A stretch of DNA of 41,030 nt from the NCBI GenBank assembly GCA_027490265.1, contig JAIXYL010000012.1, positions 1-41,030 on the forward strand, given 5' to 3'. A model generated the notes under the pieces. That model saw only the letters and a program-made list of their open reading frames with translations. It did not search any database and had not been told where the DNA came from. Shown here piece after piece: positions 1-41,030 of this stretch. The position numbers were made by a program, and so were the translations under genes. This DNA is from Sediminibacterium sp. (GTDB lineage Bacteria; Bacteroidota; Bacteroidia; Chitinophagales; Chitinophagaceae). Position 1 is the stretch's first letter. Each line of letters opens with the position of its first letter.

Positions 1-57
1 GTCGAAGTCTTCCGATGTCGAATCTTTAAGTTCGGAAATGTTTAAAACTATAACACC

Positions 58-774
58 ATGAAAACCTATTCAAGAATCACACTCGGTGCGCTTTTCTTTG
101 CCATGTCTATGATGATGGCTTGTAAAAAAAATGAGCATTCAGCTGTAAAATTATCTACTTCTGAAATGGCGCAGAAACTTTATGTCAAAAAGGATTTTAT
201 AATTTTCACAAGCTCTTTTGCTCAAAATTTTAAACATCTATCGGATTTTTATCGCACATCAGCCGTAAAGAATCAACCTGAGAGATTTATCCAAACCTTA
301 CGAAATGCATCTAATGATTTAAGTTTAATTGAAGCAGCACACGCTGAATTTGGTTTGAGCCTAAAAGACCTGAATATCAGAAAGTCTATGCTTGATAATG
401 ACATTGTAGGTTTGTATGAGGCGGAGCCTGAGTTATTCAATTATGATCAGGAAGAGTTTTGGTCAATTATTTTTGAAAGTGTTCAACTTTTAAAACAAGC
501 AAATGATATTAGATCAATACGCTCGTTTAACGACAATATTTCAAGTACCGCAATAACTGGTGATGAAATTTGGGATTGCATTAAAGAAGCTGTTGGTTTA
601 GGTGCTGGTAGTATGCTTGGCATTGCTGGACTGCATGCACTTGCACAACGAAAAGGTATTCAACAAGCAGTTGTCAAGTTTGCAGCACTTATGGCACGAA
701 ATATGGGTTATATAGGGTTAGCAATAACAGTTATTGATTTTTCATCTTGTATGTATAAAGAATCAAAAGATTAA
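58..774 (+). CDS. putative lipoprotein of unknown function
   Basis: I do not recognise a family. The 238-residue product starts with a short basic stretch and a hydrophobic segment ending in M-M-A-C22, followed by lysines, which resembles a lipoprotein signal with Cys22 as the lipidated residue, although the -3 residue is Met rather than the usual Leu. The middle is polar and helical in character. The last third differs: from about residue 174 to 231 it is a Gly/Ala-rich hydrophobic stretch (GLGAGSMLGIAGLHAL and onward) bracketed by Cys174 and Cys231, so a disulfide-closed, membrane-active hairpin is possible. The ATG at 58 is the only good start. The next gene follows 24 bp downstream and could be co-transcribed. 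Function is unknown; a surface lipoprotein or a small antibacterial effector are guesses. Confidence 0.6.
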   Translation: MKTYSRITLGALFFAMSMMMACKKNEHSAVKLSTSEMAQKLYVKKDFIIFTSSFAQNFKHLSDFYRTSAVKNQPERFIQTLRNASNDLSLIEAAHAEFGLSLKDLNIRKSMLDNDIVGLYEAEPELFNYDQEEFWSIIFESVQLLKQANDIRSIRSFNDNISSTAITGDEIWDCIKEAVGLGAGSMLGIAGLHALAQRKGIQQAVVKFAALMARNMGYIGLAITVIDFSSCMYKESKD

Positions 775-798
775 ATAAGAAATTTAATTGAACCTTTC

Positions 799-1362
799 AT
801 GCAAAAATCAACATCTAAAAATAAATTAATTTGTTTTTTACTCTTTCATGGCGTAGTGATTAATTTTTTGATATGTCCATTTTTTGTCTTGTATACTTTA
901 TATACAAAGCATCAATACTTGAGTATTGATGAATGGTCAAAATCAATTTGTATTAATTTATTCACGTGGTATTTTTTATACTATGCTTTTAGTCAAGAAC
1001 AAAAAAATGAGTTGAACTTAAAATCTGAATTCAAAAAGTATTATTTGTTAGTGCATTTGCATACTGCGTTTTTAAGATTTTTTTCAAAACAAAAATTTCG
1101 TAGAATTACAATGAATGCTTTAATCTGGTGTGTTATTATTTTCAATATTATATCTCCCATTTTTTTAGGGATTATATTGGATTTGGAACTCAATTTAACA
1201 TACGGTTGTATTTGGTTTATAATATTTCAATTTGTTTATTTTGTTTTTTATTACATCGCTTATTATTATCCTGAAGATGAAAATCAGTTACTTCATCGTT
1301 ATTCAACTCCTTGGTTAATTGATTTTCTATTTTTAAATACTAGTGGCGCCAAAACTGTATAA
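799..1362 (+). CDS. small integral membrane protein, unknown function
   Basis: The 187-residue protein is very rich in Phe, Tyr, Ile and Leu and shows about four hydrophobic segments (near residues 10-32, 48-64, 105-128 and 133-155), with a charged Lys/Glu loop between segments 2 and 3. It has no motif that I recognise. It lies 24 bp after the putative lipoprotein and ends in a clear hairpin terminator, so the two may form a short operon. The protein at 1539-2021 has a similar layout and a weakly alignable N-terminus (FLLFHGVVIN against YLLIFHAIGIN). The coding strand is markedly more AT-rich than the housekeeping genes further right, which fits recent acquisition or weak selection. Confidence 0.6.
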   Translation: MQKSTSKNKLICFLLFHGVVINFLICPFFVLYTLYTKHQYLSIDEWSKSICINLFTWYFLYYAFSQEQKNELNLKSEFKKYYLLVHLHTAFLRFFSKQKFRRITMNALIWCVIIFNIISPIFLGIILDLELNLTYGCIWFIIFQFVYFVFYYIAYYYPEDENQLLHRYSTPWLIDFLFLNTSGAKTV

Positions 1363-1364
1363 CT

Positions 1365-1402
1365 ATATTGGAGACATAGGTATCCTTTGTCTCCAATATT
1401 TT
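1365..1402 (+). terminator. hairpin terminator after the small membrane protein gene
   Basis: A perfect 12-bp inverted repeat, ATATTGGAGACA at 1365-1376 and TGTCTCCAATAT at 1388-1399, is extended inside by AGG/CCT around a three-base loop. It begins 3 bp after the stop codon and runs into TTTTA, so the U-tract is short. It is a strong stem and likely ends transcription of the first two genes. Confidence 0.75.
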
Positions 1403-1431
1403 ATGTACTTAAAAACCATGGTATTGGTGAC

Positions 1432-1461
1432 TTTGAATATTAAAGTAAGATTTTAAATTTA
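1432..1461 (+). promoter_or_regulatory. possible Bacteroidota-type promoter
   Basis: TTTG at 1432-1435 is followed after 18 bp by TAAATTTA at 1454-1461, a 7 of 8 match to the Bacteroidota -7 box TAnnTTTG. It would start transcription near 1467, about 70 bp before the ATG at 1539. The base composition is AT-rich, so chance matches are likely. Confidence 0.3.
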
Positions 1462-1538
1462 AAAATTGTTTAAGATAGCTGCCTTGCTCATTTTTAATTT
1501 CTCATCCTGCTTATACATCGCTTATTAAATCATCTATT

Positions 1539-2021
1539 ATGAAAATAACTGTTAAACAACTGTATTGGTATTTGTTGATTTTTCACGCAATTGGCATCAA
1601 TATGGTTTTTGCGATTGCAACAGTTTTCATGCAAGACATAGTCTCGATTTATGAGTTTTTTCTGCTTTGGTTTTTTTCTTGTCAGCTGAATTCTTTTGGG
1701 TTTTATTGTTTCAATAAAGCCTACCCAAATGAAGCATCTGCTTCGTTTTCAAAAGAAATCAGCTTTATAGACTTTGTGTCATTTATCAAAAAAATGATTC
1801 ACCCTTTTCAAGTAGGCAATATCAATGGGAAACCATTTTTTATTGTGGTCATTATAATGGGGTATGCTGTTTTTGTATTATTCTTTATAGTGTCGCTTTT
1901 GAATATTTTTTATGATGTATTTCCACTGACACTTGAACAGAATTTATACATGTATGGCTATGTAATTGTATTGTCTTTGATCATCAGCGGGTTTAAGAAA
2001 AGTTTGAGTATTGTTAGCTAG
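1539..2021 (+). CDS. small integral membrane protein, possible distant paralogue of the preceding gene
   Basis: The 160-residue product has about four hydrophobic segments (roughly residues 8-30, 38-56, 98-123 and 132-153). The segment order, the length and the loop between the second and third segments mirror the protein at 799-1362, and both begin with a Lys-rich start followed by a Leu/Phe/His-Gly or His-Ala-Ile-Asn stretch. I recognise no known domain. It has its own candidate promoter and its own terminator, so it is probably a separate transcription unit. A duplicated gene that has diverged is the simplest reading. An immunity or accessory role next to the lipoprotein would be speculation. 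Confidence 0.55.
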   Translation: MKITVKQLYWYLLIFHAIGINMVFAIATVFMQDIVSIYEFFLLWFFSCQLNSFGFYCFNKAYPNEASASFSKEISFIDFVSFIKKMIHPFQVGNINGKPFFIVVIIMGYAVFVLFFIVSLLNIFYDVFPLTLEQNLYMYGYVIVLSLIISGFKKSLSIVS

Positions 2022-2028
2022 GTTCCGG

Positions 2029-2062
2029 CGGAGATGTTGCCATGCAATGTCTCCGTTTTTTA
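2029..2062 (+). terminator. rho-independent terminator
   Basis: The arms CGGAGATGTTG (2029-2039) and CAATGTCTCCG (2045-2055) pair over 11 bp with two G-U wobbles around a five-base loop, followed directly by six T. The hairpin starts 7 bp after the stop codon of the membrane protein gene. The GGAGA/TCTCC core is shared with the terminator at 1365-1402. Confidence 0.85.
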
Positions 2063-2093
2063 TTCAGCTGAGGTATTTGCTCAAACAAGTAAC

Positions 2094-2218
2094 TGGTACT
2101 TAATTCAACTGTGGATCCTGGTACTTAATTCAACTGTGGATACTGGTACTTAATTCTATAGAGGATTCTATTACTCAATTCAATCGTGGACAATGTTACT
2201 TAATTCAACTGTGGATCA
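2094..2218. repeat. five tandem 25-bp repeats overlapping the 3' end of yqgE
   Basis: Five consecutive 25-bp units lie at 2094-2118, 2119-2143, 2144-2168, 2169-2193 and 2194-2218 with no spacer. The core on the plus strand is TACTTAATTCAACTGTGGAT. Units 1 and 2 differ at one base; unit 5 differs from unit 1 at two; units 3 and 4 are more diverged. Unit 5 contains the stop codon and final codons (DPQLN) of the minus-strand yqgE gene, so the array looks like outward duplication of the gene's own end. The TGTGGAT part resembles a DnaA box but is not a full match in any unit. Confidence 0.9.
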
Positions 2219-2748
2219 ATTGGATAGTTGGTCATCTGTGCATATTCGCCACCAAGCTGTTGCATAGATCGTTTCCAAATTTGTTGGGCGTCAATTGAAA
2301 AACTGATGCCTGCATCAGGTTCTGTAATGATCCAACTTTTTTCGTCTACTTCTTCTTGCAATTGACCTGCACTCCAACCGCTGTAACCAATAAAGAATCT
2401 GATTTGTGATTCTGCTATTTCTTTATTGTGTAATGCGGCAATGGCTACATCAAAATCACCTCCCCAATAAATGCCTTTGTAGACCTCAACGCCCTCGGTG
2501 ATGATATCGGGTCTTCTATGGATAAAATGCAGGGTATGTTGTTCTACTGGGCCGCCTTCATAAACAGGCAGCTTTAATCCATCTGCTATCTCTACCAGAT
2601 CTCCTAAAATTTGATCAGATTTTTTATTGAGGATAAATCCTACATCTCCATCTTCGTTGTGGTCACAAATGAGCACAGCGGTTCTGATGAAATTGGGGTC
2701 CTTTAAAAATGGGTCGGACAATAATAAAATGCCTTTATTTAGTTCCAT
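2200..2748 (-). CDS. yqgE: YqgE/AlgH family protein (DUF179)
   Basis: The 182-residue protein has the family hallmarks: an N-terminal KGILLLSDPFLKDPNF stretch, then VGFILNKKSD, VYEGGPVEQ, and FIGYSGWSAGQLQEE in the second half. Length fits the family, which is usually about 185-200 residues. The biochemical role of YqgE is not settled; AlgH was first linked to alginate regulation in Pseudomonas. I start at the ATG at 2748; an in-frame TTG nine bases upstream would add three residues and is less likely. The final five codons lie inside the last unit of a 25-bp tandem repeat. It is transcribed away from the histidine kinase gene with a 123-bp divergent gap. Confidence 0.9.
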   Translation of the reverse strand: MELNKGILLLSDPFLKDPNFIRTAVLICDHNEDGDVGFILNKKSDQILGDLVEIADGLKLPVYEGGPVEQHTLHFIHRRPDIITEGVEVYKGIYWGGDFDVAIAALHNKEIAESQIRFFIGYSGWSAGQLQEEVDEKSWIITEPDAGISFSIDAQQIWKRSMQQLGGEYAQMTNYPIDPQLN

Positions 2749-2836
2749 ATCTTTCAAAAAGATAAGAATAATATTTATTTTCCGTACAAATTCTAAAAAA
2801 TCTAGTTAAAAAAAGCCTGCCTTGGCTTGCCAGCTA

Positions 2837-2865
2837 TTGGTCAGGGCCAAATACATATATATTTG
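2837..2865 (+). promoter_or_regulatory. Bacteroidota-type promoter close to the kinase start codon
   Basis: TTG at 2837-2839, an 18-bp spacer and TATATTTG at 2858-2865 match the TTTG/TAnnTTTG promoter form exactly in the -7 box. The ATG of the kinase gene is only 7 nt after the last G, so the predicted transcript would start at or within a few bases of the initiation codon, giving a leaderless or nearly leaderless mRNA. Confidence 0.5.
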
Positions 2866-2871
2866 CTGCGC

Positions 2872-4197
2872 ATGAAGAGAACTTTCCCCATCATTGTCAT
2901 ATTAATTTCCTTATCACTGTTTGGGTTATTCCTTTTACAGGTGTCTTGGTTTAACAACCTCATGGAAGTTACCAAAACCCAACTCAGTGAAAAAATCAAC
3001 AATGTAGGTGTGGGTGTTGCCAATGATATTGGAAGAACCACGCGCGCTGCACAACCACTTCGTTTGAATAGAAGGGGTGGGCTTCTGCTTGGGTCTGAAT
3101 TACAAATCAGACTGTTTAAACAGCCTACGGTTGAAGAGCGTTTTACGATGGAGGAAGTCCGTGATAAAATTTCTAAAGAATTTGATCGGGTGCAGTTGGG
3201 TAATTTAAAATTTGAATTTGCTGTGTCTGATGTGGAAGGGGATTATGAATTTTATTCAACTGGCTACGAACAAGAATTTTGGGACACCATTAATAATAAG
3301 CGCAACTATTATCCCATCTTGCGTGAAACAGATAATTTGGCTTTTTCTGAAACCAATGAATTGCTGATCATCATTGTGCCTGATGTTGAAAAACAAGTAT
3401 GGGCATCTTTGCTTTGGATTCTTGTTGGTGCTATTACTTTTATGGTCATCATTATTGCCGCGTTTTATGTGACGGTGAAAACATTGTTGAATCAAAAGAA
3501 ACTGTCTCAAATTAAAAGTGATTTCATCAATAATATGACGCACGAATTCAAAACGCCATTGGCTACTATTTCCTTGGCAGTTGATGCGTTGCGCAGTCCT
3601 AAGGTTCAAACCAATCCTGACAAAGCCACTTACTTTACCAATATCATTAAAGAAGAAAATATCCGCATGAACAAACATGTGGAAACCATCTTGCAAGCTG
3701 CTTTTCTTGAAAAACAAGAACTCAATTTAAACTTATCAAAAATTGATGCGCACGACATGATTCATGAAGTGGCCAGTACTTTTGAATTGCAACTCAATGA
3801 TAAAAATGGGCAAATTCAGTTTTTGCTAAATGCCAGTCAGCATTTTATTTCAGGCGACGATACCCATTTTAGAAATATGATTTCTAATTTGATTGACAAC
3901 GCCATCAAATATTCTCAAGACCCTGTACAAATCAAAATATCTACGCATAGCACGCGCAATGTTTTGGTCATTAGAATTGATGACAACGGCATTGGCATGA
4001 GTAAAGAATCTGTCAAACGAGTTTTTGAAAAATTCTATCGGGCACATACGGGCAACCTGCACAATGTAAAAGGTTTTGGTTTAGGTATGAGTTATGTTAA
4101 AACAGTGATTGATGCGCACAAGGGTAAAATAAAAGTAGACAGCACTTTAGGAAAGGGCACTTCTTTTACCATTGAAATGCCGTTAATGCATGAATAG
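2872..4197 (+). CDS. sensor histidine kinase (two-component system)
   Basis: The 441-residue membrane sensor kinase has an N-terminal transmembrane helix (about residues 6-24), an extracytoplasmic sensor region, a second helix near 182-205, and a complete cytoplasmic kinase core. The phospho-acceptor is His224 in the H-box HEFKTPLATIS. The N-box NLIDNAIKYS, G1 box DNGIGM (Asp371-Gly375), F-box FEKFYR and G2 box GFGLGM are all present, so it should be an active HisKA/HATPase kinase. The start is the ATG at 2872, because the residues encoded upstream from a TTG at 2827 do not look like a membrane signal. No response regulator lies next to it, so it is an orphan here. It converges on queA with one base between the stop codons. 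Confidence 0.9.
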   Translation: MKRTFPIIVILISLSLFGLFLLQVSWFNNLMEVTKTQLSEKINNVGVGVANDIGRTTRAAQPLRLNRRGGLLLGSELQIRLFKQPTVEERFTMEEVRDKISKEFDRVQLGNLKFEFAVSDVEGDYEFYSTGYEQEFWDTINNKRNYYPILRETDNLAFSETNELLIIIVPDVEKQVWASLLWILVGAITFMVIIIAAFYVTVKTLLNQKKLSQIKSDFINNMTHEFKTPLATISLAVDALRSPKVQTNPDKATYFTNIIKEENIRMNKHVETILQAAFLEKQELNLNLSKIDAHDMIHEVASTFELQLNDKNGQIQFLLNASQHFISGDDTHFRNMISNLIDNAIKYSQDPVQIKISTHSTRNVLVIRIDDNGIGMSKESVKRVFEKFYRAHTGNLHNVKGFGLGMSYVKTVIDAHKGKIKVDSTLGKGTSFTIEMPLMHE

Positions 4198-4198
4198 T

Positions 4199-5533
4199 CT
4201 ATTGGGCATCATTCACCCACAAAATAGAGCCATCGCCGAACGACAAAAAACGATACTCGTGCGCCAATGCATATTGGTATATATCTTTCCAATGTTCTCC
4301 AACAATGGCTGATATCAATAACAACAATGTACTCTGCGGCTGATGGAAATTGGTAATTAACGCACGGATTATATTAAAGCGATAACCAGGTGCAATAATG
4401 ATTTGTGTTTTGGTAATCAATCTTTCTACATTGTTGCGCTGCATCCAATCCAATAAAGATTGCAAAGCTTCCGTTGCAGTATATTCTTTGGGTATATTTT
4501 TTAGCAAGTTTTTATTTTCTATCCTTGCCACATCTTGCGCCGAAGCATCCTCCGACTCGATGACGGCTAATCCCAATTCTACACCTTCATCCTGCGCCGA
4601 AGTATACGGTTCCCATTGTGATACTTGTATATCCGCCATTGTTATTGCAGGATTTCGCAAGGTCTTCACGCCAATCCAGTAAAGGCTTTCCAGCGTTCGC
4701 AGCGATGTTGTTCCAACCGCAATAATGCCCTTGTCAATCGATTGCAATAATTGTTCAATGGCTGTTGCCGATACATCAATAAACTCTGCATGCATTTCGT
4801 GGTCCTTCATCTGTGCGGCTTTCACTGGTTTGAAAGTGCCGGCGCCCACGTGAAGGGTAACATATGCTTTGGGTATATTTTTTTTGGCTAATTTTTGAAA
4901 GACATGATCGGTAAAATGCAGTCCTGCAGTTGGTGCTGCTACAGAACCATCGTGTTTGGCATAAATGGTTTGATAACGATCTTTATCAGCCGCTTCTGTA
5001 GCTCTGTTTAAATAGGGCGGCAGTGGAATATCGCCAGCCAAATGCAAAACTTCGGCAAAGCTGAGTTCTGCTGGCTTCCAGCGGAATTCAATCAAAAAAC
5101 AATCAGGCAGAATTTCAAGTTTACTCGCTTCAACCATCAAGCCTCCATTCGCAACCTGCAAAGTCAGCGCGCCCTCCTTCCATTTTTTTGCCCCACCCAC
5201 CAAACATTTCCATTGAACTGACCCTTTCTGCAACATTGCCGTTGTAATATCTGCATATTGATCAGCCGGTTCTAAACAGAACAATTCAATCAAACCCCCA
5301 GAAGGCTTTTGGAAGAAAAGTCTGGCTTCAACCACTTTGGTATTGTTAAAGACCATTAAACTGCCCGATGGCAGTTCGTCGGCAATATTTGCGTAAATAT
5401 TCTCTCGAATGGTGCCGGATGCCCAAATCAACAACTTGCTCTGATCACGTTGTTCCAGGGGATATTTGGCAATTCGGTCGTTCGGAAGCTCGTAGTTGAA
5501 ATCTTCAATATGCAGTAATGACGGGTGTTTCAT
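4199..5533 (-). CDS. queA: S-adenosylmethionine:tRNA ribosyltransferase-isomerase
   Basis: QueA transfers and isomerises the ribosyl part of S-adenosylmethionine onto 7-aminomethyl-7-deazaguanine in tRNA, giving epoxyqueuosine. The sequence shows family signatures: LPNDRIAKYPLEQRDQSKLL near the N-terminus, SLMVFNNTKVVEARLFF, the GDIPLPPYLNR segment, DGSVAAPTAGLHFT, LHVGAGTFKPVK, and near the C-terminus ALITNFHQPQSTLLLLISAI and YRFLSFGDG. At 444 residues it is longer than the roughly 350 of the E. coli enzyme, with extra residues before the last motif block. I start at the ATG at 5533; a GTG at 5554 would add seven residues. Other queuosine genes are not in the window. Confidence 0.93.
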   Translation of the reverse strand: MKHPSLLHIEDFNYELPNDRIAKYPLEQRDQSKLLIWASGTIRENIYANIADELPSGSLMVFNNTKVVEARLFFQKPSGGLIELFCLEPADQYADITTAMLQKGSVQWKCLVGGAKKWKEGALTLQVANGGLMVEASKLEILPDCFLIEFRWKPAELSFAEVLHLAGDIPLPPYLNRATEAADKDRYQTIYAKHDGSVAAPTAGLHFTDHVFQKLAKKNIPKAYVTLHVGAGTFKPVKAAQMKDHEMHAEFIDVSATAIEQLLQSIDKGIIAVGTTSLRTLESLYWIGVKTLRNPAITMADIQVSQWEPYTSAQDEGVELGLAVIESEDASAQDVARIENKNLLKNIPKEYTATEALQSLLDWMQRNNVERLITKTQIIIAPGYRFNIIRALITNFHQPQSTLLLLISAIVGEHWKDIYQYALAHEYRFLSFGDGSILWVNDAQ

Positions 5534-5557
5534 GGGTTTTCTATTGTAATTCACGGC

Positions 5558-5656
5558 TTATCCACAGCAATTCACAGGTTATACAGTGGCTTATGCAACA
5601 AATTGGCCGAAATGCAAGATAGTAAAGGATTTAAGCCCATAAAATCTTGTGGATAA
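5558..5656. promoter_or_regulatory. cluster of DnaA-box sequences between queA and mraZ
   Basis: TTATCCACA at 5558-5566 and its exact reverse complement TGTGGATAA at 5648-5656 both match the DnaA box TTATNCACA perfectly and face each other 81 bp apart. Between them, TTATACAGT (5579-5587) and TTATGCAAC (5591-5599) share the first seven positions. All lie in the 210-bp divergent region upstream of the dcw cluster. DnaA control of the cluster or a DnaA-titrating site are possible; no clear AT-rich unwinding element is visible, so a replication origin is unlikely. Confidence 0.45.
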
Positions 5657-5672
5657 ATACAGGTACCCCATT

Positions 5673-5705
5673 TTTGGGTTAAAAGTGGGAAAAAGTGTTA
5701 TTTTG
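5673..5705 (+). promoter_or_regulatory. candidate promoter of the dcw cluster
   Basis: TTTG at 5673-5676 and TATTTTG at 5699-5705 are 22 bp apart and approximate the Bacteroidota promoter form, with one base missing from the -7 box. Transcription would begin near 5711, about 33 nt before the mraZ ATG. The repeats that probably bind MraZ cover this -7 box and the predicted start. Confidence 0.4.
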
Positions 5706-5719
5706 TGTCAACAAGTGGT
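5685..5719 (+). promoter_or_regulatory. MraZ operator-like direct repeats
   Basis: Four GTG-led pentamers, GTGGG (5685), GTGTT (5695), GTGTC (5705) and GTGGT (5715), occur at exact 10-bp intervals directly upstream of mraZ. MraZ is known to bind short GTG-type direct repeats spaced about one helical turn in its own promoter in several bacteria, so this is very likely the autoregulatory operator. The third repeat supplies the GTG that could be mistaken for the mraZ start codon. Confidence 0.65.
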
Positions 5720-5743
5720 AATCTTGGAAATATTTATTCACTT

Positions 5744-6208
5744 ATGATCGGATTTCACGGAGAATATGAAGCAACGGTAGACGCCAAAGGGCGCTTCCTT
5801 CTTCCGGGCGGACTGAGAAAACAGTTGCCTGAGGGAGAGAGTCGCTTTATTCTGGGTCGTGGCTTCGAAAAATGTCTCACGCTGTATCCGTTAAAAAGTT
5901 GGGAACTCATTATTTCTAAGATTAGCCAATTAAATGATTTTGATCCAAAAGTACGTCAATTCAGACGTCAGTTTTTGGGAGGCGCTACCGAGATTGAATT
6001 GGATGCTGCTGGCAGAATGTTATTGCCTGCATCATTGAAAGAATTTGCGGGCCTTTCCAAAGACATTGTACTAGCTGCCGCCATGGACCGTTTTGAAATC
6101 TGGGATGCAGCCAAGTACAAACAGCTCTTTGAGGATTTCTCTTCGGAGGCTTTCAGTAGCCTTGCGCAGGAAGTGATGTCGGCTGCAGATAAACAACAAG
6201 ATAAATAA
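5744..6208 (+). CDS. mraZ: MraZ, division/cell wall cluster transcriptional regulator
   Basis: MraZ is a double AbrB-fold DNA-binding protein and the usual first gene of dcw clusters, where it controls its own operon. Two related halves are visible: GEYEATVDAKGRFLLPGGLR at the N-terminus and the ATEIELDAAGRMLLPASLKE copy in the middle. With the ATG at 5744 the protein has 154 residues, close to the usual 150. An upstream GTG at 5705 would add 13 unrelated residues and sits inside the operator repeats, so I reject it. rsmH follows 5 bp downstream. Confidence 0.95.
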   Translation: MIGFHGEYEATVDAKGRFLLPGGLRKQLPEGESRFILGRGFEKCLTLYPLKSWELIISKISQLNDFDPKVRQFRRQFLGGATEIELDAAGRMLLPASLKEFAGLSKDIVLAAAMDRFEIWDAAKYKQLFEDFSSEAFSSLAQEVMSAADKQQDK

Positions 6209-6213
6209 GCAGT

Positions 6214-7131
6214 ATGGAAAACCTATCTGCGAATGATTATCATGTGCCTGTTCTGTTTCACGAAACCATTGATGCGTTGTCTATTCAACCCAACGGGGTT
6301 TATGTAGACTGTACATTTGGTGGTGGTGGGCATAGCAGAGGCATTTTGGAAAAATTAGGTCCCAATGGACAATTGGTGGCTTTTGATCAAGATGCAGACG
6401 CACAACAAAATATTCAGAACGAACCTCGGCTTTTATTTGTGCCGCAAAACTTCCGCCACTTGCAACGCTTTCTTCGCTTGCATGGTATTACTCAAGTGGA
6501 TGGTGTGTTGGCCGACCTAGGTGTCAGCTCTCATCAATTTAACGAGGGTGATCGTGGTTTTTCTATTCGATTTGAAGGTCCTATGGATATGCGCATGGAC
6601 AGAAGACAAACACTGACAGCTGCTGATATCATTCAGTCTTATGGCGAACAACAGTTGCATAAACTGTTTGAGCAGTATGGTGAAGTAACCAATGCCAAAA
6701 CATTGGCTGCGCATATTGTGCAACAAAGAACACGTTTGCCATATGCTACCATTGACCAGTTTAAAGCGATGATCAGCGCCGTTGTGAAGGGAAATCCAAA
6801 TAAATATTTAGCACAGGTTTTTCAGGCTTTGCGGATGGAAGTAAACGATGAGATGGGGGCGCTGAAAGACATGTTGCAGCAATTGCCTGCCATCTTAAAA
6901 CCTGGTGGGATTGCAGCCATCATCACTTTTCATTCGATTGAAGATAGAATGGTGAAGCATTTTTTTAAGCAGGGTCATTTTGATGAAGTCATTGATCATC
7001 CATTTGAGTCTGTTGAAAAAGTAGCTGTGTTTAAACTAGTGAACAAGAAGCCGATAACGGCTGGTGAAGTGGAGTTGAAAAAAAATACTAGAAGTAGAAG
7101 CGCAAAGCTTAGAGCAGCAGCGCGCGTTTAA
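6214..7131 (+). CDS. rsmH: 16S rRNA (cytosine(1402)-N4)-methyltransferase
   Basis: RsmH (MraW) methylates the N4 position of C1402 in 16S rRNA, using S-adenosylmethionine, in the ribosomal P site. The 305-residue length is typical. The SAM-binding motif VDCTFGGGGHSRGIL is at about residues 30-45, followed by LVAFDQDADA and the VLADLGVSSHQFNEGDRGFS signature. The catalytic-domain stretch AIITFHSIEDRMVKHFF is near residue 235. The ATG at 6214 follows mraZ by 5 bp, and the FtsL-like gene starts 10 bp after the stop, so the genes are co-transcribed. Confidence 0.96.
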   Translation: MENLSANDYHVPVLFHETIDALSIQPNGVYVDCTFGGGGHSRGILEKLGPNGQLVAFDQDADAQQNIQNEPRLLFVPQNFRHLQRFLRLHGITQVDGVLADLGVSSHQFNEGDRGFSIRFEGPMDMRMDRRQTLTAADIIQSYGEQQLHKLFEQYGEVTNAKTLAAHIVQQRTRLPYATIDQFKAMISAVVKGNPNKYLAQVFQALRMEVNDEMGALKDMLQQLPAILKPGGIAAIITFHSIEDRMVKHFFKQGHFDEVIDHPFESVEKVAVFKLVNKKPITAGEVELKKNTRSRSAKLRAAARV

Positions 7132-7141
7132 TATATATACC

Positions 7142-7453
7142 GTGCCCGAAAACAAAACAAATCCCAAGAACCCTTTAAAGGGGTTGCTCAACTATGAGTG
7201 GATTGTGAAGAACATCAGCTTCTTCCTTTTCCTTTCTGTTTTAGCAGTATTGTATATAGCAAATGGACATATGGCAGATAAAACCATCCGCCGTATAAAT
7301 ACCATCAACAACGAATTAAAAGAATTGCAGTTTAAGTACAAGACTTTGAAGAGTGAATTGATGTATAAAACAGAAGAATCTCAGATAGTACAAATGGTTG
7401 AACCAATGGGATTAAAAATTAGCAAAGACATGCCAGAGCGCATCAAACAATAA
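7142..7453 (+). CDS. ftsL: FtsL-like divisome protein
   Basis: This 103-residue protein has a short cytoplasmic N-terminus, one transmembrane helix (about residues 26-43) and a periplasmic coiled-coil stretch with regular Leu/Ile and Lys/Glu spacing (INTINNELKELQFKYKTLKS). That is the bitopic topology of FtsL, which links FtsQ-type proteins to the FtsW/FtsI septal synthase. Sequence identity is too low across FtsL proteins to prove it, but the position between rsmH and ftsI is the canonical one. It starts with GTG at 7142, since no ATG lies before the membrane helix. Its TAA overlaps the ATG of ftsI by one base (TAATG), indicating translational coupling. Confidence 0.85.
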   Translation: MPENKTNPKNPLKGLLNYEWIVKNISFFLFLSVLAVLYIANGHMADKTIRRINTINNELKELQFKYKTLKSELMYKTEESQIVQMVEPMGLKISKDMPERIKQ

Positions 7454-9564
7454 TGGAAGTAAAACGCGACATATTATGGAGAGTCTACCTCAGTTATATA
7501 CTGATGGTGATTGCCTGTATTGCCATTTTTGGTAAAGCGGTTTACATTCAACAAGTGGAAGGTGCTAAGTGGAGAAGTATGAGTGATAGTTTGCACCAAC
7601 GCATTGATGAGATTGAAGCAGAGCGCGGTACCATTTATTCTGAAGATGGTCAAATGTTGAGCACATCCATTCCGCAGTTTGATATTTTTATTGATTTTAG
7701 AGTGGCTGGTTTAAGAGAAAAAAATGGTTTGCGTTTTAGAGAAAATGTAGACTCATTAAGTTTTCATTTGGCGCAATTGTTTAAAGATTTAAGCCCTGTT
7801 GAATACAAGCGCATTTTGCAACAAGCGTATAAAGCACAAGAGCCTTATTTTTCGTTAAAGAAAAAAATCAGTTTTACCCAATACGATTCCTTGCGTAAGT
7901 TTCCTTTGTTCAAATTAGGCAGATATAAGAGTGGTATGATTGCCAATGAGCGTACCATTCGCTTGAATCCCTATCAGATGTTGGCTTTCAGAACCATTGG
8001 CTTGGCTCGCGATTCCAATAAAGTGGGTCTTGAAAAAACCTACGATGCTATTTTAAAAGGTAGAAACGGTAAGCAAACGGTTCGTTCTATTGCCGGGGGG
8101 ATTGGGGTGCCTGTGGATGATACCTACCTCATTGAACCCGAAACGGGCAAAGACATTGTGAGCACATTGGATGTATTCATCCAAGACATTGCTGAAACTG
8201 CTTTGATGAAAATGATGGTGCAGAATGAAGCTGAAAATGGCTGTGCCATTGTATTAGAAACCAAAACGGGCAAAGTGAAAGCCATTGCCAATTTGGGTAG
8301 AATGGCCAATGGTACTTATTGGGAAAATTTAAATTATGCGATAACGCCCAGCGAACCTGGCTCTACATTTAAGTTGGCAACATTGATGGCTTTATTAGAA
8401 GATAAAAAAGTTAATCTTACGCAAACCATCAATTTAGAGAATGGCGTTTGGCGCATTGCTGGTCAAACAGTGTATGATTCAGAAAGACATGCAGAAAATA
8501 TTGTGACCGTTAAGCAAGCGTTTGAACTAAGCTCTAATGTGGCCATGGCAAAAATGGCGGTTACGCATTACTTGAGTAATCCTCAATTGTATTTGAAGCA
8601 CTTGCGTAAAATGCGCATGGATACCATTACTGGAATTGATTTGGTTGGTGAACGCAAACCAGTGATACACCGCCCAGGGTCTAGATTATACGGACCTACC
8701 ACTATTCCATGGATGAGCTTTGGCTACAACTTAGCCATTAGCCCATTGCATACCGCGATGTTATACAATGCCATCGCCAATAATGGAGTAATGATGCGTC
8801 CATATTTGGTAAGCAGTATTAAAGAAGAAGGGGTATTGTTAAAAGATATTCCACCAACTGTTTTAGATACACAGATTTGTAGCCCTGCAACATTGGCGAT
8901 GCTGAAAGCCAGTTTAGAAGGGGTTTGTATAGCGGGTACTGCAAAATCTTTGTTTGCAGGCACGCCTTATAAAGTAGCTGGAAAAACTGGAACGGCTTTA
9001 GTGGCAGATGGCAATAAGGGGTATGCCAACAAAATTTATCAAAGTTCTTTTGCAGGCTATTTTCCTGCAGACAATCCGCAATACACTTGTGTGGTGGTCA
9101 TCAAGAACAAACCATTTGCACCAGTTTTCTATGGTGCTTCAGTTGCAGGACCTGTCTTTAAAGAAATTGCAGATCGTTTATACAGCACATATATCAAGAC
9201 CAACAAAACCTTGATTGCAGGTACCAATAAAAAAGACAGCACTTATTTTAAGTTCAATGGCTATAAAGCAGATCTGGCTTACTTATCTGAGAAATTGTTA
9301 TTGCGTGTGGCCGATTCAACTGGTCGGGCAGACGAATGGACCAGCTTAAGCAAAACCAGCAGCAATGCAGTCATGCAAAAAATGCCGATTAATAAAAATG
9401 CCATGCCCCCATTGAATGGATTGGGCTTAAAAGATGCGCTATATCTCTGTGAAGAGATGGGATTGATGGTACAAATCAAAGGCCGTGGTAGAGTGTCTGA
9501 TCAATCCATATTGCCTGGTCAACCCATTGTGAAAGGACAACTCATTCAATTAAATCTAAACTAG
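7453..9564 (+). CDS. ftsI: septal penicillin-binding protein (FtsI/PBP3 type) with C-terminal PASTA-like domain
   Basis: This is the monofunctional transpeptidase that cross-links septal peptidoglycan in complex with FtsW. An N-terminal membrane helix (about 11-30) is followed by a dimerisation domain beginning RGTIYSEDG. The transpeptidase motifs are the active-site Ser304 in S-T-F-K, S360-S-N and K511-T-G-T. The last 60 residues (MPPLNGLGLKDALYLCEEMG onward) look like one PASTA domain, making the 703-residue protein longer than E. coli FtsI (588). The ATG overlaps the FtsL stop. PASTA-bearing division PBPs are usual in this phylum. Confidence 0.95.
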   Translation: MEVKRDILWRVYLSYILMVIACIAIFGKAVYIQQVEGAKWRSMSDSLHQRIDEIEAERGTIYSEDGQMLSTSIPQFDIFIDFRVAGLREKNGLRFRENVDSLSFHLAQLFKDLSPVEYKRILQQAYKAQEPYFSLKKKISFTQYDSLRKFPLFKLGRYKSGMIANERTIRLNPYQMLAFRTIGLARDSNKVGLEKTYDAILKGRNGKQTVRSIAGGIGVPVDDTYLIEPETGKDIVSTLDVFIQDIAETALMKMMVQNEAENGCAIVLETKTGKVKAIANLGRMANGTYWENLNYAITPSEPGSTFKLATLMALLEDKKVNLTQTINLENGVWRIAGQTVYDSERHAENIVTVKQAFELSSNVAMAKMAVTHYLSNPQLYLKHLRKMRMDTITGIDLVGERKPVIHRPGSRLYGPTTIPWMSFGYNLAISPLHTAMLYNAIANNGVMMRPYLVSSIKEEGVLLKDIPPTVLDTQICSPATLAMLKASLEGVCIAGTAKSLFAGTPYKVAGKTGTALVADGNKGYANKIYQSSFAGYFPADNPQYTCVVVIKNKPFAPVFYGASVAGPVFKEIADRLYSTYIKTNKTLIAGTNKKDSTYFKFNGYKADLAYLSEKLLLRVADSTGRADEWTSLSKTSSNAVMQKMPINKNAMPPLNGLGLKDALYLCEEMGLMVQIKGRGRVSDQSILPGQPIVKGQLIQLNLN

Positions 9565-9574
9565 TTCGCCTACC

Positions 9575-11038
9575 ATGAAAACACTCAATCAACTACTCGT
9601 ACAACTAAAGCCACTGCAGGTTGCAGGTGACTTAGCGATGAGTATTTCTGCTATTGAGATTGATTCACGCAAAGTAACACCTGGTGCTGCTTTTGTGGCC
9701 ATAGCTGGTGTGCAAAGCGATGGTCATGCGTTTATTGGCAAAGCCATCGAATTAGGCGCTTCTGCCATTGTTTGTGAAGTGATGCCAACTGAATGCATTG
9801 AAGGCGTTACTTATATTAAAGTCTCTAGTTCTCAAGAAGCAGCCGCTCGCATGGCTGTTGAGTTTTATGATCACCCATCAACAAAAGTTAAGTTGGTTGG
9901 GGTAACTGGTACCAACGGTAAAACAACCATTGCTACCTTGCTTTTCAAATTGTTTCGTCAACTCGGTTATACTTGTGGTTTAATCAGCACGGTACAAAAT
10001 CAAATTGATGATGCCATCATTCCTGCAACCCATACAACACCTGATGCCATTAGTTTAAATGCTTTAATGCAACAAATGGTATCCGCTGGTTGCAGCTATG
10101 TATTTATGGAATGCAGCAGTCATGCCATTCACCAACACCGCATTACTGGGTTACAATTTGACGGGGCTTTGTTCAGCAATATCACCCACGACCATTTAGA
10201 TTATCACAAAACTTTTGACGAATACATTCGGGTTAAGAAAAAATTCTTTGATGATTTGCCATCAACCGCATTTGCCATTTCAAATGCAGATGACAAGCGT
10301 GGGGAAGTGATGTTGCAGAATACGTCAGCAACCAAATACTTATACAGCCTTAAAACGATGGCGGCGTTTAAGGGAAAAATATTAGAAAATGCATTGACCG
10401 GCTTAGTGATGACCATTAATGACCAGGAAGTGCATTTTCGTCTAATTGGCACTTTTAATGCATACAATTTATTAGCTGTTTATGGTGCGGCTATTTGCTT
10501 GGGCAAAGACAGTCATGAAGTGCTGACTGCGCTTAGCCTACTTACCGGTGCTGAAGGTCGTTTTGACTACATCATCAGTGCCAATCAAATGATTGGTATT
10601 GTTGATTATGCGCATACACCTGATGCATTAGAAAATGTATTGGCCACCATTAAAAAATTACGCAAGGGTTATGAGCAAATCATTACGGTGGTAGGCTGTG
10701 GTGGTGATAGAGACAAAACAAAACGGCCGATCATGGCGCAGGCTGCTTGCGATTTGAGTGACCGCGTAATTCTAACCAGTGATAATCCTCGAACAGAAGA
10801 TCCTGAAGCCATTTTACGCGATATGGAAACGGGCTTATCTAGTTCTGCAAAAAGAAAATACATCACCATTGCAGACAGACAATTAGCCATTGAAGAAGCA
10901 GTTAAAATGGCCAAGGCTGAAGACATTATTCTGGTTGCAGGAAAAGGCCATGAAAAATACCAAGACATCAATGGGGTGAAATATCCTTTTGACGACAAAC
11001 AAATTTTACAATCAGCATTTAACACCATTACCTCTTAA
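9575..11038 (+). CDS. murE: UDP-N-acetylmuramoyl-tripeptide synthetase (meso-DAP type)
   Basis: MurE adds the third amino acid to UDP-MurNAc-L-Ala-D-Glu in the cytoplasm. The 487-residue protein has the Mur ligase ATP loop GVTGTNGKTT with Lys116, and the specificity motif D403-N-P-R406 followed by TEDP, which in this family marks meso-diaminopimelate rather than lysine as substrate. The central HDHLDYHKTFDEYI stretch supplies metal-binding residues. It follows ftsI by 10 bp and precedes mraY by 9 bp. murF, which usually comes next in other phyla, is absent from this cluster. Confidence 0.96.
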   Translation: MKTLNQLLVQLKPLQVAGDLAMSISAIEIDSRKVTPGAAFVAIAGVQSDGHAFIGKAIELGASAIVCEVMPTECIEGVTYIKVSSSQEAAARMAVEFYDHPSTKVKLVGVTGTNGKTTIATLLFKLFRQLGYTCGLISTVQNQIDDAIIPATHTTPDAISLNALMQQMVSAGCSYVFMECSSHAIHQHRITGLQFDGALFSNITHDHLDYHKTFDEYIRVKKKFFDDLPSTAFAISNADDKRGEVMLQNTSATKYLYSLKTMAAFKGKILENALTGLVMTINDQEVHFRLIGTFNAYNLLAVYGAAICLGKDSHEVLTALSLLTGAEGRFDYIISANQMIGIVDYAHTPDALENVLATIKKLRKGYEQIITVVGCGGDRDKTKRPIMAQAACDLSDRVILTSDNPRTEDPEAILRDMETGLSSSAKRKYITIADRQLAIEEAVKMAKAEDIILVAGKGHEKYQDINGVKYPFDDKQILQSAFNTITS

Positions 11039-11047
11039 ACCCTCCGT

Positions 11048-12364
11048 ATGTTATACCAATTATTTAACTGGCTTAAACAAAGCTTTGATATTCCCGGGGC
11101 AGGACTGTTTCAGTTTCTGACTTTTCGGATTGCCATGGCCATTGTATTGAGTTTGGTCATTGCAACGGTATTTGGTAAAAGAATCATTTTGTTTTTACAG
11201 AAAAAACAAATTGGCGAATCGGTTAGAGACCTCGGATTAGCTGGTCAAGAACAAAAGAAAGGTACGCCAACAATGGGTGGTATCATCATCTTGTTGAGTA
11301 TTTTAATTCCTACTTTATTGTTTGCCAATCTAGATAAAGTATATGTGCGCCTCATGATTTTGTGTACTGTTTGGTTGGGCGTTATTGGGTTCTTAGACGA
11401 CTTATTTAAAATTCGTGCTAGAAAAGCTGCACTACAAAAAGGGGAAGCCTATAAGAAAAAGGATTCCGATGGTTTGGCAGGTATTTCAAAAATTATTGGT
11501 CAAGTTGGTTTGGGCATCATCATTGGTACCACCCTTTATTTTAGCAATGCCGTAACCGTTGAAAGAGAAATCATTGGCTCTGATAGAAAAGTAACCATGC
11601 TAAAGCAAGGAGAAAGATTTGCCAAAGATTCTACGGTTGTGATACGTGAGATGAATGGCATTGAGCGAAAATTTGTGAAAGTTAAAACGCCCATCACAAC
11701 CATTCCTTTTGTAAAAAATCATGAGTTTAACTACAGTAAGTTGATTAGTTGGATGGGTGCTGGTGCCGAAAAATATACTTGGATTGTATACATCCTGATT
11801 GTGACTTTAATTATTACCGCAGTCAGCAACGGAGCTAATTTGACCGACGGCTTAGACGGCCTTGCAGCAGGGGTGAGCGCCATTATTGGTGCGGGTTTGC
11901 TCGTCTTTATTTATGTGAGTTCTAACTACGTGTTTGCAGATTATTTGAACATCATGTATATCCCTAACCTAGGCGAGCTCACGATTTTTGTGGGTGCATT
12001 TGTGGGGGCTTGTATTGGCTTTTTATGGTACAATGCGTTTCCGGCTCAGGTGTTCATGGGTGATACAGGCAGTCTTGCATTAGGGGGGATCATCGCCTCC
12101 TTGGCCATCATTGTTCGCAAAGAATGGTTGATTCCTATTTTCTGTGGCGTGTTCTTGGTTGAAAATTTAAGTGTGATGATTCAAGTCGGATATTTTAAAT
12201 ACACCAAGAAAAAATATGGTGAAGGCAGACGCGTATTCTTGATGAGTCCGTTGCACCACCATTATCAGAAAAAAGGCTTTCATGAAAGTAAAATAGCGGT
12301 GCGTTTTTGGATTGTCACCATCATGTTGGTGGTGATGAGTGTGGTATCATTAAAAATTAGATAA
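11048..12364 (+). CDS. mraY: phospho-N-acetylmuramoyl-pentapeptide transferase
   Basis: MraY makes lipid I by moving phospho-MurNAc-pentapeptide onto undecaprenyl phosphate. The multi-spanning protein has the family motifs [10 protein letters not shown] (about 70-79), FLDDLFKIR with the Asp pair at 117-118, [12 protein letters not shown] (264-275), [12 protein letters not shown] and the [14 protein letters not shown] loop. At 438 residues it is longer than the usual 360 because of a charged insert at about residues 170-230 between two membrane helices, a feature I associate with Bacteroidota MraY. It lies 9 bp after murE and 4 bp before murD. Confidence 0.96.
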
Positions 12365-12368
12365 ATCA

Positions 12369-13709
12369 GTGAGCAGTAAGATCATCATATTAGGTGGAGG
12401 CGAAAGCGGAGTAGGCGCTGCAGTGCTGGCAAAGCATAAAGGCCATTCTGTGTTCTTATCTGATGGCGGTAAGCTGAAAGAGATTTACAAAGCCGAACTG
12501 CGCGCCAATGCAATAGAATTTGAAGAGGGCGGACACAGTGTTGACAGAATTTTAGCAGCAGATGAAGTGGTAAAGAGTCCGGGCATTCCTGAGAAGAATG
12601 ACATGGTGAAAGCCATACGTGCCAAGGGCATTCCGGTCATCAGCGAAATTGAATTGGCGTATCGCTATAAAGGCAATAGTACCATTGTAGCCATCACAGG
12701 CAGTAATGGAAAAAGTACAACCACTGCATTGTTGTACCATATCTGTAAAACGGCTGAATTGGATTGTGCCATGGTGGGTAATATTGGTTATTCATTTGCC
12801 CGTCAAGTGGCAGAAGATCCAAAGCCTTTGTACATCATTGAAGTCAGCTCTTTTCAGTTAGATGATATTATCACATTTAGACCCAATGTGAGCATTCTGT
12901 TGAACATCACTGAAGATCATTTAGACCGATACAATTATGTGTTTGACAATTATATCAACAGCAAGTTTAGCATCATCAAAAACCAAACGATGGAAGATTA
13001 TTTCATCTATTGTTTAGATGACGAGACCATCATGCAAAAATTCCCATTACTAACTATCCATACTAACCCACTACCATTCTCTATGAAACAAGAAGTAAAA
13101 AAAGGCGGCTACATCAAGGGCGACCAGATGATGCTGCGCATCCAAGAAGAAAGAGTCAGCATGAGTATCTACGATTTTGCCCTTAAAGGGAAACACAACA
13201 ATTACAACACCATGGCAGCGGGCATTGCAGCATCCACTATTGGCATTCGAAAGGAAAAAATTCGGGATGCAGTGAAGAATTTTCACAGCCTAGAACATCG
13301 CATGGAATTTATTGCGATGGTACGCGGTGTTGAGTTCATCAACGATAGTAAAGCCACCAACGTCAACAGTACTTGGTATGCGCTTGAAAGTATGAACAAG
13401 CCAACCGTACTCATTTTAGGTGGGGTAGACAAAGGCAACGACTACAGTTTGATTGCCGACTTGGTGAAAGAAAAAGTAAAAGCCATTGTTTGTATGGGAA
13501 CAGACAATAGCAAAATCATTGCGGCATTCAAGGACCTCGTGCCGATGATTATAGAAACGGATAGTGCTAAAAAAGCAGTGAATGCTGCATTTAGAGCAGC
13601 AGCAAAAGACGATGTGGTATTGCTTAGCCCAGCATGTGCCAGCTTCGATTTGTTTAAAAATTACGAAGACAGAGGAACACAATTTAAAGAAGCCGTTAAG
13701 GAATTATAA
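12369..13709 (+). CDS. murD: UDP-N-acetylmuramoylalanine--D-glutamate ligase
   Basis: MurD adds D-glutamate to UDP-MurNAc-L-Ala. The 446-residue product opens with a Rossmann-like GGGESGVGAAVLAK motif, then VVKSPGIP, the ATP loop VAITGSNGKSTTTALL, the ITEDHLDRY metal-site region, HRMEFIA and NDSKATN in the C-terminal half, and LLSPACASFDLFKNYEDRG near the end, all characteristic of MurD. The start is a GTG at 12369, four bases after the mraY stop; no ATG gives a complete N-terminal domain. Its stop overlaps the ftsW ATG by one base (TAATG). Confidence 0.96.
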   Translation: MSSKIIILGGGESGVGAAVLAKHKGHSVFLSDGGKLKEIYKAELRANAIEFEEGGHSVDRILAADEVVKSPGIPEKNDMVKAIRAKGIPVISEIELAYRYKGNSTIVAITGSNGKSTTTALLYHICKTAELDCAMVGNIGYSFARQVAEDPKPLYIIEVSSFQLDDIITFRPNVSILLNITEDHLDRYNYVFDNYINSKFSIIKNQTMEDYFIYCLDDETIMQKFPLLTIHTNPLPFSMKQEVKKGGYIKGDQMMLRIQEERVSMSIYDFALKGKHNNYNTMAAGIAASTIGIRKEKIRDAVKNFHSLEHRMEFIAMVRGVEFINDSKATNVNSTWYALESMNKPTVLILGGVDKGNDYSLIADLVKEKVKAIVCMGTDNSKIIAAFKDLVPMIIETDSAKKAVNAAFRAAAKDDVVLLSPACASFDLFKNYEDRGTQFKEAVKEL

Positions 13710-15061
13710 TGTCTGAGATTAGAGATACCCTATTTTCACAAATACCTTCTGTTGAAGGTGTGCGCAAGCAATTGCTCACACGCACCAGAGGCGATAAATA
13801 TATATGGGGTATTGTAGTGGTATTGTCGTTGATTTCTATTTTGGTGGTGTACAGCGCTACTGGATCATTGGCCTATAAAATGTACAAGGGTAATACCAAT
13901 ATCTATCTGTTTAAACAATTGTCCTTTACAGTATTGGGGTTAATCATCATGTACTTCTTGCATCGAATTAACTATACTGTATTTTCTAAAGTGGCTACAT
14001 TCTTGTTTTTGATATCCATTCCTTTACTCTTATATACGTTGTTCTTTGGCGCAAAAATTAATGAAGGGAGCAGATGGATTAAATTACCCATTATCAACTT
14101 GACCATACAAACCAGCGACTTCGCTAAGTTGGCGCTGTTCATGTACATTTCTAAAATGTTGAGTAAGAAACAGGAAACCATTAAAGACTTTAAGAAAGGC
14201 TTTATTCCAGTGGTCACGCCAGTCATCATTATTTGTGCATTGATTATGCCGGCTAACTTATCCAATGCCTTGCTTACTGGAGCAACTTCTTTGTTGCTGA
14301 TGTTTATTGGGCGTGTTAGCATGAAACATATTTTATTGACGGTGATGATTGCCATGATACCTGTGGCATTTATTGTATCCGTTGCTGTATTGACCTATGA
14401 TGGTAAAAAAACCGAAGATATTGCCAAGCCCATTGCAGCAGAAAAAATGAAGTCGGTTGGGCGTTTTGGTACTTGGGTTAAACGTGTGCAAGATTTTATG
14501 TACGCCAAGGATAGTGAAGTGCCCTATCAAGTACAACAAGCAAAGATTGCCATTTCAAATGGTGGCATGTTGATAGGACTGGGTCCTGGTAATAGTCAAC
14601 AAAGAAACTTTTTGCCACAGGCTTACAATGATTTTATTTATTCTATCATCATTGAAGAATATGGCCTCTTAGGTGGTGCATTCATGATCTTTATCTACTT
14701 AGTCTTTTTGTTTAGGTGCATTAGTATTTTTAGACGATGCCCTTATGCATTCGGCGCATTCTTGGCACTTGGACTAAGTTTTACTTTGGTCATTCAAGCA
14801 GTTGCCAATATGGCCGTTAACGTTAATCTGGTACCTGTTACCGGTGTAACGCTGCCATTGGTCAGTATGGGTGGATCCTCCTTTTTGTTTACTTGTGCAG
14901 CCATTGGCATCGTATTAAGTGTGGCTAGAAACGTAGAGCAGTTAGAAGGGAAAGCACCTTTGGAAACAGGGGTGAACCCAGTTGTGGCCGTGGATCCTGC
15001 TGCAATGGCTTCCAATACAAATCCTTTTTCTTCACCGCAAAATGCTGGCCCCAATGCCTAA
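13709..15061 (+). CDS. ftsW: FtsW, septal peptidoglycan glycosyltransferase (SEDS family)
   Basis: FtsW polymerises lipid II at the septum together with FtsI. The 450-residue protein has about ten membrane helices, the SEDS signatures INEGSRWIKLP (near residue 116), and FIYSIIIEEYGLLGG (near 309) with the conserved acidic residue, then GVTLPLVSMGGSSFLFTCAAIGIVLSVARN near 380. The C-terminal tail of some 45 residues is Pro/Ala/Asn rich and probably unstructured. Its last 8 bases overlap the start of murG, which matches the usual gene order and coupling. Confidence 0.96.
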   Translation: MSEIRDTLFSQIPSVEGVRKQLLTRTRGDKYIWGIVVVLSLISILVVYSATGSLAYKMYKGNTNIYLFKQLSFTVLGLIIMYFLHRINYTVFSKVATFLFLISIPLLLYTLFFGAKINEGSRWIKLPIINLTIQTSDFAKLALFMYISKMLSKKQETIKDFKKGFIPVVTPVIIICALIMPANLSNALLTGATSLLLMFIGRVSMKHILLTVMIAMIPVAFIVSVAVLTYDGKKTEDIAKPIAAEKMKSVGRFGTWVKRVQDFMYAKDSEVPYQVQQAKIAISNGGMLIGLGPGNSQQRNFLPQAYNDFIYSIIIEEYGLLGGAFMIFIYLVFLFRCISIFRRCPYAFGAFLALGLSFTLVIQAVANMAVNVNLVPVTGVTLPLVSMGGSSFLFTCAAIGIVLSVARNVEQLEGKAPLETGVNPVVAVDPAAMASNTNPFSSPQNAGPNA

Positions 15062-16145
15062 ACGGTTTATCATAGCAGGAGGGGGCACAGGGGGACATAT
15101 TTTCCCGGCCATTGCCATTGCCAATGCCCTCAAATATATTGTACCATCTGCTGAGATATTGTTTATTGGGGCAAATGGTAAAATGGAAATGGACAAAGTG
15201 CCGCAAGCAGGGTATCAAATTAAAGGGTTAGATATTGCTGGCTTTAACCGATCTGCTTTATGGAAAAATATTACACTGCCCTATAAGTTGATTAAAAGTT
15301 TTTTTCAGGTCAGACAAATATTTTCAAGTTTTAAACCGACTGCTGTGATTGGTGTGGGGGGCTATTCTACTTTTCCTGTATTGCGTTATGCGCAAAGCAT
15401 GGGTATTCCCACATTTATTCATGAAGCCAATTCATACGCAGGGAAGAGTAATATTTTATTAGGCAAGAACGCCACTAAAATTTTTGTGGGCTCGCAAGGT
15501 ATGGAGCAGTTTTTTCCTGCCGATAAAATACTGCTGTCAGGTAATCCTGTAAGAGATGTGATTGAAAACAATTATCTCACCAGAAAAGAAGCCTTGGCCT
15601 ACTTTCAATTAGCCGAATCTAAAACCACTATTTTGGTAGTGGGCGGAAGTTTGGGCGCAGCCAGTATCAACAATGCATTATTAGAGCATTTGGATGCATT
15701 TGCAAAAAATAATTTACAAGTGATTTGGCAAACGGGTAAAACCAATGCCCATCAATATAAAGCAGCTGCTGCTGCCCATTCCAATATATGGGTGGATACA
15801 TTTATCACGAAAATGGAATACGGTTATGCCGCTGCTGATATTGTGATCAGTCGTGCTGGTGCTATGGCTGTAACCGAATTGTGTGTGACGGGTAAAGCGG
15901 CAATTTTAGTGCCTTTTCCATTTGCTGCTGAAGATCATCAAACAGCGAACGCCATGCAATTGGTGAATCATGGAGCGGCTATCCTAATAAAAGATGCCGC
16001 TGCAAAAGTACAATTGGTCAATGCCGTGATTGAATTATCAAATGATCCAGAAAAGCAAGAACACATGAAAGCGCAAATTAAACAACTGGCTTTGCGCAAT
16101 GCTGCAGCATTTGTTGCCAATAAAATTTTAGAAACAGTATCATGA
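15054..16145 (+). CDS. murG: UDP-GlcNAc:lipid I GlcNAc transferase
   Basis: MurG adds GlcNAc to lipid I to give lipid II on the cytoplasmic face of the membrane. The GT28 fold is shown by GGGTGGHIFPAIAIANAL at residues 8-25, GGYSTFPVLRYAQ, IHEANSYAGKSN, the second glycine loop GGSLGAASINNAL, and the UDP-GlcNAc-binding segment SRAGAMAVTEL followed by LVPFPFAAEDHQTANA. I start at the ATG at 15054, which gives 363 residues and an N-terminus (MPKRFIIAGGGTGG) that matches the family. It overlaps ftsW by 8 bp and murC by 4 bp (ATGA). Confidence 0.96.
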   Translation: MPKRFIIAGGGTGGHIFPAIAIANALKYIVPSAEILFIGANGKMEMDKVPQAGYQIKGLDIAGFNRSALWKNITLPYKLIKSFFQVRQIFSSFKPTAVIGVGGYSTFPVLRYAQSMGIPTFIHEANSYAGKSNILLGKNATKIFVGSQGMEQFFPADKILLSGNPVRDVIENNYLTRKEALAYFQLAESKTTILVVGGSLGAASINNALLEHLDAFAKNNLQVIWQTGKTNAHQYKAAAAAHSNIWVDTFITKMEYGYAAADIVISRAGAMAVTELCVTGKAAILVPFPFAAEDHQTANAMQLVNHGAAILIKDAAAKVQLVNAVIELSNDPEKQEHMKAQIKQLALRNAAAFVANKILETVS

Positions 16146-17509
16146 GCCAATTAAAAACGATTCATACCATTTATTTTATCGGCATTGGTGGCATTGGGAT
16201 GAGCGCCATTGCTCGTTATTTTTTATCCAAAGGTGCAGCAGTGAGTGGTTACGATAAAACCCCAACTGTACTAACCAATCAATTAGAAAAAGAAGGTATT
16301 GCTATTCACTATACTGATGATATTACTTTAGCCCCCAAACAACCTGATGTGGTGGTATATACACCTGCTATTCCTAAAGACCACCAAGAGTTGAATTATT
16401 TTATGCAACAAGGGTTTCCGGTCATGAAGCGCAGTGATATTTTGCAATGGATAACCGAACATGCGTTTAATATCTGCATTGCGGGTACACATGGTAAAAC
16501 CACGGTTACATCAATGGTGGCGCATTTGTTGCGTCATTCTGGGTATGGGTGCAATGCTTTCTTGGGCGGTATTTCAGCAAACTATCAAACCAATTTTTGG
16601 AGTCACGAACGCAATGTGGTAGTCGTTGAAGCAGATGAGTACGATCGAAGTTTTTTAAAGCTCTCCCCAAATATTGAAGTCATCACTTCCATGGATCCCG
16701 ATCACTTGGATATTTATGGAACAGCTGAAGAGGTTGAAAATGCTTTTGTACAATTTTCGGGTAAATTAAAACCAGGTGGCACCATTGTGGCCAAATATGG
16801 GTTGAGCAGAGCCGCCGATTTACAAGCCACCCACTTGTTCACCTATGATCATCAAAACCCCAAAGCCGACGTGTATGTAAAAGACCTACAAGTACTTGAT
16901 GGTTCCTATCATTTTACAGTTCAAGGACCTCATTGGTCAATCACCAATTTGGTATTGCATATGGGTGGGTTACACAATATTGACAATATGATTGCCGCCA
17001 TTACTGTAGCCAAGCAATTAGACATTGCAGATGATCAGATTGTGGCAGCTGTTGCAGATTACAAAGGGGTTAGGCGTCGATTTGAGTATGCGCTCAAAAC
17101 AGATGCACATGTTTTGATTGATGATTATGCGCATCATCCAGACGAATTAAAAGCCTTGATTTCAGGCGTGAGAAGTATTTTCCCAGATCGACCATTAACC
17201 TTGGTGTTTCAACCCCATTTGTTTAGTAGAACCAAGGATCAGGCAGCAGGCTTTTCAGCCACTTTAGATTTAGCTGATGAAGTGATTCTATTGCCCATTT
17301 ATCCTGCCAGAGAATTACCCATGGAAGGCGTATCCAGTGATATGCTTTTACACCCAATGCAATTAGCGAAAAAACAAGTATTAGACAAAACTGCATTTCT
17401 TGATTGGGTGAACACCAATCGCCCAAGTTTATTGGTGATGGCAGGTGCTGGCGATATTGACACATTGGTGAATCCAGCAAAAGATATATTAATGCAACAA
17501 CACTCGTAA
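16142..17509 (+). CDS. murC: UDP-N-acetylmuramate--L-alanine ligase
   Basis: MurC attaches L-alanine to UDP-MurNAc, the first step of the stem peptide. The 455-residue protein starts with the nucleotide-fold motif FIGIGGIGMSAIARYFL, has the ATP loop IAGTHGKTTVTSMVAHLL near residue 120, then VVEADEYDRSFLKLSP, DPDHLDIYG, and RRRFEYALKT followed by DDYAHHPDELKA, which are MurC-specific. ATGA overlap with murG shows coupling. ftsQ begins 8 bp after the stop. A D-Ala-D-Ala ligase, often next in other phyla, is not present here. Confidence 0.96.
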   Translation: MSQLKTIHTIYFIGIGGIGMSAIARYFLSKGAAVSGYDKTPTVLTNQLEKEGIAIHYTDDITLAPKQPDVVVYTPAIPKDHQELNYFMQQGFPVMKRSDILQWITEHAFNICIAGTHGKTTVTSMVAHLLRHSGYGCNAFLGGISANYQTNFWSHERNVVVVEADEYDRSFLKLSPNIEVITSMDPDHLDIYGTAEEVENAFVQFSGKLKPGGTIVAKYGLSRAADLQATHLFTYDHQNPKADVYVKDLQVLDGSYHFTVQGPHWSITNLVLHMGGLHNIDNMIAAITVAKQLDIADDQIVAAVADYKGVRRRFEYALKTDAHVLIDDYAHHPDELKALISGVRSIFPDRPLTLVFQPHLFSRTKDQAAGFSATLDLADEVILLPIYPARELPMEGVSSDMLLHPMQLAKKQVLDKTAFLDWVNTNRPSLLVMAGAGDIDTLVNPAKDILMQQHS

Positions 17510-17517
17510 GTGATGAT

Positions 17518-18345
17518 ATGAAAAAACTGAACTGGAAACAAATACTGATTAATACTGCTTGGACCCTTTCTTTAATTGGGGTGTTGGTATTATTGGGTGC
17601 TGCCATCCGTCAGAAAAATAATCAACGCGTTAAAGGCGTAGTGGTTGACATCAAGGGTGCTGAAAAACATATGTTCATTGATGAACAGGATGTATTGCAT
17701 ATTGTGAATGATCCAGCGCCTGTGATTGGAAGACCCATGCGTGGCATTTCTTTAAGAAAATTGGAAACTAGGGTTAAAACAAATCCATGGGTCAGTAATG
17801 CCGAAATGTATTTTGACAACCAACGGGTTTTACAAGTCAGTATTGTTGAACGTGAACCCGTTGCCCGCATTTTTGAAACCAATGGCCAGTCTTATTATGT
17901 AGATACGGCCATGCACAAAATGCCTTTAAGCACAAAGCTAACAGCTAGAATACCCGTGTTTACTGGATTCCCTTCTAGCAAAGTGAAAGACACCGGGTTG
18001 TTGAAATCAGTGATACTGCTGTCTTCACTTGTGAATGCAGATTCTTTTTTAACCGCGCAAATTGCACAAATTGATATTGTATTGAATCGTCAATTTGAAT
18101 TGTTGCCTGTGATTGGAGACCATGTTGTGGTATTTGGCGATTCAAGTGATGCTGCTGATAAGCTGAATCGCTTGAAAGCATTTTATCAATCAGCTTGGTT
18201 ACAACATGGTATGAACACTTATAAAATAATCAGCTTACAATATAAAGGTCAGGTGGTTGGCATTAAGGAAAATACAAAAATTCTACCCCCAGACAACAAT
18301 ATTCCATTTCAAATTCCGTTAACAAGTAAACAAAATACTCTATGA
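17518..18345 (+). CDS. ftsQ: FtsQ-like cell division protein
   Basis: The 275-residue bitopic protein has a short cytoplasmic N-terminus, one membrane helix (about 13-29) and a periplasmic part beginning with a POTRA-like region (VKGVVVDIKGAEKHMFIDEQ through VSNAEMYFDNQRVLQVSIVEREPVAR), the layout of FtsQ/DivIB, which recruits FtsL and FtsB-like partners. The YVDTAMHKMPL stretch is the typical segment after the beta domain. Sequence conservation is low in this family, but the position before ftsA is canonical. The last four bases overlap the ftsA start (ATGA). Confidence 0.92.
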   Translation: MKKLNWKQILINTAWTLSLIGVLVLLGAAIRQKNNQRVKGVVVDIKGAEKHMFIDEQDVLHIVNDPAPVIGRPMRGISLRKLETRVKTNPWVSNAEMYFDNQRVLQVSIVEREPVARIFETNGQSYYVDTAMHKMPLSTKLTARIPVFTGFPSSKVKDTGLLKSVILLSSLVNADSFLTAQIAQIDIVLNRQFELLPVIGDHVVVFGDSSDAADKLNRLKAFYQSAWLQHGMNTYKIISLQYKGQVVGIKENTKILPPDNNIPFQIPLTSKQNTL

Positions 18346-19739
18346 ATCACAATGACGCACCCATCATTGTTGGACTGGACATTGGTACCACCAAGATTGC
18401 CGCAATTGCAGGTAGAAAAAATGAATATGGAAAGTTAGAAATTCTTGGATTTGGTCGTGCCAACAGCAACGGTGTATCGCATGGTCAGGTCTTGAATATA
18501 GACCAAACCATTAAAGCCATTCAGGCCGCGTTAGAAAATTGTGCACTCAGCAATCCTGATTTAGAAATCAATGAAGTTTACGTTGGTATTGCAGGCCATC
18601 ATATTAAAAGCTTGCAAACTCGTGGTGATATCGTTCGCCAAGATGCTGATATTGAAATCAGTAAGGCAGAAGTTGATCAGTTAATCAACAACCAACGCAA
18701 AACTTTTATTCCTGCTGGCGATCAAATCATTGATGTGATTGCGCAAGATTTTCATGTAGACAGCAACCAAAATATTAAAGACCCAATTGGATATAATGGT
18801 GTTAAAGTGGGTGCCAACTTTCACATTATCACCGGGGACAGAAATGCCATCCGTAATATCAATAGAGCTGTAACTAGAAGTGGATTACAAACCAAAGATT
18901 TGGTGTTACAACCCCTTGCTTCTGCAAGCGCTGTAATGAGCGATATTGATATGGAAGCAGGCGTTGCCATCTTAGACATTGGTGGTGGTACTTCTGATTT
19001 AGCTGTTTTCTATGAAGGTATTTTAAAACATACGGCAGTCATTCCTTTCGGTGGTGAAAATATTACCAATGATATTCGTTTAGGACTTGGTGTATTGAAA
19101 ACACAGGCAGAAGCCATGAAAGTACAATTTGGTTCTGCTTTGGCTGATGAAGCTAAAGCCAATGCCTATATTACCATTCCAGGTTTAAAGGGCATGCCTG
19201 CTAAAGAAATCAGTGTTAAAAGCTTGGCGCAAATTATTCAAGCCAGAATGGGCGAAATCCTTGATTTTGTTACCTATCATTTAAAGCAAGTTGGTTTAGA
19301 CCACCGTGCATTAAATGGGGGCATTATTTTAACAGGTGGTGGTTCTCAATTAAAACACTTGATTCAATTAACAGAATATACAACCGGATTAAATGCACGC
19401 ATTGGATTGCCAAACGAGCATTTAGCTGCCAACCATATTGACGAGTTAAAGAAACCAATGTATGCTACTTGTATTGGTTTGATCTTAAAAGGTTACAACG
19501 ATTACGATCATCAATACAAAGAATTCAAAGAGCAATTCATTAAAATGGATGTGCCTACTTCCTTAAAAAAGTCAGTAGCTGCACCCGTAAATGACCTACC
19601 AGTTGCACCACCAGTGATGCCAACTGCGCCAGTTGAAAAAGCCACTGTAGATGTTACTACCAGAGTCAAATTCTGGGACAAATTCAAAAACAATTTGATT
19701 GAGTTGTTTAAAGAAGAAGAAGACCAAGTTATCCGATAA
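18342..19739 (+). CDS. ftsA: FtsA, actin-like membrane tether of FtsZ
   Basis: FtsA is an actin-fold ATPase that anchors FtsZ filaments to the membrane and recruits late division proteins. Actin-family motifs are clear: the phosphate-1 loop VGLDIGTTKIAAIAG at residues 10-24, the SHS2/1C region following, the phosphate-2 loop AILDIGGGTSDLAVF near 209, and the adenosine motif ILTGGGSQLKHL near 329. The C-terminal FWDKFKNNLIELFKEEE is an amphipathic helix expected to bind the membrane. The 465 residues exceed the E. coli protein by about 45 because of a Pro/Ala-rich linker before that helix. A 44-bp gap separates it from ftsZ. Confidence 0.96.
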   Translation: MNHNDAPIIVGLDIGTTKIAAIAGRKNEYGKLEILGFGRANSNGVSHGQVLNIDQTIKAIQAALENCALSNPDLEINEVYVGIAGHHIKSLQTRGDIVRQDADIEISKAEVDQLINNQRKTFIPAGDQIIDVIAQDFHVDSNQNIKDPIGYNGVKVGANFHIITGDRNAIRNINRAVTRSGLQTKDLVLQPLASASAVMSDIDMEAGVAILDIGGGTSDLAVFYEGILKHTAVIPFGGENITNDIRLGLGVLKTQAEAMKVQFGSALADEAKANAYITIPGLKGMPAKEISVKSLAQIIQARMGEILDFVTYHLKQVGLDHRALNGGIILTGGGSQLKHLIQLTEYTTGLNARIGLPNEHLAANHIDELKKPMYATCIGLILKGYNDYDHQYKEFKEQFIKMDVPTSLKKSVAAPVNDLPVAPPVMPTAPVEKATVDVTTRVKFWDKFKNNLIELFKEEEDQVIR

Positions 19740-19783
19740 ATATCCAAGACCCATTTAATCCCTACTAACCCAAACCGTTCACT

Positions 19784-21682
19784 ATGATTCATTTTGATCT
19801 TCCTAAACAGAAATCATCCATTATTAAAGTATTGGGTGTTGGCGGAGGTGGAAGCAACGCAGTAAACTTTATGTTTGAACAAAACATCGAAGGCGTTGAC
19901 TTTATCATTTGCAATACCGATGCCAAAGCCATTGAACAAAGTAAAGTTCCCAATAAAATTCAATTAGGCCCACATTTGACCCAAGGTTTGGGCGCTGGTG
20001 CAAATCCTGAAGTAGGCAAAATGGCTACTGAAGAATCGTTGGATGAAATCAAACGCATTTTGGAAGTAAATACCAAGATGGCATTCATTACTGTTGGTAT
20101 GGGTGGTGGAACAGGTACTGGTGGCGCCCCCATCATTGCGCAAATTTGTAAAGACTTAGGTATTTTAACCGTTGGGATTGTAACCACCCCATTTGGTTTT
20201 GAAGGTCCGCGCAGACAATTACAAGCCGAATTAGGCATCAAAGCCTTAGAGCCATATGTAGATACTTTATTGGTGATCAGCAATGATAAGTTGCGCATGC
20301 AATACGGTAATTTAAAAATGCGTGAAGCATTTGCAAAAGCTGACAATGTATTGGCAACTGCAGCTAAATGTATCACTGATGTGATCAATAGCCGCGGCCA
20401 TATTATTGTTGACTTTGCCGATGTATGCACAGTAATGAAAAATGGTGGCGTAGCCATTTTGGGTAAAGCAGAAGTAGAAGGAGAGAATAGAGCACAATTG
20501 GCTATTGAAGAAGCATTGTCTTCTCCATTGTTAAACGACAGCGATATCAGAGGTGCTAAGTGGATTTTAATCAATATCAATAGTGCAGAAGGCGAACACG
20601 AATGCACCATGGACGAACTTGAAATCATCAACAATCATTTGCGTTTGCAAGCTGGTGAAGATGCAGACGTAATTGTTGGGATGGGCTATGATCCAACTTT
20701 AGATAAAAAAATTGGCATCACTTTGGTTGCAACAGGCTTTCAACAAAAAGATCCATTTGCAAAACCAGTAGCAGAAAAAAAGCCAGAAGCAAAGCCTGAA
20801 AAAATTGTCATGACTTTGGAAGTGGAGCAGCCAGTGAAAACCGTAGAACCTGCTGCAACAAATGTTCAAGCGCCCATCGTTGCTGAAACAACTGCAAACA
20901 ATAAAATTGTATTTGACATTGACACACCTGTAGTTGCAGAGCCAGAGCTATTGATCACTGATCATCAGCCTGAGCCAATGGGTGTTTATATGGAAACCCC
21001 AGCTATTACAGAAGCTGAGTTAGAATTGATGCCTACCTTACAAGGCCCTCCTGAAGTGCATGTTTTTGATGAGGTTGAAGAAGATGCACCCATTCCTACC
21101 GCAACACAACCTGCTTATTTTGGTAGCATGTTGAGTAAGCCAGCCAATATTTATGCGAGTGCTGCTTCAACGGCTTCACAAGAACCGAATGAGCCTACTA
21201 AACCTGAAGTGCCTACACAGCCGATCATTCAACCAAGACCTGAGCCAATTTATTCGGCGCCTGTTGTACCATCTACCCCTGCAACTCCGCCACCACCTGT
21301 TGAAGAAGAAACCAATTTATTCGACATGCAATTGGTAGAAAAGCCAGAAGGGTATCATACACCAGTAGACAACGCTGCACCAGCCATGTCTCATGCAGAT
21401 GCTGGGGACGATTATATGGATGATGTTGAAGAACAAAAAAGAAGAGCAGCAGAGCGGATTCAAAAATTTCGCAACCTGTCTTTCAATGTAAACAACTCAT
21501 CAGATATGAATGGTGAGTTTGATGCGGTACCGGCTTATGTTAGACGCAATATGGAATTGTTTGGCAATACCCTTACTTCTGTAGAAAATTTCTACAGCAA
21601 GTATACGGTTGGTAAAGATGAAAACAACCAAACCCAAATCAATTCTATCAATACTTTTTTAGATGGTAAAAAACCAGACTAA
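19784..21682 (+). CDS. ftsZ: FtsZ, cell division GTPase with very long C-terminal linker
   Basis: FtsZ forms the Z-ring. The tubulin-fold core covers about residues 1-326: VLGVGGGGSNAV, CNTDAKAI, the tubulin signature GGGTGTGGAP at about 107-116, and a T7-loop region with VDFADV. The remaining 300 residues are a low-complexity linker rich in Pro, Glu, Thr and Ala, so the protein (632) is far longer than E. coli FtsZ (383). A peptide resembling the conserved C-terminal partner-binding motif, VPAYVRR at 582-588, is not at the end but is followed by 44 further residues. The gene ends in a strong terminator. Confidence 0.96.
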   Translation: MIHFDLPKQKSSIIKVLGVGGGGSNAVNFMFEQNIEGVDFIICNTDAKAIEQSKVPNKIQLGPHLTQGLGAGANPEVGKMATEESLDEIKRILEVNTKMAFITVGMGGGTGTGGAPIIAQICKDLGILTVGIVTTPFGFEGPRRQLQAELGIKALEPYVDTLLVISNDKLRMQYGNLKMREAFAKADNVLATAAKCITDVINSRGHIIVDFADVCTVMKNGGVAILGKAEVEGENRAQLAIEEALSSPLLNDSDIRGAKWILININSAEGEHECTMDELEIINNHLRLQAGEDADVIVGMGYDPTLDKKIGITLVATGFQQKDPFAKPVAEKKPEAKPEKIVMTLEVEQPVKTVEPAATNVQAPIVAETTANNKIVFDIDTPVVAEPELLITDHQPEPMGVYMETPAITEAELELMPTLQGPPEVHVFDEVEEDAPIPTATQPAYFGSMLSKPANIYASAASTASQEPNEPTKPEVPTQPIIQPRPEPIYSAPVVPSTPATPPPPVEEETNLFDMQLVEKPEGYHTPVDNAAPAMSHADAGDDYMDDVEEQKRRAAERIQKFRNLSFNVNNSSDMNGEFDAVPAYVRRNMELFGNTLTSVENFYSKYTVGKDENNQTQINSINTFLDGKKPD

Positions 21683-21719
21683 ATCAACTTAGACTAACCC
21701 AACCATTATACTTTCGGAC

Positions 21720-21751
21720 GCCCTGCTCTTTTAGAGTGGGGCTTTTTTTTA
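21720..21751 (+). terminator. rho-independent terminator closing the dcw cluster
   Basis: GCCCTGCTCT (21720-21729) pairs with AGAGTGGGGC (21733-21742) over 10 bp with two G-U wobbles and a TTT loop, followed by eight T. It lies 37 bp after the ftsZ stop and is the only strong terminator seen from mraZ onward, supporting one long transcription unit. Confidence 0.9.
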
Positions 21752-21838
21752 TTTACACCAATCTTTTCTTCATCACAGTATGTTTACCTGATACATAGCT
21801 GCAACTTTTAACCTGTTTTTTTGTTAGTATAGAAAGCA

Positions 21839-22810
21839 ATGACTATGGCAACCATTATGATTACAGGCGGAACTGGAACAGTGGGCAAGCGTTTGACTGA
21901 AATGCTGCTTGAAAAAGGCCATGCTGTGATTGTAGTTGGAAGGGGAGGTAAGTTGAAAAAGACAACTGAGAATCCCCAACTCAGTTTTGCACAATGGAAT
22001 ATTGATGCCCAAACCATTGAATCGTCTGCCATTCAATCAGCTGATTATATTGTGCATTTGGCGGGTGCAGGTGTTGCAGACCAACGTTGGTCCGTTGCTA
22101 GAAAAAAAGAAATAGCGGATAGTAGAATCAATAGTTGTGGGTTAATTGTAAAAGCCCTGTCTACTATTCCCAATCAAGTGAAGGGGGTGATTAGTGCCTC
22201 TGCCATTGGCTGGTATGGTCCGGATGAAGAAACCAATACTGACAGCACCGAACTGAAGCCAAGCATTGATCACAAAGGCTTTACTGAAGCTGCCGATGCT
22301 TATCAAGATTTTTTAGGGGATACTTGCAAAGCTTGGGAAAACAGCATCCATCCTGTGACCGCATTGGGTAAAAGACTGGTGATTTTAAGAACAGGAATTG
22401 TATTGAGCAATGCTGGCGGCGCCTTGGTTGAATTTAAAAAGCCTTTATTGTTTAGAACTGCTGCAATTCTTGGTACAGGTAAACAGATCATCAGTTGGAT
22501 TCATATTGATGACCTCTGCCAACAATATATTTATGCCATCGAAAATGAACAAATGCAGGGCGTCTACAATGCCGTTGCACCTAATCCGGTCAGTAACAAA
22601 ACCTTAACCATTACATTGGCTAAACAATTGTGCGGTGCTTTGTATATCCCTTTTTACGTGCCTGCTTTTTTACTCAAAATTGTATTGGGTGAAATGAGTA
22701 TTGAAGTACTCAAAAGCGCCAAAGTCAGCAGCAGTAAAATTCAGTTGGCTGGATTTCAATTTCAATATCCTACCATTGAATCAGCCATTTTGCAGTTAGC
22801 AAAAAAATAA
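21839..22810 (+). CDS. TIGR01777-type NAD(P)-dependent epimerase/dehydratase-like protein
   Basis: This is an extended short-chain dehydrogenase of the YfcH/TIGR01777 group, whose substrate is unknown. The nucleotide-binding motif [11 protein letters not shown] is at residues 9-19, [13 protein letters not shown] is the family-specific stretch near 72-84, and SASAIGWYG near 119 is the equivalent of the active-site region. [15 protein letters not shown] and the C-terminal DUF1731-like segment ending [19 protein letters not shown] follow. Length (323) is slightly above the usual 300. It sits alone between the ftsZ terminator and a convergent ABC permease gene, with a 32-bp gap. No link to cell division is implied by the sequence. 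Confidence 0.88.
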
Positions 22811-22842
22811 GTTGACTGTTATTTCACTTGTCATAGTACCTC

Positions 22843-23670
22843 TTAGGCTAAATCTCTTTTGCTGTGTACTTTAAAACAAATCAGCCAGATGATTAATGTG
22901 TAGATGCATGTGTAGATGATTTGTTCGCCTACCAATGTTAATGCCAATTCATAGCCTTCTTTGGCGTCTTTTCCAAAGTTGCCTGAAAAAGCGGGTGCTA
23001 CCAAGATATTATCGGATACCTCAAATGGTAAAAAACGGGTGATGGCAATTTTTTTGTATTTAAAATAAGCCACTAAAATATTCTCAATCACCAAATAGTA
23101 AAACAAGAAAATACCCAAGGCAATAAATGCTTTTTTCACCAAGTAGCCTAACAAAAATGCAATGGATAATTGTGCAAAAGTTTGCAAGTAAAACATAGGG
23201 ATATAATGCAACTGTTCGCCGATTCTGCCCATATTATCCGGATCTGCATAAATACCAAAAGCCAATGCCACCAACATGTACACCACCATTACTACAAATG
23301 AAATAATGGCCACGTCTATTAATTTGCTGCCCATGAATTCTTTCCTGCTCCAACCATCAATGATGTTTTGCTTATGGGTTCTGTAATTGTATTCGTTGGT
23401 AATCAGCATGATGACTAAAATGGCTGGAAGTAACACAAAGAATGAGGAAAAGTAAGCTACCGTATGAAAGGTTTCAGGAAATGCAAATGGATTACCCAAT
23501 AACATTTTGGCAATATTATTGGTCATTTCCTTTCCTTGTGTAAATTGAGTGTACACGTTATAGAACATATAGTTGATGCTGGGATAGGTCAACATCACAA
23601 TCACCAACATCCACCAAAACGCAGGATATCTTTTTATCTTGAGCCATTCAATTTTTAATAAAAGCAGCAT
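22843..23670 (-). CDS. ABC-2 type transporter permease subunit
   Basis: The 275-residue protein has about six hydrophobic helices in the pattern of ABC-2 permeases: an N-terminal KIEWLKIKRYPAFWW stretch before helix 1, a large loop, then paired helices, including LLPAILVIMLITNEYNYRTHKQNIIDGWSR, where the NEY.YRT.. signature of this family is seen. It lies 47 bp downstream of the ATPase gene on the same strand and presumably forms the transporter with it. The substrate is unknown. Co-orientation with the GH5 gene further upstream allows a three-gene operon. Confidence 0.85.
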   Translation of the reverse strand: MLLLLKIEWLKIKRYPAFWWMLVIVMLTYPSINYMFYNVYTQFTQGKEMTNNIAKMLLGNPFAFPETFHTVAYFSSFFVLLPAILVIMLITNEYNYRTHKQNIIDGWSRKEFMGSKLIDVAIISFVVMVVYMLVALAFGIYADPDNMGRIGEQLHYIPMFYLQTFAQLSIAFLLGYLVKKAFIALGIFLFYYLVIENILVAYFKYKKIAITRFLPFEVSDNILVAPAFSGNFGKDAKEGYELALTLVGEQIIYTCIYTLIIWLICFKVHSKRDLA

Positions 23671-23717
23671 AATATAGTATTTAGGAGAATAGGGTTAAAG
23701 TTGGGATGGTTCTTGAA

Positions 23718-24614
23718 TTAGTCGTTGGTTAATTCAAAGAATTTAGATTCTAAGCTTTTCTTTTTATTCAATAGTAAATTCAATGTAATGCCATGATTAA
23801 AACAGTGCTGGTTCACGGCTTCCATTTTGGCGGTACCAGCTTTAAAATGCACTTGTAAGCGCTGATTGTCTTCCTTTATAGAAAGCACATCCGGTATTTG
23901 GCCTACACATGATTTTAAAGCGTCCATATTTTCTGCACTCACTTCAACAATGTCTTCATTACTGAGCACTTCATCTACAGGTCCACTGGTCAATAAATTG
24001 CCTCTTTTTAAAATGGCTACATGGGTACATATTTTCTCTACTTCGTCGAGTAAGTGGCTGGCAATAATGATGGTAATGCCTTTGCTGGCTAAGCGTTTAA
24101 TCAATTCTCTGATTTCAAGGATGCCCACTGGGTCTAACCCATTGGTAGGCTCGTCTAATAATAAAACTTCAGGATTACCCAATAATGCCGCAGCTATGGC
24201 CAAGCGTTGTTTCATTCCCAAACTGTATGCACTAAACTTACTTTTTTTGCGCTCAGTTAGTTTTACAATTTCTAAAACTTCATCAATCGCTTGGTCATTC
24301 CCTCTTCCACTAATGGCTGAAGTAATTTTTAAGTTGTCAACCGCTGAAAGATAATGATAGAAATTGGGGGTTTCTAACAATGAGCCTATGCGCTTTCTAT
24401 CGGCTGAACTTGGCGATTGATTGAACCAACTGTAAGTACCTGTGTCGGCTCCTAAAACATCTAACACAATACTCATCATGGTTGTTTTGCCACTACCATT
24501 GGGTCCTAGAATCCCAAACACACTGCCTTTTGGAATGGTTAATGATACTTGCTTCAGTGCTTTTACTGCACCATAAGCTTTGCTTACATCGGTTAACTGA
24601 AGTACTGTTTCCAT
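23718..24614 (-). CDS. ABC transporter ATP-binding protein (ABC-2 type)
   Basis: The 298-residue ATPase has the Walker A motif GPNGSGKTT at about residues 38-46, the signature YSLGMKQRLAIAAALLG near 134, Walker B VLLLDEPTNGLDP and the switch His in IIASHLLDEVEKI. It belongs to the CcmA/GldA-like group that pairs with ABC-2 permeases such as the one just downstream. The C-terminal 80 residues are an accessory domain. It starts 45 bp after the GH5 stop, on the same strand. Export of a polysaccharide, lipid or drug are all possible; the sequence does not decide between them. Confidence 0.9.
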   Translation of the reverse strand: METVLQLTDVSKAYGAVKALKQVSLTIPKGSVFGILGPNGSGKTTMMSIVLDVLGADTGTYSWFNQSPSSADRKRIGSLLETPNFYHYLSAVDNLKITSAISGRGNDQAIDEVLEIVKLTERKKSKFSAYSLGMKQRLAIAAALLGNPEVLLLDEPTNGLDPVGILEIRELIKRLASKGITIIIASHLLDEVEKICTHVAILKRGNLLTSGPVDEVLSNEDIVEVSAENMDALKSCVGQIPDVLSIKEDNQRLQVHFKAGTAKMEAVNQHCFNHGITLNLLLNKKKSLESKFFELTND

Positions 24615-24659
24615 TTCGTTAATTTATGAATATCTGTGCTAAACGGATTGGGTGTTTGC

Positions 24660-25745
24660 CTAATCTTTTAACCAGGGTTTTAATTGTTTGATGACTTTAT
24701 CCCCTTTTAAAATACCAAACTTGTCATTATAATCCCATAGCATTACAGGGATGTCAAATTGTTTCATAATGCTGGTAATATCTCTAAGGTAAGCAGATTT
24801 GGCTTTTGCAGACGCTAAATTGATAACCCCCGTTTCTGTACAGATAAGTGGTAAATTCAGCTTATCAGCATCTGCTTTTATTTTTTTTATGCGTGAAAAA
24901 AGATAATCGTAATTAGACTCTCTAGGGAACCTTTCAAATTCTTTGATCACGTCTGAATCAGGCGCTGCACCCACTAATTCGGGCATTTTTCTTTTTTTGA
25001 ATGGATAAGGAAGCCCTACCATATAGGTTTTCTCCTTGGTCCAATCAGCCCCCTGGTGTGTAAAGACGTATGGCTCATAAAAATGAAAAGTATAAAGGAC
25101 TCTTCCATCATCTGAACTCAGTTTCCCCATGGAGAGCAGCTCGTTGATGCCATTGTAATTGGCACCTCCAATAATGAATATCCTATCTGGGTCTTCTTTT
25201 CTGAGTTCCCGAATTAAGGTAGTGGCAGCCGATTTCCAGACATCCATATCAGTGGTGGGCTCGTTATAGACTTCCAAAAACAATTTTTCATTTGAAAATT
25301 CACGCAAAAAATTGATGACCTGTTTCCAAATTTTAATGATTCGCTCGGTTTCTGTAGTCATATTTTGGTTGGTCAACTTGCCATAATGGTACACAATGAC
25401 CATTTTTAGATTCAATCTTCGGCAGTTCATATAGGTTTCATGCAATTTTTGCAGAATCTGTTCGTTTAATTGAATGGATCCCTCCCTCATGAAGTGATCA
25501 AAAGCCACTGGAATGCGAACTGTTTCAAATCCAGCCTCGGCAATTGATTCCAACATTGGGCGAATATTGGTCTTTAAAAGCTGCTCTGGACTGTTCCAAT
25601 GTTGCTCTAAAAGTGAAATATTCACCCCTTGACCTAGTGATTGAGCGATCTTGCGGAGTGCTTCGGGAGATTGGGTTTGAGCGGGTGTAAATCCTAGCCC
25701 AAACAGGAAAATGTAAATGGTGAGTACTAAAGTTCTTCGCAACAC
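24660..25745 (-). CDS. secreted glycoside hydrolase family 5 (cellulase-like)
   Basis: A 361-residue exported (alpha/beta)8 glycosidase with an N-terminal signal peptide (cleavage likely after about residue 22). GH5 features include GVNISLLEQHW, VRIPVAFDHF, the acid/base Glu162 in N-E-P, His221 and Tyr223 in FHFYEP, and the nucleophile Glu304 in CTETG, followed by LWDYNDKFG. Both catalytic glutamates are present, so it should act on a beta-1,4-linked glycan such as cellulose, glucan or mannan. It is divergently transcribed, 50 bp from a gene set encoding BcsB- and BcsA-like proteins, where a beta-glucanase such as BcsZ is a normal partner. The ATG at 25745 gives the complete signal peptide. 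Confidence 0.88.
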   Translation of the reverse strand: MLRRTLVLTIYIFLFGLGFTPAQTQSPEALRKIAQSLGQGVNISLLEQHWNSPEQLLKTNIRPMLESIAEAGFETVRIPVAFDHFMREGSIQLNEQILQKLHETYMNCRRLNLKMVIVYHYGKLTNQNMTTETERIIKIWKQVINFLREFSNEKLFLEVYNEPTTDMDVWKSAATTLIRELRKEDPDRIFIIGGANYNGINELLSMGKLSSDDGRVLYTFHFYEPYVFTHQGADWTKEKTYMVGLPYPFKKRKMPELVGAAPDSDVIKEFERFPRESNYDYLFSRIKKIKADADKLNLPLICTETGVINLASAKAKSAYLRDITSIMKQFDIPVMLWDYNDKFGILKGDKVIKQLKPWLKD

Positions 25746-25746
25746 G

Positions 25747-25775
25747 TTTTAAAATTAGTTTGAAAAATATTTTTA
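25747..25775. promoter_or_regulatory. putative overlapping divergent promoters between GH5 and kinase-like gene
   Basis: The 50-bp gap holds the perfect palindrome AAAAATATTTTT (25763-25774). Read rightward it gives TATTTTTA, and leftward TATTTTTC, each 7 of 8 to the -7 box TAnnTTTG. The gap is too short for independent promoters, so expression of the glycosidase and the four rightward genes is probably linked. The -33 boxes are weak. Confidence 0.3.
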
Positions 25776-25795
25776 CCAGTTGTAGATAAGTACCC

Positions 25796-27166
25796 ATGAT
25801 CGACTACCATCGGATTCCTTATGTAAATATAGACCGCGCTAGACTATCTAACGAATTAGTTAAGCGCGGGGCCTACTATTCTAATGTAGCCGTTTGGACT
25901 TTGATGTTCTCTCTGCCGCTGTTTTGGCTGTTAGATGTACTCTTTATGAAAGAAGACTGGGTCTTCTTGCTCATCATCCGATTAATCTTTTTTAGCATTT
26001 CTTATTTCTTTTACATTTTTGGCACCAAAAAGCGTTGGAGCCATGAACTGATATTAAACTTAGTCGTTGGGGTAAATATTGCATTGGTCTCAATGATTTG
26101 TGGGATTGTACCTGTTACATTGGCCATGCCGTATTATTTGTTGGCATCCATTATGATGTTGTTGCTCAACACTATCTTGTTTTGGCGCCCCTTATTTGCG
26201 CAGTTGCATGCTGCCATTTCATTTACCATCATTCTTTTCATGTATTCCTTGAATAACCAAACAGGCGGTTACAGCAGTTTGATTTCCAATGGGGGTGGGG
26301 TTTACTTTCTGGTTGCTGTGTTTTCAATCATGATTGCTTATAATCGCTACCAGATTGTAAAAAGAGAGACTGAAAAGAATCTGATCATTGAAGAGTCTAA
26401 CCGCCGTTTGCTAGAGCAAAACGAAAAAATTAATGACCAGCACCATTTAATTGAGGAAGCCAACCGTCGTTTGAAGGAATTGAGTGATTATCGTCAGAAT
26501 ACCCTCAATATCATGATCCATGACCTTAAAAACTTTATTGGATCTAACCAAATTTCCATTGACCTAATCAATAGAAAGAGCAGCAATTTAACCAGCGATC
26601 AAAAAGAAATTCTGAGCTATATCACGATGGGTAATGAAAAACTCCATTACCTGAGTCAAAAATTAGCAGAATCTGCAGAAGCAGATACTGGTAAAATTAC
26701 CTACCATATGGAACAGTTTGATATTATTCCTGAGGTAGAAAAAGCAGCTATAACGCTGGTAGATGCGGCCAGTATTAAGCAAGTAAACGTTCAAGTGCAT
26801 CTGTCGCCTTCTGAAGTAATGGTGAATATTGACAAAATATTTTTACGCCATATATTATTTAAGCTACTTTCTAACGTTATAAGGTTTATCCAAAAGGGTT
26901 CTTCGGTGAGTATTCATGCCAATGACCTTGATGGGGCTTGTATTATTGAGATCATTAATAAAACAAATACCCCAATCGGAATGGACAAATTGGATGAATA
27001 TTTTAGTCGATTAACCAATCCCAATCAGGCTGAACAGGTTACCAACCAGTCAGGAATGGGATTTTCCATTGCAAAGCAGTTAACCGAAGATATGGGTGGC
27101 TCGCTTACATATGAAAGCAATGTAACGGTTGGAAATTATTTTAAACTCAAATTCAAACTGGCTTAG
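25796..27166 (+). CDS. membrane histidine-kinase-like protein with degenerate ATP-binding site
   Basis: The 456-residue protein has about six N-terminal membrane helices (30-185) forming an integral sensor, a coiled-coil (about 190-235), an H-box IMIHDLKNFIGSNQ with His242, and a GHKL-like C-terminal domain. The ATPase part departs from consensus: the first N-box Asn is Lys356 (KLLSN360), the G1 box that normally carries D-x-G-x-G reads INKTNTPIG with Asn388 in place of Asp, while the G2 box GMGFSIAK is retained. It could be a weak kinase, a phosphatase or a signalling pseudokinase. It is the first of four closely spaced genes for a putative exopolysaccharide system (17-bp gap to the BcsB-like gene). 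No response regulator is nearby. Confidence 0.82.
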   Translation: MIDYHRIPYVNIDRARLSNELVKRGAYYSNVAVWTLMFSLPLFWLLDVLFMKEDWVFLLIIRLIFFSISYFFYIFGTKKRWSHELILNLVVGVNIALVSMICGIVPVTLAMPYYLLASIMMLLLNTILFWRPLFAQLHAAISFTIILFMYSLNNQTGGYSSLISNGGGVYFLVAVFSIMIAYNRYQIVKRETEKNLIIEESNRRLLEQNEKINDQHHLIEEANRRLKELSDYRQNTLNIMIHDLKNFIGSNQISIDLINRKSSNLTSDQKEILSYITMGNEKLHYLSQKLAESAEADTGKITYHMEQFDIIPEVEKAAITLVDAASIKQVNVQVHLSPSEVMVNIDKIFLRHILFKLLSNVIRFIQKGSSVSIHANDLDGACIIEIINKTNTPIGMDKLDEYFSRLTNPNQAEQVTNQSGMGFSIAKQLTEDMGGSLTYESNVTVGNYFKLKFKLA

Positions 27167-27183
27167 TTTAAATACCCGAAATC

Positions 27184-29205
27184 ATGAAAACAAAATCTTC
27201 CCTGCTCGTACTGTTCCTGCTGATAGCCGGTAGTATTATTGCCCAGGATTTCAAAACCCGTTCTCTGGAAGCAATGGGTTACAGAAATGAATCCATCATG
27301 GGGATTAATGGAGCGATCTCATACTTCTTGAAGGTGCAACCTAGAGATGATGTAGATCGTACCAATTTGATTCTTCAGGTAAAACCATCTCAGGTATTAA
27401 GAGAGGACATGTCTACCATTACGGTGTCGTTAAAAGACGAACCTGTTTATACCACCCGTTTGGTAGCCGATGCAATTGATTCTGTAATGACGATTGTGAT
27501 TCCTTTGAATAAACGTTATGTACAGGAAGATGGTCGTTTTATTAAAATGAGAATTGACGCCAAAATGGCGATGTCGGATGAATATTGTAAGGACGTTGAC
27601 AACCCGGCCATTTGGGTAACAGTGAGAAACTCTTCTTATTTGGAAGTGGTTAAACAAGACAGAACGACGTATTACCATAGTTTGAAAGAAACCATTTCAG
27701 AATTTAACTCAGTATCTACGCCTGTGAATGCTGATTTAGACGATTTAACGAGTGGTGCCATCGTCTTTGCTTTGTTAAAACAAAAGGGTGGTTTAGAAGA
27801 CATCGTCACCAATAACTATAGAAACACCGATTCATCTGTAGGCTCAACGGTATTGACTGGTTTGTACAATAAGCTTCCAGCTTATATTCAAGCACAATTG
27901 CCTGAGTTTAAAGCGGGTCAAGGTTTGGTTAAGAATATCGTCATGGATAATGGTGATTATGTATTTGTTATAACCGGTAAAGATCAAGAGGGTTATCGAA
28001 AAGCCATTTATACGCTCACGAATTATAAAATCATCAATGGTAGTTTTACGTATACAATGATAGTGGATGCAGGGCCGCCTGCTTATTTTGATAAGAACCA
28101 ATTACCAGTGGTATTTTCTTTGGAAGAACTGGGTGGTACTCCTAAGTTGATGGAAGGGATTGGGGCACTAAAAACCAACTATGCCTTCTCTTTGGCGGAT
28201 TACAATGCCATTCCTAAGAAATTGACCTTCCACTTAGAAGCCATGTTGTCTTTATTAAAAGAGGGCGACCGTGGATTCTTAAACGTCTACTTAAATGATA
28301 ACCTTGTATTCAGTACAGACTTACACGATAAAACCAGCTTTAATGGTGATATTGAGTTGAAGCCATACTTACTGACCAAGAATAACTCACTGGTTGTTGA
28401 AATGCGTTTCCATGGTGCGGGTGGTATTTGTAAGGAAGGTTTCTCTAACTTCTTTGGATTCATCGATACCAAAACTTCTAACCTTGTATTCTCAGGTGAA
28501 AAAGTGAATGAGTTCTATAACTTCTTTAACTATCCCGGTGAATTTAGAAAGAAAGCTTTGCGTTGTATTGTTACGCCTAGCTTGATGCCATATTTGGCGC
28601 CATCTTTGGGTGAATTGGTATATCAATTAAATACAGCAACACTTGCAGCTAACTACTTATTCATTCCTGAATTGGTGTCTTCTGACAAAGCCAATTTGAA
28701 TGATATGGCCAATATGAATGCCATTGCTTTGTTGCACAGAAATGATCCATTGATTAAGAATTTTGAAAAGAATTTGCCCGTACAGTTTAACAGAGATTTC
28801 CAGTTGTACAAAGACATTAGTGGCGAAACATCCTATTCCATCAATGACTTTTCCAATTCAGGTATTGCACAGATTTTCCGACAGGGTAGCTCTACATTCT
28901 TATTGGTCAGTGCACTCGGCGACTCTAGTATTAGTGATGCATTTGAAGGGGTAATCAAGAGTTTTGGATCACAATACTCGGCCATTGAAAGTAATGTTTG
29001 TATTGCCAATAGTAAAGGTAAGAGTAACTTCTTCTTTAAACTGCCCGATAACGCAGGGTTGGTTACCTATCGAGGCGATAAAAATAATTTAGCACTGCTT
29101 TGGAATAAATACAAATACTTTATGTTGGGTGGTTTGGCCATCTTGTTGGTACTTGGATTTATCTTCATCAGAAAGCGTGTGAAGAAGTCTCAAGAGATTG
29201 TGTAA
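27184..29205 (+). CDS. BcsB-like periplasmic subunit of a polysaccharide synthase
   Basis: BcsB proteins sit in the periplasm, anchored by one C-terminal helix, and guide the nascent glycan out of the BcsA channel. This 673-residue protein has a signal peptide (about 1-20), an early family block with CKDVDNPAIWVTV (Cys135, Asp137, Asn140, Trp144), repeated beta-sandwich and ferredoxin-like stretches including a second sandwich with KLTFHLEAMLSLLKEGDRG and VEMRFHGAGGICKEG, and a single C-terminal helix at about 645-661 followed by basic residues. That matches BcsB topology and length (usually about 670-780). The gene is 27 bp upstream of the GT2 gene. A BcsC-type outer membrane gene is not present in the window. 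Confidence 0.8.
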   Translation: MKTKSSLLVLFLLIAGSIIAQDFKTRSLEAMGYRNESIMGINGAISYFLKVQPRDDVDRTNLILQVKPSQVLREDMSTITVSLKDEPVYTTRLVADAIDSVMTIVIPLNKRYVQEDGRFIKMRIDAKMAMSDEYCKDVDNPAIWVTVRNSSYLEVVKQDRTTYYHSLKETISEFNSVSTPVNADLDDLTSGAIVFALLKQKGGLEDIVTNNYRNTDSSVGSTVLTGLYNKLPAYIQAQLPEFKAGQGLVKNIVMDNGDYVFVITGKDQEGYRKAIYTLTNYKIINGSFTYTMIVDAGPPAYFDKNQLPVVFSLEELGGTPKLMEGIGALKTNYAFSLADYNAIPKKLTFHLEAMLSLLKEGDRGFLNVYLNDNLVFSTDLHDKTSFNGDIELKPYLLTKNNSLVVEMRFHGAGGICKEGFSNFFGFIDTKTSNLVFSGEKVNEFYNFFNYPGEFRKKALRCIVTPSLMPYLAPSLGELVYQLNTATLAANYLFIPELVSSDKANLNDMANMNAIALLHRNDPLIKNFEKNLPVQFNRDFQLYKDISGETSYSINDFSNSGIAQIFRQGSSTFLLVSALGDSSISDAFEGVIKSFGSQYSAIESNVCIANSKGKSNFFFKLPDNAGLVTYRGDKNNLALLWNKYKYFMLGGLAILLVLGFIFIRKRVKKSQEIV

Positions 29206-29232
29206 TTGGTCCCATAAAAATCCGTAGCGTCT

Positions 29233-31104
29233 ATGCCAGTTTGTGCCTTGAATAATATGATTAGTGTGGGCTTGTTCACCACGGCCAAACTGGAAGAAAT
29301 TGACGTTATTGCAGACGAGTTTGACTATGCGCAAATTAAAGCTGCACTGAATTTTGGGTACCTTACCAGAAAAGCATACGTATCATTTTTAGAGCGTTCA
29401 GGTTTTCCATTGGTTGACGTTAGAAACGAAGTATTAGATGAAAGCTTTGTTGAACAATGCGACCTTTTGCACCTGAACGCTTTTTTATATTTGCCAATGC
29501 GCAACGATGGAAAGGGTAATTTGCTGGTAGCAGCAGCCGATCCAATGGACGAGCGTTTGCAAGGAATTTTAGAGATCAAATTCAATACTAAAATTAAATT
29601 AGTTGCTGCTTCTGATCTAGACATCACTTGGATGGTGCACAAATTAAGAGGGGAGTTTTATGTGAAAGAGTCGGTATTTAGTTTGATGCGTAAGGATCCA
29701 GACAGTTCAGGACTAACCACTTTTACAGACGCACAGTTGTCGTTTATATTCTTAGCAGTGGCTTTTGCATTGCTATTTTTGACCATTAATTTCGTCAACA
29801 GCTTCATTTTCTTCAACCTATTCTTCAGTTTCGTTTTTCTGTTCTCCATTATATTCAAATTATACATTGCCTTAAAAGGCTCTAAGTATGAGTTGGTGGA
29901 AGTAGTTACCAAAGACGAAGTAAGGGCAGTAAAGAATGATACTTTACCAGTATATACCATTTTATTGCCAGTATATAAAGAAGATAAGCTCATCCGAAAA
30001 CTGATTTGGAATCTTAGAAGTTTGGACTATCCTCGTGGAAAATTAGATGTAAAATTATTGATTGAGGAAGACGACGATAAAACCCTCAATGCGGTAAGAA
30101 ACCTTGATTTCCCGGCTAACTTTGAAACCATTGTAGTGCCTTTCCATATGCCTAAAACCAAGCCCAAAGCTTGTAATTACGGTCTATTCTTTTGTAAAGG
30201 TGTTTACTTAACTATTTATGATGCAGAAGATGTACCCGATTCTGATCAATTAAAAAAAGTAGTGAGTCTGTTCAGAAAACTTCCCAAAGATTATGTGGTA
30301 TTGCAAGGGGCGTTGAACTACTTTAACAAAAATGAAAACCTGTTAACCAGAATGTTCACCCTTGAATATTCTTACTGGTTTGATTATATGTTGCCTGGCT
30401 TACAATCTCTGGACGTTCCTATTCCTTTAGGCGGCACATCCAATCATTTTAAATTAGACAAACTGAAAGAGTTGGGCGGATGGGATCCCTTCAACGTTAC
30501 TGAGGATGCGGATTTGGGCGTACGGGTATTTGAAAAAAGATATAAGGTAGGGGTGGTGAACAGCACTACTTTGGAAGAAGCCAATAATGAACCGTTCAAT
30601 TGGATCCGTCAGCGTTCAAGATGGATTAAGGGGTATATGCAAACCTTGCTAGTGCATATGCGCAATCCTGTTCGATTGGTGAACAAAATTGGCTGGAGAG
30701 GATTTTTTGGATTCAACTTCTTCGTTGGATTCACACCGATTACTTTTTTATTGTATCCTATATTGTTGGGCTTTTATATTGTGTACATCGTTTTTGATTT
30801 ACAAACGGTTCGTATTTTATTTCCAGATTGGGTATTGTACATCTCCATTTTCAATTTCGTAGCTGGTAATACATTAATGATATATGTGAACATGTTGGCT
30901 GTATTTAAACGCCGGTTTTATGAGTTGATTTTATTTGCCTTGATGAATCCTTTCTATTGGCTGATGCATTCAATTGCAGCTTACAAAGGATTGTGGCAAT
31001 TAATTTACAAGCCATTTTATTGGGAAAAAACCAATCATGGATTAACCAAAATGTCTCACTCTGCATCAGCAGCTGCTGCTACTGCAAGTGCAAATGAAGT
31101 ATAA
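29233..31104 (+). CDS. processive-type GT2 glycosyltransferase with N-terminal GspE/MshEN-like domain
   Basis: The 623-residue membrane enzyme has three parts. Residues about 30-140 resemble the N-terminal domain of GspE/MshE-type ATPases (FPLVDVRNEVLDESFVE, then NLLVAAADPMDE). Two helices (about 168-212) precede the GT-A catalytic domain: LLPVYKED, DAED at 330-333 (the metal DxD), PLGGTSNHF at 398-406, T-E-D at 423-425, and QRSRW at 460-464, the acceptor-site motif of cellulose and hyaluronan synthases. About four more helices follow (490-590). No PilZ domain is present. It likely makes and translocates a beta-linked polymer with the BcsB-like partner. The sugar is unknown. Its stop overlaps the next ATG (TAATG). 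Confidence 0.85.
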   Translation: MPVCALNNMISVGLFTTAKLEEIDVIADEFDYAQIKAALNFGYLTRKAYVSFLERSGFPLVDVRNEVLDESFVEQCDLLHLNAFLYLPMRNDGKGNLLVAAADPMDERLQGILEIKFNTKIKLVAASDLDITWMVHKLRGEFYVKESVFSLMRKDPDSSGLTTFTDAQLSFIFLAVAFALLFLTINFVNSFIFFNLFFSFVFLFSIIFKLYIALKGSKYELVEVVTKDEVRAVKNDTLPVYTILLPVYKEDKLIRKLIWNLRSLDYPRGKLDVKLLIEEDDDKTLNAVRNLDFPANFETIVVPFHMPKTKPKACNYGLFFCKGVYLTIYDAEDVPDSDQLKKVVSLFRKLPKDYVVLQGALNYFNKNENLLTRMFTLEYSYWFDYMLPGLQSLDVPIPLGGTSNHFKLDKLKELGGWDPFNVTEDADLGVRVFEKRYKVGVVNSTTLEEANNEPFNWIRQRSRWIKGYMQTLLVHMRNPVRLVNKIGWRGFFGFNFFVGFTPITFLLYPILLGFYIVYIVFDLQTVRILFPDWVLYISIFNFVAGNTLMIYVNMLAVFKRRFYELILFALMNPFYWLMHSIAAYKGLWQLIYKPFYWEKTNHGLTKMSHSASAAAATASANEV

Positions 31105-32672
31105 TGAAGTTTACAAGTCAACAAATACGTGTCATGTCTTTACTACTGGTGATTTACTATGTAGTGTTGTCTTGGCTATTGAATCGTATAGGCTTTGAAC
31201 ATTCAGAAAGATTGTTTTATGCAGAAAAGCTCAAACTACTTTTTGAGTATAACGAAAATACATTATTGACTTTAGGTACAACATTTCCAACTACCTCTTT
31301 TTTAATCAATGTTGTTTTTTCGCCCTTCGGATATTTGTTTGCCCCAGTTGCATCCTCCATTGTATTGATGTCGTTTTTGTTTTTCTTTATCGCCAAGGAC
31401 ATTAATGGATCGGCATTGCCTCATCGAACCTTGTTTTTATCATTATTGGCATTATTTCTAGTACATCCTCAGTTTGTTTACGCTGCAATCAGTGGCAGAA
31501 ATATTGCCGCTATCATGTTGTTTACCTACTTGCTCTTTAGAAGTTTGTTTTTCTATTATCAAAACCAAACAACTTATTATTTATCGTTGGCGAGTTTGTA
31601 TTTGGGTGCTTTAATTTTTTCTGAGATTAAATTTCTTTGGATGATTTTAGGCTTCTTGCCTTTCGTGGTATTGGTCTCTATTGAGGGGATCAAAACCGCT
31701 AAGGGAGAACCAATGGTCTTTCAATATTATCAGGCATTAAACAATCGATCGCTTAGGCGTAAATTGGTGAATAGAACCGTGTCGTTGTATTTTATTTTGT
31801 ACTTATTGCCTTTGGCTGCGGTGTTCTTATTCAGAGTTCTGAATCAGTCGCACGCTGGGGATCCAACCTATTTCTTAAGCAGTCAGTATTCAAACTGGCG
31901 TGTAACAGGAGTGTCTACCATTACCAATATCTTGGAGCGTGGATCTGGTGCGAATTTGAGTAAGCAAACCCAAATTATTTTTCCACTCTTCACCATTTTT
32001 TTGGCGCCCATTTTTATATCGGCAATGCTTTTGTTTAAGGGAAAATTGTATGAGCTGTTGACGATTTTTACACCATTGATTTTTACTTCAATTGTACTAA
32101 TTGATATTCAATATTATTTAACTACCGAGTATTTTGTAATCATTCCTGTTTTGGCATTCATTGGATTTAATTTTGCGTCTGGTGTGAAACTCAACCGTTT
32201 TATGTCTTCTATCATCATCTTGATAGGATTAGGACTGACCCTTATTGGTGGATTCTATTATTTTAAAGAGACTTCTGATTTTGAAGAGCAGCGATTCACC
32301 AAAATGATTACTGAAACCACCAATTGGGGGACTATTAAAAAAGATTCTGAAGAAAAAGTTTTGGCCGATTATATTGCTACAGTAAAATCCGCTAGCAGAC
32401 CAGTGTTGATAGATGATGCGGCGGCATATGGTGTGGTAGCCCATTTACCAACCTTGGAAGGTTTGGTGATGCCTTTGCAAAAGAATTTCATCACAGTAAT
32501 TGAAAACCCAGCACTCTCTGTAGAATACATACTCATCGCCAAGCGCCACAATTTGAAGCACAACTTTACAGCGATGAATGCTTACAATATGATCGTCATG
32601 AGAGATCGGTTAAACCTAAGGTCTAACCGAGTCTTTGAAACAGAAAACTGGATTGTGTATTCAATTCGTTAG
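31104..32672 (+). CDS. polytopic membrane protein, unknown function, possibly GT-C-like
   Basis: The 522-residue protein has about ten hydrophobic helices over residues 10-385, then a soluble C-terminal part of roughly 130 residues (from about 390) ending in WIVYSIR. An early loop after helix 1 has acidic residues (FEHSERLFYAEKLKLLFEYNE), a layout recalling GT-C-type lipid-linked-sugar transferases, which carry acidic catalytic residues there and a C-terminal extracytoplasmic domain, but I find no decisive motif. It is translationally coupled to the GT2 gene (1-base overlap), so it probably works in the same polysaccharide pathway, for example in modifying or handling the polymer. Its last four bases overlap the convergent stop of the FadN-type gene. 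Confidence 0.6.
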   Translation: MKFTSQQIRVMSLLLVIYYVVLSWLLNRIGFEHSERLFYAEKLKLLFEYNENTLLTLGTTFPTTSFLINVVFSPFGYLFAPVASSIVLMSFLFFFIAKDINGSALPHRTLFLSLLALFLVHPQFVYAAISGRNIAAIMLFTYLLFRSLFFYYQNQTTYYLSLASLYLGALIFSEIKFLWMILGFLPFVVLVSIEGIKTAKGEPMVFQYYQALNNRSLRRKLVNRTVSLYFILYLLPLAAVFLFRVLNQSHAGDPTYFLSSQYSNWRVTGVSTITNILERGSGANLSKQTQIIFPLFTIFLAPIFISAMLLFKGKLYELLTIFTPLIFTSIVLIDIQYYLTTEYFVIIPVLAFIGFNFASGVKLNRFMSSIIILIGLGLTLIGGFYYFKETSDFEEQRFTKMITETTNWGTIKKDSEEKVLADYIATVKSASRPVLIDDAAAYGVVAHLPTLEGLVMPLQKNFITVIENPALSVEYILIAKRHNLKHNFTAMNAYNMIVMRDRLNLRSNRVFETENWIVYSIR

Positions 32673-35044
32673 TTGCGAATTGGTCTGCCACTTTTTAATA
32701 CACTTTGAATTCTTTCTAGAGATTTCTTTTCGCCGCATAAGCTTAAGAATGCTTCTCTTTCTAAATCTAAGAGGTATTGTTCGCTTACCAATGTTTGCTC
32801 GCTCAAATCTCCACCACACATTACATAGGCCAATTTACGGGCTACTAATGCATCGTGATCGGTAGCATAGCCGCCTCTCCACATTCCATTGATACCTGCT
32901 AACATGGCTCCCAATCCTGATCTCCCTAATACTTTGATATCGGTTCTTTGTACAGGTGTATTGTAACCAGCTTCATGTAATTCTAAAACAGATTTTTTGG
33001 CTTCAGCAATTCTTCTGCCAATATTCATCACTACTTCGTCAGTGCCTTGTCTTAAAATGCCCATTTCAAACGCTTCATGCGCTGAAGTAGCCACTTTAGC
33101 CGTCGCAATGGCAAAGAATCGTTTCTTCAAAGTATTGGTTTCTGGTTCGTCTTCATGTAATTCATCCGATGCACGAAGTGCGAATTCTTTGGTGCCACCA
33201 CCCCCAGGGATAAGGCCCACACCCAATTCAACTAAGCCAATATAGGTTTCCGCAGCTGCACAAACTTTGTCTGCGTGTAAGTTCATTTCACAACCACCAC
33301 CCAAGGTTAAACCGTGTGGGGCAGTTACTACAGGCACACTTGAATACCGCAAGCGCATCATTGTGTTTTGGAACATCCGAATGGCCATGTCTAATTCATC
33401 GTACTCTTGTTCAATTGCCAACATAAAGATCATCCCTACATTTGCTCCAGCACTGAAGTTGGGGCCTTCATTGGCAATTACCAATCCTTTAAAGCTTTCT
33501 TCTGCTTTGCTAATGGCTTTGTTTACACCTTCAAGTACTTCTCCGCCTATGCTATTCATTTTTGTATTCCATTCAAATCCAGCAACGCCATCCCCGATAT
33601 CGTACAGTCTGCAAGCACTGTTTTTCCAAACCAAATTATCGCTGTGATTTTTTAAGATCAAGAATGATTCAGCACCTGGAATAACTTTGTAAGATTTTGA
33701 TGGAATATCATAATACAAACGTTTGCCATTTTCCACTTTATAAAAGCTCGTTGCACCTGATGCCAGCATTTCCGAAACCCATGGCGCAACCGCATAACCA
33801 GCGGCTTGCATGGCTTCCACTGTTTTGGCAACACCTACGGTATCCCAAGATTCAAAAGCACCAATTTCCCAACCAAAACCAGCCATCATGGCATCGTCTA
33901 CACGATACACTTCATCACTGATTTCTGGAATTCTAAAAGATATATACGCAAACAAAGAAAAATGAAAAGCACGATAAAACTCACCAGCTTTATCAGGCGC
34001 TGCACTCAGCATTTTGATTCTTTGTTTTAAATCTTCAACTGGTTTGGCCGCTTCTAAACTGGCAAATTTTGCCTTCACCCTTGGACCATATTCCATGGTA
34101 GCAAGGTTTAAGGTTAAGATTTCTTTTCCAGTAGCTGATTTTATTTTTTTGAAAAACCCTTGGCCCGTTTTATCACCTAACCAATTATTGGTTGTAATGG
34201 TATCAAGCCAAGCTGGAATGGTAAAGATTGATTTGGCTTCATCAGTGGGGCAATTGTCTGCAACACCTTTGGCAACTTTTACCAAAGTATCTATACCAAC
34301 CACATCGGCGGTTCTAAATGTAGCTGATTTTGGGCGGCCAATGATAGGGCCGGTTAATGCATCAATTTCATCAACACTTAGTTGAAGTTTGTCCATAATA
34401 TGGAAAATACTCATGATGCTGAATACCCCAATTCTATTGGCAATGAACGCAGGTGTGTCTTTACACAATACTGTTGTTTTGCCTAAATGTACATCTCCAT
34501 AATGCATCAAGAAATCAACTACTTCTGGATCTGTGAATGGGGTTGGAATAATTTCTAACAAACGCAAATAACGGGGCGGATTAAAGAAATGCGTCCCACA
34601 AAAATGCTTTTTAAAATCATCTGATCTGCCTTCTGCCATCATATGGATGGGTATACCAGATGTGTTAGAGGTAATCAGTGTACCAGGCTTTCTAAATTTT
34701 TCTACCTTCTCATAAATCAATTGCTTAATGTCTAAACGTTCAACCACTACTTCAATGATCCAATCGCAATTGGCAATATCTTTCATATTATCGTCGAAGT
34801 TGCCCGTTTTAATACGGTTCACCACAGACTTAGTAAAAATTGGTGAGGGATTGCTTTTAACTGCTGCAGTTAAAGCATCGTTCACTAATTTATTGCGTTC
34901 CGCTGGTTTGGTACTTTCTGCTGCAGCTGCTGGTACTATATCTAATAATAATACTGGTAATCCAATACCTGCAAAATGGCATGCAATTCTAGAGCCCATC
35001 ACGCCGCTTCCTAATACCGCAACTTTTTTGATTGAACGTTTCAT
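32669..35044 (-). CDS. fadN: 3-hydroxyacyl-CoA dehydrogenase / enoyl-CoA hydratase fusion (FadN type)
   Basis: A bifunctional beta-oxidation enzyme of 791 residues with the dehydrogenase first and the hydratase last, the order of Bacillus FadN rather than E. coli FadB. VAVLGSGVMGSRIACHFAG near residue 8 is the NAD site. GTHFFNPPRYLRLLEIIP carries the catalytic His. The crotonase part, near residue 578, has HGLTLGGGCEMNLHAD and VELGVGLIPGGGGT with both expected glutamates. The ATG at 35044 is chosen; a TTG at 35065 would add seven residues. No thiolase or acyl-CoA dehydrogenase gene is adjacent, unlike in Bacillus, so it stands alone here. Confidence 0.93.
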   Translation of the reverse strand: MKRSIKKVAVLGSGVMGSRIACHFAGIGLPVLLLDIVPAAAAESTKPAERNKLVNDALTAAVKSNPSPIFTKSVVNRIKTGNFDDNMKDIANCDWIIEVVVERLDIKQLIYEKVEKFRKPGTLITSNTSGIPIHMMAEGRSDDFKKHFCGTHFFNPPRYLRLLEIIPTPFTDPEVVDFLMHYGDVHLGKTTVLCKDTPAFIANRIGVFSIMSIFHIMDKLQLSVDEIDALTGPIIGRPKSATFRTADVVGIDTLVKVAKGVADNCPTDEAKSIFTIPAWLDTITTNNWLGDKTGQGFFKKIKSATGKEILTLNLATMEYGPRVKAKFASLEAAKPVEDLKQRIKMLSAAPDKAGEFYRAFHFSLFAYISFRIPEISDEVYRVDDAMMAGFGWEIGAFESWDTVGVAKTVEAMQAAGYAVAPWVSEMLASGATSFYKVENGKRLYYDIPSKSYKVIPGAESFLILKNHSDNLVWKNSACRLYDIGDGVAGFEWNTKMNSIGGEVLEGVNKAISKAEESFKGLVIANEGPNFSAGANVGMIFMLAIEQEYDELDMAIRMFQNTMMRLRYSSVPVVTAPHGLTLGGGCEMNLHADKVCAAAETYIGLVELGVGLIPGGGGTKEFALRASDELHEDEPETNTLKKRFFAIATAKVATSAHEAFEMGILRQGTDEVVMNIGRRIAEAKKSVLELHEAGYNTPVQRTDIKVLGRSGLGAMLAGINGMWRGGYATDHDALVARKLAYVMCGGDLSEQTLVSEQYLLDLEREAFLSLCGEKKSLERIQSVLKSGRPIRN

Positions 35045-35156
35045 GTTTGATTCATTTATGGTCAAGTATCATCCCAATGGTTGATTGGGTAAAATTAGTT
35101 AGTTATGCAACTATTTTCCGAAGATAAGCTAAATTTTATCTGAGGCTCGTTTCTGG

Positions 35157-35199
35157 GCAAAAAAAATATCAAATCTTCCGAGGGGAAAAATTTGATATT
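35157..35199 (-). terminator. intrinsic terminator on the minus strand, after the small membrane peptide gene
   Basis: AATATCAAAT (35165-35174) and ATTTGATATT (35190-35199) are a perfect 10-bp inverted repeat with an inner TTCC/GGAA pair (35176-35179 and 35184-35187). On the plus strand an A-run covers 35159-35166, so on the minus strand the hairpin is followed by a U-tract. It lies 22 bp after the stop of the 26-codon ORF and upstream of fadN, so it separates the two. Confidence 0.8.
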
Positions 35200-35221
35200 G
35201 ATGCGTTGGTTTTTCAGGGGC

Positions 35222-35302
35222 TTATTCCTCTGATACGGCAGCGCCCTTGTATGCAAAATACAAACAGACAAGGTAAACTGCTAATAAGACGTATACTAGC
35301 AT
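35222..35302 (-). CDS. 26-residue single-helix membrane peptide (novel small ORF)
   Basis: An ATG at 35302 opens 26 codons ending at TAA (35222-35224). The peptide begins MLVYVLLAVYLVCLYFAYKG, one hydrophobic helix of about 18 residues, and ends in a short tail with Lys19 and two C-terminal glutamates, a layout typical of small membrane subunits such as CydX or KdpF, although I see no homology to either. Support for a real gene comes from the textbook membrane-peptide composition, its place in an otherwise gene-free 490-bp interval, and a strong minus-strand terminator 22 bp after the stop. No clear Shine-Dalgarno or -7 box is seen; a run of six C precedes the start. Partner unknown. Confidence 0.5.
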   Translation of the reverse strand: MLVYVLLAVYLVCLYFAYKGAAVSEE

Positions 35303-35359
35303 ATTGGGGGGATTTAGTTATTGTAATTTAATTAATTAATTAATAGAGATTTAATATTT

Positions 35360-35371
35360 AATGTTAACATT
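35360..35371. promoter_or_regulatory. perfect 12-bp palindrome, possible operator
   Basis: AATGTTAACATT reads the same on both strands. It lies 57 bp upstream of the start codon of the 26-residue peptide and 166 bp upstream of gatC, a suitable position for a dimeric regulator of the small gene. In AT-rich DNA this could also be chance. Confidence 0.3.
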
Positions 35372-35505
35372 TGGGGAAAACCAATATCCTTCGTGAATAT
35401 TGACTAAAAATTTGGCAGCTTTCAAATAAAAAAATTAAACGACAGAAATACAAACGATTTATTGACCGCTGTTTTTGAAAAATTGCCACTTAAAATTTAG
35501 GTGCC

Positions 35506-35533
35506 CTTGGTACCACTGTTCAACGTATTTTTG
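35506..35533 (+). promoter_or_regulatory. Bacteroidota-type promoter directly upstream of gatC
   Basis: TTG at 35506-35508, 17 bp, then TATTTTTG at 35526-35533, an exact TAnnTTTG match. The gatC ATG begins 5 nt after the last G, which is where transcription should start, so this promoter would give a leaderless gatC mRNA. A GAAAG just before the ATG could otherwise act as a weak ribosome site if a more distal promoter is used. Confidence 0.45.
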
Positions 35534-35537
35534 AAAG

Positions 35538-35828
35538 ATGGAGATTAGTTCTAAAACCATTCGTCATCTGGCACACCTTAGTAGGTTAGAAATAGATGAT
35601 ACGCAGGTGATGCAATACCAAAATGATCTGCAACGGATGGTAACTTTTATTGAGCAATTACAAAGCGTAGACACCAATGGGGTAGAACCCTTGCGTTTCT
35701 TAGCTGATGGAACTGCTGCTTTAAGACCAGATCAATTAACCTCTAGCTTAACCGCAGCCGATGCCTTAAAAAATGCACCACTGCACAACGAACACTATTT
35801 TAAGGTGCCGACGGTAATTAAAAAATAA
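35538..35828 (+). CDS. gatC: Asp-tRNA(Asn)/Glu-tRNA(Gln) amidotransferase subunit C
   Basis: GatC is the small subunit that binds and stabilises GatA in the GatCAB complex, which converts misacylated Glu-tRNA(Gln) or Asp-tRNA(Asn) to the correct form. The 96-residue length is typical and the family motifs are clear: [13 protein letters not shown] at residues 7-19, then the helix with [23 protein letters not shown], and [19 protein letters not shown] at the C-terminus. gatA and gatB are elsewhere, which is common in this phylum. The gene lies 7 bp upstream of an ABC ATPase gene, suggesting co-transcription. Confidence 0.94.
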
Positions 35829-35835
35829 ACTGATT

Positions 35836-36528
35836 ATGACTAAAGAAGCCATTATTCATCTGGAAGGTATAGAGAAAAGTTATTTTATGGGTAACCAGGC
35901 TATTCCCGTTTTAAAAGGGATTAATCTGGATATTTTTAAAAATGAATATGTAGCATTGATGGGACCTTCTGGTAGCGGGAAAAGTACGCTCATGAATATT
36001 TTGGGTTGCTTGGATTCGCCTACTGGTGGTAAATACATTCTTAACAGCAAAGACGTCAGCAAAATGTTGGATGATGATTTGGCTGAAGTGCGCAATACCG
36101 AAATTGGCTTCGTGTTTCAACAGTTCAACTTATTACCACGATTAAGTGCAGCTGAAAATGTGGCTTTGCCTTTGATCTACGCTGGTGTGTCTAAAAAAGA
36201 AAGATTGGAACGTGCCCTAGCCGCGCTTGACAAAGTGGGCTTAGCAGACCGTTCCCACCATAAATCCAATGAATTAAGTGGGGGACAAATCCAAAGGGTA
36301 GCAATTGCCCGTGCATTGGTTAACAATCCTTCCATTTTATTAGCGGATGAACCAACTGGTAACTTAGATTCTAAAACTTCCGTTGAAGTCATGCAGATTT
36401 TTGGAAAACTCCAAGAAGCGGGGAATACGGTTGTATTGGTTACCCACGAAGAAGATATTGCAGCTTATGCACGTCGTGTGGTAAGATTAAGAGATGGTTT
36501 GGTTGAAAGCGACACGACAAAACCTTAA
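35836..36528 (+). CDS. MacB/LolD-type ABC transporter ATP-binding protein
   Basis: The 230-residue ATPase has Walker [10 protein letters not shown] (about residues 42-50), a Q-loop [12 protein letters not shown], the [15 protein letters not shown] signature, Walker [13 protein letters not shown] and [11 protein letters not shown] with the switch His. The GNLD variant after Walker B and the [11 protein letters not shown]-loop are typical of the MacB/LolD/FtsE group that works on lipoproteins or drives mechanotransmission with separate permeases. No permease gene is adjacent. It starts 7 bp after gatC, and the cobalamin adenosyltransferase ATG lies 51 bp after its stop. Confidence 0.9.
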
Positions 36529-36579
36529 TTTGCCGAACATTTGAGCAGTTCCATTGTAATCATTGCTCAGTTACACATT

Positions 36580-37140
36580 ATGGCTATTAAGATTTATACA
36601 AAAACAGGCGATTTAGGCACAACTTCTTTAATTGGTGGCACCAAAGTGCCTAAAAGTCATATAAGAATTGATACATACGGTACAGTAGATGAATTAAATT
36701 CTTGGATTGGGGTGGTAAGTGATTATACACCCGACGAACAAATCAAATCCGTTTTAAAGGAAATACAAGACCGCCTCTTTACAGTTGGCTCTTCTTTGGC
36801 ATGTGATCCTGAAAAAGAACCCTTGATGAAAATTCCTGATTTAAAAGAATCGGATATTGCATTCTTGGAACAACAGATTGATCATATGAATACCCAATTG
36901 CCTGCCATGAAATTTTTTGTTTTGCCTGGAGGTCATTTGGCGATTTCTCAATCTCATGTAGCGCGCTGCGTATGCAGAAGAGCTGAAAGATGTTGCGTGA
37001 ATATGCAAGAGCAAGCCATTTTTGTGGAGCCCTTGGTCATCAAATATCTGAACCGTTTGAGTGATTACTTATTTGTATTATCACGCTATTTAGGCCATCA
37101 AATGGGAGTGGCAGAAATTCCTTGGAAGCCTAGAGTTTAA
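36580..37140 (+). CDS. cob(I)alamin adenosyltransferase, PduO type
   Basis: This enzyme transfers the adenosyl group of ATP to cob(I)alamin to make adenosylcobalamin. The 186-residue product has the PduO-family ATP site IYTKTGDLGTTSLIGG at residues 4-19, RIDTYGTVDELNSWIG, a long four-helix-bundle core, and HVARCVCRRAERCC near residue 126 with conserved arginines. I use the ATG at 36580; a TTG at 36541 would add 13 residues with no family match. It lies on the same strand as gatC and the ABC ATPase, and converges on another ABC ATPase gene with 5 bp between stops. Confidence 0.93.
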   Translation: MAIKIYTKTGDLGTTSLIGGTKVPKSHIRIDTYGTVDELNSWIGVVSDYTPDEQIKSVLKEIQDRLFTVGSSLACDPEKEPLMKIPDLKESDIAFLEQQIDHMNTQLPAMKFFVLPGGHLAISQSHVARCVCRRAERCCVNMQEQAIFVEPLVIKYLNRLSDYLFVLSRYLGHQMGVAEIPWKPRV

Positions 37141-37145
37141 TTGGC

Positions 37146-37799
37146 TTATTTCACAAACTGACCGTCTTTCATATGCAAGATGCGGCTGCTCAGTGCCGCC
37201 AATGCCTCATTGTGTGTGACAATCAAAAATGTGGTGCCCAATGTTTGGTTAATCCGAATAAATAGTTGGTGTAATTCAGCTGCATTGGTACTGTCTAAAT
37301 TGCCCGTTGGCTCATCTGCAAATACAATCAATGGATCGTTGATTAATGCCCTTGCAACTGCCACACGCTGTTGTTCCCCACCAGAGAGCTCATTGGGTTT
37401 GTGGTGGTGTCGATCCCCTAAACCCAACAAATCTAATAATTCAATGGCCCGCTTTTGTACCAAGTCTCTTGGTTTGTTGGCAATCCAACCGGGTATACAC
37501 ACATTTTCTAAAGCATCAAATTCTGGCAACAAATGATGAAATTGAAAAATAAAGCCAATATGCTGGTTTCTGAATGCAGCCAATTGGTTTTGACTGAGTT
37601 GGGTTAATACTTGGTTATTAATAACGATGGTACCTGCATCAGGGCTGTCTAAACTGCCCAAAATATGCAATAATGTGCTTTTACCAGCCCCAGAAGACCC
37701 CACAATACTGACCATTTCTCCTTTTTGAATGTCTATATCAACCCCATTTAATACGGTTAAAGGGCCAAATGTCTTTGTGATTCCGGTAGCTTGTAGCAT
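37146..37799 (-). CDS. lolD: LolD-like ABC transporter ATP-binding protein
   Basis: The 217-residue ATPase has Walker A GSSGAGKST (residues 34-42), the Q-loop FIFQFHHLLPEFDALENV, LSGGEQQRVAVARAL and Walker [13 protein letters not shown] with VTHNEALAA. FQFHHLLPEF followed by ALENV is the pattern I associate with LolD, the ATPase of the LolCDE complex that releases lipoproteins from the inner membrane for transfer to LolA. A LolC/E permease gene is not nearby, as is common in Bacteroidota. It is divergent from the DUF2795 gene across a 107-bp region. Confidence 0.85.
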   Translation of the reverse strand: MLQATGITKTFGPLTVLNGVDIDIQKGEMVSIVGSSGAGKSTLLHILGSLDSPDAGTIVINNQVLTQLSQNQLAAFRNQHIGFIFQFHHLLPEFDALENVCIPGWIANKPRDLVQKRAIELLDLLGLGDRHHHKPNELSGGEQQRVAVARALINDPLIVFADEPTGNLDSTNAAELHQLFIRINQTLGTTFLIVTHNEALAALSSRILHMKDGQFVK

Positions 37800-37858
37800 G
37801 AAAAAGGTCTATTTGTACGGCAAATTAACCATTTCTTCAGAGATGGGTAAAACTCGCA

Positions 37859-37889
37859 TTTGGATATATCATTTATACGGTTACTTTTG
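37859..37889 (+). promoter_or_regulatory. Bacteroidota-type promoter of the DUF2795 gene
   Basis: TTTG at 37859-37862, a 19-bp spacer and TACTTTTG at 37882-37889 match both boxes of the consensus exactly, the clearest such promoter in the window. Transcription would begin near 37894, giving a leader of about 13 nt. Immediately next to it, CAAAAATA at 37890-37897 is an exact -7 box for the opposite strand. Confidence 0.6.
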
Positions 37890-37906
37890 CAAAAATAATC
37901 GAGACT

Positions 37907-38128
37907 ATGTTTTGGACATTAGAATTAGCAAGTTACCTAGAAGAAGCGCCCTGGCCTGCTACCAAGGATGAGTTGATCGATTATTCTATCCGCAGTGGTG
38001 CGCCATTGGAAGTGGTAGAAAATCTTCAGGAATTAGAAGACGAGGGTGAAGTGTATGAAAGCATCGAAGACATTTGGCCCGACTATCCAAGTCAGGAAGA
38101 CTTTATGTTTAACGAAGACGAGTACTAA
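37907..38128 (+). CDS. DUF2795 domain protein
   Basis: A 73-residue, strongly acidic protein (MFWTLELASYLEEAPWPATK at the start, ending in EDEY). The fold is helix-rich, with ATKDELIDYSIRSGAPLEVVENLQELEDEGEVYESIEDIWPDYP, a stretch that I recall as very conserved in short Bacteroidota proteins of the DUF2795 family. Function is unknown. It has a good promoter just upstream and a bidirectional terminator just downstream, so it is its own transcription unit, probably well expressed. Confidence 0.88.
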   Translation: MFWTLELASYLEEAPWPATKDELIDYSIRSGAPLEVVENLQELEDEGEVYESIEDIWPDYPSQEDFMFNEDEY

Positions 38129-38133
38129 ATAAA

Positions 38134-38170
38134 AATGGCTAACTGATTACTCAGATAGCCATTCTTTTTT
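38134..38170. terminator. bidirectional terminator between DUF2795 and SemiSWEET genes
   Basis: AATGGCTA (38134-38141) pairs with TAGCCATT (38156-38163), and inside it CTGA (38143-38146) pairs with TCAG (38151-38154) around a TTAC loop. Six T (38165-38170) follow on the plus strand and an A-run precedes it, which is a U-tract for the minus strand. It can end both convergent transcripts. Confidence 0.88.
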
Positions 38171-38178
38171 AAATTCTG

Positions 38179-38197
38179 CCGCGATGCTTAATCGCGG
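38179..38197. other. small GC-rich hairpin in the 3' untranslated region of the SemiSWEET gene
   Basis: CCGCGAT (38179-38185) and ATCGCGG (38191-38197) form a perfect 7-bp stem with a five-base loop just after the SemiSWEET stop codon. No T-run follows on either strand, so it is more likely an mRNA-stabilising or pausing element than a full terminator. Confidence 0.5.
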
Positions 38198-38201
38198 TTG
38201 A

Positions 38202-38468
38202 CTATGATTTCTTTGGTGGAAAAGTCATCTTGAAATAAAGTAGAATTAAGGATAAAGCCAATACAATTAAATTGGCTGCTAACACTGGTCCACTCTTCAC
38301 ATTGACTGCGTAAATTAACCATACCACACAACTGGTGATGACAATTAAGATCATCCAGATGCTGAGGTCACCCACACTTTTACTTTTCCATGCTAACCAT
38401 ACTTGTGGCATAAATGTAATGGCACTTAGGAAAGCGCCAAAGTAACCAAGCATGTCTACTAAATTCAT
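38202..38468 (-). CDS. SemiSWEET family sugar transporter
   Basis: SemiSWEETs are three-helix half-transporters that dimerise to move sugars down their gradient. The 88-residue length, three hydrophobic helices (about 4-22, 37-55 and 62-80) and the PQ-loop motif FMPQVWLAWKSKS at residues 19-31 identify the family. The Asn/Trp pattern in helices 2 and 3 (WLIYAVN) also fits. It lies 24 bp downstream of fabI on the same strand and may be co-transcribed. The sugar is not predictable from the sequence. Confidence 0.9.
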   Translation of the reverse strand: MNLVDMLGYFGAFLSAITFMPQVWLAWKSKSVGDLSIWMILIVITSCVVWLIYAVNVKSGPVLAANLIVLALSLILLYFKMTFPPKKS

Positions 38469-38492
38469 AATTATATTTTAAGTGAGGTTAAA

Positions 38493-39317
38493 TTATTCTT
38501 GATTGGCAATGCCCAATTTTTCCATCACATCCATACTCACACCTGTTGTTGAATAACCACCATCATGGAACAAGTTTTGCATGGTCACCATTTTGGTTAA
38601 GTCGGAAAATAAGGTGATGCAATAGTTGGCACAATCTTCTGCACTGGCGTTGCCCAATGGCGCAACAGCATTGGCAAAATCATAGAAGTCACCAAATCCT
38701 TTGATACCTGTGCCTGCCGTTGTTTTGGTAGGAGATTGTGATACGGTATTAATGCGCACTTTTTTTTCTAATCCATAATGGTATCCAAAACTTCTGGCAA
38801 TTGATTCTAGCATGGCTTTGATATCAGCCATATCTGTATAGAATGGGAAGGTTCTTTGCGCAGCCATATAGGTTAATGCCACAACAGAGCCCCATTCATT
38901 AATGGCGTCTAGTTTTTTAGCTACTGCCAACATTTTATGAAACGACATAGCAGATACATCGATGCCTTTCATGAAGTAGTCGTAATTTGATTCTGTGTAT
39001 GGGATCTTTTTACGAATGTTGACGCTCATGCCAATTGAATGCAATACAAAATCAATTTTGCCACCCAATATGTCTTGAGATTGTGTAAAAAGATTGGTTA
39101 ATTCCTCAGTGCTTGTTGCATCTGCAGGAATAATTTGAGAACCTGTTTTTTCGGCGAGTTTATTGATTTCTCCCATGCGCATGGCAATGGGTGCATTGGT
39201 TAATACAAAACTGGCACCTTCTTCATGTGCTTTTTCTGCAACTTTCCATGCAATAGAATTTTCATCTAATGCACCTGTAATAATACCACGTTTTCCTTTT
39301 AATAAATTGTATGCCAT
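38493..39317 (-). CDS. fabI: enoyl-[acyl-carrier-protein] reductase (NADH)
   Basis: FabI reduces the enoyl-ACP double bond in the last step of each fatty acid elongation cycle. With the ATG at 39317 the protein has 274 residues and the typical opening NLLKGKRGIITGALDENSIAWKV, where the nucleotide site includes the SIAW motif. FVLHSIGMS is the next family block, and Tyr-x6-Lys (YTDMADIK) is the catalytic pair. The ending DLTKMVTMQNLFHDGGYST matches the family's NAD-site closure. The upstream start at 39359 adds 14 unrelated residues and is rejected. It follows recN by 48 bp. Confidence 0.92.
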   Translation of the reverse strand: MAYNLLKGKRGIITGALDENSIAWKVAEKAHEEGASFVLTNAPIAMRMGEINKLAEKTGSQIIPADATSTEELTNLFTQSQDILGGKIDFVLHSIGMSVNIRKKIPYTESNYDYFMKGIDVSAMSFHKMLAVAKKLDAINEWGSVVALTYMAAQRTFPFYTDMADIKAMLESIARSFGYHYGLEKKVRINTVSQSPTKTTAGTGIKGFGDFYDFANAVAPLGNASAEDCANYCITLFSDLTKMVTMQNLFHDGGYSTTGVSMDVMEKLGIANQE

Positions 39318-39365
39318 AGCAGGATAATTTAAGTGCCGAATATACGATTTAAGCGGCAATTGCCT

Positions 39366-41030
39366 TTAGTGAAGCATCATTTCTTTGGCATTCTCCAATG
39401 CAGCGGCAGTAGGCTTTTCGCCGCTCAACATTTGGGCGATTGCCATAATGCGTTCATCGGTGCTGAGTATTTTAATATTTGTTTTGATTTGCGCATTGAT
39501 TTGTTCTTTGTAAACGAAGAAATGCGCATTGGCTTTGCCAGCAATTTGTGGTTGATGGGTGATGCAGATGATTTGACGCTTGATGGCCATTTGTTGCATG
39601 ATCTGTCCTACCTGTTTTGCAGCTTCACCAGATATACCCGTATCAATTTCATCAAAAATAAGGGTAGGTAAATCAATAGAATCTGCTACCAATGATTTGA
39701 TGCATAACATCAATCTGCTTAACTCACCACCACTGGCTACTTTACGGATGGGTTCAAATCGATTGCTCTTGTTGGCATCGAATAATAAATCTATTTGTTC
39801 AACACCATAAGCTGATAAAGCAATGGTTGAAAGCGATACTTTTATTTGTGCATTGGGCATGCCAACTTGCTTCAATAATGCATTCACAGATTGCTCAAAT
39901 GGTGGGATGACTTTTTCTCTAGCAGCAGTCAACTGTTTGGCAGTTTCTTTGAGCTGAATCATCAGATCATTGGCTTGCATTTGTTTTGCTAGAATTGCAT
40001 CATCAATGGCTACTGCTTCAAATAATTTGTTGGAGAGTTCTGCTTGAATGGCCAATAATTCAGCAGTGGAACTGACGCCATGTTTCTTGGTTAACTTGTA
40101 ACCATCACTTAAGCGTTGATTCACCTGGTCTATTTTTTCGGCATCAAAATGAATGGTATCATTCAGCCGTTCTAATTCATCAGCAATATCTTGCAACTCA
40201 ATTTGACTGGCTTTTAATCTTTCAGATAATGGCACGCTGTCTGCTACCAATCCATGCAAACTTTGTAAACTATTATTCAATTGTTTGAGTTGTGCAACAA
40301 TTGGGTGATCAGCGCTGGTAAGTTCTGATGCTATTTTTTCAAGAACGGTCTTGATGGCTTCAGCATTGGATAATTTTTTTAACGCTTCTTCTAATTGCTC
40401 TAATTCATTGTCTTTTAAATTCAATGCTTCTAATTCATCACAGAGGTATTGATTGTAATCAGCCTCTTTTTGTAATGCAGCTTTTTGTGCCTGCAACTCA
40501 TTGTATGCGGCTAGTACAGTGGTCCATTCTTTAAATAATTGCTGATGCTTAATCAACAAGGTTTCATTGTTTGCCAATGCATCAATCACTGTTCTTTGAA
40601 AATCAGTATCGCCAAGTTCCAAAGTGTCAAACTGTTGGTGTAAGTCTACCAATAGACCTGCCAGTTCTTTCAGTTGTTGTAATGTGGCTGGTGTATCGTT
40701 AATAAATGCCCTTGATTTTCCATTGCTCCCAATTTCTCTTCTGATGACCAAACTAGTCATGGCACCGTCTTCCGCTTCAAAATCATGGTGTTGTAAAAAT
40801 GTTTTGACCCCCTGTTTTTGATCGGCACTGAATTGGCCTTCGATAATGCATTTTTTTTCTTTATTGACCAATACACTGGTATCTGCTCTTTCTCCAAGTA
40901 TTAAACTTAGTGCACCCATTAAGATGCTTTTACCAGCACCTGTTTCACCGGTAATGATATTGAGTTGATCATCAAAATCAATCGTTAGCGCATCGATGAT
41001 GGCATAATTCTGTATGGTTAACTGACGCAA
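39366..41030 (-). CDS. recN: DNA repair protein RecN (5' end outside the window)
   Basis: RecN is an SMC-like ATPase that acts in double-strand-break repair. The visible 554 codons cover almost the whole protein: LTIQNYAIIDALTIDF, Walker A GETGAGKSILMGALS at about residues 29-43, long coiled-coil arms (about 150-380), RKVASGGELSRLMLCIKS (the SMC signature) and Walker B LIFDEIDTGISG. The last codon at the window edge is TTG (Leu), which I read as the second or a following codon; the true ATG is probably just outside the window. E. coli RecN has 553 residues, so almost nothing is missing. A GGCAATTGCC palindrome (39355-39364) lies right after the stop. Confidence 0.95.
   Translation of the reverse strand: MRQLTIQNYAIIDALTIDFDDQLNIITGETGAGKSILMGALSLILGERADTSVLVNKEKKCIIEGQFSADQKQGVKTFLQHHDFEAEDGAMTSLVIRREIGSNGKSRAFINDTPATLQQLKELAGLLVDLHQQFDTLELGDTDFQRTVIDALANNETLLIKHQQLFKEWTTVLAAYNELQAQKAALQKEADYNQYLCDELEALNLKDNELEQLEEALKKLSNAEAIKTVLEKIASELTSADHPIVAQLKQLNNSLQSLHGLVADSVPLSERLKASQIELQDIADELERLNDTIHFDAEKIDQVNQRLSDGYKLTKKHGVSSTAELLAIQAELSNKLFEAVAIDDAILAKQMQANDLMIQLKETAKQLTAAREKVIPPFEQSVNALLKQVGMPNAQIKVSLSTIALSAYGVEQIDLLFDANKSNRFEPIRKVASGGELSRLMLCIKSLVADSIDLPTLIFDEIDTGISGEAAKQVGQIMQQMAIKRQIICITHQPQIAGKANAHFFVYKEQINAQIKTNIKILSTDERIMAIAQMLSGEKPTAAALENAKEMMLH

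Follow-up and report, generated by a model that had tools for sequence, protein, structure and literature searches.

The window, the whole 41,030-nucleotide stretch of Sediminibacterium sp. DNA analysed here, carries between positions 22843 and 32672 seven genes in two divergent sets. The reverse strand encodes an ABC-2 permease (22843..23670; PF12730, 2.7e-11), its partner ABC ATPase (23718..24614; PF00005, 9.3e-27) and a GH5 glycosidase with a signal-peptide-like start (24660..25745; PF00150, 4e-33), the last of these divergent from a core of four genes on the forward strand. This core begins with a membrane histidine kinase (25796..27166; HATPase_c, 8e-14), whose hydrophobic segments occupy residues about 31–180, and continues with a BcsB-like periplasmic protein (27184..29205; PF03170, 4e-22) that presents a signal-peptide-like start, a C-terminal transmembrane anchor and hydrophobic segments at residues 5–23 and 644–662. 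A processive-type GT2 synthase with transmembrane helices and a catalytic domain (29233..31104; PF13632, 3.7e-20; PF05157, 9.6e-9) is followed by a 522-residue polytopic membrane protein with a predicted GT-C fold and a C-terminal soluble domain (31104..32672). The start of the GH5 gene (25745, GTG) lies 50 bp from that of the kinase (25796), while the GT2 and membrane protein genes overlap in the sequence TAATG. The seven reading frames, the short divergent gap and the overlap were all part of the preliminary description and are borne out by the coordinates, Pfam backing the GH5, kinase, BcsB, GT2 and ABC-2/ABC identities.

Conservation of the neighbourhood was assessed in the best 80 of 291 homologous loci, counting only those with enough flank. 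Within this set, whose core holders belong to the Chitinophagaceae, Sphingobacteriaceae and Cytophagales, the kinase–BcsB-like–GT2–membrane protein core is whole and in order in 63/63 loci; taken singly, the kinase is found at 65/65, the BcsB-like protein at 71/71 and the membrane protein at 75/75 loci, with GH5 at the same place in 47/63. The holders include the cultured environmental species Sediminibacterium salmoneum (L062). GT2 paralogues that lack the N-terminal domain discussed below (31–33% identical; G053, the second G047 match, G350, G591 and G558) were excluded from the orthologue counts. The neighbourhood is more than a chance arrangement. Its reading as a non-standard gene set for synthase and secretion functions of the BcsA/BcsB type, for which conservation had been named as the check, is supported, and the set is conserved as a unit. 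The ABC-2 transporter, which had been grouped with the locus, falls outside the unit: the permease and the ATPase occur in 27 and 28 of 59 loci respectively, and the pair was rejected as a component in favour of local neighbours.

Individual loci depart from this pattern. No kinase is detectable in L127, and the GT-C-like gene of L128 scores under the Pfam cut-offs. Our own models recognised no BcsB or GT-C partner in L135 (Frigoribacterium) and L137 (Methylobacterium), and in L136 (Nonomuraea) the GT2 gene was missed by the ORF caller, the upstream region giving only a sub-threshold PMT_2 match. On the alphaproteobacterial plasmid L134 the BcsB match is sub-threshold (0.012) and a GT-C protein is unrecognised, our own GT-C and BcsB models being without a match; L134 is therefore evidence for the GT2, a kinase and a receiver alone.

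The MshEN-type domain of the synthase and the supply of c-di-GMP

The GT2 motifs YDAED, VTEDADLG, QRSRW and GGTSNHF are invariant in 80/80 aligned orthologues, and the closest PDB relatives of the protein are BcsA structures. A maximum likelihood tree was built from 27 GT2 domains, two of the 29 rows (NfrB and PgaC) being dropped because they gave no HMM match; in it a rhizobial CelA-like protein groups with E. coli BcsA in a clade (100/100) outside which the present family lies. The N-terminus of the synthase presents an additional domain spanning residues about 7–140. Residues 57–140 match the Pfam MshEN family at 35.6 bits against a cut-off of 23.1, and a profile of the domain finds the N-domains of PilB (1.8e-6), MshE (5htl, 0.015) and XpsE (0.03) in the PDB. 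On these profile matches the N-terminus is assigned the MshEN fold, a family of c-di-GMP receptors.

The residues associated with ligand binding are a different matter. Neither the Arg nor the Gly of the RLG element is found in either motif of any of the 84 Bacteroidota orthologues (two rows are gapped in motif I), whereas the Gly is kept in both motifs of NfrB, L134 and L113. The published c-di-GMP motif in its relaxed form occurs in 0/80 orthologues, compared with two copies in NfrB, two in L134 and one in L113; it is also lacking in L135, and in its strict form it fails in the orthologues and in NfrB, L134, L113 and L135 alike. The motif-I Arg is absent from NfrB, although that protein binds c-di-GMP, so that loss of the Arg alone would prove little. 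The domain as a whole is variable, with 8–15% of its columns reaching 95% identity as against 69% in the catalytic domain, while K36, L39, G42 and R46 are invariant in 20 aligned sequences. Judged from these alignments, the domain appears to be an ancestral c-di-GMP switch whose ligand signature has been lost.

A source of the nucleotide is equally hard to find. No PilZ, EAL or GGDEF match was obtained in the whole genome (an assembly 98% complete in 189 contigs), which extends genome-wide the earlier statement that PilZ domains and diguanylate cyclases are absent. Of 34 further holder genomes tested, 33 likewise lack GGDEF, the exception being G072. Across a phylum sample, GGDEF was found in 0/11 GT2-positive genomes versus 189/381, with the proviso that at most three candidates per genome were scored in the GT2 search (at most five in the barrel search below) and misses are possible. 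The preliminary description had inferred control by the membrane sensor and not by c-di-GMP: it was right that no supply is detectable in this genome, but it overlooked the MshEN domain, with its lost ligand signature, on the synthase itself.

The membrane partner, the candidate exit and the product

For the 522-residue membrane protein, Pfam yields nothing at E values up to 1. Its AlphaFold2 model (pLDDT 85.5, pTM 0.87) retrieves 12 PDB structures at E ≤ 0.001, all of them GT-C enzymes or complexes by title (DPY19, ArnT and oligosaccharyltransferase chains; best 1.4e-5), and a profile comparison with the GT39-annotated gene that occupies this position on a Geobacillus plasmid gives a match of E 1e-8 over 383 columns. 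The modelled protein is thus predicted to have the fold of a GT-C glycosyltransferase, an identity missed in the preliminary description, which had correctly noted its presence and its TAATG coupling to GT2. Among residues that might supply the catalytic acid expected in the first periplasmic loop, E41 is conserved in 79/79 and E35 in 68/79 ungapped rows.

The absence of BcsC, also noted earlier, holds for the locus, where no such gene is recognised, yet the exit is probably unlinked instead of missing. In six loci (L082, L083, L085, L092, L125 and L126) a protein family, A3, is encoded between BcsB and GT2; in the genome of the window its member lies on contig 10 (G000:C10), beside genes of the acetyl-xylan-esterase and O-acyltransferase families. 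A sequence search of the PDB found no relatives for the A3 proteins, and both their nature as outer-membrane barrels and their role as the exit are best regarded as probable. Presence of the barrel tracks that of GT2. In the family sample, from which no genome contributed to the barrel profile, it is found in 15/15 GT2-positive versus 2/132 GT2-negative genomes (Fisher 1e-18, a value that overstates the case since the genomes are not mutually independent). The corresponding counts in the genus sample are 11/12 versus 1/49, or 9/9 versus 0/27 when completeness of at least 90% and contamination of at most 5% are required. Within the genus, most GT2-positive genomes belong to the larger ones. In the phylum sample, at a threshold of at least 100 bits, the counts are 11/11 versus 0/381, four of the 11 having supplied members of the profile. 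Of 25 unlinked loci fetched, 22 have an esterase gene adjoining the barrel and 10 an acyltransferase gene (Pfam AXE1 and Acyl_transf_3), five of the 25 having trained the models for both. This association of the unlinked barrel with an esterase and an O-acyltransferase suggests that the product is probably O-acetylated.

The best PDB matches of the GH5 protein are mostly endoglucanases (CelC, 1cec, 2.8e-26), and the Glu residues of NEP and of C-x-E-x-G are each present in 49/49 ungapped rows (51 aligned). By sequence it is likely to be a secreted, polymer-trimming hydrolase. The BcsB-like protein has no PDB match by sequence. The product would be a β-glycan, but hints from single relatives favour mannose as much as glucose: a ManC-like gene in L113, a GH113 gene in L134 and a GH26 gene in L125, GH26 and GH113 being mainly β-mannanases. 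A mannan is one possible product. Literature searches gave no match for exopolysaccharide together with cellulose synthase in Sediminibacterium, for BcsB in the Chitinophagaceae or for an MshEN–glycosyltransferase pairing in the Bacteroidetes.

Known systems, control and the proposed model

The system shares with Bcs a processive GT2, a BcsB-like periplasmic partner and a glycosidase. It differs in having no PilZ domain on the synthase or in the genome, in its separate GT2 clade and in the presence of a GT-C partner and a histidine kinase; neither a BcsC TPR-barrel nor a BcsZ, which belongs to GH8, was found among the locus proteins scanned, the glycosidase being of family GH5. The E. coli NfrB–NfrA–YbcH system likewise joins GT2 to MshEN for polysaccharide secretion, its MshEN domain being described as C-terminal and able to bind c-di-GMP and its exit as a TPR-barrel (PMC8669469). 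In the present family, by contrast, MshEN is N-terminal, the GT2 parts align at only 23% identity over 324 positions, the nfrB, nfrA, ybcH operon is without BcsB or GT-C, and no NfrA-like gene is recognised at the locus. The gene set therefore corresponds to neither system.

Two Gram-positive arrangements are also instructive. The Listeria locus L140, which we take to be the pss operon, combines a GT2 synthase with a BcsB-annotated protein and a further membrane protein, as here, and in B. subtilis YdaM and YdaN are GT2 and BcsB-like proteins respectively. YdaJ is described as a putative glycosyl hydrolase and YdaK as a c-di-GMP receptor (PMC13274460). The Listeria product is reported as poly-β-1,4-ManNAc with terminal α-1,6-Gal (PMC5039582) and so provides a precedent for decoration of a synthase-made chain. 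In contrast to the present locus, as far as its proteins were scanned, L140 carries a DUF2334 protein and a diguanylate-cyclase-annotated protein; its GT2 branches elsewhere in the tree and Listeria has no outer membrane. The first membrane protein of the pss operon was rejected as a GT-C relative (hhalign probability 0.5). The second is plasmid pEF60063-1 of Geobacillus stearothermophilus (L113), which has the same order of BcsB, MshEN-GT2 and GT-C, its GT2 showing 51% identity across 86% of the query. It differs in its one relaxed c-di-GMP motif, an MshEN match under the Pfam cut-off, a ManC-like gene, the lack of an outer membrane, and the lack of any adjoining kinase or GH5 gene.

Selection by length left 65 of the 78 cluster members in the kinase alignment, namely 64 kinases of the core plus one further kinase from L103. 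The H-box His is present in 61/65, and the N-box Asn and G-box Gly in 65/65 each; the four sequences in which the His is replaced are all core kinases, which counts against the account we prefer. Six Bacteroidota loci (L085 of Fibrisoma, L092, L125, L126, L127 and L128) have a stand-alone receiver next to the core, and a 309-residue receiver protein is encoded on the alphaproteobacterial plasmid L134. The Chitinophagaceae and Mucilaginibacter loci fetched show no receiver adjoining the core, so that a kinase–receiver–synthase path is only hypothetical there. The histidine kinase is the likeliest present control input, and control through it is plausible, though what it acts on is conjectural.

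The conserved gene set very probably serves the synthesis and secretion of a surface polysaccharide. We consider it reasonably likely that this is a synthase-dependent system with a probably acetylated, side-chain-decorated product, in which c-di-GMP has given way to the kinase, joined in some cases by a stand-alone receiver. GT2, by its processive motifs, would polymerize a β-linked chain and translocate it through its own transmembrane channel to the BcsB-like protein in the periplasm, where the GT-C protein may attach side residues from a lipid-linked donor. The chain would leave by the outer-membrane barrel, which is core-adjacent in some lineages and unlinked here, with GH5 serving to trim or release it, and kinase input, in several lineages together with a receiver, would supplant the MshEN c-di-GMP switch. 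Both the chemistry of the product and the direction of transport we infer.

How far the synthase itself is regulated is less certain. The kinase may act on transcription only, through a DNA-binding response regulator encoded elsewhere, leaving MshEN as a structural remnant and the synthase without allosteric control; the missing receivers of the Chitinophagaceae and Mucilaginibacter loci and the variability of the N-domain would fit, and we put this only a little short of an even chance, given the receivers beside the core in the six Bacteroidota loci, the receiver protein of L134 and the retention of the domain with its four invariant residues though the ligand site is lost. More speculative, and rather unlikely, is that in lineages without diguanylate cyclases MshEN has been rewired as a docking site for a kinase-controlled receiver, so that a phosphorelay would switch the processive synthase directly, by protein contact and not through transcription or a second messenger, while a dedicated GT-C enzyme branches the chain in the periplasm. 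That the diverged site still senses c-di-GMP or another cyclic dinucleotide is hardly credible, even with the MshEN fold matches, the GGDEF match of G072 and the indication of Wang et al. that a perfect motif is possibly unneeded (PMC5013675): the Gly retained by NfrB, L134 and L113 is missing from every orthologue, as is the relaxed motif, and the genome yields no GGDEF, EAL or PilZ match.

Other readings concern the product and its route. An ordinary cellulose system with a divergent synthase and GH5 replacing BcsZ would explain the BcsB Pfam match, the BcsA structures as closest relatives and the proximity of GH5 to endoglucanases, but it sits poorly with the position of GT2 outside the BcsA/CelA-like clade, the lack of PilZ and of a recognised BcsC-like gene at the locus, the GT-C partner and the mannose-linked neighbours of L113, L134 and L125, and is distinctly improbable. 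Less remote, though still unlikely, is that the barrel, esterase and acyltransferase genes form a locus for polysaccharide uptake or remodelling and co-occur with GT2 through shared ecology or descent. The unlinked position beside AXE1-type esterases in the family of the window is compatible with uptake or degradation, and some genomes carry tandem barrel copies; against this, the barrel family sits inside the operon, in the BcsB–GT2 interval, in other lineages, and its presence and absence agree with those of GT2 within one genus.

Synthase-dependent polysaccharides are a standard case of c-di-GMP control, and with a receptor domain kept, a ligand site erased and hosts mostly without a cyclase, the replacement of the nucleotide is here a directly testable question. 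If true, the kinase-controlled synthase model would also provide a mechanism for an exopolysaccharide made by Bacteroidota that are common in soil and fresh water, among them the genus Mucilaginibacter, whose description mentions EPS production. The genome paper of M. pedocola, a holder of the locus (L091), assigns its exopolysaccharide to an ABC-transporter-dependent pathway and, in its accessible part, names no BcsB- or cellulose-synthase-like gene (PMC6260751). Pairing a processive synthase with a GT-C enzyme is a plausible way of making branched chains that needs no lipid-linked repeat units, and phylogenetic profiling yields a candidate for the outer-membrane component together with an acetylation module.

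Gene order and the GT-C membrane protein

Every open reading frame of the preliminary description was recovered with the same ends, and the window sequence shows both the 50 bp between the divergent genes and the overlap TAATG that it reported. Pfam identifies the ABC-2 permease (22843..23670), its ATPase (23718..24614) and the GH5 protein (24660..25745) and, in the rightward core, the histidine-kinase ATPase domain (gene at 25796..27166), the BcsB-family protein (27184..29205) and the GT2 synthase (29233..31104), on which it also places an MshEN domain, previously overlooked, ahead of the first membrane segments. The membrane protein completing the core (31104..32672) has no Pfam match and no NCBIfam match above cut-off. 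The genes upstream at 18342-21682 read as ftsA and ftsZ, and an ftsZ-like gene also lies upstream of 21 of the 80 homologous loci.

A pattern scan of one genome per species (84,980 species) gave 291 relatives, of which the best 80 were kept. Conservation of the neighbourhood in related genomes, proposed earlier as a check, is borne out among these: 63 of 63 loci with enough flank have kinase, BcsB, GT2 and membrane protein, all present and in this order. A divergent GH5 gene lies upstream in 47 of the 63, and 27–28 of 59 loci have the ABC genes. GT2 identity in this set is 60–97%, while in Sphingobacteriaceae and Cytophagales the other core proteins are down to about 23–34% identity. Related loci also occur in more distant Bacteroidota (GT2 44–57% identical). 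Loci L125 and L126 hold all four core genes; no kinase is recognisable at locus L127, and at L128 the kinase is a different one that contains PAS, and the membrane protein is only borderline to PMT families.

The AlphaFold2 model of the core membrane protein (pLDDT 85.5, pTM 0.87) matches solved structures of DPY19 (1.4e-5), ArnT (4.7e-5) and oligosaccharyltransferases. All 12 of the model's matches at E up to 0.001 belong to the GT-C superfamily, which points to membership, the TM-scores of 0.41–0.49 by query length being modest, as expected for distant GT-C members. A Geobacillus plasmid carries BcsB–MshEN-GT2–GT39 in the order of the window core, and its GT39-annotated protein matches the core membrane protein by profile (E 1e-8, 383 columns), so that the BcsB–GT2–GT-C set either predates the phylum or has passed from one phylum to another. 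The donors for GT-C enzymes, which act outside the cytoplasmic membrane, are polyprenyl-phosphate sugars, and the core protein would thus be expected to add side chains in the periplasm. The plasmid, which is typed as conjugative, holds a ManC-like gene, BcsB, MshEN-GT2 and GT-C at L113:4372-11109: mobile DNA can carry the system, which is present in a Gram-positive too.

The MshEN domain and the kinase

Profiles of the GT2 N-domain match PilB N-domains (1.8e-6), MshE (0.015) and XpsE (0.03). Wang et al. (PMC5013675) describe the MshEN ligand signature as two 24-residue motifs, RLG...Q. Of 80 Bacteroidota GT2 proteins none has the relaxed form of their motif, against two copies in NfrB, two in the alphaproteobacterial L134, one in Geobacillus and none in Frigoribacterium L135; the strict form is absent from all of these, even from NfrB. 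Across 84 aligned rows (the 80 loci and L125–L128, of which L128 is poorly aligned) the RLG arginine and glycine are missing from both motifs in every row, two being gapped in motif I, and the turn glycine of motif II is retained in all 84. Both RLG glycines are retained in NfrB, L134 and Geobacillus, each of which lacks one arginine, making glycine the better mark. By sequence, the domain resembles a c-di-GMP switch that has lost its ligand signature.

The absence of PilZ and diguanylate cyclase noted at the locus extends genome-wide, with no PilZ, EAL or GGDEF match in the window's genome. No GGDEF match was found in 33 of 34 other genomes with the core locus (completeness reported for 14), the sole match being at L111 (G072:C54:11247-11708; 3.6e-30). 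In the phylum sample GGDEF is found in 0 of 11 GT2-positive and 189 of 381 other genomes (Fisher p 0.0009, kinship uncorrected); a twelfth genome with a GT2 match (E up to 1e-30), G350, also lacks GGDEF and was left out of the orthologues as its protein is without the N-domain.

Of 65 aligned kinases, 61 have the H-box histidine and all 65 the residues of the N-box and G-box. The histidine is replaced in the core kinases of L060, L064, L071 and L082 (N, N, Y and R respectively), and these may not autophosphorylate. Stand-alone receivers of response-regulator type lie beside the core in L125 (6929-7294), L126 (13608-13994), L127 (6737-7153), L128 (10533-10976) and the two Fibrisoma loci L085 (5232-5615) and L092; L134 has a 309-aa receiver protein adjoining a kinase. 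With none beside the core in the Chitinophagaceae or Mucilaginibacter loci fetched, where two other receiver matches (L103, L065) lie away from it, a kinase–receiver route to the synthase is a hypothesis taken from relatives.

A candidate outer-membrane barrel and an unlinked locus

In L082 (Pedobacter), L083 (Spirosoma), L085, L092, L125 and L126 the gene for a predicted outer-membrane barrel of 278–380 aa separates BcsB from GT2, and L127 and L128 have barrel-related genes close to the core. The prediction was made by eye from a signal-peptide-like start, an alternating pattern and a C-terminal aromatic residue; the members scanned match no Pfam family and the barrel profile no PDB relative. 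In the window's genome a profile built from the eight proteins of these loci finds two strong copies (E 9e-53 and 8e-38), both on contig 10, within a cluster of barrel, AXE1, acyltransferase, barrel and AXE1 (G000:C10:2338-7061; L149:2326-8427) that is unlinked to the core.

This barrel tracks the GT2 across genomes. It is present in 11 of 11 tested genomes that have the core locus and did not contribute to the profile (14 of 14 when contributors are counted). In the family sample, from which the profile drew no protein, the barrel occurs in 17 of 147 genomes, comprising 15 of 15 GT2-orthologue-positive and 2 of 132 negative (Fisher 1e-18), the latter two (G044, G121) being congeners of GT2-positive genomes. 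The genus sample gives 11 of 12 against 1 of 49, its exceptions G603 and G576 being 64% and 76% complete; in its 36 good genomes (completeness 90% or more, contamination 5% or less) the figures are 9 of 9 and 0 of 27. In the phylum sample scores of at least 100 bits fall in exactly the 11 GT2-positive genomes, four of which supplied profile members, and the next genome scores 73.

Of 25 unlinked loci fetched, all selected for carrying the barrel, 22 have an AXE1-family esterase gene adjoining it and 10 also contain an Acyl_transf_3 gene (17 and 6 of 20 without the five model-training loci); the two family names come from Pfam matches among eight proteins of L149 and L152. On the simplest reading this second locus is the source of a pore and of acetylation for the core, the rival being that the same genes serve uptake instead. 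The barrel cluster is in tandem copies in L150 and L161, and a TPR protein comes next in some Mucilaginibacter-type second loci (L152, L153, L170, L171).

Known systems and the polymer

The GT2 catalytic motifs are of the processive type and invariant. Among PDB entries the GT2 is nearest to BcsA, and among NCBIfam models to PgaC and CelA, all far under cut-off. In the GT2 tree, from which NfrB and PgaC dropped out, neither BcsA nor the Listeria GT2 falls with this family. The window system has a working mode similar to Bcs and Pss/Yda but falls outside both: its synthase lies in another clade from that of Bcs and lacks PilZ, the locus has no c-di-GMP receptor protein or DUF2334 as in Pss/Yda, and the GT-C partner sets it apart from either. 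NfrB likewise combines GT2 and MshEN, but against it the window GT2 has the domain order reversed, a catalytic part 23% identical and no intact ligand site. The Listeria product is given in PMC5039582 as poly-ManNAc with galactose branches, and GT2/BcsB systems can therefore yield decorated chains. No description of such a gene set was found in open-licence full texts, covered partly as titles and abstract starts, which is weak evidence that none exists.

Hints of mannose in the product come from single relatives only. At L132:7014-9537 an MshEN-less GT2 relative adjoins an apparent UDP-GlcNAc 2-epimerase, named by eye, a pair hinting at a ManNAc polymer. A protein of ~1150 aa with a GT2 domain, probably of the NodB-GT2-GH18 type, is encoded at L151:12866-16333 and recurs in many genomes of the family sample; in genome G052 a barrel gene is only about 5 kb away from it.
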